Source: Thermomonas sp.
GTDB lineage: Bacteria; Pseudomonadota; Gammaproteobacteria; Xanthomonadales; Xanthomonadaceae
Length of the DNA: 64,000 nucleotides
NCBI RefSeq assembly: GCF_023953935.1
Contig: NZ_JAMLIW010000001.1
Span: 248,001-312,000, forward strand
Direction of reading: 5' to 3'
Under the pieces are notes generated by a model. It saw only the letters and a list, made by a program, of their open reading frames with translations, ran no database searches and was not told the origin of the DNA. This document shows positions 1 through 64,000 of the stretch, in pieces. Every line of letters begins with the position of its first letter. Within the stretch, counting starts at the first letter, position 1. The position numbers and the translations under genes were made by a program.

Positions 1-324
1 CAGCGCGATCCAGGCGATCGCCCCCAGCACGAAGGGCAGCAGGAAGGCGACATAGCCGGTCAGGAACAGCAGGAAGCTGGCGGTCCAGGCCCCGGCGATC
101 CCGCCGAGGTTGTGGACCGGCGCCAGCAGGCTGCCGCCGTGGTCCCAACCCGGATCCGACGGCGCATAGGAAAACAGGCAGGCCAGCAGGTACAACAGCA
201 GCGGCGCAACCGCGATCAACACGATGTCGCGCCACAGCTTCGGCATGGATTGCGGACGGTCGCCGCTGCCACGCGGCGCCGTTTTCCGGTTGGACTTGCG
301 AACGTCAGTCGCCGCTTTCCCCAC
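1..324 (-). CDS. ftsK: DNA translocase FtsK, N-terminal part (runs off window)
   Basis: This is the 5' end of a minus-strand gene that continues beyond position 1. From a GTG at 324 the translation has a short basic cytoplasmic start, then a hydrophobic helix, then a loop with [13 protein letters not shown] and [16 protein letters not shown], then another helix. That loop pattern is typical of the four-helix membrane domain of FtsK, which anchors the septal DNA pump for chromosome dimer resolution. An in-frame TGA lies at 331-333, so GTG 324 is the most upstream start; ATG 246 is an alternative. The ATPase motor and gamma domains are outside the window. The family call rests on about 108 residues. 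Confidence 0.85.
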
Positions 325-369
325 CTGCGATCAAACCTCAGGAATCTTTCGCACCTGCTTGATAGTACG

Positions 370-1440
370 TCAAAGATTCATGCCGTGCAGCGCGGGATGC
401 ACGATGGCACCGTTCTCGACGTTGATGCCCTTGACCAAGGCGGCATCCTTGCGCCAACCGTCGCCGGCCGCGAGCCGGTTGACCCAGGGCAGGATCGCCG
501 CGCAGATCGCCTGCGACGAGGTCTGCGGCACCGCACCGGGCATGTTCGTCACGCAAAAGTGCGTGACGCCCTCTTCCACGTAGGTCGGTTCCTTCCAGTT
601 GGTCGGGCGCGAAGTCTCGAAGCAGCCGCCCTGGTCGATGGCGATGTCCACCAGCACGCTGCCCGGCTCCATGCCCTTGAGCATTTCGCGATCCATGACG
701 TGCGGCGCGCGCGCGCCGGTCACCAGTACCGCGCCGACCACGAGATCGGCCGAAGCCACCTCCTTGGCCACGACGTCGTGGTAGGGATACAGCGCCGTCA
801 CGTTGTTGCCGAGGCGGCGCATTTCGTCCATGCGGTCGTGGCGCATCTCGAACACCGTCACATTGGCGCCCGCGGCGGCCGCCAGCGTCGCCGCCGCGCC
901 GCCGGCCTTGCCGGCACCGAACACCACCACCCTGCCGCGCTCGGTTGCCGACAGCCCGCCGAGCATCTTGCCCTTGCCGCCCATCGGCTGGTGCAGCAGG
1001 TGGGTGCCGACCTGGGTTGCCAGGGTGCCGGCAATCACCGACATCGGCGCCAGCAGCGGCAATTCTCCGTTGGCCAGCTCGACCGTTTCAAAGGCGATGC
1101 CGGTCAGGCCGATGTCGAGCAGGCGCTTGGTCAACGCCGGTTCGGCGGCCAGGTGCAGATAGCAGAACAACAGGTGATCCTTGCGCAGGTGCTGCAAATC
1201 GCCGGCAATGGGCTCCTTGACCTTGACGATCATCTGGCCCTTCTCATACAGCGCCGCCGCGTCCGCGGCGATCTTCACGCCGAGCCGGGTGTATTGTTCG
1301 TCAGCGAAACCGGATTTGAGCCCCGCCCCCTGTTCCAGCCACACTTCGTGGCCGCGCTTGACCAGATCGCCGGCCGCGGCCGGCACGAGCGCAACGCGCC
1401 CTTCGAGGGTCTTGGTTTCTTTCGGTACGCCGATACGCAT
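370..1440 (-). CDS. ald: Alanine dehydrogenase
   Basis: Predicted cytosolic NAD-dependent alanine dehydrogenase of 356 residues (L-alanine to pyruvate plus ammonia). The N-terminus MRIGVPKETKTLEGRVALVP is the family signature. The Rossmann motif FGAGKAGGAAA and the segment YPYHDVVAKEVASADLVVGA are also typical. The start at 1440 is chosen over longer possibilities because it begins exactly at the conserved MRIGVPKE and is preceded by AGGAG at a good distance. Length matches the family (about 360). It is divergent from trxB, with 168 nt between the starts, and lies downstream of the ftsK start on the same strand. Pyridine nucleotide transhydrogenase alpha subunits are related, but the length and motifs favour alanine dehydrogenase. 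Confidence 0.93.
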   Translation of the reverse strand: MRIGVPKETKTLEGRVALVPAAAGDLVKRGHEVWLEQGAGLKSGFADEQYTRLGVKIAADAAALYEKGQMIVKVKEPIAGDLQHLRKDHLLFCYLHLAAEPALTKRLLDIGLTGIAFETVELANGELPLLAPMSVIAGTLATQVGTHLLHQPMGGKGKMLGGLSATERGRVVVFGAGKAGGAAATLAAAAGANVTVFEMRHDRMDEMRRLGNNVTALYPYHDVVAKEVASADLVVGAVLVTGARAPHVMDREMLKGMEPGSVLVDIAIDQGGCFETSRPTNWKEPTYVEEGVTHFCVTNMPGAVPQTSSQAICAAILPWVNRLAAGDGWRKDAALVKGINVENGAIVHPALHGMNL

Positions 1441-1533
1441 GTCGTGCTCCTGTCGATGACTGGTGCGATGTGAAGAGTGAAGCCGTTCCAGCCGCGGCCG
1501 GCAGCGTTGTGTCCGGCGTGGCTTGTCAGGTGA

Positions 1534-2562
<1,029 letters not shown>

Positions 2563-2598
2563 TGTGCGTCTTCCCCGCCAAGGTGGGGGTTTGAGCGC

Positions 2599-3330
2599 AT
2601 GGAACCGCTGCGCCTGCACCGCCTCGGTTCCGCGCCCGATGCCCCGTTTCCACCGGTCGAACTGGCGCTGACCGATCCGGACGGACTGCTGGCGCTGGGC
2701 GGCGATTTGTCACCCACGCGCTTTCTGGGGGCTTATCGCAGCGGCATCTTCCCCTGGTATTCCGAGGGCGAACCGATCCTGTGGTGGAGTCCGTCGCAGC
2801 GTGCCGTGTTTCGCACCGACGGCGTGCATCTGCCACGCAAACTTCGGCAACGGCTGCGCCACAGCGGCTGGACCGTGCGCGCCGACACCGATTTCGCCGC
2901 CGTGGTACGCGGCTGCATGGCGCCGCGCCCCGGGCAGGACGGCACCTGGATCACCGCCGGCATGTTCGATGCCTATCTTGAATTGCACCGCCTCGGCCAC
3001 GCCCACAGCATCGAAGTCTTCGACGGCAAGGCGCTCGCCGGCGGCCTGCTTGGGCTGGGCATCGGCCGGATGTTCTGCGGCGACAGCATGTTCTCGGCGG
3101 GTTCCGGCGCCTCCTCACTGGCGCTGGCGGTGCTGGCGTGGCGACTGCACGATTGGGGCTGGCCGCTGATCGACGCCCAGATCCCCAACGCCCACACCCG
3201 GCGCCTGGGCGTGGAGATCTGGCCGCGCGAGCGCTATCTGGCCGCGCTTTTCGATGCCCGCGACCAGCCGGGCCTGACCGGATCATGGACCGAAGCGTTC
3301 GGCGAATTCCCGGCGGAAAAACTGGCCTGA
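2599..3330 (+). CDS. aat: Leucyl/phenylalanyl-tRNA--protein transferase
   Basis: Adds Leu or Phe from aminoacyl-tRNA to N-terminal Arg or Lys of proteins, making them ClpS/ClpAP substrates (N-degron pathway). The 243-residue product has the typical opening [23 protein letters not shown], the segment [19 protein letters not shown], and later [15 protein letters not shown] and [14 protein letters not shown]. All are hallmarks of the Aat GNAT-like fold. Length is normal. It follows trxB after 36 nt, probably in one transcript. The neighbouring infA is also a classical partner. Confidence 0.96.
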
Positions 3331-3643
3331 AGCCAGCAACAAGACGTGGTCGGATGTCCTGGCGTGCGAAATCAAGGGGGAGGCGTCGGTCGCAGGCCGG
3401 CGCCGGAGGACATTCGCACGCCAGCATCCGCACGCAAGGACATCCGACCCCGTCTCCGCGCAGACGCAGCCCCCCCCCCCTGGCCGCAGGCCGCTACCGG
3501 AAGACATTCACGTTCAAGGGCATCCTTCCCTGTCATCGTGTCTTGCTGGCGTCAGACAACCCTGCTTTGCGCGCAGCCCATCAACGTGCCAAAATAGCGG
3601 ACTTTGGGACCGCATTCGCGGCGCCCGGTTGCGCACTCCGCCC
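3331..3643. other. Intergenic region with interrupted inverted repeat and C11 tract
   Basis: 313 nt between aat and infA with no convincing gene. One arm at 3350-3370 reads TCGGATGTCC then TGGCGTGCGAA. Its exact complement recurs downstream in two blocks, 3413-3423 (TTCGCACGCCA) and 3438-3447 (GGACATCCGA), separated by a 14-nt insertion. The stem would therefore be a 21-bp perfect pairing with a bulge on one side. A run of 11 cytosines occupies 3470-3480, directly after the dyad. The infA promoter should lie between 3480 and 3640. Confidence 0.6.
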
Positions 3644-3862
3644 ATGGCGAAAGACGACGTCATCGAATTCGAAGGCACCATTTCCGAAACCCTCCCGAAC
3701 ACCATGTTCCGGGTGACGCTCGAAAACGGCCACGAGATCATCGCCCACATCTCCGGGCGCATGCGCAAGAACTACATCCGCATCCTGACCGGCGACAAGG
3801 TCAAGGTCGAGATGACGCCTTACGATTTGACCAAGGGCCGGATCACCTACCGCCACCGCTGA
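3644..3862 (+). CDS. infA: Translation initiation factor IF-1
   Basis: IF-1 binds the ribosomal A site during initiation. The 72-residue product [19 protein letters not shown] onward is a complete S1/OB-fold protein, with the typical [20 protein letters not shown] and ending RITYRHR. The start at 3644 gives the canonical MAKDD N-terminus; an in-frame ATG 15 nt upstream is unlikely. A strong hairpin terminator follows at 3889. The gene stands after aat, as in many gammaproteobacteria. Confidence 0.97.
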
Positions 3863-3888
3863 TCCGGCACCAGCACCGCACGTCCAGC

Positions 3889-3917
3889 AAACGCCCCGTC
3901 CGGGGCGTTTCGCGTTT
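3889..3917 (+). terminator. Intrinsic terminator after infA
   Basis: Perfect arms AAACGCCCCG (3889-3898) and CGGGGCGTTT (3901-3910) with a minimal loop, followed by a T-rich tail (CGCGTTTTCG). It lies 27 nt after the infA stop codon, in the right orientation to end the trxB-aat-infA transcript. The A-tract on the 5' side may let it work in both directions. Confidence 0.8.
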
Positions 3918-3995
3918 TCGCACCGCGTTGACGTGCATCAGTGCGAGCATGGCGGAGGTTTGGCGACACTGCCTTCCCCCACCGGAGCCTCGCAC

Positions 3996-4940
3996 ATGGC
4001 CACCCGCTATACCGGCGTTTCCAGCAACATCCTCGACGCCATCGGCGACACCCCGCTGCTGGACATCGACGGCGTGTTCGCCAAATGCGAATTCATCAAT
4101 CCCTCCGGCTCGATCAAGGCCCGCATCGCCAAGTACATCGTCGAACGCGCCGAAAAGGAAGGCCTGCTCAAGCCCGGCGACACGATCGTGGAAGCCACCA
4201 GCGGCAATACCGGCAACGCGTTCTCGATGGTGGCCGCGGTCAAGGGCTACCGGATGCTGGTGGTCATGCCCGAGGGCCTGTCCACCGAGCGCGTGGCCAT
4301 CTCGCGCGCATTCGGTGCCGAGGTGCTGTTCTGCGGCACCTTCCACGTCAACGCCGCGCTGGAACGCGCCCGCGAACTCGGCCGCCAGCCAGGGTTTTTC
4401 TTTCCCGGCCAGTTCGAGAACGAGTGGAACGTGGAGGAAAACCGCAGCTGGCTGGGGCAGGAAATCCTCGCCCAGCTCGGCGACCGCATCCCCGACGCCT
4501 TCGTCCACGGCGTCGGCACCGGCGGCACCCTGATCGGCGTCGGCCAGGCCTTGCGCGAGGTCAACCCGAACGTGCGCCTGTTCGCGATGGAGCCGTCCGA
4601 ATCACGCACCATCCTGTGCGGCGAAGTGGCGCTGCACCAGATCGAAGGCATCTCCGACGGCTTCATTCCCGGCATCTTCGCCCGTCATCGCGACTTGATC
4701 GGCGACAACACCATCAGCGTGTCCAGCGAAGAGGCCGTCGCCCAGATGCGCAAGCTGGCCAGCACCCGCGGCCTGCTGTGCGGCCCCAGCTCCGGCGCCC
4801 ACCTGCTGGCCGCGCAGCGGATCCGCCAGCAGCATCCCGAGCTCAAGACCGTGGTGACGATCTTCGACGACGAGGGCGAGAAGTACCTGCACGACTTCTA
4901 CATGCCGCACGCCGCCCAGCAGCCGCTGCCGTTCCACTGA
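3996..4940 (+). CDS. PLP-dependent cysteine synthase family protein
   Basis: Fold-type II PLP enzyme of the CysK/CBS family, 314 residues. It has the PLP-lysine segment NPSGSIKARIAKYI, the cofactor-binding loop EATSGNTGNA, the phosphate loop GVGTGGTLIG and the C-terminal CGPSSGAHL. In CysK and CysM the residue after the Schiff-base lysine is Asp (KDR); here it is Ala (KAR), and the N-terminus is short. It may therefore use a substrate other than O-acetylserine. The start at 3996 is chosen because TPLLDIDG falls at the usual distance from it. The GST gene starts 12 nt downstream, suggesting co-transcription. Exact substrate is not established. Confidence 0.85.
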   Translation: MATRYTGVSSNILDAIGDTPLLDIDGVFAKCEFINPSGSIKARIAKYIVERAEKEGLLKPGDTIVEATSGNTGNAFSMVAAVKGYRMLVVMPEGLSTERVAISRAFGAEVLFCGTFHVNAALERARELGRQPGFFFPGQFENEWNVEENRSWLGQEILAQLGDRIPDAFVHGVGTGGTLIGVGQALREVNPNVRLFAMEPSESRTILCGEVALHQIEGISDGFIPGIFARHRDLIGDNTISVSSEEAVAQMRKLASTRGLLCGPSSGAHLLAAQRIRQQHPELKTVVTIFDDEGEKYLHDFYMPHAAQQPLPFH

Positions 4941-4952
4941 GGAACGCCGCCG

Positions 4953-5603
4953 ATGTTGCTGCTCGATGCCCTCAGCCCCGCGCCACGCACCCTGCGGATG
5001 TACCTGCTGGAAAAGGGGCTGCATCTGCCGATGCAGCAGATCGACGTGTTCACGGGCGAGAACCGGCAGCCGCCTTTCCTCGACCACAATCCCGCCGGGC
5101 AGACGCCGGCGCTGCTGCTCGATGACGGCACCTGCCTTGCCGAAGCGGTGGCGATCATGGAATACCTCGAAGAATTGCACCCGGCGCCGGCGCTGACCGG
5201 AACCACCCCGCAGGAACGCGCGTTGGCCCGCCAGTGGCAGCGGCGTGTCGAACTCAACATCACCGAGAACATCCACAACGCCTACCACTACGCGGAAGGT
5301 TTGCCGCGATTCGAGAACCGCATCCCGGTGGCGCCGGAAGCCGCCGCCGGCCTCAAGCGGGTCGCACAAGATCGCATCCGCTGGCTGGACGGGATGCTGG
5401 CAGGCCACGTCTGGCTGGCCGGCGATCGGTTCACCATCGCCGACATCTGGCTCTACGCCTGGCTGGATTTCGCCGTCTCGGTCGGCCAGCCATTCGATCG
5501 CCACCTGCCGCATCTTGGCCCGTGGTTCCACCGTGTATCCGGGCGTCCTTCCGCCGCCGCCAGCCTGCACCCGAACTGCAAACCCGGCGGCGTGCGCGGC
5601 TAG
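4953..5603 (+). CDS. Glutathione S-transferase family protein
   Basis: 216-residue cytosolic protein with an N-terminal thioredoxin-like domain (LSPAPRTLRMYLLEKGL, then NPAGQTPALLLDDG and the cis-Pro region). The glutathione-binding LAEAVAIMEYLEE follows, then a helical C-terminal domain with GDRFTIADIWLYAWLDF, the usual N-capping box region. This is the standard GST architecture and length. The substrate cannot be told. It follows the CysK-like gene by 12 nt, so the pair may act together in thiol or electrophile metabolism (inference). Confidence 0.9.
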   Translation: MLLLDALSPAPRTLRMYLLEKGLHLPMQQIDVFTGENRQPPFLDHNPAGQTPALLLDDGTCLAEAVAIMEYLEELHPAPALTGTTPQERALARQWQRRVELNITENIHNAYHYAEGLPRFENRIPVAPEAAAGLKRVAQDRIRWLDGMLAGHVWLAGDRFTIADIWLYAWLDFAVSVGQPFDRHLPHLGPWFHRVSGRPSAAASLHPNCKPGGVRG

Positions 5604-5756
5604 CGGCGTGCGCAACCAGACGACTTCGCAAGACCGCTTTGCCGCGGTTGCTGGCGCGTGCGTCAGCTCAAATTGCCATTGGGCAGCTGGGATCGAAAGC
5701 GCTGGCCGAGGTTGTGACTGCATGCAGAGCGGATTATCGCTCAGTGATCCAATTGA

Positions 5757-5884
5757 CCGAATTGGCCGGTTAGCCGATTAGCCGATCGGCCGGCTGACCA
5801 GTTGGCCGGCTATTTGCCTAGCGTGTTGTTATGCTAATGCGTTATCACACTAATATGCTAATACATTAACGCGCTAACATGCTG
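5757..5884. repeat. Array of sixteen degenerate 8-bp units
   Basis: Cut every 8 bp from 5757, the 128-bp stretch gives 16 consecutive units. Fifteen of the 16 end in YTR (TTA, TTG, CTA or CTG); the exception ends in TCG. The first half is GC-rich with units like GCCGRYTA; the second half is AT-rich with units like ATATGCTA and ATGCGTTA. A GGCCGGCT block recurs exactly 16 bp apart in the first half. Unit sequences drift but the 8-bp period holds through the whole array. This is not a known repeat family to me. Confidence 0.75.
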
Positions 5885-5919
5885 ACTCGACATTCGTTCC
5901 AAAAACAGGACACTCAATC

Positions 5920-5940
5920 GGAACAATGGTCATTTGTTCC
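5920..5940. promoter_or_regulatory. Dyad operator candidate upstream of pirin
   Basis: GGAACAA at 5920-5926 and TTGTTCC at 5934-5940 form perfect 7-bp inverted arms around a 7-bp spacer. More half-sites flank it: CGTTCC at 5895-5900, and TGTTC (5935-5939) with GAACA (5949-5953). This clustering about 70-120 nt before the pirin start looks like an operator for a dimeric repressor or activator. The regulator is not identified and none is encoded next to it. Confidence 0.55.
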
Positions 5941-6007
5941 ATTCAAATGAACACAATATCCTGAAAACCGTGGCGCAACCCGCGCCCGCACTCCAGGGAG
6001 TATCCCC

Positions 6008-6895
6008 ATGAACACCGCCCTCGCCGCCGCCCGCAAGACCGTGCTGTCCACCCGCAAGGCGCCGGGTCGCCACTGGGTGGGGAATGGCTTTCCGGTCCAC
6101 GGGATGTTCGATTACAACGGCCCGGGCGTGTCCGGCCGCAGCCCGTTCCTGCTGCTGGACTACGCGGCGCCGATGGAATTTTCGGCCACCGCAGAACGGC
6201 GCGGGGTCGGCAGCCATCCGCATCGTGGCTTCGAGACCGTCACGATTGTGTATGACGGCGAAGTCGAGCACCGCGACTCCACCGGTGCCGGCGGCGTGAT
6301 CCGCAAGGGCGACGTGCAGTGGATGACCGCCGCCGGCGGGATCATCCATGAAGAATTTCATTCCGCGGATTACGCCGCACGCGGCGGCCCGTTTGAAATG
6401 GTGCAACTTTGGGTCAACCTGCCGGCGAAAGACAAGTTGAGCGCCCCGCACTACCAGGGCATCACCGATGCGCAGATTCCTGCCGTGACCTTGCCGAATG
6501 ACGCCGGCAAGGTGCGCGTGATTGCCGGCAGCTTCGGCGGCAGCGCGGGACCGGCGCGCACCTTCACGCCGATGAATGTACTGGACGTGCGGCTCATGGA
6601 TGGCCGCACGCTGGAGCTGCCGCAGCCGGAGGGCTGGAACGCCCTGCTGGTGGTGCTGGCCGGCCAGGTGACACTCAATGGTGGGACCACCCTAGGCGCG
6701 GCCGAGATGGCCGCGCTCTCCGCCGAAGGCGAAGGTCTCACCCTTGCGGCCAGCGGCGATGCCAAGCTGCTGTTGCTGTCCGGCGAACCGATCGACGAGC
6801 CGGTGGTCGGCTACGGGCCGTTCGTGATGAACACCCGCCAGGAAATCACGCAGGCGATCGAGGACTTCAACAGCGGGCGCTTCGGCAGGATCTGA
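6008..6895 (+). CDS. Pirin family protein
   Basis: 295-residue bicupin. The N-terminal cupin has the pirin metal-binding signature HPHRGFETVTIVYDGEVEHRDS (split between residues 70 and 95), followed by KGDVQWMTAAGGIIHEE. These supply the His/Glu metal ligands. The C-terminal cupin includes GYGPFVMNTRQEI near the end, also typical. Bacterial pirins include quercetin 2,3-dioxygenases and redox-sensing metabolic regulators, so the exact role is open. The start at 6008 has GGGAG upstream. It stands alone behind an unusual leader with repeats and an operator-like dyad, and converges with hutH. Confidence 0.93.
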   Translation: MNTALAAARKTVLSTRKAPGRHWVGNGFPVHGMFDYNGPGVSGRSPFLLLDYAAPMEFSATAERRGVGSHPHRGFETVTIVYDGEVEHRDSTGAGGVIRKGDVQWMTAAGGIIHEEFHSADYAARGGPFEMVQLWVNLPAKDKLSAPHYQGITDAQIPAVTLPNDAGKVRVIAGSFGGSAGPARTFTPMNVLDVRLMDGRTLELPQPEGWNALLVVLAGQVTLNGGTTLGAAEMAALSAEGEGLTLAASGDAKLLLLSGEPIDEPVVGYGPFVMNTRQEITQAIEDFNSGRFGRI

Positions 6896-6906
6896 TCCGC
6901 CCCGCT

Positions 6907-6935
6907 GCGCGCGGCCTCAAGCCCAGGCCGCGCGC
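6907..6935. terminator. Hairpin between convergent pirin and hutH
   Basis: Perfect 11-bp arms GCGCGCGGCCT (6907-6917) and AGGCCGCGCGC (6925-6935) around a 7-nt loop. It lies 12 nt after the pirin stop and overlaps the last codons of hutH. It has no U tract on either strand, so it is only a possible bidirectional transcription end. Confidence 0.4.
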
Positions 6936-8815
6936 GCGGCCGCCAGCACGCTGCCGTCGGCCACCAGCGCCACGGCAGCGGCGACTTCGGCATCCAGCGC
7001 GCGGTCGCGGCCCAGGTACGGGATGCGCTTGCGCAGCAGCGCGTGGGCGGCGGCAACGGCCTTGCCCGGCTGGAACGCTTGGGTCTCCGCCAGCTGGGCC
7101 CGCAGTGCGTCCACTTCAGCGAGGAAGTCCGCGCGCTCGGCCGCCTCCGGCAACGGTCCGCCCAGCACTTTGCTGGCAAAACCTTCGGCATCGCTGCGGT
7201 GCGCCAGCTCGCGTGCGGCATTGATCATGTCACGACGCAGATCCAGCGCCTGCGCGGCTACCAGCAGCTCCAGACCCAGCACCTTGCCCAGATCCCCAAC
7301 CATCGCCAGCACGTGGCGCGCTTCGTTGGCGCCCATCGACACATGGTCCTCGGCGTTGGCCGAGGTCGGAATCGAATACACCGAAGCCGGCATGGCGCGC
7401 GAGGCCAGATCGTTGACGATCGCCGCCGCGGTGTACTGCACGATCATGTGGCCGGATTCGGTGCCGTCCTCGTTGCCGATCAAAAACGCCGGCAACCCGT
7501 CATTGGTGGCCGGATCGACCAGTTTGTTCAAGCGCCGCTCGCTGATCGAAGCCAGCACCGGGATGGCGGCTTTCAGGTAGCTCATCGCCAGCGCCAGCGG
7601 CATGCCGTGGAAGTGACCGGCCGAGATCACCTGCTCTTCGACGTGGGCGGCGTCGGCCTTGTCCGGAAACACCAGCGGGTTGTCGGTGACGGCATTGAGT
7701 TCGATGTCGAGGACGCGTTTGGCCTGCTCCAGCGCATCGCGCACCGCGCCGTGGACCTGCGGGATGCAGCGCAGCGAATAGCTGTCCTGCGGCTGGTGCT
7801 TCTTGCCGCCGCGGAACGGCAGGAAGCGCCGGTAGAACTTCTCGCGGCCGTGGCGCTGGTGGAACGCCACCCAGTCCCAGCCGATGTCGAAGCCCAGCGC
7901 CTGCGCCGCCGGCGTATCCCAGCTGGTCGGCTGCCAGGCACGAAATTTCGGCACCAGATGGTAGGGAATATTGGCCAGCGTGGAACCTTCCAGCAGCTGC
8001 AGCAGGTGGGCGGCGGTCTTGACCTGGCCCGGGTGCGGGCGCAGCGCATGGACCTCCGGCGCAAACGCGCCCAAGCGCCCGGCAAAAGCGTCGATCGTCA
8101 TTGCCGCGGCCAGATCGGCGGTATCCAGCAGGTCTTCCAGCTGCTGGACCGCCAGCACCCCGGTCGCCAGCATCTGCGCGGTACCGTTGTTCAGCGCCAG
8201 CCCTTCCTTGTAGCTCAAGTCGATCGGCTTCAGCCCCTTGCGCGCCAGCGCTTCACCGCCGGGCATCCGCACGCCGTCCACGAACGCCTCGCCGCCGCCG
8301 ATCAGCACGATGGCCAGGTGCGAGAGCGGTGCCAGATCGCCGGACGCCCCCACCGAGCCCAGCTGCGGCACCACCGGCACGACGCCGGCGTTGAGCAGGT
8401 CCGCCAGTGCTTGCAGGGTCTGCACGCGGATCCCCGAATGTCCGCGCAGCAGCGTGTTGATGCGGATGCACAGCATCGCCCGCACCACCTCCGGCGCAAA
8501 CGGCTCGCCCACGCACACCGCATGGGTGACGATCAGGTTGTGCTGCAATTCAATCCCCGGCGCTCGCCCCGACGGTTGCGCCCCCGGCAGCGCATCACGC
8601 AGCCGATGCGCGCCCAGCAATTTGTCGGCATTGCTGCCAAAACCGGTTGACACACCGTAGATGGGTTCCTGCTTCGACACCTGTTCGGCGAGAAAATCCG
8701 CGGCCCGCGCCACGCTTGCCAGTGCAACGGGTGAAAGGTCGACCGTTGCGCCATGGGCCACCGCGGCCAGTTGGGTGCGGGTGAGCGAGGTGCCGTCGAG
8801 TTGAATGTGCTTCAT
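6917..8815 (-). CDS. hutH: Histidine ammonia-lyase family protein (enlarged)
   Basis: MIO-dependent aromatic amino acid lyase, probably converting L-histidine to urocanate plus ammonia. The MIO triad Ala-Ser-Gly is at residues 157-159 (GSVGASGDLAPLSHL). The selectivity segment reads NLIVTHAVCVG; its T-H pair resembles the S-H of histidine lyases rather than the H-L or F-L of tyrosine and phenylalanine lyases. Length is 632 against about 510 for usual HutH. Roughly 60 extra residues lie between LLEGST and DSYSLRC (about 280-341), with an Arg/Lys/Trp-rich piece. A second expansion sits before the conserved C-terminal IPYLGRDR. It is 34 nt downstream of hisS on the same strand; other hut genes are not adjacent. 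Confidence 0.85.
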   Translation of the reverse strand: MKHIQLDGTSLTRTQLAAVAHGATVDLSPVALASVARAADFLAEQVSKQEPIYGVSTGFGSNADKLLGAHRLRDALPGAQPSGRAPGIELQHNLIVTHAVCVGEPFAPEVVRAMLCIRINTLLRGHSGIRVQTLQALADLLNAGVVPVVPQLGSVGASGDLAPLSHLAIVLIGGGEAFVDGVRMPGGEALARKGLKPIDLSYKEGLALNNGTAQMLATGVLAVQQLEDLLDTADLAAAMTIDAFAGRLGAFAPEVHALRPHPGQVKTAAHLLQLLEGSTLANIPYHLVPKFRAWQPTSWDTPAAQALGFDIGWDWVAFHQRHGREKFYRRFLPFRGGKKHQPQDSYSLRCIPQVHGAVRDALEQAKRVLDIELNAVTDNPLVFPDKADAAHVEEQVISAGHFHGMPLALAMSYLKAAIPVLASISERRLNKLVDPATNDGLPAFLIGNEDGTESGHMIVQYTAAAIVNDLASRAMPASVYSIPTSANAEDHVSMGANEARHVLAMVGDLGKVLGLELLVAAQALDLRRDMINAARELAHRSDAEGFASKVLGGPLPEAAERADFLAEVDALRAQLAETQAFQPGKAVAAAHALLRKRIPYLGRDRALDAEVAAAVALVADGSVLAAARAAWA

Positions 8816-8849
8816 CGTGGATTTCGATCCGGAAAGAAATGGGAGGCCG

Positions 8850-10220
8850 TCAGCCCAGCGCGCGCTGCTGCTCGCGCTCCACCAGCAGGGCCGCGGTCAA
8901 CTCGGCTTCGGGCACTTCGAACTGGGCCCCGCGGCGCAGGTCCTTGACCGTCGCCACGCCGCGCGCGGCTTCGTCTTCGCCACGCAGGACCACGAAGCGA
9001 ATCCCGGCCTTGTCCGCGTATTGCAACTGCTTGGCCAGCTTGCGCGCTTCCAACTGGGTTTCCACGTTCAGGCCGGCCGCACGCAGCCGCTGCGACAGCG
9101 CCAGCGCATGCTCCAGGCCGGAGTCATCCAGCAACGCCACCAGCACGTCCACCGTACTGTCGGCCGCGGCGACGAGGCCTGCTTCCCTGAGCTGGTAGAA
9201 CAAACGGGTCAGGCCGATGGAGATGCCCACGCCCGGCAGCTTCGATTTGGTGTAGTGGCCGGCGAGATTGTCATAGCGGCCACCCGAGCAGATCGAGCCG
9301 ATCTGCGGCCAGGCATCGAGCGTGGTCTCGTACACCACGCCGGTGTAGTAATCGAGGCCGCGCGCGATCGAAAGATTGAGCGCATAGCGCGATTCGTCCA
9401 CGCCCAACGCCTTGAGCTGCTCCAGGATCGCGCGCAGCTCCGCACGCCCCTCCTCGAACAGCGCGCCTCCGCTGCCCAGCGCCTCAAGCTTGGCCAGCGC
9501 GTCGGCATGGCCGTGCGAACGCACCTGCGAGAACGCCATCAACTTGTCGATGACTTCGGCACCAAGCCCGAACCCCTCGCCCGCCAGAGTTTCGCGCACG
9601 GCGTCCGCGCCGCGCTTGTCCAGCTTGTCCAGCTCGCGCAGCACCAGCAGCTGCATCTCGCCTGCAATCCCCAACCCTTCGAAATACCCGCGCAGCAGCT
9701 TGCGGTGGTTGAGCTGGATGGTGAACGCGCCGATCGCCAGCCGTTCGAACACCGCCGCGATCACCGCCGGTATCTCGGCGTCGAAACGCGACGACAGGCT
9801 GTCCTTGCCGATCACGTCGATGTCGCACTGGTAGAACTCGCGGAAACGCCCGCGCTGGGCGCGCTCACCGCGGTAGACCCGCTGCATCTGGTAGCGCCGG
9901 AACGGAAACGCCAGTTCGCGCTCGTGCTCGGCCACATAGCGCGCCAGCGGCACCGTCAGGTCGAACCGCAGCGCCAATTCCGGCAAACCCTCGTCCGCCC
10001 GCCCGAGTGCACCGGTGGACTGCACGAAATACACCTGCCGCTCGGTCTCGCCGCCGGTCTTGGTGAGCAGCACCTCCGACAGCTCCATCACCGGCGTCTC
10101 CACCGGCAGGAAGCCGAAACGCTCGAAAGTCTGGCGAATGGTGTCGAGCATCCGCTGGAACGCGATCTGATCGCGCGGCAGCAGTTCCATCACCCCGGCG
10201 GGGGTACGCGGCTTGATCAA
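8850..10220 (-). CDS. hisS: Histidine--tRNA ligase
   Basis: Class II aminoacyl-tRNA synthetase charging tRNA-His, 456 residues from a TTG start at 10220. Recognisable motifs are [32 protein letters not shown] (motif 2 region), [21 protein letters not shown], and the histidine-binding [15 protein letters not shown] and [10 protein letters not shown]-terminal anticodon-binding domain runs from about residue 360. The TTG is preferred because the product then begins (M)[14 protein letters not shown], as I know from related xanthomonads, and GGAG lies about 8 nt upstream. In-frame codons further upstream run into a region without homology. hutH follows by 34 nt. Confidence 0.94.
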
Positions 10221-10329
10221 CGCAGGGCTCCGCAGTGCACAAACGCACATTCTAGGGCAACGCATCCAGCCAAATCGCCCCTCCCCCTTGCCGTCGCCCC
10301 TGCATACCCATAAAATTCGCGTTCCACTT

Positions 10330-10406
10330 CGGGGTGTAGCTCAGCCTGGTAGAGCGCTACGTTCGGGACGTAGAAGTCGCAGGTTCAAATCCTGTCTCCC
10401 CGACCA
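10330..10406 (+). tRNA. tRNA-Pro (anticodon CGG)
   Basis: 77-nt cloverleaf with encoded CCA. D stem GCTC/GAGC with loop AGCCTGGTA; anticodon stem CTACG/CGTAG around loop TTCGGGA, giving anticodon CGG; T stem GCAGG/CCTGT with loop TTCAAAT; discriminator A. The acceptor stem CGGGGTG/CTCCCCG pairs except at 6:67, which is U-U. C1-G72 is the bacterial tRNA-Pro identity feature. It is divergent from hisS and followed by a strong terminator at 10428. Confidence 0.95.
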
Positions 10407-10427
10407 ATGAAATCAAGGGTTCCAGCG

Positions 10428-10453
10428 AAAACCGGCCTAGTGCCGGTTTTTTC
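10428..10453 (+). terminator. Intrinsic terminator after tRNA-Pro
   Basis: Arms AAAACCGGC (10428-10436) and GCCGGTTTT (10442-10450), loop CTAGT, then further T residues. It lies 22 nt after the tRNA CCA end, and can also serve the convergent minus-strand gene ending at 10486 because the 5' arm begins with an A run. Confidence 0.85.
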
Positions 10454-10485
10454 GTGTAAGCAATGGCCTTGCAGATGCGATCATC

Positions 10486-11613
10486 TCAAGGCTCAGATGG
10501 CGGTATCGCCTCGACCCTGAAGCCATCACGGCGCAGCCGGGCGACCAGTCCGTCCGGTCCAGCCAGATGCAGGGCGCCCACGGCAACCAGGGCGCGCTGC
10601 CGGCGGAACAAATCCTCGATCACACCGATCCAGCGTGCATTGCGGTCCTCCAGTAGACACAGGCGCGAACGACGTTCGATCCGCTTGGCGGAATCGCTGA
10701 GCCCTTCCATGCGATCCACGTCGGCCATCCAGGCCTCGAGATCGCGCGCGCGGTAGGCAGCCATGGCTTCGGCCGAATCGAGCTGCAGGAACACCGGATT
10801 GTGCAGGCGTTCGGCCAGGACCTGTGCTTGCTGCTCCGCCGGAACGCAGTCGAGCGCGCGCAGCTGGTCTTCCAGGGACTCCAGATGGACCAGCTGTTTG
10901 CCCATGCCGCTGGCGATCCGCTGCAGCCGGACATCGGCATTGTCTGCCCCCGCCGGCTCACCGCGCGCTTCCAGCAGCGCCAGCACCATCCACGGCCGCA
11001 TCCGCTGCAAATCGCGCTCCCGCACGTCCGGCAGCAGTTCGTGCGCCTTGGCCATGGCGACGGCGCCCAGCAACCGCGACAGTGAGGCCCGCGCCGGCAG
11101 CCAGCGATAGCCGTCCAGCCGCGTGTCCCAAGGGGTATCGACATCAGCCTCGTTGGCAAACACCGCAACCTCGTCGAGCAGCTTGCCCAAGATGCCGTAA
11201 TCGATTCCCTGCTCCTCGGCTGTCCCGAAATGGATGGTGCCGAACAGATAGCCGACGATCGGCCGGGCGTTGCCCTGCGCCGGCGCGGTGATCCGGAACA
11301 ACACCCCGCGCTTCGATGCCGCGTCCGGATGCAGGACTGCGTCCGTGGCCTGGGTCGTGGCCGCAGGACGTACGCCGCGGGTGAGGCCCGGCGGCACTTG
11401 CTCCGGTTCTGCCGGTGTTTCGCGTCGCGTTGCCGGCTCTTCCCGCGACTGGACGTCGGTACGCGCCGCCTGGGTCGCCGTGCCCGCGTGCAGGCTGCGG
11501 GTGGTATCCGGCGGCGCCTGCTGCGGAGTTAGAGCAGCAGCGCTGGAGGCCACGAGCACCAGCAGCAAGGCCGGGAAATGCAGTCGTGCACCGCCGCAGC
11601 CCCGGGCCTTCAT
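10486..11613 (-). CDS. TraB/GumN family exported protein
   Basis: About 375 residues with a Sec-type signal (hydrophobic FPALLLVLVASSAAA) and a Pro/Thr/Arg-rich linker of roughly 100 residues. The TraB/GumN (TIKI-like) domain then begins at GYLFGTIHFGTAEEQG. Conserved features are the GTIH motif, an acidic NEAD, RNARW and the terminal VGALHLAGPDGLVARLRRDGF. TIKI proteins are putative metalloproteases; bacterial members are mostly uncharacterised, and GumN sits in the xanthan cluster. ATG 11613 gives a clean signal peptide; ATG 11655 or GTG 11661 would add an acidic stretch before it. It converges with tRNA-Pro and is isolated from the OmpA-like gene by 473 nt. Confidence 0.82.
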   Translation of the reverse strand: MKARGCGGARLHFPALLLVLVASSAAALTPQQAPPDTTRSLHAGTATQAARTDVQSREEPATRRETPAEPEQVPPGLTRGVRPAATTQATDAVLHPDAASKRGVLFRITAPAQGNARPIVGYLFGTIHFGTAEEQGIDYGILGKLLDEVAVFANEADVDTPWDTRLDGYRWLPARASLSRLLGAVAMAKAHELLPDVRERDLQRMRPWMVLALLEARGEPAGADNADVRLQRIASGMGKQLVHLESLEDQLRALDCVPAEQQAQVLAERLHNPVFLQLDSAEAMAAYRARDLEAWMADVDRMEGLSDSAKRIERRSRLCLLEDRNARWIGVIEDLFRRQRALVAVGALHLAGPDGLVARLRRDGFRVEAIPPSEP

Positions 11614-12086
11614 CGGGGTCCGTCGTCGGGAAATTGGCTCGTCTTGCTCTGGCATCTTCACCCAACCCGGACCGAGCCGGAGATGGCGCCTGCTTCGCAG
11701 ATCGAAGCCGTGCCGCCACGCACCTCAGTCAATCCCATGACAACGCCGAAAAGCCGGCGATGCCGGCCGGCCGGGAAGGGCCGGCAGCGGATCATTCACC
11801 CAAGTGTTTGATCCGCGAGCGCCAAGTCCAGGCCAGCACTGGCTTGCACTGGACTTGGCGTCAGCCGACAAGCCCGGGATGGACTTGTTCGGCGCCCGCC
11901 GAAGAAAGCGGATCGCGCCCACCGCACGGCGATGAACGCGACCAGCCTGCTCCTGCCCTCCCCGGGCCTTGCTCCTTGCGAATTTGCCAACGGCATGGAC
12001 TTGCCCGCCGGGAAATCCTCGTCCCTCAAGATCTCGTTCTCAAGACAACCCCGGCTGCATCGGCGCTGCCTCAAAGCCCCGTTGCC
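11614..12086. other. Intergenic region with nested hairpin
   Basis: About 470 nt between the TraB/GumN gene and the OmpA-like gene, no convincing gene on either strand. It contains perfect 12-bp arms CGCCAAGTCCAG (11820-11831) and CTGGACTTGGCG (11849-11860). Inside them is a smaller GCCAG/CTGGC hairpin, so the whole can fold into one long stem. A second inverted pair, TGCCGGCC/GGCCGGCA, spans 11761-11786. Neither has a U tract. They could end the OmpA-like transcript or be scattered repeats. Confidence 0.5.
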
Positions 12087-12731
12087 TCAACGCCCCGTCG
12101 CAATGATCTCGACGCGGCGGTTCACGCCCGAATTCGGATTGCGCGGGTTGAGCAGCTGGCTCTCGCCTTTGCCTTCTGCGGTCAGGCGATCGGCGTCGAT
12201 GCCGTGCTCGACCAGATAAGCACGCACCGAAGCGGCGCGGCGCTCGGACAAGGACAGGTTGTAGGCTCCCGAGCCCTTGGCATCGGTATGCCCCACGACG
12301 GTGAACTTGCGGTCGGACAGCTGCGGTGAGGCCAGCGCTTCGGCCAGGGTGGCCATGGTGCGCTGCGAATCACCGGAGATCTGGTCCGAATTGAATTCGA
12401 AATTGATCGTCATGTTGGTCGAGGCGCGCGCCGAAGACGTTGCGACATGCGAGCCATGCCCGCGATTTGCGCGGGGTTTCGGCTTTGGTGCCGCAGCCGC
12501 TGCCGGCGCCGCCTCCGGCGCTGCCGCGGGCGCGGTGGTGGCCATCGAGGCGGCACCCGGCCGCAGCGCCCGGGTCTGCTCGTCCTGGGCTTGGTCATTG
12601 TTCGATTTCAGGGCATTGACGATCGAATCGACGGTCGGCTCACTGCCTTGGTTGCTTTGCGCAAACACGGCACCGGAGCTCGCCAGCAAGGCGATCGCCA
12701 GCGTGCCACGCATCCAGGTCTTGACGCTCAT
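12087..12731 (-). CDS. OmpA family outer-membrane/peptidoglycan-binding protein
   Basis: 214 residues: a signal peptide cleaved after GAVFA, a mature start QSNQGSEPTVDSIVNALKS, then a low-complexity Ala/Pro linker. The C-terminal OmpA-like peptidoglycan-binding domain includes VVGHTDAKGSGAYNLSLSERRA, split here as TDAKGSG and NLSLSERRA, and ends SGVNRRVEIIATG. There is no beta-barrel, so it is more like an OmpA-domain lipoprotein-type cell-wall protein, but there is no lipobox. The start at 12731 is set by a perfect AGGAGG. It lies 290 nt downstream of tpsA on the same strand, so a role near the secreted exoprotein is possible but unproven. Confidence 0.88.
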   Translation of the reverse strand: MSVKTWMRGTLAIALLASSGAVFAQSNQGSEPTVDSIVNALKSNNDQAQDEQTRALRPGAASMATTAPAAAPEAAPAAAAAPKPKPRANRGHGSHVATSSARASTNMTINFEFNSDQISGDSQRTMATLAEALASPQLSDRKFTVVGHTDAKGSGAYNLSLSERRAASVRAYLVEHGIDADRLTAEGKGESQLLNPRNPNSGVNRRVEIIATGR

Positions 12732-13021
12732 TGCAAATCCTCCTGACACCGTGGCCATCCGGCCACTTGGGGGGCGATCAGAGATTGTTCGCCCGTTTGA
12801 TCATGAATACGCCATTGCCGTCGGCGACCGGCCATTGCCATTTCCCATTCGCTCAGCCGCGGCTTCAGACGCCCTCGGCAAAGTCTCTGCCTGAAGTTGA
12901 AGCAATCGGGCACGCCAATCATCCAACCAATTGATTTGGATAAACAAATCCACGGAGCACCTGCACAAGTTCCCACCGTATCCGGCGTCCGCCGCGGCAG
13001 CCGCGGGCGGACGCCGCTGCC
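12732..13021. other. Intergenic region tpsA to OmpA-like gene, with stem-loop
   Basis: 290 nt without a gene. A GC-rich stem-loop, CGGCGTCCGCC (12983-12993) and GGCGGACGCCG (13006-13016), lies just after the tpsA stop codon; it lacks a U tract but may end tpsA transcription. The remaining part should hold the promoter for the OmpA-like gene. Confidence 0.5.
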
Positions 13022-16000
13022 TCAGAAACTGCCGCAGCCGTTGCGGCGGTCATTGCTGAAGCAGTTCACCAGATTCAGGCGCTTGCGCACCTTCGACCAC
13101 TCGTTGCCCAGCGGATCGCCGCCCGCCAATTCGTTTTCATTGCCCGAAATCGTCAGCGGGCACATGGCGACGGTTTCGAAATTGGTCTCGTAGACGAAGG
13201 TTTCCTCCGGCTCGGAGATGAACTGGGTCGGGGTGTCCGACGGCTGCGCCAGCGGCAGGATGTGCAGTGCCGACACGTTGCTCTGCGCCTGGACGAAGAC
13301 ATAGTTCATCGCGCCTGAGCCGCCGCCGAAAATCCCGTAGTACCCGGGCCCCGACAGCGGACCTGCCGGGGTGCCCCACAGGATCCCGCCCGGCCCGAAC
13401 ACGCTGGTCAAGGTGTCACCGTTCTTGAAGCCGGTGACCGTGCCGGTGAACGCCGGGAACGGCATGCCCATGTACCAGGTCAACGGATCGGCGGTGAACA
13501 CCAGCGTTGCCGGGGTGATGGTCAAGGTGCCGGGCGTGAAGCTGAAACCGTAGCCGGCCGGCGAGCTGAAGCTGCCGTTGATCGCATAGGTTCCGACGTT
13601 GCTGCCGGCGCTGGTGCCACTGCTCAGCAGCGCACTGAGGACGTACAGCGGATTGTCGTCGGCAAAGATCAGGCCGCTGACGGTGTAGGTGAAGACCGGA
13701 TCGCTGTCACCGTACTCGCGGCTGACGTCATCGACGCTGATGCTGAGCACCGGTTGCTGGGTATAGATGAAGTGGTTGCCGCTGCCAACGGTGACTCCGC
13801 ACGGGCCGCCGTAGGTGCAGTTGTACAGGTTGGGCAGCGGCCCGCTGCCGAGCAGGCCGCCGCGGTTTTCGCCGACCCAGGTGCTGGCCCAGACCCGCCA
13901 GGCGTTGCTGGCGGTGATGGTGGCACCGCCGGGATTGAGGAACACGCCGGCGGTCACCAGATCGATATCGTCACCGCTGACGTTGGCGTTCAGGCTCAGG
14001 TTGCCGGTCAGGTTCTGGATCAGGATGGTGTCTGCATTCACGCCCGCCCCGTTCACGTTGACGAAGGCCCCGTTGTTGAAGCCTTGGCCGGCCACGTTGC
14101 CAATGGACAGGTCATTCGCGTCCAGATACAGGAAGCTGCCCCCGGCGCTGCCTGCGAGCGTGTTGCCGGTGATGTCGTTGGCCGCGGCATTGAGGAAAAC
14201 GCTGCCACCGGCCACCGCCAGCAGGCTTTCGGCATGGATTGCGCCCGTCGCGCCTTGTGAAATGTCGCCCGCGGTCAGCAAGCCCAGCGTATGGCCACTG
14301 ACATCGATCATGGCGTCGAGCAGAATGCCGTTGCCACCGCCCTGGTTCTGCAGGGTGAGGTTGCCGCCATAGGTGATGGCCGAAAGCACCTGGATCGCGC
14401 CCTGATGCTGGGCGCTGCCGAGCACCAGCCACGGCGAGGCGATGTTCGCAAGCTCGGCATTGTCCAGCACGAAGCCATTGCCGCCGCCCAGGTAAATGGT
14501 GTCGGTGGCATCCAGCGGGCGCAGGTTCACCGCCGTATTGCTGGCAATCTGGCCGGCCAGCACGATCGCATCGCTGCTGCCGTCGTTGCCGGCGCGGATG
14601 ACGACAGTACCGCTGCCCGCCGTGATGCTGGAGGCAGCGTCGAGATTGACCCCCGCCCCGCTGGCACTGTACCCGGCCAGTTCGATGTTCCCGGAGGTGC
14701 TGGCAAGGTCGCCGTTGACCAGGGAAATGCCGCCGCCGGTGCCCAACGCGCTGAGGTACATCGCGCCCGCGTCGCTGCTGACGGTCGACCCGGAGACCAG
14801 CAGGCCATCGCTGCTGTCGTCGGCGTCCAGGGTCACGGCACCGCCGTTGCTGTCGACCAGAGCGCCGTTGCCGATCTGGATGCCGCCAGCGCTGGCGAGA
14901 TTCGCCGTCATCGTGATGGCGGCGTTGCTGGTAATGACCTGCGCAGCGTCGACCACGATCCCGATGTTGGAACGATCGGCATCGATCAGGATCGCGCCGC
15001 CTTCGGCGTCCACGAGCGCCCCGGCAAGAATGGAAATGCCGTTGCCGTAATCGGCCAGCAGCGTGATGTCGCCGCCGCCGGCGCGCACATGGGAATCGTC
15101 GACAAAGATTCCGTCTGCGGTATAGCGCGCCAGCATGTAGACATTGCCGCCATCGCTGTCGATGTAGGAATTGCCCGTGATCTGGATGCCCTCGCCTCCG
15201 GTGCCCTCACTGCCGTCGGTCAGCAGCGAAATATCGCCGCCGGTGGCGTAGATCGATGCATCATCGATATCGATCCCGGTATCGCTGTTCATCGATTGCA
15301 GCACGATGTCGCCGTTGCTGCTGCGGATCAGGCTGCCGTTATCCACGCGGATGCCCCCGGTGGCGCCGTGGTCGGCGCTCAGGGTGATGTCGCCGTAGCT
15401 GGTGAGGCTGGTCGTGTTGGTGATGTGGATGCCGGTGCCGCTGTCATTGGCGTTGACGACGATCCCCCCGGCGGGATTGGAGAGCGTGCTGGAATCCAGC
15501 AAGACCCCGTTGGTGCTGTTGTCTGCTTCGATGCGGAGATAATCGCCGACCGCGCTGATGGTGGAACCGAGGATTTCAACGCCGCCGCTCGCCTCGGCAT
15601 AGAGCCCGATCGAACTACCGCCGCTGAGCGTGGAGTTGTCGATCGTGATTCCGATATAGCTGCGCTCGGCCTGCAAGGTGATGCCGCCGCCGTCGGCGTC
15701 GATCATCGATCCGCCCAGGACCTGGATGCCGCCGCTGCTGCTGTCATCCGCGTTCAAGAAGATGTCGCCGCTGTCGGAATGCAGGGTCGAACCACCACTG
15801 ATCGTGATGCCTGCAATGGAACTGTTCGCGTCCAGCTCAAGGCCCCCGGCGGCCGTGAGCGTGGACCCAGCGATCTGGATGCCGCCGACGGTCCCGGGGG
15901 CAAACAGCGTGATCGTGCTTGCCGTGACCGAAGAGGCGCCGTTGATGGTGATGCCATTGCCACTGGCTCCGGCGTAGAACTCACCGCCTGCAGCTGCAAT

Positions 16001-18499
16001 GATGCCTGCATTCAGCAGGACATCTCCGGCGGACAGGCCTATATCGCCGCCGTAGCTGTCCAGGCTGAAATTGGAAAGCTGGATGTTGCCGCCGGCGGAA
16101 AACTCCAGCCCCAGCGCGGCGTTCGCTCCGGTGATGGCGAAGTTGTTTCCGAGGATGTCATTGAGCGCGGTGAATGAAGCGCCGCCCAAGGCGGTACCGG
16201 TGACGTTGACCGAAGCGAAATCGACGAAATTCACGTTGCCGAAGAAGCTGGTCCCGCCGGCATAGGTCAGGTTGTCGGCCAGCAGCCAGACATGGGTGCC
16301 ATTGCCCATCGCCGCCGCCAGCACCGCGTCGGTCACCACGACACCTTCGCTGTAGGAGCCGAAACCAAGGGGTGTGGTGACCCAGACTTCGCCGCTGTAG
16401 AGGGACCAGTCCTTCGCGAATACGGTGATCGGTGAGCCGCCAACGCCCAGATAGACGGAGGCTTCGCTGAAGAGCGTTCCCCAGATGTCCGGCGTGGCGG
16501 CACGGGTATCAAAGAACCCGCCATAGTTGACGATGGCACCGCTAATGGAAATATCGCCACCATTGCCGCCGGCCGCGCCGCCCAAGGCGAGGAAGGTGCC
16601 ATTGACATTGATAATCGTCGCGCCGAGCTGGATCGTGCCGCCGTTGCCGGTGCCGGAGCCGACGCCGCCGCTGACATCGAAGCGGGTGTCGTCGAACTGC
16701 ATGAATTCGGACTGGAAATCGACAAAGCCGCCCGCGCCGTAGCCGCTGGCATTGACGAACCACGGCACCGGCGAGCCCGGCGCCACAATGACCGAGATCG
16801 ACCCGCCGCTGGCCATGGCATTGACCGTGCCGCCAGTGCCGCCCATCCCGCGCACATTGATGGCCCAGTAGTACTCGGGATCGGACGGCACCACGGCCAA
16901 GCCATTGGAAATCAGGCTGATGCTGTTGGCGCTGAGGTTGACCGTACCGCCGTTGTTGTAGCCATAGGCCGACAGCACGCCCTGTGACATCAGGGTACCC
17001 GGACCGCCCAGCCAGGCGCGCTGGCCGCGGTAGATGTCGATGTTCATCGATTCAATATCGATGGTGCCGCCGGTTCCGGTCGCGCTTCCGCTTTCGGCCA
17101 GGATCCAGTTGTGGATCTGGGAGGTGCCGAAGGGGTTGTTGATGTCGACCAGCCCCCCGTTGCCCCCGAACGCGGCGGCCTGGATGATGCCGGCGTGATA
17201 CAGCCCGCCACCGTAGGTATCGCCGGTGAGGTTGATGGTGATCTGGCCACCGTTGCCGCCGGCGCCCTGGGCGGTGGCGTCGATCCAGCCCATGTTATCG
17301 ACGCCCGAACAATTCCCCGGCGGGCCGGGCGTGAAGCAGACGTGGGTGAACAACTGGTAGGCGTCGATTTCCACCGTGCCCGCATTCTGGCCCGCGCCGG
17401 TGGCGTTGGCCCTGACCACGCCGGCTTGCCCGGAAATCCCGCCAAGATCGACGTTCCCCATCCCGGCATCGAGGATGATCGAGCCGGGGCCCAATGCCGT
17501 GGTCGGCGTGGACACCGTACCGCCGATCCAGATCCGCCCGCCGTTGGTGGCCTCGGTGAACAGCGCGGTGCCGATCGGCTGCGGCAGGCCGTCGTCGGTG
17601 GTGGTACGCATTTCGACATGGCCACCGGCGGCGGTGATGGTGCCGCTGTTTTCGATGCCGCCCAGGCAGGAGGAGGTCGGTATCCCCACCGCGCAGCCCG
17701 ACGCCGCCCCGTTTCCGGTCAGGGTGACGGTGGTCAGGCCATCGTTGTAGAAATCCAGGTTGGCCCCGACCGCGGCGCCGAACACCACGCTGCCCTCGGG
17801 GGCCGTGAGGGTGGCTCCGGGCTGGTTCTCGATCCGCGCTGCCAGCAGGGCGATGGTGCCGCCGGCATCGGCGGTGATGGCCCCCTGGTTGACGACCGGC
17901 GCGCCCGGGAACCCGGCGACGGCGTTGAAGATGTAGTGACCAGAACCCACGCCCGCGTTGAAATTCGCGTCAGTGATATCCATCGTCGAGGCCACCAGCC
18001 CGCCGACGTTGACGGACGAACCGGCCCCGAACAGGATGCCCGCGCGATTGACCAGAAACACTGACCCGGTGGCATTGATCGTTCCCTGGATGAACGATGG
18101 ATTGCCGCCCGTCACCCGGTTGAGGGTGACGCTGGAGGTGCTGGGTTGATCAAAATACACCGCGAACCCGCTGGCGACGTTGAACGTGTTCCATTCGATG
18201 ATCGCGCTGTTCGTGGTCTGGGTGATGATCAGTGTGTCCATCCCCGTCGGGCCCGGATTCATGACGCCACTGAGATCGAGGTTGGAGGTGGCGGCACCGG
18301 ATGTCACCGTGCCGATTTCAGGCAAGCAAAGCGGACAGGCCGGGACAGGCTGAGGCGTCGGCGGCGTGACGACGCCCCCCCACGCCGCCGGCGCCAGCAG
18401 CGCCAAGGCCAGCGCCAGCGCCAGACGCCCGCGGCGCGGCCGGCGTTGGGTCTGCTTGCGATGCTTGTCGTTGTTGCGATTGCTGATGTTCGCGCTCAT
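13022..18499 (-). CDS. Two-partner secretion exoprotein (TpsA), filamentous-haemagglutinin-like
   Basis: 1825-residue secreted protein. After a basic N-terminus and signal peptide (about 1-42) comes a TPS domain to about residue 210, with IIEWNTFNVASG, SSVTLNRVTGGNPSFIQG, FLVNRAGILFG and VNVGGLVAST, the features read by a TpsB partner. The body is a predicted beta-helix. From about residue 890 to 1280 there are at least 14 tandem repeats of about 26 residues with pattern GIxIxxxxLxSxGGxIxLxA. An MBG-like beta domain (REYGDSDPVFTYTVSGL) follows near residue 1610. The C-terminus has a Cys pair, C1813 and C1822, separated by 8 residues. It starts 11 nt after the tpsB stop, with GAGGGG as ribosome site. 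Cargo function (adhesin, matrix or other) is not known; no toxin tip was recognised. Confidence 0.9.
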   Translation of the reverse strand: MSANISNRNNDKHRKQTQRRPRRGRLALALALALLAPAAWGGVVTPPTPQPVPACPLCLPEIGTVTSGAATSNLDLSGVMNPGPTGMDTLIITQTTNSAIIEWNTFNVASGFAVYFDQPSTSSVTLNRVTGGNPSFIQGTINATGSVFLVNRAGILFGAGSSVNVGGLVASTMDITDANFNAGVGSGHYIFNAVAGFPGAPVVNQGAITADAGGTIALLAARIENQPGATLTAPEGSVVFGAAVGANLDFYNDGLTTVTLTGNGAASGCAVGIPTSSCLGGIENSGTITAAGGHVEMRTTTDDGLPQPIGTALFTEATNGGRIWIGGTVSTPTTALGPGSIILDAGMGNVDLGGISGQAGVVRANATGAGQNAGTVEIDAYQLFTHVCFTPGPPGNCSGVDNMGWIDATAQGAGGNGGQITINLTGDTYGGGLYHAGIIQAAAFGGNGGLVDINNPFGTSQIHNWILAESGSATGTGGTIDIESMNIDIYRGQRAWLGGPGTLMSQGVLSAYGYNNGGTVNLSANSISLISNGLAVVPSDPEYYWAINVRGMGGTGGTVNAMASGGSISVIVAPGSPVPWFVNASGYGAGGFVDFQSEFMQFDDTRFDVSGGVGSGTGNGGTIQLGATIINVNGTFLALGGAAGGNGGDISISGAIVNYGGFFDTRAATPDIWGTLFSEASVYLGVGGSPITVFAKDWSLYSGEVWVTTPLGFGSYSEGVVVTDAVLAAAMGNGTHVWLLADNLTYAGGTSFFGNVNFVDFASVNVTGTALGGASFTALNDILGNNFAITGANAALGLEFSAGGNIQLSNFSLDSYGGDIGLSAGDVLLNAGIIAAAGGEFYAGASGNGITINGASSVTASTITLFAPGTVGGIQIAGSTLTAAGGLELDANSSIAGITISGGSTLHSDSGDIFLNADDSSSGGIQVLGGSMIDADGGGITLQAERSYIGITIDNSTLSGGSSIGLYAEASGGVEILGSTISAVGDYLRIEADNSTNGVLLDSSTLSNPAGGIVVNANDSGTGIHITNTTSLTSYGDITLSADHGATGGIRVDNGSLIRSSNGDIVLQSMNSDTGIDIDDASIYATGGDISLLTDGSEGTGGEGIQITGNSYIDSDGGNVYMLARYTADGIFVDDSHVRAGGGDITLLADYGNGISILAGALVDAEGGAILIDADRSNIGIVVDAAQVITSNAAITMTANLASAGGIQIGNGALVDSNGGAVTLDADDSSDGLLVSGSTVSSDAGAMYLSALGTGGGISLVNGDLASTSGNIELAGYSASGAGVNLDAASSITAGSGTVVIRAGNDGSSDAIVLAGQIASNTAVNLRPLDATDTIYLGGGNGFVLDNAELANIASPWLVLGSAQHQGAIQVLSAITYGGNLTLQNQGGGNGILLDAMIDVSGHTLGLLTAGDISQGATGAIHAESLLAVAGGSVFLNAAANDITGNTLAGSAGGSFLYLDANDLSIGNVAGQGFNNGAFVNVNGAGVNADTILIQNLTGNLSLNANVSGDDIDLVTAGVFLNPGGATITASNAWRVWASTWVGENRGGLLGSGPLPNLYNCTYGGPCGVTVGSGNHFIYTQQPVLSISVDDVSREYGDSDPVFTYTVSGLIFADDNPLYVLSALLSSGTSAGSNVGTYAINGSFSSPAGYGFSFTPGTLTITPATLVFTADPLTWYMGMPFPAFTGTVTGFKNGDTLTSVFGPGGILWGTPAGPLSGPGYYGIFGGGSGAMNYVFVQAQSNVSALHILPLAQPSDTPTQFISEPEETFVYETNFETVAMCPLTISGNENELAGGDPLGNEWSKVRKRLNLVNCFSNDRRNGCGSF
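14640..15830 (-). repeat. Coding region of ~26-residue beta-helix repeats in TpsA
   Basis: Roughly 78-bp units within tpsA encode repeats such as GIHITNTTSLTSYGDITLSA, GIFVDDSHVRAGGGDITLLA and GIVVDAAQVITSNAAITMTA. Unit length varies from 23 to 29 residues, always starting at a Gly-Ile/Leu/Val turn and ending at an Ala-Asp/Ser turn. Copies have diverged in DNA but keep the pattern, as expected for right-handed beta-helix rungs. Boundaries are approximate. Confidence 0.7.
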
Positions 18500-18510
18500 G
18501 TCATTTCCCC

Positions 18511-20181
18511 TCAGAACGCCTTCTGGATCGACCAGTAAATGCGTGGATTGCGGTCGCCGCCGTCGGTGACGCCCGGCCCAGTCGCCCGCCAGGCCACGCT
18601 AAGGTTCATGCCCACGCTGCCGGGCTTGCTCCAGCTGAAACCCAGGCCGTAGCCGCGCAGGCTGCGCCCCAGATCCGGGTCGAAGACCCGGCGGCGGTGG
18701 TACATGTCCCCGCGCGCGGCATCGTAGAACGCATACAGCGTGGTCTCCGGCCGCGGCGAGAAGCGCAGTTCCAGCGCCCCCAACCAGCCGTCATCGACCA
18801 GCACCTCGCCGGTGGCGTAGGCACGCACCGCCTTGGGCCCGCCCAGCGACAGCTTTTCGTAGGGGTCGAGGTTGCGGCTGGCGTGCTGGTAGCCGACGCT
18901 GGCCATCAGGCTCCAGCGCGGTGCCAGATACTGCAGCCGCGCCGCTTGCAGGGTGAATTTGGTGAAACTGCCCTCGGTGGAATAGCCGAACGGCGGCCGG
19001 TCGAGCACCCTGGCCATCGGGTCGAGCAGGTGCAGGCTGCCGCGATAAACCTGGACATTGGCGCTGTTGTAGCCGCCCCCGCCCCAGCGGTCGCGGTGTT
19101 CCAGCGCCAGGCCGAGACTGACGCCGTTGACCCGCTTGCGGGTTTCCAGGCCGACCGTTTCATAGCGGTCGGTCAGCGACTTGCGCTCCAGTGCGCCGCG
19201 CAGCAGCAGGTTGGTGCTGCGTTGGCGGATCAGCGGGTAGTTGAACGACAGGTCGGCGACATCGCCCACGCCGGTGGGCTTGAGCGGCGCGAACGGCCCG
19301 CCCAGTTCGTACTGCACCCGCGCCAGCCCGCCGCCAATGCGCAGTCCCGAATAGCCGACCGGGGTTTCGTAGGAAATCCGCCCGAACGCGGTATGCATGC
19401 CTTGGGCAGCCATGATCCTCAGGTCGAGATTGTCGCCGCGTTCGAACGGGCTGGACCAGCGCAGGCTGCCGGTCAGCCGCAGCCGCCCGGAATCGCGAGT
19501 GCCGTTGTTGTCCAGCCCCAGCATGAACTGGAAGCGGTCGCGGGCCTCCACGTGCACGCGCAGGTCGTTGGCCTGCGAGGACGCGCCCACGGTGACGCTG
19601 GACTGCGGCTTGATGCCCGGCAGGTCGGACAGCAGCAGCATCGCCCGCTCGTATTCATTCGTGCTCAGCGGCTCGCCCGGTTTGAGCACGGACAGCATCC
19701 CGGCCACGCGCTCGAGGTGGATCGGGGCGCCTTCGGCGATCTCGATCGACACCTCGCCCAGCTTGCCTTCCAGCACGCTCAATTTGATCCGCCCGTCCAC
19801 CACTTCCTGCACCGGCACGAACACCCGCGCCAGCCCGTAGCCGTGCCGCGCGTACACCGCCGCCGCTTTCACCGTGAGCTGCTGCAAGTCGGCGAAGGTG
19901 ACCGACTTGCCGATCATCTCCGCAACCGACGCCTGCAATTCGGATTCCGGCACCAGGGTGGCGCCGACGAATTCGACGCCCTGCAGCACGAAGCTGGCCT
20001 GCGCCTGCTGGGCCATCTGCGGCTCGGGCAACGATTGGGCCTGCTGCGGCACGCTCTGCGGGCTGGCATCAGCGGCCAGCGCCGGCGCGGTGGGCAGCCC
20101 CAGCGCCAGCGCCGCCGCCAGCAGCGCCGGACGCAGGCGGACCGGGCGGCGCGGCGGGCAGTCGTTGTGGTGTTCCATCAT
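18511..20181 (-). CDS. TpsB outer-membrane transporter (ShlB/FhaC/HecB family)
   Basis: 556-residue Omp85-superfamily pore that exports the TpsA partner across the outer membrane. A signal peptide (LLAAALALGLPTAPALAA) is followed by a POTRA region beginning FVLQGVEFVGATLVPESEL, with ARHGYGLARVFVPVQEVVDG. A ShlB-type beta-barrel follows, including GGPKAVRAYATGEVLVDDGW, the conserved inward-loop motif region, and the protein ends in Phe (SIQKAF) as outer-membrane barrels do. The start at 20181 (MMEHHND) has GAGG upstream; ATG 20178 is equally possible. It is 29 nt after the CHAT gene stop and 11 nt before tpsA, so the three form an operon. Confidence 0.93.
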   Translation of the reverse strand: MMEHHNDCPPRRPVRLRPALLAAALALGLPTAPALAADASPQSVPQQAQSLPEPQMAQQAQASFVLQGVEFVGATLVPESELQASVAEMIGKSVTFADLQQLTVKAAAVYARHGYGLARVFVPVQEVVDGRIKLSVLEGKLGEVSIEIAEGAPIHLERVAGMLSVLKPGEPLSTNEYERAMLLLSDLPGIKPQSSVTVGASSQANDLRVHVEARDRFQFMLGLDNNGTRDSGRLRLTGSLRWSSPFERGDNLDLRIMAAQGMHTAFGRISYETPVGYSGLRIGGGLARVQYELGGPFAPLKPTGVGDVADLSFNYPLIRQRSTNLLLRGALERKSLTDRYETVGLETRKRVNGVSLGLALEHRDRWGGGGYNSANVQVYRGSLHLLDPMARVLDRPPFGYSTEGSFTKFTLQAARLQYLAPRWSLMASVGYQHASRNLDPYEKLSLGGPKAVRAYATGEVLVDDGWLGALELRFSPRPETTLYAFYDAARGDMYHRRRVFDPDLGRSLRGYGLGFSWSKPGSVGMNLSVAWRATGPGVTDGGDRNPRIYWSIQKAF

Positions 20182-20210
20182 CACATCCTCGTCTCGTCCG
20201 ATTCCGCTGC

Positions 20211-22457
20211 TCACTGCATCACCCGCAGCCGCCAGTTGCCGATCAGGTTGAACGGCGCCCAGTAGTACGGATGCGCGGTGGCCGGATTGGCCAGCACCGC
20301 GCGCTGGGCGTCGCGCATTGCGTCCTGGGCGTTGGCGCCGTGGGCCAGGTCGCCGTAGAAGGTGGTCATCAGTTTTTCGGTCGCCGCATCCGACACCGGC
20401 CACAGCGAGGCCAGCAGACTGGAGGTACCCGCCGACAGGAAGGCACGGGTGAAGCCCAGAACTTCGTCACCGTTCTCCACCCGGCCCAACCCGGACTCGC
20501 AGGCCGACAGGGTGAGCAGCGCCACCCCGTCCAGCTTCAGTGCCATCACGTCCTTGGCTTCCAGGTAGACCGGCTGGCCGTCGCCATCGGTGAACAGGAC
20601 TTTCGAGTGCAGCGGATCCAGGGTATCCACCAGCGCGTGCGAGGCCACGTGCACCAGCTGCGACTGCGGGGCGTACTCGTCGAAATTGGCGCGGGTGGCC
20701 TGCTCACCGAAGAACAGCCGAGCGCCGGGGAAGTCCGCGGCCAGCGCGCGCACCTCGCGTTCGGCGCCGGGCAGCGGCGCGGCGACGCTGGCAGCGACGG
20801 TCGGGTTGCCGAACCCGAGCAGATGCGACTGCGCCTGCGGTGCGTGCGCAGCCAGCCGTGCGGCGATGCTGACCGAAGGCGCCAGCGCCACCGGATTGCG
20901 TTCAATCAGGTACTTGCCGTCCAGCCGCAGGGCCTGGAACGGCAGGTAGTGCAGCGGCCCGTGCGGAACGATCAGCAGCCGTTTTCCGGCGGGAATCTGC
21001 AAGGGCGCCAGCAGCAGGCGACCGATCTGGTCGGACGCCGTCACGATGCCCGCGTTGCGGCCGATCAGCGCCGTCCGGTAGGCCTCCACCAACTTGACCA
21101 GATCGGCGCGCGGCAGCGCGGTCGGGAAGTGCGCCTCGCGCACGCCCTCGCGGGTCAGCACCCAGGCCACCAGATGGTCCGGCAGGGTGTGGAAAGCGAC
21201 CACCACCTCATCGGGCGCCAACCCGGCGCGCAGGGTCTGCACGTCGAGCGCGGTGGTCTCGTTCGAATTCAGGTCGGCGCGGCCCGCAATCGAATCCAGC
21301 AGCGCACGCGCGCGGCTGCGTTCGCTGATGTCGAAGGCGCGCTCGACCTGACCCAGCTTGTCGTGCAGGGCAATGGCGCGTTCGAACACGCTCTGCGCAT
21401 CCGAGAACAGCCCCATCTTGAAATCATCGCTGCGGAACTGCGCGCGCGCGCGTTCGAATTCGTCCAGCGCCTGATCCAGCGACGCGGCGGCCGCCGCATC
21501 GTCGCCCAGGGCCGCCTGACTGCGCGACATGCCGTCCAGCGCCCAGGCGCGATAGAACACGCCGTCGCCGGCCGCGGCATCGACCGGCGTGTCGGCCAAC
21601 TGGCGGAACACGGCCAGCGCCTGCGCCGGCTGGTTTTCGGCAAGCAGGAGCTTGCCGCGGGTGCGGGCCAGCTGCGCGCGCTGGGCACGGTCGGCCGGCT
21701 CGGGCATCGCGTCGAGCGTGCTGCGCGCGCGCGCCAGATCACCCGACTGGATCAACGCGTTGGCCAGGGAGGCCTGCACCAGCGGCTGGAAGCGCGGCGA
21801 ACTTCCTTTCTCCGCCTGATCATAATAGGCAATCGCCTCGGCATAGCGGCCCTGGCGGGCGCGCACGTCGCCGAGGATCTTGTTGGCCGGCCCCAGCACC
21901 TGGGTGGGATCCAGGCCCGGATACTTCAGCGCCAGCGTGGCGAATTGTTCGGCACGCTCCAACTGGCCGGCATAGCTGAAGGCGATCGACAGATCGCGGT
22001 AGGCCTTGCCGAGCAAATCCGGATTGCCGGTCTCCAGCGCCACGTGCAGGGCCATGCTCGCCGCCCGCGCGCTTTCACGCAGTTCGCCCAGGTCGGCCAG
22101 CTCCACGGCCTGGCTGCAGTAGGCATAGCCGTCGAGCTTGACCCGTTCCCGCGCGTACAGGGCGGCGCCTTCGGCCGCCAGCGAGAGCGCGGTGTCGGCA
22201 TCCTGCAGCCGGGCCAGGGCTGCCAAGGCTTCACGGGAACCGCCGTCGGCCGGCGCTGCCGGCGCAGCGCGCCTTGCCTGCGGCACGGGCGCGGCTGCGG
22301 GCGCTGCCAGCGGAGCCGATGACGCCAGCCCGCTCGTCGCCAGCAGCGCCGCATCCGGCGCGCAATTGGCGGCGGCCGAACCACAGACCAACAGGCCACT
22401 GAAGGCGAGTGTGACGAGTGCTGTCATCCTTCGGTGCGAAACGGTGGCTGGTCGCAT
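20211..22457 (-). CDS. Exported CHAT-domain (caspase-like) protein with TPR-like repeats
   Basis: 748 residues. A signal peptide (ALVTLAFSGLLVCGSAAA) predicts export. Then come an Ala/Pro linker, a helical TPR-like region from about 80 to 400 (AYRDLSIAFSYAGQLERAEQ, QGRYAEAIAYYDQAE), and a C-terminal CHAT domain. The CHAT catalytic pair reads as His607 in LVHVASHALVD and Cys653 in LTLSACESGLG, both intact, with the typical LWPVSDAATEKLM and FNLIGNW afterwards. CHAT proteins are clan CD proteases; partners or substrates are often encoded nearby. This one opens the CHAT-tpsB-tpsA operon, so TpsA or TpsB processing is the obvious guess. ATG 22457 has GGAG upstream; ATG 22427 is an alternative. 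Confidence 0.88.
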   Translation of the reverse strand: MRPATVSHRRMTALVTLAFSGLLVCGSAAANCAPDAALLATSGLASSAPLAAPAAAPVPQARRAAPAAPADGGSREALAALARLQDADTALSLAAEGAALYARERVKLDGYAYCSQAVELADLGELRESARAASMALHVALETGNPDLLGKAYRDLSIAFSYAGQLERAEQFATLALKYPGLDPTQVLGPANKILGDVRARQGRYAEAIAYYDQAEKGSSPRFQPLVQASLANALIQSGDLARARSTLDAMPEPADRAQRAQLARTRGKLLLAENQPAQALAVFRQLADTPVDAAAGDGVFYRAWALDGMSRSQAALGDDAAAAASLDQALDEFERARAQFRSDDFKMGLFSDAQSVFERAIALHDKLGQVERAFDISERSRARALLDSIAGRADLNSNETTALDVQTLRAGLAPDEVVVAFHTLPDHLVAWVLTREGVREAHFPTALPRADLVKLVEAYRTALIGRNAGIVTASDQIGRLLLAPLQIPAGKRLLIVPHGPLHYLPFQALRLDGKYLIERNPVALAPSVSIAARLAAHAPQAQSHLLGFGNPTVAASVAAPLPGAEREVRALAADFPGARLFFGEQATRANFDEYAPQSQLVHVASHALVDTLDPLHSKVLFTDGDGQPVYLEAKDVMALKLDGVALLTLSACESGLGRVENGDEVLGFTRAFLSAGTSSLLASLWPVSDAATEKLMTTFYGDLAHGANAQDAMRDAQRAVLANPATAHPYYWAPFNLIGNWRLRVMQ

Positions 22458-22756
22458 GAACAAGGACTCCACGATCAACGCGCACGCAGGGGATGCGCGA
22501 ATGAGATGCAGTCCGGAAAGTCGTCGAAAAAAGAGTTGCCAGCCACCTTCCGCAAGCCAACCGACTCCATTCCCCTGAAATCCGCCTGTCCGAACCCCCG
22601 CCATGAGCCTACCGCAACGGCAGGTTTTTGGCAGCGCCCTTGTTCAGCAACGGCAGCCGCGTCCGCAAGCGGTCAGCCTGCCCCGGTTCGGGCATCGCGC
22701 CGGCGGATGCACCGGGCGGCCGTGGCGTGCGTCAGCCCGGCCACGATCGCCCGGAT

Positions 22757-24052
22757 TCAGGCCAGCCCCTGCCAGCGCTCGCGCAGCGCCTCCAGCCGCA
22801 GGTCGGCGGCGGCCCCGGGTGAGCGGCGTGCCGCCAGCGAGCCTTCCGGGCTGCGCCCCCGCCCGGCGCTGTCGGCAGACGCCGCCGCAGTCCTGTAGGC
22901 ATCACGAAACGGAATACCGGCCAGCGCCGCTTCGACCGCCACGTCGGTGGCGTACATGCCCGAATCGATCGCGCCGCGCAGACGTTCTTCACGCCATTCG
23001 AGACTGGCCAGCAGCGCCGGCAGCAGTTCGAGTGCAGCCAGACCGCGTCCAAAGCCGTGGAAGATGGCCCCCTTGGTCGCCTGTAGGTCGCGGTGGTAGC
23101 CGGACGGCAGCGACAGCAGTTGTTCGATCTCGGTGCGCGCCGCCGCCACGCTGGCATGGCTGGCGCGCATCAGTTCGATCACGTCGGGATTGCGCTTGTT
23201 GGGCATGATCGAGGAGCCGGTGGTGTACTGCGCCGGCAACGCGATGCAGCCGAACTCGGCGCTGGCGAACAGCGACAGGTCCCAGGCCAGGCGGCGCAGG
23301 TCGAGGGTGGCGCTGCCCAGCGCCTCCAGCGCCGCCAACTCGAACTTGCCGCGCGACAGCTGCGCGTAGATCGGGCTGACCTGCATCCGCGCAAAGCCCA
23401 GCGCCGCGGTGGTGTGCTCGCGATCGAGCGGGATGTTCACGCCGTAGCCGGCCGCCGTGCCCAGCGGGTTGCAATCGATCAGGGCCAGGGTGTCACCAGC
23501 GCGGATGGCATCATCGATGAACGCCTCCGCCCAGCCCGCCCACCACATCCCGGCGCTGGACACCACGGCGCGCTGCAGATGGGTGTAGCCGGGCATCGGC
23601 AGCGCGCGCTCGGCTTCGGCGCGCGCCAGCGCGACCTTGGCGATCTCGCGTGCCAGCGCCTGCAAATGCGCCAGCTTTTCCTTCAACCACAAGCGCGTGG
23701 CGACCAGCACCTGGTCATTGCGACTGCGGCCGGTATGGATCTTCTTGCCGACATCCCCCAGCCGCTCGGTCAGCCGCGCCTCGATCGCGGAATGGCCGTC
23801 CTCGAAGCGCGCATCGAGCACGAACGCGCCGCTGCGGAAATCCTCGGCCAGCTGCGTCAGTTCCTGCTCCAGCCCCGCCAGCTCGTCCGAAGTCAGGAGG
23901 CCGATGCGCTGCAATCCCTGTGCGTGGGCGCTGCTGGCGAAGATGTCGTGCAGGAAGAATTCACGATCCAGCAGCACGTCGTCACCGGCGAGGAACGCCT
24001 GGATCCGCGCATCGACCTCGACGCCGGGTTTTTGCCATAGCAAATCAGTCAT
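22757..24052 (-). CDS. argH: Argininosuccinate lyase
   Basis: Final step of arginine synthesis: argininosuccinate to arginine plus fumarate, cytosolic. 431 residues of the fumarase/aspartase superfamily, with [19 protein letters not shown] near residue 105, PGYTHLQRA, and the signature [19 protein letters not shown] carrying the catalytic serine loop. Length fits the xanthomonad type (slightly shorter than E. coli). It is the last gene of the arg cluster, 128 nt after argC, with a repeat element in the gap. Confidence 0.96.
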
Positions 24053-24119
24053 CTATGTCTCCCTGCTTTTCCTTCTCCGGCCGGGGGAAGGTGGCCCGAA
24101 GGGCCGGATGCGGGATTGG

Positions 24120-24175
24120 AGCATCGAACGGCCCCGTACCCTCACCCCAACCCCCCTCCCGGCGGGAGAGGGGCG
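24120..24175. repeat. Intergenic repeat element (CCTCACCCCAACCCC type), copy 1
   Basis: The segment CCCTCACCCCAACCCCCCTC followed by CCGGCGGGAGAGGGG lies in the argC-argH gap. A near-identical copy occurs at 32729-32762 between cysS and sufE. The 3' part forms a CTCCC/GGGAG hairpin. This motif is a common scattered intergenic element in proteobacteria; no mobility gene is nearby. Confidence 0.65.
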
Positions 24176-24180
24176 CAACG

Positions 24181-25131
24181 CTACCGTGGGACACCTTCGA
24201 GCTCATCCAGCCCGAACGCCCGATTGAGATTTTGCAACGCCTGCGTCGCCGCGCCTTTCAGCAGATTGTCCTCGGTTGCCACCACCACCAGCCGGCGGCC
24301 GTCGTCGGACAGCGTGAAACCGCCGACTTCGACGTGGTGCCGCCCGGCGATGCGGCTCACCCACGGGGCCTGGTCCTGCACCCGCACCAGCGGCTCGCCC
24401 GCGTAGCGCTCGTGGTAGCGCGCCAGCACCGCCGCCCGCGTGAACGGCCCGGACAGATGCAGGTTGGCGGTGATCGTGATGCCGCGGAAATGCGGCGCCA
24501 CGTGCGGCATGAATTCAACCGCATGCCCCAACTGCGCCGAGACTTCGCGCTCGTGGACATGGCCGATCAAGGCATACGGCATCAGGTTGTCGCGCAGCAG
24601 ATCGGGATTGTTGCGGTCCGATGGCGTGGTGCCGGCACCGGAATGCCCGGACACGCCGAAGCATTGCAACGGCGCCGCGCTCAATGCATCCAGCATCGGG
24701 GCAATGGCCAACTGCATCGCGGTGGCATAGCAGCCGGGGTTGCTGATGCGTCGCTGCCCGTTGTAGTGCCCCCGGGTGCGCTCGGGCAGACCGTAGTACC
24801 AGCCCGCATCGAATCGGTGGTCGGCGGACAGATCGACGAACACCGGATCCTGGCCCGCCGCGTCGAAGGCGGCGACGATCGCGGCGGACTTGCCGTTGGG
24901 CAAGGCCAGGATCACCGCATCGGCGCCCAGTTCCGGCAACTGCCCATGCGCCGGATTGGAATACCGCAGCGCACCGTCGAAGCCGTCGTTGTGGTCGGCC
25001 ACGCGCTGGCCGTCCAGCTCGCGCGAGGTGACAAACGCCAGCACGAAGCGCGGATGCGCGGCGAGCAGGCGGATCAATTCGGCGCCGGTATGGCCGCGCG
25101 CGCCGATCAGGCCGATCTTGATCGCATTCAC
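24181..25131 (-). CDS. argC: N-acetyl-gamma-glutamyl-phosphate reductase
   Basis: NADPH-dependent reduction of N-acetylglutamyl phosphate to the semialdehyde. 316 residues with the Rossmann motif [22 protein letters not shown], the catalytic cysteine in [15 protein letters not shown], and [12 protein letters not shown] with [13 protein letters not shown] later. The start is GTG at 25131: GGAGG precedes it, the product begins (M)NAIKIGLIG, and the GTGA overlaps the stop of the preceding argB/A gene. Such overlap suggests translational coupling. Confidence 0.95.
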
Positions 25132-26474
25132 GTCGGTTCCTCCAGCGTTGCCGGCCGCTGCGCGCACAGCTGCACGTAGCGTTCGATCCGGTCGAAGCCG
25201 GCCGGGCCGGACCAGAACACCTTCCATTTCTCACGCTTGATGCAGCCGTCGGATTCGGCAACGTAGAACGGGTTGACCGGATTGCCGTGGCGCGAGCGCC
25301 AGAACAGTTCCGGGGTTTCTTCCCGCATCACGTTCCACACCGCCCGTCCCAGGCCCTCGCCCTGCGCCGCATCGGTCACCGCGAACTTGTCCATGTAGGG
25401 TTGGCCATCGACGCTGGCCAGCACGATCGCGGCGCGGTAGCTCTCGCTGACGTAGGCCCGCAGCAGCGTCGTGCGCGACACATAATCGGGAACCAGCCTG
25501 CGGCCGAAGCTGGATTCGATCAGCCGGGTCAGGCGCTCGCCATCCAACTGGTCCCAGGCAACGGCGCGCAGCACCCGCTCGCCGCGCCGGACCAGGGTGC
25601 CGGACCCCTTGTGGGTGAACAGCTCCTTGGCCAGTTCCGAAGGCTTGGTGATCGACACCGACGAAGCCCGCGGCAGGCCATCCAGCAGATCCTTGATCTG
25701 TTCGATCTTGACCCGCATGCCGCCGTCGATCCACGGCTGCTGCATCAGGTGGTCGTATTCGGTGGACAGATTGATCGAATCGATGATCTTGCCGGCGGCA
25801 TCCAGCAGGCCGCCGGTGCCGGTCAGGAAAATGATCTTGTACGGCTGCAGCACCTGCACCAATTCCTTGGCGGCGAAGTCGGCATTGACGTTGAGGATCT
25901 GCCCGCCGATGGTTTCGCCCAGGGACGCGATCACCGGGATCGAGCCGGATTGCAGGCTGGCTTGAATGGGGGCCAGATCCACGCGCTTGACCTCGCCCAC
26001 CAGGCCGAAGCGTTCACGATCCAGGTAATCCGCCTCGAACACGCCGCTGACGATACTGGTGGCGCGTGCATCCGCCGCCTGCAGGGCCTCCACCAGCTTC
26101 AGGTTCTGCGCATGGAACACCCGGCGCACGATGGCCAGCGCTTCCGGCGATGTCACCCGCAGGCCGTCGATGGTTTTCTTCTCGATGCCGGCCGTGGACA
26201 GTTCCAGGTCCAGCTGCGGGCCGGCGCCATGGAGGACGATCGGGGTCAGGCCGACGTCCTGCAAGAATGCCAGCGACGACACCAGCGCGTCGAGGTCATC
26301 GCGCAGCACCGCGCCACCCACCTTCACCACCGCAAAGCGCGCGGCATCGAGCTGCGAGAAGCGTTTCAGATACTGCGAGATTTCCTTGGCACTGCCCATG
26401 CTGGACAGCAGGCGCACGATGGTCTGCCGCGTCTGCGGGTCATGGATGGCCTGGGGTTTCAGGAACGGGGTCAC
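25128..26474 (-). CDS. argB: Bifunctional acetylglutamate kinase/N-acetylglutamate synthase
   Basis: 448-residue fusion of the xanthomonad NAGS/K type. An N-terminal amino-acid kinase domain (about 1-285) has [33 protein letters not shown] and [14 protein letters not shown]. The C-terminal GNAT-like domain (about 300-440) has [19 protein letters not shown] followed by RAVW, the acetyl-CoA loop of vertebrate-like synthases. It therefore likely makes and phosphorylates N-acetylglutamate. The start is GTG 26474, only 6 nt after the argE stop; an internal ATG 25 codons later has no obvious ribosome site. Its presence explains the absence of a separate argA here. Confidence 0.92.
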
Positions 26475-26480
26475 GGTCGG

Positions 26481-27566
26481 TCAGTTCCCGAGGATGCGAA
26501 CGATGGAAGTGGTGTAGTGCAGGAGTTGGTCGAACAACACGAACTCATCGGCGGCATGCGCCTGCGCGATCTCACCGGGGCCGTAGACGACGGCGGTCAG
26601 TCCGGCCTGCGAGAACAATGCGGCTTCGGTCCAGAAATCGACGGCCGCGCCGATCGGCAGCTGCATGGATTCGGCCAGCGCCTGGGCGGCCCGCCGCCGC
26701 TGCTCGGCGCCCGCGCTGTCACCAGCGGGCAACGACGGCCCACGGAAGGTTTCCTCGTAGCGCTGCAATGCCCCCACCGCGGCGCAGGCGCTGAAGCGCG
26801 CGTGCAGGGCATCCACATCATGCGATGGCAGCGGCCGGAAACCGAAGCGGACCTCGGCACTGGGCGCGATCACGTTAGCCTTGATGCCGCCTTCGACCTT
26901 GCCGATGTTGAAACGCAGCCCGCTCAGGCCATCGAAGTGCGCGCCACTCTCGGCCTCGACCAGATCCAGCGCCCGACTGCCCCAGCGCATCGCCTGGTGC
27001 AGCGCGCTGGCCTGCAGCGCGTTGGCGCCCGAGGCATGCCCGGCTTCGCCGTTGAACTGCAGCAGGACCGAGCTGATGCCGCGATGCGCCAGCACCGCTT
27101 CGCAGCGCGTCGGCTCGGCGACGATTGCCTCATCGAAGCCGTGCTTGCGCGCAAGGAAAGCCGCAATGCAGCGCGGATCGTTGGCCTCTTCATCGGACGA
27201 AAACAGGAACGCGGCATCGCCCGAGGTGGCGCTTGCAGCCGCAAGCAGCCCGGCGGCGGCGCCCTTGATATCGCAGGCACCAAGGCCAATCGCGCGGTCG
27301 GCCGCCAACCGCAGCTGCAAGGGATCGGCGCTCCAGGCCGCCGTCGCCGGCACGGTGTCCAGATGCACGTTGAACACCCGCCGCGGGTTGCCGCGCACGG
27401 CCAGCATCGACACCGCTCCGTCACCATGGTCGGTGATTTCGATGCGAAAGCCCGGGAGCTGGACGCGCAGATAGTCGAAGATCCCGTCCGTGCCGATCCG
27501 GCGCGGCGGATTGCGGGTGTCGAACGACACCAGCGCTTCGAGGTGAGGGAGGACGTTATTGAGCAT
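26481..27566 (-). CDS. argE: ArgE-type deacetylase (N-acetylcitrulline/acetylornithine deacetylase)
   Basis: M20-family zinc hydrolase of 361 residues. Metal ligands are visible in VHLDTVPA (His, Asp), GACDIKGAAAG (Asp), SSDEEAND (Glu-Glu) and near the end AHAADEF (His). In organisms with N-acetylornithine carbamoyltransferase this enzyme acts on N-acetylcitrulline to give citrulline; the argF' gene here supports that assignment. The start at 27566 (MLNNVLPHLEALVSFDTRNPP) fits the family; an upstream extension would read into the 87-bp repeat array. argB/A follows by 6 nt. Confidence 0.9.
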   Translation of the reverse strand: MLNNVLPHLEALVSFDTRNPPRRIGTDGIFDYLRVQLPGFRIEITDHGDGAVSMLAVRGNPRRVFNVHLDTVPATAAWSADPLQLRLAADRAIGLGACDIKGAAAGLLAAASATSGDAAFLFSSDEEANDPRCIAAFLARKHGFDEAIVAEPTRCEAVLAHRGISSVLLQFNGEAGHASGANALQASALHQAMRWGSRALDLVEAESGAHFDGLSGLRFNIGKVEGGIKANVIAPSAEVRFGFRPLPSHDVDALHARFSACAAVGALQRYEETFRGPSLPAGDSAGAEQRRRAAQALAESMQLPIGAAVDFWTEAALFSQAGLTAVVYGPGEIAQAHAADEFVLFDQLLHYTTSIVRILGN

Positions 27567-27630
27567 TTCGTTGTCCAAACATTTGTCCTGTCCCGTTCGC
27601 AGGATGTGCAGCTGCTGTGCCCCGTTCATG

Positions 27631-27916
27631 GTTCGACAGGCTCACCACGAACGGATCACATCCTGCCGTTCGTCCTGGGCTGGTCGAAGGATGAACGGCC
27701 AATCGGCTCCATTCGCGGTTCGACAGGCTCACCACGAACGGATCACATCCTGCCGTTCGTCCTGGGCTGGTCGAAGGATGAACGGCCAATCGGCTCCATT
27801 CGCGGTTCGACAGGCTCACCACGAACGGATCACTTCCTGCCGTTCGTCCTGAGCTGGTCGAAGGATGAACGGCCAATCGGTTCCATTCGCGGCTCGACAG
27901 GCTCACCACGAACGGG
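27631..27916. repeat. Tandem array of 87-bp units, 3.3 copies
   Basis: GTTCGACAGGCTCACCACGA starts at 27631, 27718 and 27805 and, with one change, at 27892: a strict 87-bp period. The first two units are almost identical; the third and the partial fourth carry a few changes. Each unit contains the scattered element CCGTTCGT-CCTG-GGCTGGTCGAAGG facing GTTCGACAGGCTCACC, so it can fold into an imperfect hairpin. The array fills the argG-argE gap. Because 87 is divisible by 3 it creates a spurious open frame of 29-residue repeats on the minus strand. Confidence 0.9.
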
Positions 27917-27940
27917 GATTTGAAACCCATCACGGGCAGC

Positions 27941-29197
27941 TCAGCGATCGCCATTCACCTGCGCCCACAAGGTGCTGCTCATGCCGAACAGCTTGATGAA
28001 TCCTTCGGCCTCTTCCACGCCCCAATCCGCTGATTGCGCATAGGTGGCCCCCTTGCCACTGAGGATGTGCGGCGAGCGCACCGCGATCGCATCGACCCGG
28101 CCGCCGTTGGTACGCAGGGTCACTTCACCGCTGACCTTTTGCTGCGAGGCTGCAAGGAAGGCTTCCAGGTCGGTCTTCAGAGGATCGTGGTAGAAGCCCT
28201 CGTACACCAGCTCCACCCACTTGCGCGCCACTTCCGGCTTGAAGCGGTTTTGCAGTTTGGACAGTACCGCTTCCTCCAGCGCGCGGTGGGCGACCAGCAG
28301 GGCGGTCAGGCCGGGCGCTTCGAACACGATCCGCCCCTTCAGACCGATCGTGGTATCGCCGGTATACAGGCCACGCCCCACGCCGTACTGGGCAAACATG
28401 ATGTTGAGCTTGGCCAGGAGTTTCTCGCCTGCCAGCGGATGACCGTCCAGTGCCACCGCCTCGCCGCGCTCGAAACGCAGGCTCGCTTCCATCGGCTCGG
28501 CCGGCCACTGCTCGCGGCGTGCACACCAGCCGCGCGCGCCCTCGCCGGGCGCTTCCCAGGCGTCGATTTCGCCACCGGACAGGGTGACGCCCAGCAGGTT
28601 CTCGTTGATGGTGTAGGCCTTCTGCTTGCTGCGCACGCCAAAGCCGCGCGCTTCCAGATAGGCCTGCTCGTAAGCACGCGTTTGCGTGTGCTCCTTCTGG
28701 ATTTCCCGGATCGGGGCGATGATGCGGCACTGGCTCTGCGCCTTCACCGCGAGGTCAAACCGCACCTGGTCATTGCCCATGCCGGTGCAGCCGTGGGCGA
28801 TTGCGTCAGTCCCCAATTCCCGCGCACGCGCCAGTGCGGCATCGACGATCAGGTAGCGGTCGGACACCAGCAGCGGATACTGGCCCTGGTAGCCCTCGCC
28901 GGCCCAGACGAAGGGTTTGACGAAATCACGCCACAGCGCCGGCCCGCCGTCGATGGTGACGTGCGAGGCCACGCCCAGTTCCGCCGCACGTGCCTCGATG
29001 GTGGCGCGTTCCTCGGCACCCACGCCCCCGGTATCGGCGAACACGGTGTGCACGTTCCAGCCCCGTTCCTTCAGCCAGGGCACGCAGAAGCTGGTGTCGA
29101 GGCCTCCGCTGAACGCCAGGACGCAGTCCTTGCTTTCAGCGGGGCCGTGATTGGTGATGGGCGATTCGTGATTCGGAGAGGCAGTTTGCTGTGACAT
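27941..29197 (-). CDS. argG: Argininosuccinate synthase
   Basis: ATP-dependent ligation of citrulline and aspartate, 418 residues. The pyrophosphatase P-loop is [19 protein letters not shown], then [20 protein letters not shown] and [17 protein letters not shown]. The conserved protein normally begins a few residues before VLAFSGG; here about 22 residues precede it, reading [20 protein letters not shown]. That extension is encoded by degenerate copies of the heptanucleotide repeat found just upstream at 29243-29326. No other start lies between the ATG at 29197 and the P-loop, so the extension appears to be real. It sits between argF' and argE. Confidence 0.94.
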
Positions 29198-29242
29198 GGA
29201 TAGACCCAGTAATGGCTGAACTGAAAAATTGGTTGCTCTTGC

Positions 29243-29326
29243 GAATCCCGAATCCCGAATCCCGAATCACGAATCACGAATCACGAATCACGAATCACGA
29301 ATCACGAATCACGAATCACGAATCAC
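29243..29326. repeat. Twelve-copy heptanucleotide tandem array
   Basis: Three copies of GAATCCC followed by nine perfect copies of GAATCAC (plus strand), exactly 84 bp. On the coding strand this is GTGATTC/GGGATTC. The TGA stop codon of argF' lies inside the first-read units (29316-29318), so its last residues Asp-Ser come from the repeat. Degenerate copies reappear at about 29150-29180 inside the start of argG. Arrays of this type are prone to slippage. Confidence 0.95.
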
Positions 29327-30338
29327 GCCCGTCATGGCTGCCCACAAGGGCCGCCATGACGGCCTTCTGCACATGCAGACGGTTCTCGGCTTCGTCGATG
29401 GCGATGCAGCGCGGTGAATCCATCACCGCGTCGGTGGCCTTGACGTTGCGGCGCAGCGGCAGGCAGTGGCTGAACACGCCGTTGTTGGTCAGCGCCATCT
29501 TGGCTTCATCGACGATGAAGTGCTTGAACCGGTCGCGGATGGGCTTCTCCGGCTCCCAGTTGCCGAAATACGGCAGCGCCCCCCAGCTCTTGGCATAGAC
29601 CACGTCGGCGCCGGCATAGGCGCTTGCGATGTCGTGGCTGACGTGCAGCGAGCCGCCGCTTTCGGCCACATTGTCGGCCGCCCAGCCCATATAACGCTGA
29701 TCGAGGATGTATTCCTCGGTCGGGCACAGCAGGGTGACATCCATGCCCAGGCGGGTGGCAATGGTCAGCGCGGAGTTGGCGACGGCGGTATTGAGCGGCT
29801 TGGGGTGATATGTCCAGGTCAACACGTATTTCCTGCCGCGCAGGTCGGTGGTGCCGAAGTGTTCCTGCAAGGCCAGCGCGTGGGCCAGCTCCTGGCAGGG
29901 ATGGGTGATGGTTTCCATGTTGATGACGGGCACCGTCGAATACCTGGCGAACGACTTCAACACGCGGTCCTGACGGTCGGCCTGCCAATCGACGAACTTC
30001 GGGAAGGCGCGCACGCCGATCAAATCCACATAGCGGCCCAGCACCCGGGCCACTTCCTTGATGTGTTCTTCGGTGTCGCCATCCATCACCGTGCCGAGGT
30101 TGAATTCGATCGGCCACGCGTCCTTGCCCGGCTGCAGCACGATGGCGTGCCCGCCCAGCTGGAACGCGCCCAGCTCGAAGCTGGTGCGGGTGCGCATGGA
30201 TGGATTGAAAAAGACCAGCGCGATGGATTTGCCCTTCAGCGCATCGCCGGCTTTCTCGCGCTTGAACCGCGCCGCGTCGGCCAGCAGCGCGTCCAGCTCG
30301 GTGCGGCTCCAATCCTGGGTGTTGAGGAAATGCTTCAT
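29316..30338 (-). CDS. argF': N-acetylornithine carbamoyltransferase
   Basis: 340-residue transcarbamylase using N-acetyl-L-ornithine rather than ornithine, giving N-acetylcitrulline. The carbamoyl-phosphate loop is FFNPSMRTRTSFELGAFQLG. The segment QPGKDAWPIEFNLGTVMDGD carries the Glu known to set acetyl-ornithine specificity in Xanthomonas campestris. HPCQELAHALALQEHFG and LTNNGVFSHCLPLRRNVKA complete the family pattern. It matches what I remember of the X. campestris enzyme nearly throughout. The start at 30338 (MKHFLNTQDW) is 40 nt after a strong terminator that is part of a likely attenuator. The stop codon lies inside a heptanucleotide array. Confidence 0.95.
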   Translation of the reverse strand: MKHFLNTQDWSRTELDALLADAARFKREKAGDALKGKSIALVFFNPSMRTRTSFELGAFQLGGHAIVLQPGKDAWPIEFNLGTVMDGDTEEHIKEVARVLGRYVDLIGVRAFPKFVDWQADRQDRVLKSFARYSTVPVINMETITHPCQELAHALALQEHFGTTDLRGRKYVLTWTYHPKPLNTAVANSALTIATRLGMDVTLLCPTEEYILDQRYMGWAADNVAESGGSLHVSHDIASAYAGADVVYAKSWGALPYFGNWEPEKPIRDRFKHFIVDEAKMALTNNGVFSHCLPLRRNVKATDAVMDSPRCIAIDEAENRLHVQKAVMAALVGSHDGRDS

Positions 30339-30377
30339 TGGCAAGTTTCACAAGGGAAAACCAAGGGGGTTCAACGC

Positions 30378-30405
30378 AAAAAACCCAGCCTGCGGGGCTG
30401 GGTTT
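30378..30405 (-). terminator. Attenuator terminator before argF'
   Basis: On the minus strand the arms are AAACCCAGCC (30405-30396) and GGCTGGGTTT (30390-30381), with loop CCGCA, followed by a run giving six T in total. This 10-bp intrinsic terminator lies between the leader peptide stop codon and the argF' start, so it can only act on transcripts heading into the arg genes. Confidence 0.85.
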
Positions 30406-30436
30406 CGGAAGTTGAAGCGCATGCAAACGATCCGGA

Positions 30437-30538
30437 TTACCCAGCTGGCGGCGTCAGTTCCGGTCGGCGCGCGCGCGAGGTCATGCCCGAGGCCATCCGG
30501 GCGGCGACTGCATGACGGGGGGCAAGGGCGGCGTTCAT
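30437..30538 (-). CDS. Arg-containing leader peptide of the arg operon
   Basis: 33-codon frame ATG 30538 to TAA 30437. It has Arg at positions 8, 14, 22, 24 and 25, with the cluster SRARRPE about 8 codons before the stop. GAGG lies 12 nt upstream of the ATG. A smaller 11-codon frame (30535-30570, two Arg codons) ends in an ATGA overlap with this start. It resembles no stable protein; its role is inferred from position and from the antiterminator/terminator geometry that follows. Confidence 0.65.
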   Translation of the reverse strand: MNAALAPRHAVAARMASGMTSRARRPELTPPAG

Positions 30539-30588
30539 CGAGGCGCGAATCCTCGCACGTCCATGTTCATCGCGCAAGCGCTGCGCCG

Positions 30589-31020
30589 TCAATTCAGCGG
30601 CGCCGGCATGATCGAGATGCGGATGCGCAGGCGATTGCCAGGATCGCTGCCCATCCGGGTCCGGAACCGGCTGCCGCGATAGACGTAATCGACGTCATAG
30701 GCGATCGTGCGCCGGAATTCGCGGACCACCGGCGCCATCCGGCAATTGCGCAGCCGACCGGAATCCTGGCCCGCGGGCACCGGCACCTGCGTTTCCGGGT
30801 GCTGCGGGTCGCTGCAGACGCGCTCGCGGTTGGTCGTGCGCAGCACCTGCTGGACCGGACGCACGGACATCACCTGCGCGTAGTCGTAGCGCACGTTCTC
30901 GATCGGCAGCACGACCTCGCGCGGCGGCTGCCCCTGCGCTGACGCCTGCGCATGTGCCAGCCCGCCCACGCACAGGGACATGGGCAGGAACAAACGCGGG
31001 ATTTGCCGCAGCGCGAACAT
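30589..31020 (-). CDS. Exported hypothetical protein, related to glycine-zipper 2TM surface proteins
   Basis: 143 residues with a signal peptide (LFLPMSLCVGGLAHAQA) and a beta-rich mature part. The segments YDYAQVMSVRPVQQVLRTTN with RVCSD, and VDYVYRGSRFRTRMGSDPGN with RLRIRISI, resemble the flanks of the glycine-zipper 2TM family, but the glycine zipper itself is absent. Two Cys may form a disulfide. It is divergent from cysS, and its stop is only 18 nt from the first leader frame of the arg operon, so read-through into the arg leader is possible. Function unknown. Confidence 0.7.
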   Translation of the reverse strand: MFALRQIPRLFLPMSLCVGGLAHAQASAQGQPPREVVLPIENVRYDYAQVMSVRPVQQVLRTTNRERVCSDPQHPETQVPVPAGQDSGRLRNCRMAPVVREFRRTIAYDVDYVYRGSRFRTRMGSDPGNRLRIRISIMPAPLN

Positions 31021-31123
31021 GCGGCGAGTCTATCGGCGCCCGCGCTGGCGCGGCTGAATCCCCGCTGTCGCCCGGCGCGGCGACCGGCGCCGCTACAATG
31101 GCGCATCCCCTGCGGTCGCTTCC

Positions 31124-32575
31124 ATGAACCTGTCCCTTTACAACACCCTGTCGCGTCGGGTCGAGCGTTTCGTACCGCTGGATCCGGCCTGCCCGACGAT
31201 GTACGTCTGCGGCCCCACCGTCTACAACTACGTGCACATCGGCAACGCGCGCGGGCCGGTGGTGTTCGGCGTGCTGGCTGCGCTCTTGCGGCGGCGTTTC
31301 GGCGGATTGCGCTACGCTCGCAACATCACCGACGTGGACGACAAGATCAACGCGGCGGCGAAGGAACTGGGCACGCCGATTTCCACCATCACCGACAGAT
31401 ACGCGGCGGCCTATCGCGAGGACATGGCGGCGCTGGGTGTCACCGGGACGTTTGCGCCGGACATCGAGCCGGAAGCGACCGCCCATATCGGCCAGATCAT
31501 CACGATGATCGAACGCCTGATCACCGAAGGCCACGCCTACGCCGCCGAAGGCCACGTGTTGTTCGCGGTTTCAAGTTTCGAGGCCTACGGCAAGCTCTCG
31601 CGCCGCGACCCCGAGGAAATGCTGGCTGGTGCGCGGGTGGAGGTGGCCCCGTACAAACGCGATCCCGGTGATTTCGTGCTGTGGAAGCCCTCCAGCGACG
31701 ACCTGCCCGGCTGGGATTCGCCCTGGGGCCGCGGCCGTCCGGGCTGGCATATCGAATGCTCGGCGATGGCCGAAGCCCATCTCGGGCCGACGATCGACAT
31801 CCACGCCGGCGGCGTTGACCTGCAGTTTCCGCACCACGAAAACGAAGTCGCGCAAAGCGAGTGCGCCCACGGCGGCGCGCCGTTTGCACGCTGGTGGCTG
31901 CACAACGGCATGCTCAATTTCGGCGGCGCCAAGATGGCCAAGTCGGTGGGCAATATCCAGCGCGTGCACGATCTGGTGCAACAGCATCCGCCGGAAGCGC
32001 TGCGCTATGCGCTGCTGTCGGCGCATTACCGGCAGCCGCTGGAATGGTCGGATGGGTTGATCGATCAAAGTGTGCGCACGCTGGATCGACTGTACGGCAC
32101 GCTGCGAGATGCTGACGTTCTACGATTACTTAGTATCCTCAGGGGAAAAGGCGACCCCGAACCGCTGAACCATCCGGCCCCTCAATCCATCGAGGACGCA
32201 TTGGATGACGACCTGAACACGCCCAAGGCCTTGGCAGAACTGGCTTCGATTGCCGCCCGTGTTCGCGCTCTTCGGAACCAGCTCGTCCATTCGAACAAAC
32301 CGCCGCAGGAAGGCATTGAAGAGTTGTCTGAATTGACCGCTCAGCTCAGGGGTGCCGGCGCCGTTCTGGGCCTGCTGCAGCAGGATCCGGGCGCGTGGTT
32401 CGCGCGCGGCACCAGTCGCGCCGACGATGCCCGCATCCAGGCCCTGATCGACGAACGCATCGAAGCGAAGAAATCGCGCGATTTCGCCCGTGCCGACGCC
32501 ATCCGTGAGCAACTCGCCGGCGAAGGCATCCTGCTGGAGGACACCCCGCAGGGCGTGCACTGGAAGCGGGCGTGA
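31124..32575 (+). CDS. cysS: Cysteine--tRNA ligase
   Basis: Class I synthetase charging tRNA-Cys, 483 residues. The HIGH motif appears as VHIGNARG after the zinc-binding Cys29 in [11 protein letters not shown]. Further zinc ligands are in [10 protein letters not shown] and [15 protein letters not shown]. The signature loop is KMAKSVGN rather than KMSKS. A C-terminal helical DALR-like region contains [20 protein letters not shown]. Length is normal. A hairpin with a short T run follows at 32599. It is divergent from the hypothetical gene by 103 nt. Confidence 0.96.
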
Positions 32576-32598
32576 TGCTCCTTCTCTCTCCGGGAGAC

Positions 32599-32620
32599 AA
32601 ATCGGCAGGATTGCCGATTT
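32599..32620 (+). terminator. Hairpin after cysS
   Basis: Arms AAATCGGCA (32599-32607) and TGCCGATTT (32612-32620), loop GGAT, 23 nt after the cysS stop codon. The stem is good but the following T run is only three bases, so efficiency is uncertain. Confidence 0.6.
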
Positions 32621-32728
32621 GCACGGCGTCACCCGCCCGATGGGTGAGGCACATGGACGTGCCGAATGTATGTGGCCCGCAGGGCGGATGAGGGTTCGGT
32701 GAAGCCGGCTGTACCACACACGCCGGGC

Positions 32729-32762
32729 CCTCACCCCAACCCCTCTCCCGGAGGGAGAGGGG
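32729..32762. repeat. Intergenic repeat element (CCTCACCCCAACCCC type), copy 2
   Basis: CCCTCACCCCAACCCCTCTC then CCGGAGGGAGAGGGG. It matches the element in the argC-argH gap with few changes and lies directly upstream of sufE. CTCTCCC/GGGAGAG gives a short hairpin. Here it may influence the sufE 5' UTR. Confidence 0.7.
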
Positions 32763-32783
32763 CTCGAACGAACAGGAACACCA

Positions 32784-33227
32784 ATGACCGACTCCCCTTT
32801 TCCCCTCGAACCCACCGCCGCCGCAGCGCAGGCCGCGATCGCCGACGAATTCGGCTTCTTCGGCGACTGGTCCGAGCGCTACCAATACCTGATCGATCTG
32901 GGCCACAAGCTCCCGGAATTTCCGGACAAATGGAAAACCGAGGAACACCGCCTGCACGGCTGTCAGTCATTGGTGTGGATCGTGGCCGAAGGTGACGCCG
33001 AGCACCTGAGCTTCCGTTCGATCAGCGATTCGGTCATCGTGTCCGGGCTGATTTACCTGGCGCTACGGGTGTATTCGGGCCGCAGCGCGCAGGAGATCCT
33101 CGCCACCGCGCCGGATTACATTTCCGCCATCGGCCTGTCCAAGCACCTGTCGCCCACCCGCAGCAACGGGCTGGCGGCATTGCTGGCCTTTATCCGCGCA
33201 CGCGCCCAGGCCGCCATCGGCGGATGA
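32784..33227 (+). CDS. sufE: SufE-family sulfur acceptor protein
   Basis: 147 residues. SufE accepts persulfide sulfur from a cysteine desulfurase for Fe-S assembly. The acceptor Cys60 is in EEHRLHGCQSLVWIVAE, and the flanking DWSERYQYLIDLGHKLPEFP with LSPTRSNGLAALL are typical. The stop codon overlaps the start of the MFS gene by ATGA. A genomic suf operon is not in view, so it could equally work with a CsdA-type desulfurase. Confidence 0.93.
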   Translation: MTDSPFPLEPTAAAAQAAIADEFGFFGDWSERYQYLIDLGHKLPEFPDKWKTEEHRLHGCQSLVWIVAEGDAEHLSFRSISDSVIVSGLIYLALRVYSGRSAQEILATAPDYISAIGLSKHLSPTRSNGLAALLAFIRARAQAAIGG

Positions 33228-34456
33228 CCGCATCGGCGTCATCACCGCTGGGCAGCGTCGGCTTCCGCTGGCTGATGCTGTTTCGCATCTTCACCCTGCT
33301 GTCCTATCAGGTCGTGTCGGTCACGGTGGGCTGGCACATCTACGAGATCACCCACGACACCCTCGCGCTCGGTCTGATCGGGCTGGCCGAAGTAATCCCG
33401 TATTTTTGCGTGGCGCCGTTTTCCGGCCATCTGGTCGACCACCTGCCGCGGCGCAAGCTCGGCGCTGCCGCCTGCATCCTGCTCGCCATCAATGCCGGCG
33501 CGCTCGCGCTGGTCGCAGGCAACATCCTGCTGCACACCCACGGCACCTGGCCGATCTACCTGGCGGTGGCCGTGGGCGGCATCGGGCGTTCATTCCTCGG
33601 GCCGGTCTACAACGCGCTGTTCGCCCGGGTGCTGCCGCGTGCGCAGTTCCCGACCGGCGCGAGCATGGGCAGCGTGGTATTCCAGACCGGGCTGGTGCTG
33701 GGGCCGGCGCTGGGCGGCCTGCTGGTCGGCAGCTTGGGCAAATCGGTGGCGTATGCCACGGCAACGATCGTCGCGCTGGCCGCCGCCGTCACTCTGCTGG
33801 TGATGCCGGTGACGGAACCCGCGCTGAAGCAGCAGCGTGGCCCGGTGTTTGCCAGCATCGCCGAAGGGGCGCGCTTCGTCGCCGGCAACCAGATCATGCT
33901 CGGAGCGATGGCGCTGGACATGTTCTCGGTGCTGCTGGGCGGTGCAATGTCGATGCTGCCCGCCTTCATCAAGGACATCCTGCACGCCGGCCCGGAAGCC
34001 TTCGGCTTCCTGCGCGCCGCGCCCGCCGTGGGGTCGATCCTGGTGGCGATCTGGCTCACCCGGCGCCCGCTGGAACGCCTGGCCGGACCGATCCTGATGT
34101 GGGCGGTGACCTGCTTCGGCCTGTGCACGATTGCCTTCGCGCTGTCCCGCAACATCTGGCTGTCCGGCGCGCTGCTGGTGCTCTACGGCATGTGCGACGG
34201 GGTGTCGGTGGTACTGCGTTCGACCATCATGCAACTGGTGACGCCCGACGAAATGCGCGGACGGGTTTCTTCGATCAACGGCATCTTCGTCAGCTCGTCG
34301 AACGAACTGGGCGCCTTCTACGACGGCGTGATGGCGCGCCTGCTCGGGCTGGTGCCGGCGATGATCGTCGGCGGTTTCGTCACGTTGGGCGTGGTGGCGA
34401 CCACGGCACGACTTGCGCCCAAACTGCGGCGCTTGGACCTGCGCGAATTGCAATAA
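33224..34456 (+). CDS. MFS transporter (MFS_3/EntS-like)
   Basis: 410-residue inner-membrane protein with about 12 predicted helices. It begins RWLMLFRIFTLLSYQVVSVT and has the loop GHLVDHLPRRKLGA between helices 2 and 3, the MFS motif A region. GRSFLGPVYNALFARVLPR and FQTGLVLGPALGGLLVG follow. The pattern is closest to the EntS/drug efflux branch; the substrate is unknown. It overlaps sufE by 4 bp, indicating translational coupling, and ends at a terminator. Confidence 0.88.
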   Translation: MTASASSPLGSVGFRWLMLFRIFTLLSYQVVSVTVGWHIYEITHDTLALGLIGLAEVIPYFCVAPFSGHLVDHLPRRKLGAAACILLAINAGALALVAGNILLHTHGTWPIYLAVAVGGIGRSFLGPVYNALFARVLPRAQFPTGASMGSVVFQTGLVLGPALGGLLVGSLGKSVAYATATIVALAAAVTLLVMPVTEPALKQQRGPVFASIAEGARFVAGNQIMLGAMALDMFSVLLGGAMSMLPAFIKDILHAGPEAFGFLRAAPAVGSILVAIWLTRRPLERLAGPILMWAVTCFGLCTIAFALSRNIWLSGALLVLYGMCDGVSVVLRSTIMQLVTPDEMRGRVSSINGIFVSSSNELGAFYDGVMARLLGLVPAMIVGGFVTLGVVATTARLAPKLRRLDLRELQ

Positions 34457-34483
34457 CCCATCGAAGTGACGAGCCGACAGCAG

Positions 34484-34508
34484 AAGCCCCACCGCGGCGG
34501 GGCTTTTG
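34484..34508 (+). terminator. Intrinsic terminator after the MFS gene
   Basis: Arms AAGCCCC (34484-34490) and GGGGCTT (34499-34505), loop ACCGCGGC, then TTTGC. It lies 27 nt downstream of the MFS transporter stop codon. Confidence 0.65.
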
Positions 34509-34520
34509 CATCAACCGGAG

Positions 34521-34677
34521 CGCCTCGGCGACACACAGCCGGCTGGCCCGGATTAGGCCGAGCGAGCTAAGCCGAGGCGGGTTCGCGCGGAGCACAGGAA
34601 GCGGAGTGTACTCATGCGTACATGAGCATTCCGAGCACCGCACGCGCCCGCCTCGGCGACGCGCAGCCGGCCTAATC
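34521..34677. repeat. Large nested palindrome, intergenic repeat
   Basis: Nested inverted arms: GATTAGGCCG (34551-34560) with CGGCCTAATC (34668-34677); GCCGAGGCGGG (34571-34581) with CCCGCCTCGGC (34647-34657); and an inner hairpin CGGAGTG-TACTCATG (34602-34616) with CATGAGCATTCCG (34621-34633). In addition a 22-bp motif CGCCTCGGCGAC(A/G)C(A/G)CAGCC occurs twice in direct orientation at 34521 and 34650. The element runs into the dksA stop codon. The core resembles an intergenic repeat I remember from other xanthomonads. Confidence 0.8.
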
Positions 34678-35784
34678 TCCCATCTGCTTCTGGATGTGTT
34701 CCCAGCGCTCCTGTGCATCCAGGGTGCGCTCGGCCGTCAGCCGCGCCTCAAGGCGGTCGAGGCCAATCTCCTCGCCGGTATCAACGCAAAAGCCGTACTC
34801 GCCGTTGTCCAGGCGTTTGAGGGTACTGTCGATCTTGCCGATCAGCTTGCGGTAGCGGTCGCGGGTGCGCAGTTCCAGCGAATTTTCGGTCTCGCGGGTG
34901 GCGCGCTCGGCTTCATCACCGACATCGCGCACCTCTTCCTTGAGGTTCTCGATCGTCTGCTTGGATTCCTCGACCAGGCTCGCGCGCCAGTCGAGCAGTC
35001 GCTGGCGGAAGTACTCGAGTTGCAGCGCGCTCATGTACTCCTCGTCCGGCGCAGGCTTGTAGCCGGACGGAAGCAGCGGTCGGCCGGTGGCTTCGTCGAC
35101 CCGGTAGGCAATGACCTTGTACTTGACCTTGGGCGCCGGACGCGGCTCGGCCGATTTGGGGACAGCCACCGCCACCTTGCCCGAGGTCCGGGGTGCCGTG
35201 GTGACCACCGCCGGAGGCGCTACGTGCCCCTTCGCCTTGGTTGACGCCGCCTTGATCGGAGCACCGGCGGCCTTGACTGGCGCGTGCGCATTGGCTGCGG
35301 TTTTCTTTTTCGGCGCGGCGGCCGGCTTGGCAGCCGGCGCCCTGCTGGCCGCAGCCGGTTTGTTGGCCGGGATCGGCTTCTTTGCCGCAGCCGCCCGCTT
35401 GGTCTCCGCCGGTTTTTTCGCAGAAACCGGCTTCCGAGCTGCCGCCGCCTTCTTGGCAACGGCCGGTTTTTTCGCCGCGACAACCTTCTTTGCAGCGGCC
35501 TTTTTTGCAGCGGCCGGCTGCTTCTTCGGTGCCGTCTTCGCGGCCGGCTGCTTCGCCGCCGGCTTCTTGGCAGCCACCAGCTTCTTCACCGCGGCCACCG
35601 CCTTCCCGACCACGCCCGTCGCCTTCTTCGCGACTTTCTTCACGGGCGCCGGCTTTTTCGCGGGGGTCGGCTTTTTCGCCGCCGGCTTCTTGACCGCAGG
35701 TTTCTTCGCAGCGGCAGGTTTCACCGCCTTCCTGGTGGAGCCGGCCTTCTGGCCAGCCTTTTTCACGGGTTTCTTCACAGCCAC
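34672..35784 (-). CDS. dksA: DksA-family RNA polymerase regulator with long basic N-terminal tail
   Basis: 370 residues against 151 for E. coli DksA. Residues 1 to about 215 are almost entirely Lys, Ala and Pro in AKKPA-like repeats, like a histone H1 tail. The DksA domain occupies about 245-370. The coiled-coil tip keeps Asp287, Asp290 and Ala292 (RDVGDEAE), equivalent to the residues that act in the RNA polymerase secondary channel. In the zinc finger only Cys333 remains ([10 protein letters not shown]); the other three positions are Thr or Ala, so zinc is unlikely. The start is GTG 35784 with AGGA upstream. It is divergent from yidD. Confidence 0.88.
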
Positions 35785-35885
35785 GACAGAGGGTTCCTTG
35801 GATTTTCCTTGAGCCGGTGAGGCGGGCTGTTATAACCTGCCCAGCACGGGGCGGCAACCGCGCCACGTCGCCTGTCAGCCAAATC

Positions 35886-36104
35886 GTGATCGCCAAGCTC
35901 CTTATCGCCCTGCTGCGCGGCTACAAACGCTGGATCAGCCCGCTGCTGGGTCAACGCTGCCGGTTCGCGCCGACCTGCTCCGAATACGCCATGGAGGCCT
36001 TGGCGCGCTTTGGCGTGGTCAAGGGCGGCTGGCTGGCCATGCGTCGGGTCGGCCGCTGTCATCCATTCCATCCGGGCGGCCACGATCCGGTTCCACCGGC
36101 CTGA
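35886..36104 (+). CDS. yidD: Membrane protein insertion efficiency factor YidD
   Basis: 72-residue amphipathic protein aiding YidC-dependent insertion. It has the family core [20 protein letters not shown], then CSEYAMEAL and [19 protein letters not shown]. The start is GTG 35886 ([16 protein letters not shown]); longer starts add a basic stretch without homology. yidD usually lies between rnpA and yidC, so its position here between dksA and pyrC is displaced. Confidence 0.92.
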
Positions 36105-36200
36105 AGGCGCCGCGCTGCCGCCGCCGCGCAGAATTCCGTTCCGCCGGCGCCGGCCTGACCGTCGCATCCGGACTGCCCCACCACTGCACAAGGAAAGCCC

Positions 36201-37547
36201 ATGAGCTCCACCCTGATCGTCAACGCCCGCCTCGTGAACGAAGGCCGCGAATTCGACGGCGACCTGCGTTTTGCCGACGGCCGCATCGAACGGATCGGCA
36301 GCGGTCTGGCCGCACGCTCCGGCGAAACCGTGATCGACGCGGGCGGCAAGCGCCTGCTGCCGGGGATGATCGACGACCAGGTGCATTTCCGCGAACCCGG
36401 CATGGAATACAAGGCCGACATCGCCACCGAATCCGGCGCTGCGGTGGCCGGCGGGCTGACCAGTTTCATGGACATGCCCAACACCCGCCCGCCGACCCTC
36501 GACGCCCCCGAGCTGGAAGACAAATACCGCCGCGCCGCCGGCCGCGCCCGCGCCAACTACGGTTTCTACATGGGCGCCAGCAACGACAACCTCGACGCCA
36601 TCCGCGCCATCGACCCGCTGGCCACGCCCGGGGTGAAGGTGTTCATGGGCTCATCGACCGGCAACATGCTGGTGGACAACCCGGTGACTCTGGACGGCAT
36701 CTTCGGCGAAACCCCGGTGCCGATCATCACCCATTGCGAAGACACCCCGATGATCAACGCCAAGCTCGCCGAATACAAGGCGAAATACGGCGAGGCCATC
36801 CCGGTGGAATGCCACCCCGACATCCGCCCGCGCGAGGCTTGCATCAAGTCCACCCGGCTTGCGCAGTCGCTGGCGCGCCGCCACGGCACCCGCCTGCACG
36901 TGCTCCACATCAGCACCGCCGACGAGGTGGCGCTGTTCGAAGCCGGCCCGCTGATCCGCGCCGACGGCAGCCGCAAGCAGATCACCGCGGAAACCTGCGT
37001 GCACTACCTGCACTTCGCGCGTCCCGATTACGCACGGCTGGGCAATTTCATCAAATGCAATCCGGCCATCAAGGACGAGGCCGACCGCGCTGCGATCATC
37101 CAGGGCTTGGCCGAAGGCCGCCTCGACGTGCTCGCCACCGACCACGCGCCGCACACGCTGGAAGAGAAGAGCAAACCCTATGCCGAAGCACCCAGCGGGC
37201 TGCCGCTGGTGCAGCACGCCCTGCTGCTGGCGCTGGAACAGGTCCACGACGGGCGCCTGACCACGGCGCAGGTGGTGCAGCGCTTTGCCCACGCGCCGGC
37301 GCAGCTGTTCGACGTGGCGCAGCGCGGCTTCCTGCGCGAAGGCTACGCCGCCGACCTGGTGCTGGTCGAAGACGCGCCGCTGCCGGTGCGTCGCGAGGAC
37401 GTGCTGTCCAAATGCGGCTGGTCGCCATTCGAGGGCATGACCTTCCGCTCGCGGATCGCTTCCACCTGGGTCAACGGCGTGCTGGCTTGGGACGGCTCGC
37501 GGCTCATCGGCGCGCCGCAGGGCCAGCGGCTGCGGTTTGACCGATGA
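36201..37547 (+). CDS. pyrC: Dihydroorotase (class I)
   Basis: Third step of pyrimidine synthesis, cyclising carbamoyl aspartate. 448-residue amidohydrolase with the metal motif GMIDDQVHFREPGMEYK and HCEDTPMINAKL. The motifs HVLHISTADEVALFE, NPAIKDEADR and VLATDHAPHTLEEK with PSGLPLVQHALLL are those of the long PyrC type rather than the shorter E. coli type. Length agrees. It overlaps the M23 peptidase gene by 4 bp. Confidence 0.94.
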   Translation: MSSTLIVNARLVNEGREFDGDLRFADGRIERIGSGLAARSGETVIDAGGKRLLPGMIDDQVHFREPGMEYKADIATESGAAVAGGLTSFMDMPNTRPPTLDAPELEDKYRRAAGRARANYGFYMGASNDNLDAIRAIDPLATPGVKVFMGSSTGNMLVDNPVTLDGIFGETPVPIITHCEDTPMINAKLAEYKAKYGEAIPVECHPDIRPREACIKSTRLAQSLARRHGTRLHVLHISTADEVALFEAGPLIRADGSRKQITAETCVHYLHFARPDYARLGNFIKCNPAIKDEADRAAIIQGLAEGRLDVLATDHAPHTLEEKSKPYAEAPSGLPLVQHALLLALEQVHDGRLTTAQVVQRFAHAPAQLFDVAQRGFLREGYAADLVLVEDAPLPVRREDVLSKCGWSPFEGMTFRSRIASTWVNGVLAWDGSRLIGAPQGQRLRFDR

Positions 37548-38425
37548 ACGCCCGCTGGCTGCCTGCCCTGTTGTTCGCCATCGCCGCCGCCGGCGCCCAG
37601 CAGGCGGTATCCGCCAGCGGGCCCGCGCCCACCCAGCAGGCCGGTCCGGTGATCGGCGGCGGCGCGATCCCGGCAGGGGAAACCCGCCTGCCCGCCTCGG
37701 TACCGCAGGGCAGCATGGTGCTGGGCAAGACCGACCCGGCGGCCCGCGTGGAATACGCCGGCCGCACGCTGAAGGTGACGCCCTACGGCAGCTTCGTTTT
37801 CGGCATCGGCCGCGACGCCACCGGCATCGTGAAAGTGCGCATCAAGCCGCCGGCCGGCGACTGGGTCGAGCACAGCATCCGGATCACGCCGCGCGACTGG
37901 CCGATCGAAGCCGTGCGCGGCGTGCCGCCCGCCACCGTGAATCCGCCCAAGGCCATCGCCGAGCGGATCGCCCGCGAGCAGGCCGCGGTGGCCGCCACAC
38001 GCACGCGCGACGGCGACGAACTCGGGTTTGCACAAATCTTCATCCGCCCGCTCGACGGCCGCATCAGCGGGCGCTTCGGCCGCGCCCGCAGCTACAACGG
38101 CCAGCCCGGCGCACCGCATTCGGGGATGGACATCGCCGCCGCCAGCGGCACGCCGGTCAAAGCTCCGGCAGCGGGGCTGGTGATCTTCGCCGCACCCGAT
38201 CTGTACCTGACCGGCGGCACCCTCGTCATCGACCACGGCCACGGCATCAGCAGCACCTTCCTGCACCTGTCGCGGATCGACGTGCAGGTGGGCGATGCGG
38301 TGCGCCAGGGCGATGCGGTCGCGGCGGTGGGCGCCACCGGCCGCGCCACCGGCCCGCACCTGCACTGGGGCATGAACTGGTTTGACGTGCGGATCGACCC
38401 GCAGCTGGTGCTGGAACGCAAATAG
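37544..38425 (+). CDS. Exported M23-family (LysM/lysostaphin-like) metallopeptidase
   Basis: 293 residues: signal peptide (LPALLFAIAAAGAQQAVSA), an N-terminal beta domain with a long unstructured Gly/Pro start, and a C-terminal M23 domain from about residue 165. Zinc ligands are in APHSGMDIAAASGTPV (His, Asp) and ATGPHLHWGMNW (HxH). The enzyme probably cuts peptidoglycan cross-links in the periplasm during growth or division. ATGA overlap with pyrC suggests coupling, although the functions are unrelated. A palindromic repeat follows its stop. Confidence 0.92.
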   Translation: MNARWLPALLFAIAAAGAQQAVSASGPAPTQQAGPVIGGGAIPAGETRLPASVPQGSMVLGKTDPAARVEYAGRTLKVTPYGSFVFGIGRDATGIVKVRIKPPAGDWVEHSIRITPRDWPIEAVRGVPPATVNPPKAIAERIAREQAAVAATRTRDGDELGFAQIFIRPLDGRISGRFGRARSYNGQPGAPHSGMDIAAASGTPVKAPAAGLVIFAAPDLYLTGGTLVIDHGHGISSTFLHLSRIDVQVGDAVRQGDAVAAVGATGRATGPHLHWGMNWFDVRIDPQLVLERK

Positions 38426-38452
38426 CTGCGACGCGGCATGCCGCGGATTCTT

Positions 38453-38528
38453 GTGGGAGCGCACCGCAGGGGCGCGATGCTCTGCGTGGCCCGGGAAAGA
38501 GCGTCCGCGCCCTGCGGTGCGTTCCTAC
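38453..38528. repeat. REP-like palindrome
   Basis: Long imperfect inverted repeat: GTGGGAGCGCACCGCAGG with GCGCG and GATGCTCT (38453-38482), against AGAGCGTCCGCGC and CCTGCGGTGCGTTCCTAC (38499-38528). The GTGGGAGCGC...GCGTTCCTAC ends resemble REP elements of Xanthomonas and Pseudomonas. It lies between convergent genes and covers the last codon of folE2, so it may act as a bidirectional terminator. Confidence 0.75.
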
Positions 38529-39451
38529 GCCGGATTGCGGCCGCTGACCGACGCCACCGCGTCGTGCGGGTGCAGGCTTTCCAGGTGCGCCGCGCGCACG
38601 CTCCACGCCGCCACCCGGGAATCGGCTGCCAGCGCTGCCGCAATCCGCCGCGCCGCGTCTTCGCAGAACATCAGGTTGGCGCCGTTGGCCAGCGCAAAGG
38701 CCTGTTCGTCCTCGCGCTTGACCGCCGTCTGCACCGGCGTGCCGAGCGCAGCTTCCACCGCATCGATCAGCGGTTCCAGCGGCAGTTCATCGAACGCCGG
38801 GCGCAGCTCCACCCGCAGTTCGGCGCGGCTGCGCTGGGCGTGCGGGGTGGCGATCATGCCCGACTCGCTCTCCAGCCAATCGCGCACGGCCGCCGCCGGC
38901 GGCGCAGGATCGACCGCAAAATCCTCGCTGAACCGCTGCGCGTTGGCCTGACGCGCCAGCGCCGCCGAGGCCGGGCAGGTGCTGGAATACTCGACCGAGA
39001 AGCCCAGCGTCAGCCGCAGGTGGCCCTCGGTCAGTTCCGCTTCGATCTCGACCGGATAGCGCTTCCAGCCGGCGTTGTCGCTGCGCAAGGCACGACGCAG
39101 CAGCAGGCGGTCGAAGCGCAGCCGCAGCCGCGCCCGATCGGCCAGTCCTTCCTGCGAGGCCACGCAGGCATCCAGCAGCCGCCGCAGCGTCGGCGCGCCC
39201 AGAGTTTCGCTGGCCAGCGCCTGCTGCAACCGCAGGTACAGCCGCGACATGTGGATGCCGCGTGCGGCCGGATCGCGCAGGTTGACCGCGACATCCACCG
39301 CCGCCGGCACCAGCATCGGAACACCGTCCGCGCCGTCCACCCGGATCGGCAGGGTCATCCCGTCCATGCCGACCCAGTCCAGCGGGCGCGCCAGCGGCAC
39401 CGCGTCGAAGGCGACATCAGGCAAGGGCAAGCGCGGGAATGCGTTGTGCAT
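38525..39451 (-). CDS. folE2: GTP cyclohydrolase FolE2 (type IB)
   Basis: First step of folate synthesis, GTP to dihydroneopterin triphosphate. 308 residues with LDWVGMDGMTLPIRV, VNLRDPAARGIHMSRLYLRL and the metal-binding Cys in SVEYSSTCPASAALARQ; HPHDAVASV is near the end. FolE2 can use metals other than zinc, and in some bacteria is induced by zinc limitation; no Zur box was recognised here. It converges with the M23 gene across a REP-like element. Confidence 0.93.
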   Translation of the reverse strand: MHNAFPRLPLPDVAFDAVPLARPLDWVGMDGMTLPIRVDGADGVPMLVPAAVDVAVNLRDPAARGIHMSRLYLRLQQALASETLGAPTLRRLLDACVASQEGLADRARLRLRFDRLLLRRALRSDNAGWKRYPVEIEAELTEGHLRLTLGFSVEYSSTCPASAALARQANAQRFSEDFAVDPAPPAAAVRDWLESESGMIATPHAQRSRAELRVELRPAFDELPLEPLIDAVEAALGTPVQTAVKREDEQAFALANGANLMFCEDAARRIAAALAADSRVAAWSVRAAHLESLHPHDAVASVSGRNPA

Positions 39452-39526
39452 CGCGACATTCTACCGGCTTCGCTTTGACGTGGCTTGACGCACCCGCAAC
39501 GCTGCGTTCGCCTCCTGGGCAACGGC

Positions 39527-40207
39527 TTAGGTCAGCGCCTGCTCGCGCGCCGCGCGCCAAGCCGTCCACAGGGCACGAAAGCGGCCCGGCTCGGGCGGCT
39601 TCCCGGCGAGCAGCCGCTGCAGGCGCAGCCGCACCAGCGCGGCGTGGATGCGCTCGGGCCGGCTACCGGCATCGAAACGCGGCTGAAGGAGCAGACCGCG
39701 GGCGCTGATCTCGCCCGGGGTGCCGCTGGGCGGCTGGCGCAGGGCGCGTTCGCCCAGCAGCACCACGGCCGTGGTCCAGCCGGATGCCGTCGGGTGGGCG
39801 TCGAACAAGACAGAAGACACCTGCGCCAGCCCGGCGGAGAACGGTTCCAGACCCTTGGCCGCCGGCGCCAGTTCACCGATCTGGGTGCGGCTGGCGCGCA
39901 GCGCGGGAATCCCGGCCGCCAGCGCTGCCCAGGCCGCAGGCTGCTTCTGCAACACCCTTCCCAGTGGATGTCGGCGCGCGCCCTGCGCCCAGCCGGACAA
40001 TTCCTCTGCCCACCAGCCCAGTTTGGCCGCGCCGGGGGTCGGATCGCTGCCGCTCCAGGCCGCATCCGCCAGTTCGCTGCGCAGCGCCAACCAGGCCATC
40101 GCCAGTTCACGCTGCGGTTCGGGAATGAAGGTCTCGACGACCGGCCATTCCGGCCAGCGCGCGCGCCACTTGTCGAAGAAATGGCGCAGATCGTCGGGGT
40201 CGCTCAT
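39527..40207 (-). CDS. Conserved hypothetical, squalene/phytoene synthase-like
   Basis: 226 residues, all helical, no signal peptide. The segment AAKLGWWAEELSGWAQGARR with HPLGRVLQ recalls the KLxWWxxEL...HP pattern of squalene/phytoene synthase relatives, but the aspartate-rich motifs are missing, so catalysis of prenyl condensation is unlikely. The start at 40207 overlaps the gph stop codon by ATGA. Operon mtaD-gph-this gene is tightly packed. The function is unknown; the family link is a tentative reading. Confidence 0.6.
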   Translation of the reverse strand: MSDPDDLRHFFDKWRARWPEWPVVETFIPEPQRELAMAWLALRSELADAAWSGSDPTPGAAKLGWWAEELSGWAQGARRHPLGRVLQKQPAAWAALAAGIPALRASRTQIGELAPAAKGLEPFSAGLAQVSSVLFDAHPTASGWTTAVVLLGERALRQPPSGTPGEISARGLLLQPRFDAGSRPERIHAALVRLRLQRLLAGKPPEPGRFRALWTAWRAAREQALT

Positions 40208-40944
40208 ACCCGCGCGCCCCGGACCGCCATGCCCCAGACCGCCTGGTTCAGCAGCGCATCGACGCGGGCCGCCAGCGCCTCGGCGCCCCACCCGGCCGGG
40301 TCGTCATCCGCCAGCCGATAGCCCCACAGCGCCACGATGCAGTACATGTGCGCGGCGCGGGCCGCCTGCACGTCGCGTTCGTCATCGCCGACATACACGC
40401 ACTGCGCGACGGCAACGCCGAGGCTGGCGGCCGCGTGCAGCAGCGGCAGCGGGTCCGGCTTGCGCTGCGGCAGGCTGTCGCCACCCACCAGCACCGCACA
40501 GCGCCGGGTCCAGCCCAGCGCGTCAAGCACCTGCCGCGCCAGGTATTCCGGTTTGTTGGTGACGATGCCCCAGCGGCTGCCGGAGGCCTCGATCGCCGCC
40601 AGCAGCGACTCGACGCCTGCAAACGGTGCGCCGTGCCGGCCCAGTTCCTGCGCATAGACGTCGAGGAATTCGCGGATCAGGGCGTCGGGCACCTGCCCGC
40701 CCAGCTCGGGAAAAGCCACCGCGCTCATCGCCCGCGAGCCCTTGGACACATGCGGGCGCAGCTCGGCCAGGGCCAGCGCCGGACGCCCGCGCGCGGCGCG
40801 CATGCGATTGACCGTTGCCAGCATGTCGGGCGCGCTGTCGAGCAGGGTGCCGTCAAGGTCGAACAGCACCAGAGGGGGAAACGACGGTCCCGGAGTGGCT
40901 GCGTCGGCGGCCGGTCGCTTCACGCGGCTTTCCGATTCGGTCAC
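40204..40944 (-). CDS. gph: HAD-family phosphoglycolate phosphatase
   Basis: 246 residues. HAD motif I is LVLFDLDGTLLDSAPDML, motif II is WGIVTNKPEY, the Lys motif is RKPDPLPLLHAA and motif IV is CVYVGDDERDVQAARAA. The cap domain is the small helical type of Gph. It removes phosphate from 2-phosphoglycolate made from DNA 3' ends or oxygenation. The start is GTG 40944, overlapping the mtaD stop; it gives about 24 residues before motif I. In related genomes ubiG usually separates the amidohydrolase from gph; it is not here. Confidence 0.9.
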   Translation of the reverse strand: MTESESRVKRPAADAATPGPSFPPLVLFDLDGTLLDSAPDMLATVNRMRAARGRPALALAELRPHVSKGSRAMSAVAFPELGGQVPDALIREFLDVYAQELGRHGAPFAGVESLLAAIEASGSRWGIVTNKPEYLARQVLDALGWTRRCAVLVGGDSLPQRKPDPLPLLHAAASLGVAVAQCVYVGDDERDVQAARAAHMYCIVALWGYRLADDDPAGWGAEALAARVDALLNQAVWGMAVRGARV

Positions 40945-42284
40945 GCCGGGCGCACCCGGGCGATGCGTTCGCGCCAGGATCCGGCGCTGGCCAGCACCGC
41001 GTCGAGGTCGATGCCGACCACGTCGCCACGGTCGAGCTTGCGGACGCCGGCAACCCAGACATCGCTGACCTGGCGGCGGCCGGCCGCATACACCAGCTGC
41101 GAGATGACGTGGTGCAGCGGCTGGGTTTCCGGCGCCGACAAATCAATGCAGGCCAGATCCGCCTCCTTGCCCACTTCAATGCTGCCGATCCGCTCGCCAA
41201 GGCCCAGCGCGTTGGCGCCGCCGAGGGTCGCCGCGCGCAGCGCCTCGAAGGCGGGAAAGCCGGCGGCGTCTTCCGCTACCGCCTTGGCCAGCAAGGCGGC
41301 CGTGCGGGTTTCGCCGACCATGTCGAGGTCATTGTTCGAGGCGCAACCGTCGGTGCCGATGGCCAGGTTCACCCCGGCCGCGAGCAGCTTGCACACCGGG
41401 CTGAAGCCGGAGGCCAGCTTCAGGTTCGACTCCGGGCAGTGCACCACGCTCACGCCGCGCTGCGCGCACAGCGTGATTTCCGCATCCGTGAGCTGGGTCA
41501 TGTGGACCGCGATCAGACGATCGTTGAGCAGGCCCAGCCGGTCGATGCGGGCGAGCGGGCGCTGGCCGTGCTTGTCGATCGACTGCTGCACTTCCTGCGC
41601 GGTTTCGTGCAGGTGCAGGTGGACCGGGATGTCGAGCTGGTCGGCCAGCATCCGGATCCGCTCGAAGTTGGCATCCCCCACCGTGTAAGGCGCGTGCGGC
41701 GCGAACGCGGTCGCCACCAGCGGGTGGCCCTTCCACTGGTCGTGGACCGCGCCGGCACGTTCGAAGTATTCGTCATCGCTGGCGGCCCAGGCGGTCGGGA
41801 AATCGATCACCGGCAGCCCTACCAGCGCGCGGAACCCGTGCTTGGCATAGGTGGCCGCCTGCACGTCCGGGAAGAAGTAGTTTTCGTTGCAGCATGTGGT
41901 GCCGCCGCGCAGCATTTCGACGATGGCAAGCTGCACGCCGTCTTCGACGAAACCCTGCGACAGCACCGCCGCCTCGATCGGCCAGATGTGCTGTTGCAGC
42001 CACACCTTCAGCGGCAGGTCGTCGGCGACCCCGCGCAGCAGGGTCATCGGGTTGTGGACGTGGGCATTGACCAGGCCGGGGATCAGCGCCGCCTCCGGGC
42101 GTCGCACCGTTTCCTTCGGCAGGAAACGGCTCGCCGCTTCGGCGCTCGGCAGCAGGGCAAGGATCCGACCGCCCGAGATGGCAACGGCATGGTCTTCCAG
42201 CACCACGCCGTGGGGCACGATCGGCACCACCCAGCCGGCTTCGATCAACAGGTCGCAGGTTTCAAGCGGAACACGTTCGCTCAT
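40941..42284 (-). CDS. mtaD: TRZ/ATZ-family amidohydrolase (MTA/SAH deaminase-like)
   Basis: 447-residue metal-dependent deaminase of the amidohydrolase superfamily. Metal and active-site motifs are PGLVNAHVHNPMTLLRG, HLHETAQEVQQS, HMTQLTD and IGTDGCASNNDLDMV. The pattern matches 5-methylthioadenosine/S-adenosylhomocysteine deaminases; chlorohydrolase or guanine deaminase activity is possible. The start at 42284 (MSERVPLETCDLLIEAGWVV) is preceded by GGGCGAG; longer frames read into the repeat element upstream. Confidence 0.86.
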   Translation of the reverse strand: MSERVPLETCDLLIEAGWVVPIVPHGVVLEDHAVAISGGRILALLPSAEAASRFLPKETVRRPEAALIPGLVNAHVHNPMTLLRGVADDLPLKVWLQQHIWPIEAAVLSQGFVEDGVQLAIVEMLRGGTTCCNENYFFPDVQAATYAKHGFRALVGLPVIDFPTAWAASDDEYFERAGAVHDQWKGHPLVATAFAPHAPYTVGDANFERIRMLADQLDIPVHLHLHETAQEVQQSIDKHGQRPLARIDRLGLLNDRLIAVHMTQLTDAEITLCAQRGVSVVHCPESNLKLASGFSPVCKLLAAGVNLAIGTDGCASNNDLDMVGETRTAALLAKAVAEDAAGFPAFEALRAATLGGANALGLGERIGSIEVGKEADLACIDLSAPETQPLHHVISQLVYAAGRRQVSDVWVAGVRKLDRGDVVGIDLDAVLASAGSWRERIARVRPA

Positions 42285-42377
42285 GACTCTCGCCCTATGC
42301 TCTTGATCCACATTGCCCCGAAAAACGGGTACCGCTAGAAATTCTTGCGACCTACTCGCCGCGACAAAATCTTGATC

Positions 42378-42482
42378 GTCATTCCCGCGAAAGCGGGAAC
42401 CCATGGACTTTGAGTTTCTTGGTCAGAGTCACGACACGAAAAAGACCAACGTCCTTGGATCCCCGCTTTCGCGGGGATGACG
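42378..42482. repeat. MITE-like element with 27-bp terminal inverted repeats
   Basis: CGTCATTCCCGCGAAAGCGG plus GAACCCA at 42378-42404 faces TGGATCCCCGCTTTCGCGGG plus GATGACG at 42456-42482. The tips also contain their own CCCGC/GCGGG hairpins. Total 105 bp, no coding content. This class of element is scattered in many proteobacterial genomes and looks non-autonomous. It sits in the gap between efp and mtaD (both minus strand). Confidence 0.85.
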
Positions 42483-42520
42483 GATTCGCCGTGCAGCGCT
42501 GCGCGTTCGCTGCGAACCAA

Positions 42521-43087
42521 TCACTTCACCCGCGAGACGTATTCGCCACTGCGGGTATCGACCTTGATGATTTCGTCCTGGCCGACGAACAGCGGCACCC
42601 GCACCACCGCGCCGGTTTCCAGCGTGGCCGGCTTGCCGCCGGTGCCGGCGGTGTCGCCCTTCACGCCGGGGTCGGTTTCGACGATCTTCAGTTCGACGAA
42701 GTTCGGCGGCGTCACCTGGATCGGGTTGCCGTTGAACAGGGTGACGACGCAGGTTTCCTCGCCCTTGATCCACTTGGCGGCATCGCCGACGCCGGCCTTG
42801 TCGGCCTGCACCTGCTCGAAAGTTTCCTGGTTCATGAAGTGCCAGTATTCGCCGTCGGTGTACAGGTACTGCATGTCGGTATCCACCACGTCGGCCGCTT
42901 CGACCGAATCGGTGGACTTCATGGTGATTTCCTGCACCCGGCCGGTGCGGATCTGGCGGTAGCGCACGCGGGTGAACGCCTGGCCCTTGCCGGGCTTGAC
43001 GTAATCGGTCTCGGTGATGACGGAAGGCTCGTTGTTGACCAGGATCTTCTGTCCGGCCTTCACGTCGTTCATGCCCAGGCTGGCCAT
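42521..43087 (-). CDS. efp: Elongation factor P
   Basis: Rescues ribosomes stalled at polyproline. 188 residues, three OB/KOW domains, start at 43087 with AAGGAG upstream and the N-terminus [14 protein letters not shown]. Lys34 in KPGKGQAF is the position modified by beta-lysylation in gammaproteobacteria. epmB, encoded divergently next door, supports that route. The ending SGEYVSRVK is typical. Confidence 0.97.
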
Positions 43088-43179
43088 GGGGTACTCCTTG
43101 GGACCGCCCGCCGGGCGGCATAGAATGTGGGGTTTCAGGGGAAACGCGGCGGCAGCGCCGCGTACCGAAGCGGTCGTAC

Positions 43180-44226
43180 ATGATACCCGTAGCCTCAACG
43201 CCATTGCAGCAAGCGCAGGAAACCCGCTGGCAGGCGCTGTGGCGGCAGGCCGTCCGCGATCCGCGCGAACTGCTGGCCCTGCTGGGGCTGGAAACCCAGG
43301 CGCAGCGCATTTCCGAGGCCGCCGCCCGGCAGTTCCCGCTGCGGGTACCGCGCGGCTTCATCGCCCGCATGCGCCACGGCGATCCGGAGGATCCGCTGCT
43401 GCGGCAGGTCCTGCCGGTTCTGGACGAAGAGCGCGTGGTGGCAGGCTTCGAACTCGATGCGGTCGGCGATGGCGCGGCGCGCCGTGGTGGCGGCGTCATC
43501 CACAAATACGCCGGCCGCGCCCTGCTGATCGCCACCGGCAGCTGCGCGATCAACTGCCGCTACTGCTTCCGCCGCCACTACCCCTACGCGCAGGACACGG
43601 CGGCGGCGGCCGGCTGGCGCGAAGCCGTTGCCAGGCTGCGTGAGGATGCCTCGATCCACGAAGTGATCCTGTCCGGTGGCGATCCGCTGTCGCTGGCCGA
43701 CCACAAACTGGCCGAACTGACCGACGCGCTGCGCGCGGTGCCGCACATCCGCCGCCTGCGCATCCACAGCCGGCTGCCGATCGTGCTGCCCGAGCGCGTC
43801 GACGCCGGCCTGCTGGATTGGCTGCGCGGCCTGCCGTGGCCCGCAACTCTGGTCGTGCATGCCAACCATAGCAACGAATTCGACGCCAGCGTCGATGCCG
43901 CCATGGCGAAACTGCGCAGCATCGGAATCACCCTGCTCAATCAGGCCGTGCTGCTGCGCGGCGTCAACGATTCCGTCGCGGCGCTGGCCACCCTGTGCGA
44001 ACGCGGCTTCGAGGCAGGCGTGCTGCCCTATTACCTGCACCAGCTCGACCGCGTCGTCGGCACCGCGCACTTCGAGGTCAGCGACGCCCGCGCGCTGGAA
44101 CTGCACGCCGGGCTTTCGGCCACCCTGCCGGGCTATCTGGTGCCGAGGCTGGTGCGGGAGATCGCCGGCCAGCCGGGCAAGACGCCGCTGGCGCAGGCTG
44201 CATCGGGCACGGCAGCGGCCGTATGA
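43180..44226 (+). CDS. epmB: EF-P beta-lysylation protein (lysine 2,3-aminomutase-like)
   Basis: Radical SAM and PLP enzyme that makes (R)-beta-lysine for EF-P modification. 348 residues with the radical SAM cluster [15 protein letters not shown] (Cys122, 126, 129), then [13 protein letters not shown] and [19 protein letters not shown]. It lacks the extra C-terminal zinc domain of true KamA, which fits EpmB. It is divergent from efp with 92 nt between starts. The ligase epmA is not in this window. Confidence 0.94.
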
Positions 44227-44264
44227 TGTAGCCTCTTCCCATCGCCGCCACGATCCCCCGACGC

Positions 44265-46367
44265 ATGGCCATCACCAAGGACACTGCCCTCCGACTGATC
44301 ATCGTGACCGACCTGGTCAACGAAGCCGAAGCGATGGTCAGCCGCCTGCGCAACTCGGGAATCGCGGTCCGCCCGACCCGGCCCGAGTCGCTGGACGAGC
44401 TGGCGCAGGCACTGGCCCAGCAGCAGCCGGTCGACATGGTGCTGGGCGACTACGGTTCCACGCAGATGCCGTTCGAACAGGTGGCCAAGATGGTCATGGG
44501 CTGCGGCAAGGACGTGCCGCTGCTGGCGGTGCTGGACGGGGTCACCGACGACATCCTCGAAGACGTGCAGGCGCTGGGCGCGCAGGCGGTGGCGCTGCGC
44601 GAGCGCCCGCAGCAGTTCCTGAAGAATATCCTGACCGAATGGAACGACCTCGACGCCCGTCGCTCGCAGCGCCGGCTGGAGGCGCAGATGCGCGAAACCC
44701 AGCGCCGCTGCGACATGCTGATCGATTCCTCGCGCGAGCCCATTGCCTACATCCACGAAGGCATGCACATCCGCGCCAATCAGGCGTATCTGGAAATGTT
44801 CGGCTTCGAGTCCTTCGAGGACATCGAGGGCATGTCGCTGCTGGATCTGGTGGCACCCGGCGACGTGGGCAACTTCCGCACCCTGCTCAAGGATCTCGCC
44901 AGGGGCGAAGCGCCGCCGCCGCGCTACGAACTCACCGCGGTCGACAGCGAGGGCGGTGAATTCCCGGCGGTCATGGAGTTCTCCGCCGCCGAGTATCAGG
45001 GCGAGGCATGCCAGCAGATCATCTTCCGGCACCAGGCGATCGAAGCCGACCCGGAGCTCGAACGCGAGTTGGCACAGCTGCGCGAGCGCGACCAGGCCAC
45101 CGGACTGCTCAACCGCCAGACCTTCCTGAAGCATCTGGAAGATGCCGTCATCGACGCCGGCAAGAATCAGGCGCAGTACGGCTTCCTGCTGTTCGAACCG
45201 GACAGCTGGCAGCGCACCCTGCAAGGCGTCGGGCTGGACAGCGTCGATGAGCTGTTGGCCGCGATCGCCGAGTTCCTGCGGACGACGCTGGGCAACCCGG
45301 ACGAGGCCAGCGGGATCCGGCTGGGGCGCTTCTCCGACCACGGCTTTGCGGTGCTGGCGCCGGGCGACCACGCCCAGAACAAGGCGTTGGCCGAACGCAT
45401 CCTGGCCGCTTTCCCGACCCGGGTGTTCGCGGTCGGCGACGGCTCCAGCACCTTCTCGGTCAGCATCGGCGGCGTCCAGATCAGCGAAAAGACGGCCAAC
45501 GTCAACCAGGTGCTCAGCCGCGCCAGCCACGGCATGCAGTCCTCGGCCAGCACTGGCGGCAACCGCATCGAGGTGTTCGATCCGGGCGCGATCGACCGCG
45601 CCGAGGCCGAACGCATCCAGGCCTGGGTGAACCGCCTGCGCGATGCGCTCGAGAACGACCATTTCCTGTTCCATTACCAGCCGGTGATTCCGTTGCTCGG
45701 CGCGCCCGGCGGCATCTACGAAACCTCGCTGCGGCTGGAAGGCGACAACGGCGAAAGCGTCACCGACATGAGTTTCCTGCAGATCGCGGAGGAGCACGGC
45801 CTGCTGGGCGACATCGACCGTTGGGCGATCGAAAATGCGATCGAGGTGGTCGCCTCGCGCAACAGCGGCCCCAAGCCGGTGCGCTTGATCGTGCGCATCA
45901 CCCAGGCCTCGCTGACCGACGAAGGGCTGCCGGGGTTCGTCGGCGGTCTGCTCGCACAGCACGGCGTGACGGGTTCCAGCCTGCTGCTGCAGATCCCGGA
46001 ATCCACCGTGTTCACCAACCTGGCCGATACCCAGACCCTGACCAGCGCCATCGGCAAGCACGGCTGCCAGATCGTCCTCGAACGCTTCGGTGCCGGCCTG
46101 GACTCATTCCAGCTGCTGTCCCACTTCACGCCCGGCTTCATCAAGCTCGACCCCAGCTTCATGGAAGACCTCGCCAAGAACGCCACCAACCAGCAGAAGG
46201 TCCAGGAAATCACCCACAAGGCGCGCGATCTCGGGATCATGAGCATTGCCGATGGGGTGCAGGACGCCAGCAGCATGACCGCGCTGTTCTCCAGCGGCGT
46301 CGACTACGTGCAGGGCGAGTTCCTGGCGCAGTCCGGCCCGGACATGAACTACGATTTCGAGAGTTGA
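44265..46367 (+). CDS. FimX/Filp-like receptor with degenerate GGDEF-EAL domains
   Basis: 700 residues: N-terminal REC-like domain (about 1-125) with a diverged phosphorylation site, coiled linker, PAS (about 150-255; IHEGMHIRANQAYLEMFGFE), GGDEF-like (about 280-440) and EAL-like (about 460-690). The cyclase signature reads GRFSD (354-358) in place of GGDEF, and the phosphodiesterase signature reads ETS (486-488) in place of EAL. So neither activity is expected; the protein should bind c-di-GMP as in P. aeruginosa FimX and Xanthomonas Filp, which control type IV pili. It follows epmB by 38 nt. The FimX partner PilZ is not in view. Confidence 0.9.
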   Translation: MAITKDTALRLIIVTDLVNEAEAMVSRLRNSGIAVRPTRPESLDELAQALAQQQPVDMVLGDYGSTQMPFEQVAKMVMGCGKDVPLLAVLDGVTDDILEDVQALGAQAVALRERPQQFLKNILTEWNDLDARRSQRRLEAQMRETQRRCDMLIDSSREPIAYIHEGMHIRANQAYLEMFGFESFEDIEGMSLLDLVAPGDVGNFRTLLKDLARGEAPPPRYELTAVDSEGGEFPAVMEFSAAEYQGEACQQIIFRHQAIEADPELERELAQLRERDQATGLLNRQTFLKHLEDAVIDAGKNQAQYGFLLFEPDSWQRTLQGVGLDSVDELLAAIAEFLRTTLGNPDEASGIRLGRFSDHGFAVLAPGDHAQNKALAERILAAFPTRVFAVGDGSSTFSVSIGGVQISEKTANVNQVLSRASHGMQSSASTGGNRIEVFDPGAIDRAEAERIQAWVNRLRDALENDHFLFHYQPVIPLLGAPGGIYETSLRLEGDNGESVTDMSFLQIAEEHGLLGDIDRWAIENAIEVVASRNSGPKPVRLIVRITQASLTDEGLPGFVGGLLAQHGVTGSSLLLQIPESTVFTNLADTQTLTSAIGKHGCQIVLERFGAGLDSFQLLSHFTPGFIKLDPSFMEDLAKNATNQQKVQEITHKARDLGIMSIADGVQDASSMTALFSSGVDYVQGEFLAQSGPDMNYDFES

Positions 46368-46439
46368 GCCAAGGCGGGTGCCTCCAGCGTTGCCCGCCGC
46401 ACGTGGACGACCGGCCACGGATCATTCACGAGGGAGCGG

Positions 46440-47345
46440 ATGCCCGCCACGCCAGCCGCCCGCGGTCGCTTCGCCCCTTCCCCCACCGGGCCGCTGCACG
46501 CCGGCTCGCTGCTCGCCGCGCTGGGAAGCTGGCTGGTTGCCCGCCAGTCCGGCGGCCAGTGGCTGATCCGGATCGAGGACATCGACCCGCCGCGTCAGCG
46601 CCCCGGCGCCGCGGCTGACCAGCTGCGCACGCTCGCCCGCTTCGGTCTCGACCACGACGGCGCGGTCGAATACCAAAGCCGACGCGGCGCGCTTTATCAG
46701 GCCGCAATCGACCGCCTGCTGGCCGCCGGCACGGCCTTCCCCTGCCACTGCAGCCGCAGCGATCTGGCCGCCAGCGGTGGCATCCACCGCCGCTGCATGG
46801 CCCGGTCCGAACGCCCCGACCCTGCCATCCGGCTGCGGGTGCCCGAACGCTGCACGATCGGTTTCGATGACGCCATCTGCGGGACGATCCGGCAGCGCGT
46901 CGACGTGGACGTCGGCGACTTCGTCCTGCGCCGGGCCGATGGACTGTGGGCCTACCAGCTGGCGGTGGTCGTGGATGACGCCGAACAGGGCATCAGCGAA
47001 GTCGTGCGCGGCGCCGACCTGCTTGACTCCACCCCGCGCCAGATCCTGCTGCAACGCGCGCTGGGCCTGCCAACGACGCGCTACGCGCACCTGCCGCTGC
47101 TGCGGGACGCAGACGGGCACAAGCTGTCGAAATCCTCGGCGGCGCTGCCGGTCGATGCCGACCGGCCGCTGGACGCGCTGGCACGCCTGTGGGGATGCCT
47201 CGGGCAGCGTCCACTGCCACCGGCTCGAAGCGTGGGCCAATTCCTCGAACTTTCGCTCGACCAGTTCCGGCTGGAGCGAGTGCCGGCCAGCCCGTTCACT
47301 TCCCTCGCCGCAGCGCACAACGCGGATTCAGCGTCTGCCGTCTAG
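46440..47345 (+). CDS. gluQ: Glutamyl-Q tRNA(Asp) synthetase
   Basis: Truncated GluRS paralogue that attaches Glu to queuosine in tRNA-Asp. 301 residues: [20 protein letters not shown] (HIGH-like), [15 protein letters not shown], a zinc site beginning CHCSRSDL, and [11 protein letters not shown]. It lacks an anticodon-binding domain, as the family does. GAGGGAG precedes the ATG. It often sits next to dksA; here it does not. Confidence 0.93.
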
Positions 47346-47387
47346 AATCACTGCGGCTGGAGATTCGATCCATCAAGGAGCGCGCAC

Positions 47388-48128
47388 ATGACATCCCGAG
47401 TTGCACTGGTCACCGGCGGTACCGGCGGCATCGGTACCGCCATCGTCAAGGAACTGGCCCGAAAAGGGCACCGCGTCGCCACCAACTACCGCAACGAGGC
47501 CAAGGCCAAGGCCTGGCAGGAGCAGATGCATGGCGAAGGTTTCGACATCCTGATCGTCCACGGCGACGTCAGCTCGGCCGAAGATGCGGCACACATGGTC
47601 CAGGAGGTCGAAGCCAGACTCGGGCCGATCGAGATCCTGGTCAACAACGCCGGCATCACCCGCGACGGCACCTTCCACCGGATGAAGCCGGAGCAGTGGA
47701 TGGACGTCATCAACACCAACCTCAACTCGTGCTTCAACGTGACGCGCCCGGTGATCGAGGGCATGCGCGAGCGCAAATGGGGACGGATCATCCAGATCAG
47801 CTCGATCAACGGTCTCAAGGGCCAGTACGGTCAGGCCAACTACGCGGCAGCCAAGGCCGGCATGCACGGCTTCACCATTTCGCTGGCCCGCGAGAATGCG
47901 CGCAACGGCATCACGGTCAACACGATTTCCCCGGGCTACATCGCCACCGACATGGTGATGGCGGTGCCGGAGGAAGTGCGCGCCAAGATCGTCGCCGACA
48001 TCCCCACCGGCCGCCTCGGCACGCCGGAGGAAATCGCCTACGGCGTGGGCTTCCTCGCCGATGACCGCGCCGGCTGGATCACCGGCTCCAACCTCGACAT
48101 CAACGGCGGCCACCACATGGGCTGGTAA
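47388..48128 (+). CDS. phbB: Acetoacetyl-CoA reductase / SDR oxidoreductase
   Basis: 246-residue short-chain dehydrogenase. NADP motif TGGTGGIGTAIVKELA, NNAGITRDGTFHRM, active-site Ser in QISSINGLKGQYGQANYAAAK (Ser, Tyr, Lys read as S..Y...K) and NTISPGYIATDMV match PhaB/PhbB rather than FabG. Its usual role is NADPH reduction of acetoacetyl-CoA to (R)-3-hydroxybutyryl-CoA for polyhydroxybutyrate. No polymerase gene is nearby, so the pathway is not confirmed from this window. AAGGAG precedes the start. Confidence 0.88.
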   Translation: MTSRVALVTGGTGGIGTAIVKELARKGHRVATNYRNEAKAKAWQEQMHGEGFDILIVHGDVSSAEDAAHMVQEVEARLGPIEILVNNAGITRDGTFHRMKPEQWMDVINTNLNSCFNVTRPVIEGMRERKWGRIIQISSINGLKGQYGQANYAAAKAGMHGFTISLARENARNGITVNTISPGYIATDMVMAVPEEVRAKIVADIPTGRLGTPEEIAYGVGFLADDRAGWITGSNLDINGGHHMGW

Positions 48129-48214
48129 GCTCGCGTTTGCCATCCCGCGGCGGCGCGCCTTGCCCGGGGCGCGCCGTTTCCATCTTGCCCCGCGAACCTG
48201 CCCACGGAGTCCCC

Positions 48215-48670
48215 ATGCCCAGCCCCGATCCCGCCCCCAATGACGTCCCCCGAGCCAAGTCCCGCGGCGGGCGCTACCTGTTCCTGCTGATCCTGGGTTT
48301 CGTGATCGGCGTGATCGCCACGGTGATGGGCATGCGTGCGCTGCAGGCGCGCCAGGATCCCTTCCCCGATGCGCTGATGCACGTGCAGGGCTGGCACATG
48401 GACCAGCTGAAGGCTTCGCTGGACTCGAATCACTGCAGCCCCACCGCCGCGCTCCCGCACCTGCAGGCGCTGCGGATGACCTCGGAGAATCTCGAAGACG
48501 CCTTCCCCGGACTGCGTGATGACGAACGCTTCCGCAGCGCGGCTTCCGCGATGCGCGCGGCTGCCGACAAGGCGATCGCCACCCCGCCGCTGAGCTGCGC
48601 GGCGTTCGGCGCCACCCTCAAATCGATGGGCGAAACCTGCCGCGGCTGCCACCGGGATTTCCGCGACTGA
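48215..48670 (+). CDS. Membrane-anchored c-type cytochrome (cytochrome c'-like)
   Basis: 151 residues. A basic N-terminus and one transmembrane helix (YLFLLILGFVIGVIATVMGM) are followed by a helical domain ending in a single heme site CRGCHRDFRD at the extreme C-terminus, the layout of cytochrome c'/c556 proteins. The heme therefore faces the periplasm. The start at 48215 has CGGAG upstream. Redox partner unknown. The DUF456 gene follows by 33 nt. Confidence 0.82.
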   Translation: MPSPDPAPNDVPRAKSRGGRYLFLLILGFVIGVIATVMGMRALQARQDPFPDALMHVQGWHMDQLKASLDSNHCSPTAALPHLQALRMTSENLEDAFPGLRDDERFRSAASAMRAAADKAIATPPLSCAAFGATLKSMGETCRGCHRDFRD

Positions 48671-48703
48671 GCCGGTCGCGGCCACAGGCAGCCGGCTGAT
48701 TCG

Positions 48704-49204
48704 ATGGACGGACACGTCCTGCTCTACGCGCTGGCCGGCCTGCTGATCCTGATCGGGCTGGTCGGAATCCTGCTGCCCCTGCTGCCCGGCATCCCGCTGA
48801 TGTTCGCGGGGATGCTGCTGGCGGCCTGGGTCGACGATTTCCGGCACCTTGGTGTCGGGCTGCTGTCGACGCTGGCGGCGTTGACCCTGGCCTCGATGGC
48901 TCTCGACTTCTGGGCCACGGCGCACGGCGCCAGGCGCGTCGGCGCCAGCCGCACGGCCATGTGGGGCGCGGCGCTGGGCACGCTCGTGGGCCTGTTCTTC
49001 GGCCTGCCGGGCCTGCTGCTGGGGCCCTTCGTCGGCGCGCTGGTCGGAGAACTGCTCGGCGTGCGCAGCCTGCGCGCCGGGGCCATCGGCCAGGCCACCA
49101 AAGTCGGGGCCGGCACCTGGCTCGGTATCCTGATCGGGATCGGGCTCCGGTTTGCGCTGGCTTTTGCAATGCTGGGCATCTTCGCATTCGCCTGGTGGTT
49201 TTGA
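48704..49204 (+). CDS. DUF456 family membrane protein
   Basis: 166 residues with about four hydrophobic helices and many small residues: LYALAGLLILIGLVGILLPL with LPGIPLMFAGMLLAAW, then GLPGLLLGPFVGALVGELLG with the Gly-rich repeats characteristic of DUF456. Length is normal. The function of the family is unknown. It is followed by an mscS-type gene 57 nt downstream. Confidence 0.88.
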   Translation: MDGHVLLYALAGLLILIGLVGILLPLLPGIPLMFAGMLLAAWVDDFRHLGVGLLSTLAALTLASMALDFWATAHGARRVGASRTAMWGAALGTLVGLFFGLPGLLLGPFVGALVGELLGVRSLRAGAIGQATKVGAGTWLGILIGIGLRFALAFAMLGIFAFAWWF

Positions 49205-49261
49205 TCCGACGACCGGCAGCACCCGCCCCACCACCCGAACGATGTTTCACCTTCACGCCTC

Positions 49262-50281
49262 ATGACCTTCCAGCCCGCCCTCCCACACGCCACCCTTTCC
49301 GACCGCTTCACCGCTGCACTGGACCAGGTGCAGGAAAAGCTGGTGCATCTGCTGGCCAGCGCCCCGCTGCTGCTGCTGGCCCTGCTGATTGTCTTCCTGT
49401 CAATCTGGCTGGGCGGCGTCCTCAGCCGGCGCATGCGCGTGCTGCGCCGGATCAGCCAGAGCAATCCCTACATGGAAGGCCTGCTTCGCAACACCGTGAA
49501 GGTGCTGGTCGGGCTGGCCGGGGTCCTGGTCGCCCTCGATCTGCTGGGCGCCACCTCGCTGGTTGGAGCGGTGCTCGGCTCGGCCGGCGTGGTCGGCCTG
49601 GTGCTGGGCTTCGCCTTCAAGGATATCGCCGAAAACTACGTGGCCGGGGTGCTGCTCAGCATTCGCCAGCCATTTTCCCCCGGTGACAGCGTGTGCATCG
49701 ATATCCACGAAGGCAGCGTCATCGCCCTCACTTCGCGGGCCACGGTGCTGATGACCGCCGAAGGCCACCATCTGCAGTTGCCCAATGCGCTGGTGTTCAA
49801 GTCGGTGCTCCTCAATTACTCGCGCAACCCGCAGCGCCGGTTCAATTTCGATCTCATGGTGGGGCATGGTGCATCGCTGCACACCGCGCTGGATGCGGGC
49901 ATCGCCGCGATCGCCGCCATCGACGCCGTACTCGCCGATCCCGCCCCCGACGGCAGCGTGTTCAGCCTGGACAATGACGGTGCCGTGCTGCGCTTCACCG
50001 GCTGGATCAACCAGACCCGCAACGATCTGACCCGGACCCGCAGCGAGGCCCTGCGCCGGGTGCGGCGGGCGCTTCGCCAGCACGGCATCGCCCCGCCGGA
50101 GGCACGGACCCGGGTGAACCTAGTGCGCAACGACGTGCTGGGAACGCTGCCCGGCGAGAACGGACAGGAACGCGACACCTCGGTCGATCACACCCTGGAC
50201 GAGCAGGTCGATCGCGCGCAGCGCGCGGCCGATGCGGGCAATCTCCTCGAGCCGACGCCACCGCCCGCGGTCGGGCCCTGA
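49262..50281 (+). CDS. MscS-family mechanosensitive channel
   Basis: 339-residue inner-membrane channel. An N-terminal amphipathic part and helix (LLASAPLLLLALLIVFLSIW), then a second helix, then the pore helix GAVLGSAGVVGLVLGFAFKD followed by IAENYVAGVLLSIRQPFSPG of the beta domain. A cytoplasmic alpha/beta domain and a long polar tail complete it. The pore keeps the Ala/Gly packing of MscS TM3. It would release solutes under hypo-osmotic shock. Some MscS-like proteins have no known gating stimulus. Confidence 0.9.
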   Translation: MTFQPALPHATLSDRFTAALDQVQEKLVHLLASAPLLLLALLIVFLSIWLGGVLSRRMRVLRRISQSNPYMEGLLRNTVKVLVGLAGVLVALDLLGATSLVGAVLGSAGVVGLVLGFAFKDIAENYVAGVLLSIRQPFSPGDSVCIDIHEGSVIALTSRATVLMTAEGHHLQLPNALVFKSVLLNYSRNPQRRFNFDLMVGHGASLHTALDAGIAAIAAIDAVLADPAPDGSVFSLDNDGAVLRFTGWINQTRNDLTRTRSEALRRVRRALRQHGIAPPEARTRVNLVRNDVLGTLPGENGQERDTSVDHTLDEQVDRAQRAADAGNLLEPTPPPAVGP

Positions 50282-50391
50282 CCGGCGTCTCGGGAACCCG
50301 GTCACGAAACCCGGCGACCGCCCGCCGGCCCCCTTTTCAGCAGGCCCGAAGTAGCGCAGGATGGGCTCGGGTCAATTCGGGAAAGGGGATC

Positions 50392-50880
50392 ATGGCAGAG
50401 AACGACAAGCACTCCGGCATGCGCGGCGTCTTCAACGACATCCGCCTGCTGCTCAGTGACATGCTCGGGTTGGGCAAGCCGGACGCCGAGCGCAGAATGA
50501 CCATCGAGGTCTTCTTCGGAATGATGGGCTACGTCGCCAAGACCGACCGACTGGTCAGCAGCCACGAGTCCAACGTCGCCAACACCGTGATGGACGAGAT
50601 CGACCTGTCGCTGGCCGAACGTGAAATCGCTTCGTCCGCCTTCGATCGCGGGATGAGCCGGAACATCAACGCCCAGGCGGAGTTGCTGCGGTTCACCGAC
50701 AGCCACAAGCCCGGCTCCGAGCAGATCGACCGGCTGTTCGACATCCTGGTGCGGCTGGCCGCTTCCGACAGCCGGCTGGACGTGCGCGAACACGATGCCC
50801 TCAAGGAGATCGCCAAGAGCCTCGGGCTGCCGGCCACGGCGGTCGACAACAAGCTGGCGCTGTACACCATCAAGCGCTGA
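50392..50880 (+). CDS. TerB-like domain protein
   Basis: 162 residues, all helical, no signal peptide. MTIEVFFGMMGYVAKTDRLV with VSSHESNVANTVMDEIDLS and DRLFDILVRLAASDSRLDVR show the repeated acidic helix-turn-helix pairs of the TerB/DjlA N-terminal fold, which may bind metal. There is no J domain. Tellurite resistance is only the family name; no other ter genes are near. The 3' end overlaps the convergent DUF488 gene by 11 bp. Confidence 0.8.
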   Translation: MAENDKHSGMRGVFNDIRLLLSDMLGLGKPDAERRMTIEVFFGMMGYVAKTDRLVSSHESNVANTVMDEIDLSLAEREIASSAFDRGMSRNINAQAELLRFTDSHKPGSEQIDRLFDILVRLAASDSRLDVREHDALKEIAKSLGLPATAVDNKLALYTIKR

Positions 50881-51415
50881 GTGCGGGCGCTCCGGGATAG
50901 CGCAGGACATCGTCCACCAGCAGCGCGCCCGGCTGCAGGGTGTGGCGCATGTGCTTGCCCGGGCCCATCAGGTGTTCGACCGTCCAGCCGCGGACCGTGA
51001 AATCGTCGGCGATGAGGCGGCGGTGACAGCGCCACCACACCGCTTCGGCGCACATCACGCAGGCACGCTTTTCCTGCGCCAGAGCCATCAGCTCGGCGCG
51101 GCCCTGCCGGTACTCGGCGCTGGCCAGATGGTCGGCATAGGCGCGGAAGGCCTCGACCCGCCAGCCGAGATTGACCGATCCTGCTGCCGGGCGGCGCCGT
51201 CCGCCCAGCGCCGGCAGGGCGCGATAGCCGATTCCGGCCACGGTCAGCGCTGCCGGCAGGACGTCGCGGGAATATTGCGGGTTGTGGCGCGAGCCGGCAA
51301 AGCGACGGACATCGACCAGCACCTCGATATCGACCTCGCGCAAAAGGGCCACGAAGTCCGGCCACGGGCGAGTCGAATGTCCGATCGTCCACAAGATGTG
51401 CAGCGGCTCTGCCAC
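50870..51415 (-). CDS. DUF488 domain protein
   Basis: 181 residues with TIGHSTRPWPDFVALLREVD, VLVDVRRFAGSRHNPQYSRD, LPALGGRRRP, and a Cys-rich CVMCAEAVWWRCHRRLIADD, the standard DUF488 pattern. Family members are uncharacterised; conserved His, Arg and Cys suggest an enzyme. It is convergent with the TerB-like gene and divergent from the ferredoxin reductase gene. Confidence 0.88.
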   Translation of the reverse strand: MAEPLHILWTIGHSTRPWPDFVALLREVDIEVLVDVRRFAGSRHNPQYSRDVLPAALTVAGIGYRALPALGGRRRPAAGSVNLGWRVEAFRAYADHLASAEYRQGRAELMALAQEKRACVMCAEAVWWRCHRRLIADDFTVRGWTVEHLMGPGKHMRHTLQPGALLVDDVLRYPGAPALSA

Positions 51416-51538
51416 AGCGGAAGCATGCGCTTGCGACGGTCGAATCGTGCTTCACGCAGGAGAATTTTGCTCAGGATCAAACCTCATGTTGCGCTGCGGC
51501 GTAAAATCCCCATTCATCCAGTCTGAGCCCCCACGCGC

Positions 51539-52333
51539 ATGGCCGCCCCTTTCGGCACCGAAACGGTGCTCGACGTCCGCCACTGGACCGATTCCTACTT
51601 CAGCTTCACCCTCACCCGCGATGACGGCTTTCGTTTCGACAACGGCCAGTTCGTGATGATCGGGCTGGAGGTGGAGGGCAAGCCGCTGCTGCGCGCCTAC
51701 TCGATCGCCAGCCCGAACTGGGACGAGCAGCTGGAGTTCTTCAGCATCAAGGTGCCCAACGGGCCGCTGACTTCGCGCCTGCAGCACATCCAGCCGGGCG
51801 ATGTGGTGTTGGTCGGGCGCAAGCCCACCGGCACCTTGCTGATCTCCGACGTGCACCCGGGTCGCAATCTGTATCTGCTGGGTACCGGCACCGGGCTGGC
51901 GCCGTGGCTGGCGATCATCCAGGATCCGGCCACCTACGAGCGCTTCGAGCGCGTGGTGCTCTGCCACGGCGTCCGCGAAGCCCGCGATCTGGCTTACCGC
52001 GACTACATCGAACGCGAACTGCCGCGCCACGAGCTGCTCGGCGACCTGCTCCGCGACCGCCTGCTCTATTATCCGGCGGTCTCGCGCGAGGCCTTCGACT
52101 ACAACGGCCACGACCACCGCGGCCGCATCACCGACCACCTTGAACAAGGGCGGATCGCGGCGGCGCTCGGGCTGGATCCACTCGATGCCGCACGCGACCG
52201 CGCCATGGTCTGCGGCAGCCCGCAGATGCTCGCCGACTTCCGCCACATCCTCGACGCACGCGGATTCAGCGCCTCGGCGAAGATCGGTGTTGCCGGTGAA
52301 TACGTGTTCGAACGCGCGTTTGTCGAGAGGTGA
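51539..52333 (+). CDS. fpr: Ferredoxin--NADP reductase
   Basis: 264-residue flavoprotein: FAD-binding RAYSIAS after FDNGQFVMIGLEVEGKPLL, the NADP motif LLGTGTGLAPWLAIIQDP, MVCGSPQM, and the C-terminal VAGEYVFERAFVER that stacks on FAD in the bacterial subclass. It moves electrons between NADPH and ferredoxin or flavodoxin, often during oxidative stress. It starts 123 nt after the divergent DUF488 gene. Confidence 0.94.
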   Translation: MAAPFGTETVLDVRHWTDSYFSFTLTRDDGFRFDNGQFVMIGLEVEGKPLLRAYSIASPNWDEQLEFFSIKVPNGPLTSRLQHIQPGDVVLVGRKPTGTLLISDVHPGRNLYLLGTGTGLAPWLAIIQDPATYERFERVVLCHGVREARDLAYRDYIERELPRHELLGDLLRDRLLYYPAVSREAFDYNGHDHRGRITDHLEQGRIAAALGLDPLDAARDRAMVCGSPQMLADFRHILDARGFSASAKIGVAGEYVFERAFVER

Positions 52334-52375
52334 AAGCCCGTCGCGGCTGGCCGCACCTGAAGCACCGATGAGGCC

Positions 52376-52783
52376 TCAGGCATCCTCGCCATAGCGCAAC
52401 CACAGCGATGCTTCGGCTGCGTCGGAGAACACCCGCACCCGGTAGCCGCGCTCGCGTCCCATCATCTCCACCGCTTCGATTTGCGGCATCTGGTCCGCCC
52501 GCCCCTCCACATAGGCGATCTGCAACTCGCGCAAGCCGGAATGCTGGATGACCTCGAACAATTTCGGCAGGTCGGCTTCCGCCAGTACCTCGCTCGGAAG
52601 CTCGTCGAGCACCAGCAATTGCCGCGCGCCGCGCGCCTTCGCCTCCGCGCCGATCCGCAGCCAATACGCACTGCTCGCGGCAAGGCTCGCCGCGAGATTG
52701 CCGATCAGGCGCACGGTCAACCGCGGCGCGTCATAGCTGAATTCCAGCCGATATTCGCCGCTCGGAGCATCGTTCCGACTCAT
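52376..52783 (-). CDS. Conserved hypothetical (STAS/SpoIIAA-like fold suspected)
   Basis: 135 residues, no signal peptide. Alternating strands and helices (YRLEFSYDAPRLTVRLIGNL, QLLVLDELPSEVLAEADLPK, LRELQIAYVEGRADQMPQI, GYRVRVFSDAAEASLWLRYG) resemble SpoIIAA/STAS-like small domains. No catalytic residues are evident. Its ATG overlaps the gpx stop codon (ATGA), so the two are co-translated. Function unknown. Confidence 0.7.
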   Translation of the reverse strand: MSRNDAPSGEYRLEFSYDAPRLTVRLIGNLAASLAASSAYWLRIGAEAKARGARQLLVLDELPSEVLAEADLPKLFEVIQHSGLRELQIAYVEGRADQMPQIEAVEMMGRERGYRVRVFSDAAEASLWLRYGEDA

Positions 52784-53262
52784 GCGATCGTCCTTTCAAT
52801 GGCGGCGCGCAGCGCCTCCGGCGTGGTGGTCGGCGCGTATCGCTCCAGCACCTGGCCATCGCGACCAATCAGGAACTTGGTGAAATTCCACTTGATCGCA
52901 CCGATCCCGAGCAACCCGCCCTTCTGCGCCTTCAGCCACTTCCACAGCGGATGCGCGCCCGATCCGTTGACCTCGACCTTGGCGAACATCGGGAAGCTCA
53001 CGCCGTAGGTCAGCGAACAGAACTGGCGGATTTCCTCGGCATCGCCAGGCTCCTGGTGGCCGAACTGGTCACAGGGAAAGCCCAGCACCACCAGCCCGCG
53101 CTTGCGGTAGTCCTTCCACAGCTGTTCCAACCCGTCGTATTGCGGAGTGAAGCCGCAGCGACTGGCCACGTTGACGATCAGCAGCACCTTGCCGCGCCAG
53201 CGACCCAGCGGACCGGGGGTGCCATCGAGGGCTACGGCTTCGAAGTCAAACGCGCTTTCCAT
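52780..53262 (-). CDS. Glutathione peroxidase family protein
   Basis: 160-residue thioredoxin-fold peroxidase. Peroxidatic Cys36 is in VNVASRCGFTPQYDGLE. The Gln motif appears as VLGFPCDQFGHQEPGD, and the Trp motif as IKWNFTKFLIGRDG. It uses Cys rather than selenocysteine, like bacterial BtuE, which often prefers thioredoxin. The start at 53262 follows GGGGGAGG. It is divergent from the M3 peptidase gene. Confidence 0.94.
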   Translation of the reverse strand: MESAFDFEAVALDGTPGPLGRWRGKVLLIVNVASRCGFTPQYDGLEQLWKDYRKRGLVVLGFPCDQFGHQEPGDAEEIRQFCSLTYGVSFPMFAKVEVNGSGAHPLWKWLKAQKGGLLGIGAIKWNFTKFLIGRDGQVLERYAPTTTPEALRAAIERTIA

Positions 53263-53391
53263 CACATGCCTCCCCCGAGGCGGCAACGCCTCACATTCAA
53301 CATACGCGACAAGCCGCCAACACCGGACGCACGGCGGGTAAAGCCTGCATGCGCTACCCTACGCACTTCGTTGCAAACACCGGCAAGCTCA

Positions 53392-55560
53392 ATGACCGCC
53401 CCCTACTCCACCCTTTTCGCCTGCGCGCTCACCCTTGCGCTCAGCGCCAGCCCGATGACGACCCACGCCCAATCCCGGACCACCACCCCGCCCGCCGCGA
53501 GCTACAGCGGCCCGTTCGCCGCGCCCAGCCCGCTCGACCTGCACTACCCGCAGTTCGACCGGATCAAGGACAGCGATTTCGCGCCCGCCTTCGACGCCGG
53601 CATGGCGCAGCAGCTGCGCGAGATCGACGCGATCGCCAACAACCCGGAAGCGCCGAGCTTCCAGAACACCATCGTCGCGATGGAGCGCAGCGGCCGCGTC
53701 CTCGACCGCGCCTCCAACGTGTTCTTCAACCTGGTCGGCACCGACAAGAACCCGGCGCGCGCCGCGCTGGAAGTCGAATACGCGCCGAAGTTCGCCGCCC
53801 ATCGCGATGCGATCTCGCTCAACCCGCAGCTGTTCGCCCGCATCAAGACCCTGTACGACGCGCGTGCCGGGCTTGGCCTCGACGCCATCGACCTGCGTCT
53901 GCTGGAGAAGCGCTACCAGGACTTCGTGCGCGCCGGCGCCGCGCTGAACGATGCGCAAAAAGCGCGGATTCGCGCCATCAATACCGAGCTGTCACAGCTG
54001 GGCACCAAGTTCGACCAGAACGTGCTGGACGAGGTCAACGATTCGGCCATCGTGGTCGACAGCCGCGACCAGCTCGCCGGCATGAGCGACGAGCAGATTG
54101 CCGCCGCCGCCGAAGCCGCACGCACCCGCAACCTGCCGGGCAAGTTCGTGATCGCGTTGACCAATACCACCGGCCAGCCGGCCGAAGCGCAGCTGCGCAA
54201 CCGCGCCCTGCGCGAGCGCCTGCACCGTGCCTCGGTCGCGCGCGGCAGCCGCGGCAACCAGTGGGACAACACCGGCGTGGTTTCGCGCATCCTCAAGCTG
54301 CGCGCCGAACGCGCCCGCCTGCTGGGTTATGACACCTACGCCAATTTCATCCTCGCCGACGAGACCGCCGGCAATCAGGACAACGTCAACCGGATGCTCG
54401 GCCAGCTGGCGCCCAAGGCGCTGGCCAATGCCCGCCGCGAGGGCGCCGACCTGCAGGCGATGATCGACAGCGAACAGCAGCACGCCGGTGCGCCGAGCTT
54501 CCAGCTGGAACCCTGGGATTGGGCCTACTACAGCGAGAAGGTGCGCCAGGCCCGCTACAACTTCGATGAAGGCCAGCTCAAGCCCTACTTCGAGATGAAG
54601 AACGTGCTGGAGAACGGCGTCTTCTACGCCGCCACCCAGCTCTACGGCATCACCTTCAAGGAACGCACCGACCTGCCGAAATACCATCCGGACACATGGA
54701 CCTATGAGGTGTTCGACAAGGACGGCAAGCCGCTGGCGATGTTCATCTTCGATCCCTACGCGCGCGCGACCAAGCAGGGCGGCGCATGGATGAACACTTA
54801 TGTCGCGCAGTCGGACCTGACCGGCGAACAGCCGGTCGTGGCCAATCACCTGAACATCCCCAAGCCCGAGGCCGGCAAGCCGACCCTGATGACCTGGGAT
54901 GAGGTGACTACCGCGTTCCACGAATTCGGCCACGCCCTGCACGGGTTCTTCCAGAACGTGCGCTATCCGTACTTCTCGATGAACGTGCCGCGGGATTTCG
55001 TCGAATACCCGTCGCAGTACAACGAAATGTGGGCCGACTGGCCGCAGGTGCTGGCGCACTATGCGCACCACTACCAGACCGGCGAGGCGATGCCCAAGGA
55101 ACTGCTGGACAAGGTGATCGCCGCATCGAAGTTCAACCAGGGCTTTGCCACCACCGAGTATCTGGAAGCGGCGATGCTCGACCAGCGCTGGCACCAACTG
55201 CCGCTGGAGCAGATCCCCGATGCGTCCGGCGTGATGGCCTTCGAGACCCGTGCGCTCAAGGCCGATGGCTTCGACTACGCCCCGGTGCCGCCGCGCTATC
55301 GCACGCCCTACTTCAGCCACATCATGGGCGGCTACGCGGCCGGCTACTACGCCTATATCTGGTCGGAAGTGCTGGCCGCCAACACCACCCAGTGGATCAA
55401 GGACAACGGCGGCCTGACCCGCGCCAATGGCGATGCCCTGCGCGCCAAGGTGCTGGCGCCGGGTGGCGAGATCGACCCGGCCAAGCTGTTCCCGAATCTT
55501 GCCGGGCACGAGGCGACGATCGAGCCGCTGCTGGAACGGCGCGGGCTGGACGCGAACTGA
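53392..55560 (+). CDS. dcp: Exported M3-family metallopeptidase (peptidyl-dipeptidase Dcp-like)
   Basis: 722 residues with a signal peptide (FACALTLALSASPMTTHAQS), so probably periplasmic. The M3 zinc site is TAFHEFGHALHGFFQ (HExGH) with the third ligand in PSQYNEMWADWP. Substrate-binding HIMGGYAAGYYAYIWSEVLA is also conserved. Dcp releases C-terminal dipeptides; oligopeptidase A is the related alternative, but the length and C-terminus favour Dcp. The start at 53392 places the signal peptide correctly. The gene converges with the lipoprotein gene across a REP-like hairpin. Confidence 0.92.
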   Translation: MTAPYSTLFACALTLALSASPMTTHAQSRTTTPPAASYSGPFAAPSPLDLHYPQFDRIKDSDFAPAFDAGMAQQLREIDAIANNPEAPSFQNTIVAMERSGRVLDRASNVFFNLVGTDKNPARAALEVEYAPKFAAHRDAISLNPQLFARIKTLYDARAGLGLDAIDLRLLEKRYQDFVRAGAALNDAQKARIRAINTELSQLGTKFDQNVLDEVNDSAIVVDSRDQLAGMSDEQIAAAAEAARTRNLPGKFVIALTNTTGQPAEAQLRNRALRERLHRASVARGSRGNQWDNTGVVSRILKLRAERARLLGYDTYANFILADETAGNQDNVNRMLGQLAPKALANARREGADLQAMIDSEQQHAGAPSFQLEPWDWAYYSEKVRQARYNFDEGQLKPYFEMKNVLENGVFYAATQLYGITFKERTDLPKYHPDTWTYEVFDKDGKPLAMFIFDPYARATKQGGAWMNTYVAQSDLTGEQPVVANHLNIPKPEAGKPTLMTWDEVTTAFHEFGHALHGFFQNVRYPYFSMNVPRDFVEYPSQYNEMWADWPQVLAHYAHHYQTGEAMPKELLDKVIAASKFNQGFATTEYLEAAMLDQRWHQLPLEQIPDASGVMAFETRALKADGFDYAPVPPRYRTPYFSHIMGGYAAGYYAYIWSEVLAANTTQWIKDNGGLTRANGDALRAKVLAPGGEIDPAKLFPNLAGHEATIEPLLERRGLDAN

Positions 55561-55572
55561 AGGCAACGCGGA

Positions 55573-55602
55573 TGGGAGCCGCGCGCAGAGCGCGCTCCTA
55601 TT
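55573..55602. repeat. REP-like hairpin between convergent genes
   Basis: GGGAGCCGCGCGC then AGA then GCGCGCTCCTA: a short palindrome with one bulge, related at its ends (GGGAGC, GCTCCTA) to the REP-like element at 38453-38528. It lies 13 nt after the dcp stop and overlaps the end of the next gene. It may end both transcripts. Confidence 0.6.
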
Positions 55603-56446
55603 CGCCGCGGAACAGCTCCCGATACTCTTGTGCCACCAGCGGACGCAGCACGCTGGCCGGCACTTCCACGGCCTGCTGTCCGGCCTCGTAAGGCGCCACC
55701 TGCTGCGGAGGAAACACGAAACGCAGCGAGCGGATGCTGCCGTCGGCATTCATCACCGGCTCGAAGCGGGAAAAATTGCGCACTTCTGGCGCGGTGCCGG
55801 CGCTGATCGCCGCGCTGCCGCGGCGCATCTTCGGCGCACGCTGCTCGGGCGGCACCTCGTCCTCGTCAAGCTGCTGCGACAGTTGGGTCATCAGCTGGTC
55901 GCGAACGTAATCGGACACCGGCTTCCAGTCCCGCGCCTGCGGAATGAGTTGCTCGGCGGCCAGCATCTGCTGCATCTGCGGCAGCCAGACAAAACGCTCG
56001 ACCAGCGGCGTTCCGTGTTCCCCGCCGGTGTAGCTGGTCCCATCCACGCCCACCACCACCACCCGCGGCGTTTCGACGAGAGTGGTAAACGGCAGGCTCA
56101 GGTCGAACGGCGCTTCCGGCTTCGCGCCGTGCAGTCCATCCACCGCCTGCATCAAACGCGCCCGCGAGGCTTCGGCATAGTCATGCAGCGCCCGCGCCAG
56201 CGGCGGATATTTGCTGGCCGCCTGCGGGTAGCTGATGCCGATGATGTAAGCCGGCGTGGTCTCGATACTGTCCTTCAGCGTCACCGGTTGCTCGGTCTCC
56301 GGTTGCGCCGCCGCGGGTGCGGCCTGCGCTGGCGGATTCACGCCGGGGCCGGATTGCGGCGCATCGCGATTGCACCCGACCAGCAACCCCAGCGCCAGGA
56401 CCAGCGCAGCCTGCAAGGGGTGAGGGCGGATCGACGAGACGGGCAC
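55598..56446 (-). CDS. DUF3298-like lipoprotein
   Basis: 282 residues. From GTG 56446 the product begins with basic residues, a hydrophobic stretch and a lipobox, AALVLALGLLVGC, so it should be a lipoprotein; GGAG lies 6 nt before this GTG. ATG 56488 is the alternative. A Pro/Ala/Gln linker leads to a DUF4163/DUF3298-type domain (SYPQAASKYPPLARALHDYA, FTTLVETPRVVVVGVDGTSY with TGGEHG, and FPPQQVAPYEAGQQAVEVPA). Family members such as RsiV bind lysozyme in Gram-positives; in Proteobacteria the role is unknown. Confidence 0.75.
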   Translation of the reverse strand: MPVSSIRPHPLQAALVLALGLLVGCNRDAPQSGPGVNPPAQAAPAAAQPETEQPVTLKDSIETTPAYIIGISYPQAASKYPPLARALHDYAEASRARLMQAVDGLHGAKPEAPFDLSLPFTTLVETPRVVVVGVDGTSYTGGEHGTPLVERFVWLPQMQQMLAAEQLIPQARDWKPVSDYVRDQLMTQLSQQLDEDEVPPEQRAPKMRRGSAAISAGTAPEVRNFSRFEPVMNADGSIRSLRFVFPPQQVAPYEAGQQAVEVPASVLRPLVAQEYRELFRGE

Positions 56447-56662
56447 AGCGAACTCCGGTGCTGATTGAATCAGTGCGATGCCCCGCATTTTCTCACGACC
56501 ATCCACTTTGGGAAGGGGCGTACCCGCGGGAGGGAAGGCAGCTCGATCTGCGACGGGATTCGTGTCGACCCGACACACGGCAACAGGATTCCGTGAAATC
56601 GAAAGTTCGCGACCCGGCGCGCCAGGCTCGAACATGCCGGCATGGCCGTGTCGGCACCCCAC

Positions 56663-56690
56663 AAAAAAAGCCCGGCCGAAGCCGGGCTTT
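56663..56690 (-). terminator. Intrinsic terminator after cspA
   Basis: Minus-strand arms AAAGCCCGGC (56690-56681) and GCCGGGCTTT (56676-56667), loop TTCG, followed by four further T. Textbook structure with the stable UUCG-type loop, 21 nt after the cspA stop codon. Confidence 0.9.
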
Positions 56691-56711
56691 TCATCGACGC
56701 GATGAAGCGAC

Positions 56712-56921
56712 TTACGCCGCCTGCACTTCGTCCGCCTGCAGGCCCTTCTGGCCCTGCACGACCTTGAAGGTCACCTTCTGGCCTTCCTGCAGCGAACGGA
56801 AGCCGTTGCCCTGGATCGAGCGGAAGTGGACGAAGACGTCCGGGCCGGACTCCGGGGTGATGAAGCCGAAGCCCTTGGCGTCGTTGAACCATTTGACGGT
56901 TCCGGTCTGACGATCAGACAT
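56712..56921 (-). CDS. cspA: Cold-shock protein (CspA family)
   Basis: 69-residue OB-fold RNA chaperone. RNP motifs are KGFGFITP and VFVHF, between [10 protein letters not shown] and the ending [10 protein letters not shown]. The start at 56921 has AGGAG upstream. The 5' region up to 57060 can form small hairpins, including GGGTCACG/CGTGATCCC at about 57037-57059, as cold-responsive leaders often do; that is only suggestive. A strong terminator follows. Confidence 0.96.
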
Positions 56922-57199
56922 GTTGTTACTCCTGAAACAGTGGGTCATGGAAACACGATTCGATGGTTTCGAAGCGCGACTGTCGAGCAAGGGGTAACGC
57001 ACACGATGTAGCGGATCGCAGCCGATCTACCGCATCGGGTCACGATGTACCGTGATCCCGCTTGAAACAGTGCGCGCACCTTACCCTGTTTTCGGGCGAA
57101 AGTGTGGATTTTGGCGCATTTTTTTCACGCGCCACGGGACGGGAAACCGCCGGGTTCCGCCCCGGCCTTCGGGAGCTGCCACCCCGGACTAGCGCAGCG

Positions 57200-57808
57200 T
57201 CAGCCGGTCAGCGATTGCAGGAAATGCCCCAGCACCCGTGGTTGCAGCGCCAGCGTGAGCAGCACTCCGTAGGCGGCGCCCCACAAATGCGCGCTGTGAT
57301 TGACGTTGTCGCCCCCGCGGCGATCCATCCACAGGCTGTAGCCGACGTACAGGACGGCGAACAGGATGGCCGGGATCGGAATCGGCAGCGGGAAGATGAT
57401 CAGCGTCGACCAGGGGGCGAACAAGATGAAGGCAAACAAAACGGCAGACACGCCGCCGGAGGCGCCCAGACTCCGATAAGCGGGATTATTGCGCTGCACA
57501 ATGAACGTCGGCAGGATCGAAACCACGATCGCCGACAGGTAGAACAGCACGTAGCCCAGCGGCGAGAACCACGCCGAATACACCCGTTCCACCGCGCTTC
57601 CGAACGACCACAGCGTGATCATGTTGAACAGCAGATGGGTCCAGTCGGCGTGGACGAAGCCGTAGGTCAGCAGGCGGTCATACTGGTGTCGGCGCTGGAC
57701 CGCCGGTGGCCACAGCAGCAGACGCTCCAGCAGGCTGCGATCGTTGAAGGCCCGCCACGACACCAGCACGGTCAGGCCCACGATGATCAGGTTGACGGAC
57801 AGCTGCAT
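57200..57808 (-). CDS. Rhomboid family intramembrane serine protease
   Basis: 202 residues, six predicted helices. The catalytic serine is in SLGASGGVSAVLFAF (GxSG) and the catalytic histidine in NVNHSAHLWGAAYG; FVHADWTHLLFNMITLWSFG carries the conserved HxxxN region. All active-site residues are present, so it is likely active in the inner membrane; substrates are unknown. The GST gene ends 28 nt upstream on the same strand. Confidence 0.92.
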   Translation of the reverse strand: MQLSVNLIIVGLTVLVSWRAFNDRSLLERLLLWPPAVQRRHQYDRLLTYGFVHADWTHLLFNMITLWSFGSAVERVYSAWFSPLGYVLFYLSAIVVSILPTFIVQRNNPAYRSLGASGGVSAVLFAFILFAPWSTLIIFPLPIPIPAILFAVLYVGYSLWMDRRGGDNVNHSAHLWGAAYGVLLTLALQPRVLGHFLQSLTG

Positions 57809-57835
57809 CTCAGCGCTCCGCCGCCGGCAGACGGT

Positions 57836-58471
57836 TCACGGCCATTCGCCCAGGTCCTCGCGTTGGTACAGCGTCGCAAACGTCGGCCTTGCGGTCATCC
57901 GGCGCGCCAGTTCGGCAAGCTGCGGAAAGTCCAGCGCCGGCGTTTCCATCTTGCGGCCGATCCGCATCAGCAGCACGAGGAAGAAATCCGGCACCGTCGG
58001 CTCGGCGCCAAGCAGGAACGGCCCGTGCGCCGCGAGATGGGCGTCGATCCGCCGCCAGTGCGCCGCCACCCGCCGTCCGGCGTGCGCCTTGACCGCCTCG
58101 CGCTGTTCCGGGCCTGCCACCGGATCGGGGAACCACCACTGCCGCACCAGCGGCTGCACTTCGTTGGCCAAGTCGAACATCCATTGCAGGAGCGCGAACC
58201 GGCGCGGATCATCCGGCCCCGGCGCCAGGCCCGACTGCGGATGCCGCTCGGCCAGCCACAGCGCCAGCGCCGGCGCTTCGTGCAACGGCTTGCCGTCGAT
58301 CACCAGGGTCGGCACGACGCCGTTCGGATTCAAGGCCAGATAGTCCGGCGATTTCTGTGCGTCGCTGTCGAAATCCACCAACCGCAGTTCGTAGTCCATG
58401 CCGAATTCGATCAGCAGCCAGTGCACGAGAAAGCTGGCCGAACCCGGGGCGTAATACAGCAACGTGGTCAT
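57836..58471 (-). CDS. Glutathione S-transferase family protein
   Basis: 211 residues: LLYYAPGSASFLVHWLLIEF with the N-terminal Tyr/Ser region of the active site, LALNPNGVVPTLVIDGKPLH (cis-Pro loop), APALALWLAERHP, then a helical C-terminal half ending in TARPTFATLYQREDL. Start at 58471 (MTTLLYYAPGS). It lies just before the rhomboid gene in an apparent two-gene unit, divergent from the secreted RNase. Substrate unknown. Confidence 0.9.
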   Translation of the reverse strand: MTTLLYYAPGSASFLVHWLLIEFGMDYELRLVDFDSDAQKSPDYLALNPNGVVPTLVIDGKPLHEAPALALWLAERHPQSGLAPGPDDPRRFALLQWMFDLANEVQPLVRQWWFPDPVAGPEQREAVKAHAGRRVAAHWRRIDAHLAAHGPFLLGAEPTVPDFFLVLLMRIGRKMETPALDFPQLAELARRMTARPTFATLYQREDLGEWP

Positions 58472-58578
58472 GGCGAAACCGCAGCGAGGGGAGGCCTGCA
58501 TGTTCGCACGCCGTGGCCGCGCCGGCCGTGCGCTTGGTTATCCTTGCATGCTCCCGGTTGCCGCAACGCCAATCCCGC

Positions 58579-59040
58579 ATGCGCAGAATTTCGACCACAG
58601 TCTGTCTGTTGCTCGCCGTTGCGTTGCTGTTCGGATGGCGACAGCTGCATCCCGACGCGGCGCCAACCGTCGAGGTGGCGGGATCCGCAGCGCCGGCCAC
58701 TGCACCCACCCCGCCGGCCCGGGCCGGGCGCAATTCACGCCCGGCGCCACCGTCCCTGCCCGCCTTCCTGCCGCCCGAAGCGCAGGCGGTCATCGCCCGC
58801 ATCCTGCGCGACGGGCCCTATCCTTATCCGCAGGACGGCAGCACCTTCGGCAATTACGAAGGCCACCTGCCACGCCAGCCGCGCGGCTGGTACCACGAAT
58901 ACACGGTGCCGACGCCGGGGCTGTCGCACCGCGGCACGCGCCGGATCGTCACCGGGGGTACGCCACCGCAGGTCTGGTATTACAGCGCCGATCACTACCG
59001 CAGCTTCCGCCGCTTCGAGCTCGAGGGCACCCGTCCATGA
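58579..59040 (+). CDS. Secreted barnase-type ribonuclease
   Basis: 153 residues: signal peptide or N-terminal anchor (TTVCLLLAVALLFGW), an Ala/Pro linker of about 35 residues, and a C-terminal microbial RNase (N1/barnase) domain. Active-site candidates are Glu107 in WYHEYTVPTPG, Arg121/122 in HRGTRRIVTGG and His139 in SADHYRSFRRF, matching the Glu-Arg-His set of barnase. It overlaps the barstar-like gene by ATGA, so the inhibitor is made together with the enzyme. A nutrient-scavenging or competitor-directed exoenzyme is likely. Confidence 0.92.
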   Translation: MRRISTTVCLLLAVALLFGWRQLHPDAAPTVEVAGSAAPATAPTPPARAGRNSRPAPPSLPAFLPPEAQAVIARILRDGPYPYPQDGSTFGNYEGHLPRQPRGWYHEYTVPTPGLSHRGTRRIVTGGTPPQVWYYSADHYRSFRRFELEGTRP

Positions 59041-59486
59041 ACCCGCTTGCCCACGGGCTGGCTGACCCCGCACGCTCCGGCATCGTCGCCCTTGCCGCCT
59101 CCGAGCTCGCTTCGCTCGCCGCGGCCGCCGACGCCGCCGGTCTGCCCATGCTGCGCATCGACCTGCGCGGCTGTCGCGACAAACCCGCCCTGCTCAAGCG
59201 CATTGCCCGGGCCTTGGGCACGCCGGCGGCGCAGGGCCGCAACTGGGATGCGCTGGCCGACCAGCTGCGCGACCTGGGCTGGCTGCCCGAATCCCGTGGC
59301 CACATCCTGCTGTTCACCCACGCCGGCAGCCTGCATGCCAGCGATCCCGCCAGCTTCAGCACCTTGCTGTCACTGCTCGCCGACGCCGCCGACCACTGGC
59401 GCACGCGCGGCATCCCGTTCCAAGCTGTTTTCACCCTGCCGGCGCACATGCTGCGCGTGCAGGGGAATTCATCCGAACCGCGCTAG
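59037..59486 (+). CDS. Barstar-family ribonuclease inhibitor
   Basis: 149-residue cytosolic protein with no signal peptide. The barstar core is LRIDLRGCRDKPALLKRIAR, then ALGTPAAQGRNWDALADQLR with DLGWLPESRGHILLF, including the conserved N-W-D-A-L and acidic helix that block barnase. It protects the cytoplasm from the co-encoded RNase before export. Start ATG 59037 overlaps the RNase stop. Confidence 0.93.
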   Translation: MNPLAHGLADPARSGIVALAASELASLAAAADAAGLPMLRIDLRGCRDKPALLKRIARALGTPAAQGRNWDALADQLRDLGWLPESRGHILLFTHAGSLHASDPASFSTLLSLLADAADHWRTRGIPFQAVFTLPAHMLRVQGNSSEPR

Positions 59487-59495
59487 CATTGCCGC

Positions 59496-60050
59496 ATGGA
59501 TGCCTTGAATACCGCAACCACGCTGCGCAGCGCCACCCTTGCCGATGTTCCCGCGTTGGTCGCGCTGGTGACGCGCTGCTATCGCGGCGAGGCCAGCCGC
59601 GCCGGCTGGACCACCGAAGCCGACTTGCTTGACGGCGAGCGGATCGACCCGGACGTGCTGCGTGCGGACATCGCGCGTCCACACAGCCGCGTGCTCATTG
59701 CAGAACGCGGTGCCACGACCGTCGCCTGCGCCCACGTCTGCCGCGACGGCGACGCCGGCTACTTCGGGATGTTTGCGGTCGCCCCCGAGCTGCAGCGCTC
59801 GGGGCTGGGATCAACGCTGCTCGCCGAGTGCGAACACATCGTGGCCGGCCAATGGCGGCTGCCGGCGCTGCGCATGACCGTGATCGAACAGCGCCCGGAA
59901 CTGATCGACTGGTACCGGCGCCGGGGCTACCGCACAACCGGCGAGATCAAGCCCTTCCCCTACGGCGATCCACGCTTCGGCCTGCCCAAACGCGACGACC
60001 TGCGCTTCGTGGTGCTGGAAAAATCCCTGCCGACGGAGCACGCGGCATGA
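59496..60050 (+). CDS. GNAT-family N-acetyltransferase
   Basis: 184 residues: TLRSATLADVPALVALVTRC at the start, acetyl-CoA loop MFAVAPELQRSGLGSTLLAE, then LRMTVIEQRPELIDWYRRRG and GYRTTGEIKPFPYGD. Typical single-domain GNAT with intact motif A (Q-x-x-G-x-G equivalent QRSGLG). Substrate unknown. It overlaps the Rieske gene by ATGA and follows the barstar gene by 9 nt, suggesting one transcript. Confidence 0.9.
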   Translation: MDALNTATTLRSATLADVPALVALVTRCYRGEASRAGWTTEADLLDGERIDPDVLRADIARPHSRVLIAERGATTVACAHVCRDGDAGYFGMFAVAPELQRSGLGSTLLAECEHIVAGQWRLPALRMTVIEQRPELIDWYRRRGYRTTGEIKPFPYGDPRFGLPKRDDLRFVVLEKSLPTEHAA

Positions 60051-60382
60051 GCGGTGGGTGGACCCGCGTTTGCACCACCGCCGAACTGCTGCCCGGCGAG
60101 ATGCAGGTGGCCTTCGATGAGGCCACCGGCGTGCAGATCGTCGTATTCAACCTCGACGGCGACCTGTACGCCTACGAGGACCGCTGCTCGCACGAGGACT
60201 TCGAACTGTCGGTCGGCCACTTCGACGCCGCCAGCGGGGAGATCGAGTGCGTGCTGCATGGTGCCCGCTTCGACGTGCAGGACGGACGCGCGCTGTGCGC
60301 GCCGGCGCACGAGCCGGTGATCAAGTTCCCGGTCAGGATCGAAGACGGCCAGGTCTATGTGCGGGATGATCGCGATGATTGA
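60047..60382 (+). CDS. Rieske [2Fe-2S] ferredoxin-like protein
   Basis: 111 residues with the two cluster motifs Cys-x-His in YEDRCSHEDFELS and Cys-x2-His in IECVLHGARFDVQDG, giving the Rieske ligand set. No transmembrane helix, so it is a soluble Rieske ferredoxin of the type that supplies oxygenases or NirD-like partners. No oxygenase gene is adjacent. It overlaps the GNAT gene and is followed by mgtC after 21 nt. Confidence 0.92.
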   Translation: MSGGWTRVCTTAELLPGEMQVAFDEATGVQIVVFNLDGDLYAYEDRCSHEDFELSVGHFDAASGEIECVLHGARFDVQDGRALCAPAHEPVIKFPVRIEDGQVYVRDDRDD

Positions 60383-60403
60383 AGCGCCAGCGGAGGCAGG
60401 CCG

Positions 60404-61117
60404 ATGATTCCATGGTGGGAAATGGGCCTGCGGCTGGTGCTCGCGGCCGCCCTCAGCGGGGTCATCGGGATCAACCGCGAGCACCACGAGTGGGCGGCAG
60501 GCCTGCGCACCCACATGCTGGTCTGCGTCGGCGCGGCGCTGACCATGCTGGTATCGACCTACGGCTTCCGCGACGTGCTCGGGCAGCCAGCCATCGTCCT
60601 GGACCCTTCGCGTATCGCCGCCCAGGTCATCAGCGGGATCGGCTTCCTCGGCGCGGGCACCATCCTGTTCCTGCAGCGCGAGCAGGTGATCCGCGGGCTG
60701 ACCACCGCCGCCGGGCTGTGGGCGGTGGCCGCGGTCGGGCTGGCCTCCGGTGCCGGCATGTACCTGGCTGCCGCCATGGGCACCGCGCTGATGTGGACCA
60801 TCCTGGCCATCCTCAAACCCCTGGAGCGGCGGTTCCTGCGCCGCAACTTCCGCAACAACCACGTCCGCCTGCGGCTGGCGGGCGGCACCCCGCTGGCACA
60901 GGTGGAAACGGCGATCGCCGAGGTCGGGCTGGAAATGTCCAGCGTCACGTTGCGCCGCGATGGCGACGGGCTGGACGTGGTCGAGCTCGAGTGCGACCCG
61001 CCGCGGCCGCGCGCCGAGCTGCTGGCCAAGGCGGACGCACTGCGGCGGATGGAAGGCGTGCTGGCGGTGGAAGTCGGCAACCTGAACGCAGCGGGCGCTG
61101 CCGGCAACAAGCGCTGA
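60404..61117 (+). CDS. MgtC/SapB family membrane protein
   Basis: 237 residues: four N-terminal helices with RLVLAAALSGVIGINREHHE, GLRTHMLVCVGAALTMLVST, AQVISGIGFLGAGTILFLQR and RGLTTAAGLWAVAAVGLASG, the family fingerprint; then a cytoplasmic ACT-like domain from about 150. MgtC proteins affect magnesium limitation survival and F-type ATPase in pathogens; function here is unknown. The gene closes a run of closely spaced genes starting at the RNase. Confidence 0.92.
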   Translation: MIPWWEMGLRLVLAAALSGVIGINREHHEWAAGLRTHMLVCVGAALTMLVSTYGFRDVLGQPAIVLDPSRIAAQVISGIGFLGAGTILFLQREQVIRGLTTAAGLWAVAAVGLASGAGMYLAAAMGTALMWTILAILKPLERRFLRRNFRNNHVRLRLAGGTPLAQVETAIAEVGLEMSSVTLRRDGDGLDVVELECDPPRPRAELLAKADALRRMEGVLAVEVGNLNAAGAAGNKR

Positions 61118-61280
61118 AATTCGGACGCTGCCGTCTCCCCGCGCCAGGTTGCCGGCGCGACGCTCTGCTGCCGCAAATGGCCCCACCTTGCCGGCGCCGC
61201 TGGGCACACGCTGGGCGCCTGCCCGCGGACACACTCCAATGCCGGAACGCCGGCTTGAAGTCCAAGATTTTGTTGCGTAT

Positions 61281-61299
61281 GCGAATCAGTCTCATTATC
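61281..61299 (+). promoter_or_regulatory. Fur-box candidate upstream of TonB receptor
   Basis: GCGAATCAGTCTCATTATC agrees with the 19-bp Fur consensus GATAATGATAATCATTATC at 13 of 19 positions, with a perfect right half TCATTATC. It lies 49 nt before the receptor ATG and overlaps a possible -10 (TATCAT at 61297-61302), so iron repression is likely. Confidence 0.75.
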
Positions 61300-61347
61300 A
61301 TGCGCACCCGATGCGGCCGGATGCCGCCACACCCCACCAAGGACCCC

Positions 61348-63570
61348 ATGTCGTCACACCTGTTCGCGCTGTCGCGCACGCTCCTCGCACTGGCCATTGG
61401 CCTGTCCCTGGCCACGCCCGCCTTCGCCGGCACGACCACAGCTGCCACCACGCCAAAGCACGCAGGAACGGGCCATCCAACCGCCGCAAGCACCGGCACC
61501 GAAACACCGTCAGGCAGCGGCGGAGATTCCCCATCCGCGCAGTCCACCGGCAACGGCGACCCGACGCGATTGCACGGCGTGGTGGTGATCGGCCAGCGCT
61601 ACCTGCCCGATTACAACGTGCGCAGCACCCGCAGCGCGACCCGCACCAATACCGCCCTGCTGAACATCCCGCAGGCGGCCACCGTCGTCACCGACAAGCT
61701 GGTCGCCGACCAGGCCATGACCAGCTTCGGCGATGCCTTCCGCTACATGCCGGGGATCGGCACGGCGCAGGGCGAAGGCAACCGCGACACCCCGGTCATG
61801 CGCGGCATCAGCACCACCGGCGATTTTTACGTCGACGGCATCCGCGACGATGTCCAGTATTTCCGTGACATGTACAACCTCGACCGGGTCGAGGCGCTCA
61901 AGGGCCCGAACGCCCTGACCTTCGGGCGCGGCGGCAGCGGCGGCGTCATCAACCGGATCACCCGCGTGGCCGATGGCATGGACCACCACAGCGGAACCGC
62001 CCAGTTCGGCTCGGGCCTGCGCCGGCGCGGAACGATCGACTACGGCACCGGCATCGGCGACCGCGCGGGATTCCGCGTCAACGCCGTGTACGAGGATTCG
62101 GACAGCTTCCGCGACGATGCGACCCTGAAGCGCTACGGCATCAACCCGACCTTCAACGTCGACTTCGGCAGCGCCACATCGCTGCTGCTGTCCTACGAGC
62201 GCTTCCACGACAAGCGCACCGCCGACCGCGGCGTTCCCTCGTACCTTGGCCGCCCGGTCGCCACCGACCCTTCGACCTTCTTCGGCAATCCCGAGCTCAG
62301 CTTCAGCGAAGCCGACGTCAACGCCTTCGACGCCACCCTCCAGCACGCCTTCACCGAGCAGCTCAGCCTGCGCAACCACCTGCGCTGGGCCGATTACGAC
62401 AAGCTGTACCAGAACGTGTTCCCCGGAGCGGTCAGTGCAGACGGTGCCACGGTGACACTCGGGGCCTACAGCCACGCGACCCGGCGCACCAATCTTTTCA
62501 ACCAGACCGATCTGGTCTTGGAAACCCAAGCCGCCGGGATGCGCCACACCCTGCTGCTGGGCAGCGAGCTTGGGTATCAGTCGAACGACAATTTCCGGAT
62601 GACCGGCTACTTCGCTCCGGGCACCAACGTGGTTCCGGTGGCTGCACCCAACGTCGATGCCGCTGTCGATTTCCGCCAGAGCGCCAGCGACGCCGACAAC
62701 CACACCACCGCCAGAATCACCGCCGTCTACCTGCAGGACCAGATCGAGTTTTCACCACACTGGCAGGCCATCATCGGCCTGCGCTATGACGATTTCCGGG
62801 TCGACCTGCGCAACAATCGCAACGGCCAGGTCTTCCGCAGCGCCGACCACATGCTCTCCCCGCGCGCCGGGCTGATCTTCAAGCCCAATGCCGACGTCTC
62901 GATCTACGCCAGCTACAGTCGCGCCTTCCAGCCGCGCTCCGGCGACCAGTTGGCCTCGCTGACGGCCAGCAACGCCGCGTTGCGCCCCGAGAGTTTCAGC
63001 AACCGCGAGATCGGCGCCAAATGGGATATCCGCCGCGACCTGCAGGCCAGCATCGCGGTGTACCGCCTGGACCGCGGCAACGTGGCGATCGTGGATCCGA
63101 ACGACGCGACCCGCATGCTTCTGGTCGATGGCCAGAACACCCGCGGCGTCGAACTCGGCCTGGCCGGGCGCATCACCGACGCCTGGCAGGTCATGGGGGG
63201 CTATGCCTGGCAGACCGGCGAAATCACCACCACCCAATCGGCGACGATCCTCAAGGGCAACCGGTTGGCGCAGCTGCCCCGTCACTCCGCTTCACTGTGG
63301 AACCGCTACGACTTCACGCCGCGCTTCGGCGCCGGCCTGGGCATCGTTTACCGCGGTGCGCTGTACGCCAACGTCGACAATCGGGTCACTTTGCCCGCCT
63401 TCACCCGCATCGATGCAGCCCTTTACTGGAGCATCACCCAGGACATGGAAGTCCAGCTCAACGTCGAGAATCTCGGCAACGTGCGCTACTTCTCCAGTGC
63501 CCACAGCAACAACAACATCAGCCCCGGCGCCCCGCGCAGTGCGTGGGTGTCGATCAATTACAGGTATTGA
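61348..63570 (+). CDS. TonB-dependent siderophore receptor
   Basis: 740-residue outer-membrane receptor. Signal peptide (LLALAIGLSLATPAFAG), a Thr/Gly-rich spacer, then the plug domain: LLNIPQAATVVTDKLVADQA, MRGISTTGDFYVDGIRDDVQ with YFRDMYNLDRVEALKGPNAL. The barrel ends in VSINYRY with the terminal aromatic residue. The pattern is that of Fiu/CatA-type catecholate siderophore receptors; the exact siderophore is not known. The start at 61348 has AAGGA upstream; ATG 61321 would add nine residues. A Fur box precedes it. Confidence 0.93.
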   Translation: MSSHLFALSRTLLALAIGLSLATPAFAGTTTAATTPKHAGTGHPTAASTGTETPSGSGGDSPSAQSTGNGDPTRLHGVVVIGQRYLPDYNVRSTRSATRTNTALLNIPQAATVVTDKLVADQAMTSFGDAFRYMPGIGTAQGEGNRDTPVMRGISTTGDFYVDGIRDDVQYFRDMYNLDRVEALKGPNALTFGRGGSGGVINRITRVADGMDHHSGTAQFGSGLRRRGTIDYGTGIGDRAGFRVNAVYEDSDSFRDDATLKRYGINPTFNVDFGSATSLLLSYERFHDKRTADRGVPSYLGRPVATDPSTFFGNPELSFSEADVNAFDATLQHAFTEQLSLRNHLRWADYDKLYQNVFPGAVSADGATVTLGAYSHATRRTNLFNQTDLVLETQAAGMRHTLLLGSELGYQSNDNFRMTGYFAPGTNVVPVAAPNVDAAVDFRQSASDADNHTTARITAVYLQDQIEFSPHWQAIIGLRYDDFRVDLRNNRNGQVFRSADHMLSPRAGLIFKPNADVSIYASYSRAFQPRSGDQLASLTASNAALRPESFSNREIGAKWDIRRDLQASIAVYRLDRGNVAIVDPNDATRMLLVDGQNTRGVELGLAGRITDAWQVMGGYAWQTGEITTTQSATILKGNRLAQLPRHSASLWNRYDFTPRFGAGLGIVYRGALYANVDNRVTLPAFTRIDAALYWSITQDMEVQLNVENLGNVRYFSSAHSNNNISPGAPRSAWVSINYRY

Positions 63571-63597
63571 GGCAATGCTGACTTGAGCAGCATTGCC
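63571..63597 (+). terminator. Hairpin after TonB receptor
   Basis: Perfect arms GGCAATGCTG (63571-63580) and CAGCATTGCC (63588-63597), loop ACTTGAG, starting right at the receptor stop codon. The T run after it is weak (TTGAAT), so it may work as a terminator or protect the mRNA 3' end. Confidence 0.6.
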
Positions 63598-63714
63598 TTG
63601 AATACCCGGCGTTGCGGCGAGGGCATCGAGGCAAACATCGAAAACAGGTGCGGCACGTCCCTGTGCCGCCGCGGCGTCGGTTCCTTCGTCGCCGCGTTGA
63701 CCCTGGGCTCGCAC

Positions 63715-64000
63715 TCAGGCGCACGCGCCGGCGCGATCCCCTCGATGGTTTCGTCCCTCCTGGATGTGCATCACCAGCGCTTCGCCGCTGGCCTCCAGCG
63801 CAAACCGACCGCGTTCAGCGTCGTTAGCGCACAGGATCGCGGTATCGCCCGGCTCGATCGCGCCCAGCCCGGAATCGTCGGCAAACCGTCCTTGCCCGGT
63901 GAGCAGGTGCACCGCCCAGGTTTCGCCCGGCGCGGCAAACAGCACCATGGTCCCGGCCAGCGGCCGCCGCCACAGGCAGGCATCGACCTGGCCGCGCTTC
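63715..64000 (-). CDS. HutD/Ves-like protein, C-terminal part (runs off window)
   Basis: The frame is open from the window edge to a stop at 63715. The visible 94 residues include KRGQVDACLWRRPLAGTMVL, GETWAVHLLTGQG, LGAIEPGDTAILCANDAERG and end IQEGRNHRGDRAGACA. The beta-rich pattern with WAVHLLTG resembles the second half of HutD/Ves bicupin-like proteins. The N-terminus and any neighbour are outside. The assignment is moderate. Confidence 0.6.
   Translation of the reverse strand, partial: KRGQVDACLWRRPLAGTMVLFAAPGETWAVHLLTGQGRFADDSGLGAIEPGDTAILCANDAERGRFALEASGEALVMHIQEGRNHRGDRAGACA

Follow-up and report, generated by a model that had tools for sequence, protein, structure and literature searches.

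A probable ribosome-mediated arginine attenuator with a conserved leader peptide before the argF' cluster in Thermomonas and its relatives

Sequence analysis of the window (the whole 64,000-nucleotide stretch of Thermomonas sp. DNA analysed) and its relatives indicated that the argF'-argG-argE-argB/A-argC-argH cluster is probably controlled by a ribosome-mediated transcription attenuator, a reading to which we give a probability of about 0.9. The element is real and conserved and is very probably a functional arginine attenuator of a known mechanistic kind, carrying an unusual frozen peptide and an unusual frozen codon. Its sensor is most likely the charging of the tRNA-Arg that reads CGU, CGC and CGA, acting in a near-leaderless attenuator. 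As far as we could search the literature, an arginine attenuator at this place is newly recognised.

The features of the locus are listed in Table 1. On the minus strand, read 5' to 3', the order was a small hypothetical gene (30589-31020), the TTGCGC/GAGGAT pair, the 33-codon ORF, GCTGGGT at its stop, the terminator and argF'. The first-pass annotation had described a 33-codon frame with five Arg codons and an SRARRPE cluster, GCTGGGT over its last codons and stop (30445-30439) with a complementary ACCCAGC (30403-30397) on the 5' side of a terminator that has a 10-bp stem and six T, and argF' 40 nt further on (start at 30338); the coordinates of the window bore out each of these. The X. campestris relative of argB/A is described as bifunctional in the available text of its source (PMC1865377).

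Table 1. Positions in the window of the candidate attenuator and the genes downstream of it.
Feature	Positions	Strand	Remarks
Probable -35, TTGCGC	30572..30577	-	17-nt spacing to the extended -10 in 78/84 pattern-bearing family loci
Probable extended -10, TGC-GAGGAT	30549..30557	-	hexamer 30554-30549; 10 nt before leader ATG
Rfam RF02242 (Xoo5) match	30417..30540	-	54.9 bits; gathering score 50
Leader ORF	30437..30538	-	ATG at 30538, TAA 30439-30437; 33 codons, MNAALAPRHAVAARMASGMTSRARRPELTPPAG; five Arg; kept in relatives
Conserved peptide block GMTSRARR, codons 18-25	30464..30487	-	3 vs 108 changes (115 loci)
CGA at the end of the Arg run, predicted as the chief stall codon	30464..30466	-	CGA in 81/81 loci
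Segment 2, GCTGGGT, putative antiterminator arm	30439..30445	-	overlaps last leader codons and stop; pairs with 30397-30403; co-varies between families
Segment 3, ACCCAGC, arm common to antiterminator and terminator	30397..30403	-	within 5' arm of the 10-bp hairpin
Intrinsic terminator, AAACCCAGCC-CCGCA-GGCTGGGTTT and T run	30378..30405	-	10-bp hairpin about 30405-30381; T6 30383-30378; segment 4 at 30383-30389
argF', N-acetylornithine carbamoyltransferase	29316..30338	-	first gene of the cluster; NCBIfam NF003384, 632 bits
argG	27941..29197	-	NF003385
argE-type deacetylase	26481..27629	-	NF006439
argB/A, long-type acetylglutamate kinase	25128..26474	-	NF003386
argC	24181..25227	-	TIGR01850, match begins at residue 36; true start probably inside the listed frame
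argH	22757..24052	-	TIGR00838

Between argE and argG, a frame at 27556-27954 consisted of repeated PFVVSLSN.EW..LAVHPSTS.GRTAG units and is probably an intergenic repeat, not a gene. The hypothetical gene on the minus strand at 30589-31020, between cysS and the attenuator, had a weak NCBIfam match far under the cut-off. No similar leader was seen upstream of carA in the window's genome.

Judged from the window by itself, a run of three Arg in eight codons was not above chance (shuffle p = 0.51; 66% GC), and its density was dropped as evidence; the folding energy was also unremarkable (z of -0.85 for the whole leader, and -1.50). The significance of the element rests on its relatives.

Relatives of argF' were taken from a scan of named genomes, and the best 80 of more than 570 were kept; they came from Xanthomonas, Stenotrophomonas, Pseudoxanthomonas, Lysobacter, Luteimonas, Thermomonas, Coralloluteibacterium and unclassified relatives. 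A search for a conserved leader frame in relatives had been proposed by the first-pass annotation, and the same frame with the GMTSRARR block was found upstream of argF' in 80/80 of these best loci, under strong peptide-level constraint. On a tree of 115 loci (the window, the best 80 and 34 further block-bearing loci), GMTSRARR showed 3 changes at codon positions 1 and 2 vs 108 at position 3; the corresponding values were 245 vs 129 in the N-terminal flank of the leader and 78 vs 40 in its C-terminal flank. Only 2/315 eight-codon stretches of argF' were as frozen at positions 1 and 2, and R22, R24 and R25 were kept in 115/115 loci. Pairwise pN/pS was 1.03 for the N-terminal part, 0.13 for the core and 0.84 for the C-terminal part, with a median of 0.14 for the argF' stretches. 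The pattern of 3 vs 108 changes therefore indicated that GMTSRARR is translated and selected as a peptide.

Constraint was also observed at the level of the codon. In 81/81 loci (the window and the best 80 of more than 570), the last Arg of the run was CGA and the Pro after it was CCG; CGA made up 0.3% of the Arg codons in argF' of those same loci. Among the further block-bearing loci, CGA occupied the same codon in 32/34 and the next codon in the remaining two. Conserved control codons for the amino acid of the pathway, as expected of an attenuator, were present. Third positions were frozen at S21 (TCG) as well as at R25 (CGA), and a frozen third position of CGA is what a stall codon would be expected to show. 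At S21 (30478-30476 of the window), one third-position change was counted over 115 loci, and several neighbouring third positions varied freely. The SMTSRARR leader of locus L187 (genome G199), with CGT GCC CGC CGT, was the only block-type leader seen without CGA.

The families of the order were labelled f1-f12, f1 being that of the window. At E<=0.01, a leader-peptide profile matched 130/250 genomes of the order, strongly in f1, f2, f3 and f12, and the 54 f1 and 51 f12 genomes listed with argF' were all among the matches. Out of 40 stretches fetched on these peptide matches, the block was present in 34, each time immediately before argF'; the other six (L175-L180) were weak matches with no block and were dropped as chance. 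Loci L083-L146 lay outside the analysed set. Beyond the order, no argF' match was found in the class at E<=1e-90: of 185 class genomes 3 matched, all in the window's family. Inside the order, an argF' match (E<=1e-60) was missing in 32/250 genomes, several of them in f8.

In f4 and f6-f10, a different peptide with an Arg run and a terminator stood before argF' (e.g. NPRRRRVSQ, IRRPRRTK, VVVRRNRRRIS and VVVRRRRPEK). A terminator together with at least three Arg in eight codons was found in 151/159 argF' upstream regions over all families and in 36/42 loci of f4 and f6-f10, by a criterion that accepts any frame, is loose in GC-rich DNA and scored a frame other than the true leader in, for example, L149, L166 and L169. 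The count of 159 left out L188 and L216 (contig ends), L207 (same genome as L192) and L234-L236 (argF-like). The eight failing regions were one f1 locus, one f5 genome, five f9 loci and the f8 locus L229, where the script took the wrong hairpin. A terminator-like hairpin was present in 153/159 regions, two of these (L222 and L229) being doubtful picks. One f5 and five f9 loci (L192, L206, L220, L222, L227 and L228) had argF' with no visible leader.

Arg runs beat dinucleotide shuffles in 29/38 loci of f4 and f6-f10 [f8: 8/8 (AT-rich); f7: 11/15; f4: 3/3; f6: 2/2; f10: 1/1; f9: 4/9], the terminators of L229 and L226 having been set by eye after the script chose others. In the block-bearing families, the Arg density was mostly not above composition, with p<0.05 in 1/11 f1, 0/5 f12, 0/3 f2 and 0/8 f3 loci, where the test took 11 of 87 f1 and 5 of 18 f12 loci. 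Because Arg runs exceeded shuffles in families without the block, the comparison suggests that the codon run probably came first and that the peptide became frozen later.

Outside the block-bearing families, 30/37 Arg clusters of f4 and f6-f10 contained CGA. Near the stall site of these 37 leaders, 55/175 Arg codons were CGA and 8/175 lay outside CGU/CGC/CGA; in argF' of f4, f7, f8 and f9 the values were 44/437 and 150/437. CGA was absent in 3/3 f4 loci and present in 4/8 f8 loci. According to the available text of PMC4046918, enteric bacteria read CGU, CGC and CGA with one tRNA species; in the Salmonella his leader, CGA is slower than the other two and, within Arg-Arg pairs, raises readthrough and de-attenuates.

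Peptide-level conservation beside the presumed stall site, which is looked for in arrest peptides, was found in GMTSRARR, and the freezing of GMTS is possibly due to nascent-peptide arrest. A hybrid sensor is tentatively conceivable, in which the GMTSRARR families have turned an ancestral Arg-codon attenuator into an arrest peptide: the nascent chain and the slow CGA would hold the ribosome near stalling, and the switch would be thrown by a slight fall in charged tRNA-Arg or by a directly bound ligand, either arginine or an acetylated argF'-pathway intermediate. That arrest is itself the primary switch, with GMTSRARR stalling the ribosome in the exit tunnel by its sequence, arginine or an acetylated intermediate possibly as the ligand, and the Arg acting as residues and not as tRNA sensors, is unlikely. 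The non-Arg residues of the block (G, M, T, S, A) were as frozen as its Arg, with third positions free at G, T and A, and plain codon counting would not need frozen non-Arg residues. However, in f4 and f6-f10 the peptide was unconserved, yet the Arg run and terminator were found in 36/42 loci, and the constraint on the third position of CGA acts on the codon, not on the peptide.

The attenuation reading also depends on alternative pairings downstream of the Arg codons. In a 7-mer table that picks segment 2 as the best fit, and so is biased towards pairing (the shuffle and swap tests being fairer), segments 2/3/4 read GCTGGGT/ACCCAGC/GCTGGGT in most f1 loci, mostly GCCGGGT/ACCCGGC/GCCGGGT in f12, and GCCAGGTT/AACCTGGC/GCCAGGTT in one f8 locus, with near variants in other f8 loci. 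In further f8 loci, CTCTTTGG paired with CCAAAGA in and beside the terminator loop. The antiterminator was shifted in L224, L225, L229 and L230 (f8), where a TTTGG-type sequence at the leader end paired with CCAAA in and beside the terminator loop, not with the terminator arm proper.

The antiterminator duplex was better than shuffles in 97/151 loci (window's own p = 0.050) and failed this test in 54/151, L222 being left out. Native arms paired better than the arms of other families in 96/137 cases; the result was weak in f7 (2/15) and f1 (50/74), in part owing to arms that hardly differ from family to family. Covarying stems, the other feature proposed for a check in relatives, were found: the antiterminator and terminator arms changed together between families, as mutually exclusive structures of an attenuator do. 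By the same comparison, the translated leader ORF ended near the antiterminator. Between the last Arg codon and the duplex, the median distance was 20 nt in f1 and f7, 19 in f12, and 6 in f4, 8 in f10 and 10 in f8; in the three short cases the automatic pick of the last Arg or of the duplex start may be misplaced. The ORF stopped before segment 2 in f3 and some other loci, with segment 2 still downstream of the Arg codons, and this fits a model of stalled vs terminating ribosomes.

Folding of the window RNA from 15 nt past CGA to the terminator loop gave an antiterminator fold of -20.1 kcal/mol; with the ribosome at the stop codon, the terminator fold was left. With segment 4 present and the ribosome at CGA, the terminator was the better fold (-25.6). 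The terminator wins once segment 4 exists, and antitermination must therefore be kinetic, decided while RNA polymerase is still between the segments. Pairing of the CGA region with the post-stop segment, as in a 1:2 (pause or protector) hairpin, reached p<0.05 in 5/86 loci, which was not above chance; such hairpins are common, not universal, among trp/his-type attenuators. This pairing was also rejected as the cause of the frozen CGA, the A of which was paired in only 44/86 f1 loci.

In the proposed mechanism, transcription would start at or just upstream of the leader AUG, and ribosomes would follow RNA polymerase, translating the 33-codon leader. When the charged tRNA-Arg for CGU/CGC/CGA is plentiful, the ribosome would reach the stop codon and cover segment 2, so that segment 3 pairs with segment 4 and transcription terminates 40 nt before argF'. 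When it is short, the ribosome would stall in R22-A-R24-R25, chiefly at the slow CGA; segment 2, about 20 nt ahead, would stay free and pair with segment 3 before segment 4 is made, the terminator would come too late, and the operon would be transcribed. The attenuator would fill the role held elsewhere by ArgR. Sequence comparison shows that the leader is translated, that its Arg codons and CGA are constrained, that the alternative pairings occur, that the element goes with argF' and that ArgR is absent from the genomes searched, whereas we infer which way and how strongly the cluster responds to arginine, which tRNA is read and in what order the steps occur. The leader had been read as an attenuator from the start, and the frame kept in 80/80 loci (best 80 of more than 570), the peptide constraint and the covarying arms support that reading. 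The trp/his-type geometry then claimed for it was likewise supported by the comparison; frozen residues other than Arg are an addition to what trp/his-type attenuation involves.

Promoter sequences were consistent with such a start. An extended -10 (TGn-nAnnAT) was located 6-10 nt upstream of the start codon in 84/86 f1 loci by best-fit search; 78 of these 84 had a 17-nt spacer, and the five commonest -35 hexamers, all TTGC-, accounted for 76/84 (also best fit). TTGACG at 30592-30587, earlier suggested as the -35, shares bases with the stop codon of the preceding gene, and 32 nt separate it from the -10; it was rejected for spacing and conservation, and TTGCGC fits the family pattern. The f1 form of the promoter was not found in f12, where the hexamers picked in 9/17 loci were weak and differed from one another, and all lacked TG. 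A Shine-Dalgarno-like 4-mer preceded the start in 33/84 f1 pattern loci and was usually the GAGG of the -10. The 124-position Rfam Xoo5 model begins 2 nt upstream of the leader AUG, and in the available text of PMC3039613 the X. oryzae Xoo5 RNA is 124 nt long with a RACE-mapped 5' end, which we infer to be the start of the Rfam model. A transcription start upstream of the terminator therefore exists. According to the first-pass annotation, a start mapped downstream of the terminator would refute attenuation; a further start there, besides the RACE-mapped one, is possible. From the promoter position, the RACE end and the model start, it follows that the f1 leader mRNA is probably leaderless, and the leader ORF of the window probably lies on a leaderless or nearly leaderless mRNA. 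By eye, some f7 loci seemed to have a longer 5' stretch.

The region is a curated Rfam family, Xoo5, an identity that the earlier reading had missed; the window scored above the gathering score, and in its family the model had E<=0.001 in 146/198 genomes, 82 of them over the cut-off. According to the available text of Liang et al. 2011 (PMC3039613), sRNA-Xoo5 lies between PXO_00354 and PXO_00353, the latter given in Table 4 as N-acetylornithine carbamoyltransferase, and it was described as an sRNA; the words argF and leader did not occur in that text. Northern blots of X. oryzae showed Xoo5 bands of about 130 and 100 nt, and sRNA deletion mutants, including that of Xoo5, were reported in the same text to have no growth defect and unaffected expression of flanking genes. 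These bands are shorter than the roughly 160 nt predicted for the terminated leader; 3'-end processing, and media in which the switch hardly matters, could explain the short bands and the null mutants. No description of the element as an attenuator was found in titles and abstract starts of the openly licensed papers searched. A term search did not find the word arginine in a genome-wide attenuator survey (PMC2965389).

It is very improbable that Xoo5 is a trans-acting small RNA, or that the leader peptide acts in trans, with the place before argF' incidental. Rfam files RF02242 as an sRNA, and the available text of PMC3039613 has discrete RNAs of about 130 and 100 nt. Against this, 34/34 block-bearing stretches (of the 40 fetched) lay directly before argF', the conservation was patterned by codon, and the window's genome held a single convincing copy of the leader peptide, the next match having an E of 0.042. 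That the hairpin merely terminates the upstream gene 30589-31020, argF' having its own promoter further down, is scarcely credible and was rejected, for although that gene was on the same strand in 79/80 family loci (best 80 of more than 570), 26/27 loci of other families had no upstream tblastn match to it, 21 of those 26 had an Arg leader and terminator (L229 by eye), and the promoter pattern stood directly before the leader in 84/86 f1 loci.

Attenuation of the cluster agreed with the regulator context. ArgR represses arginine genes in those gammaproteobacteria that have it, according to the available text of PMC5343134. ArgR (PF01316) was found in 0/60 genomes of the window's family, E. 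coli and other controls being positive, and in 8/151 genomes of the order, all in f11. Three f11 genomes examined had only an ordinary argF-like gene (41-45% identity) and no leader. This distribution therefore indicated that ArgR absence, argF' use and the attenuator broadly go together, the exceptions being the one f5 and five f9 loci that have argF' but no visible leader and the 32/250 genomes without an argF' match. In G207:C17, G224:C6 and G255:C58 (f11), an argR-like gene lay about 1.2 kb from the argF-like gene.

In gammaproteobacteria, arginine operons are known to be controlled by ArgR repression, and in the sampled genomes of the order no ArgR was found outside one family. This order, with many plant-associated and environmental genera, would have a ribosome-read RNA switch alongside the unusual argF' (acetylcitrulline) route, and the catalogued sRNA family Xoo5 gains a proposed cis-acting function. 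One tRNA-Arg is predicted to be the sensor and CGA the stall codon. The leaders form a natural series, with free Arg runs at one end and a frozen peptide at the other, that offers a way to study how a codon-counting attenuator may become an arrest peptide.

The trp, his, leu and thr attenuators of Proteobacteria have leader codons for the end product, an antiterminator arm near the stop and an intrinsic terminator before the first gene. The window shares end-product codons, a putative antiterminator arm near the leader stop and a terminator before the first gene; unlike those systems, it concerns arginine, has only three clustered control codons, one of them the slow CGA, and has a frozen non-regulatory peptide stretch, an apparently leaderless mRNA and a repressor gene that was not found. 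The fungal arginine attenuator peptide is an upstream peptide through which arginine controls arginine genes, in a eukaryotic, translational system with arginine-induced arrest; likened by description, it shares arginine control through an upstream peptide. ArgR repression acts on the same genes with the same logic and differs in using a DNA-binding repressor. Rfam RF02242, Xoo5 (sRNA-Xoo5 of Xanthomonas oryzae), has the same sequence and place and differs in that the text available describes it as an sRNA with no function assigned. Where Arg codons serve as a sensor, the closest precedent is ORF34/SpeFL of Salmonella speF, which in the available text of PMC6386406 is a conserved short ORF whose consecutive Arg codons sense arginine through ribosome pausing, rare and frequent Arg codons both having worked. 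ORF34/SpeFL is a DUF2618 peptide with an HIRRT core (PMC6386406), from which GMTSRARR was set apart by eye only. According to the same text, its target is polyamine synthesis and its means are Rho, mRNA folding and RNase G, with no intrinsic terminator before arginine genes, whereas such a terminator stands before argF' in the window.
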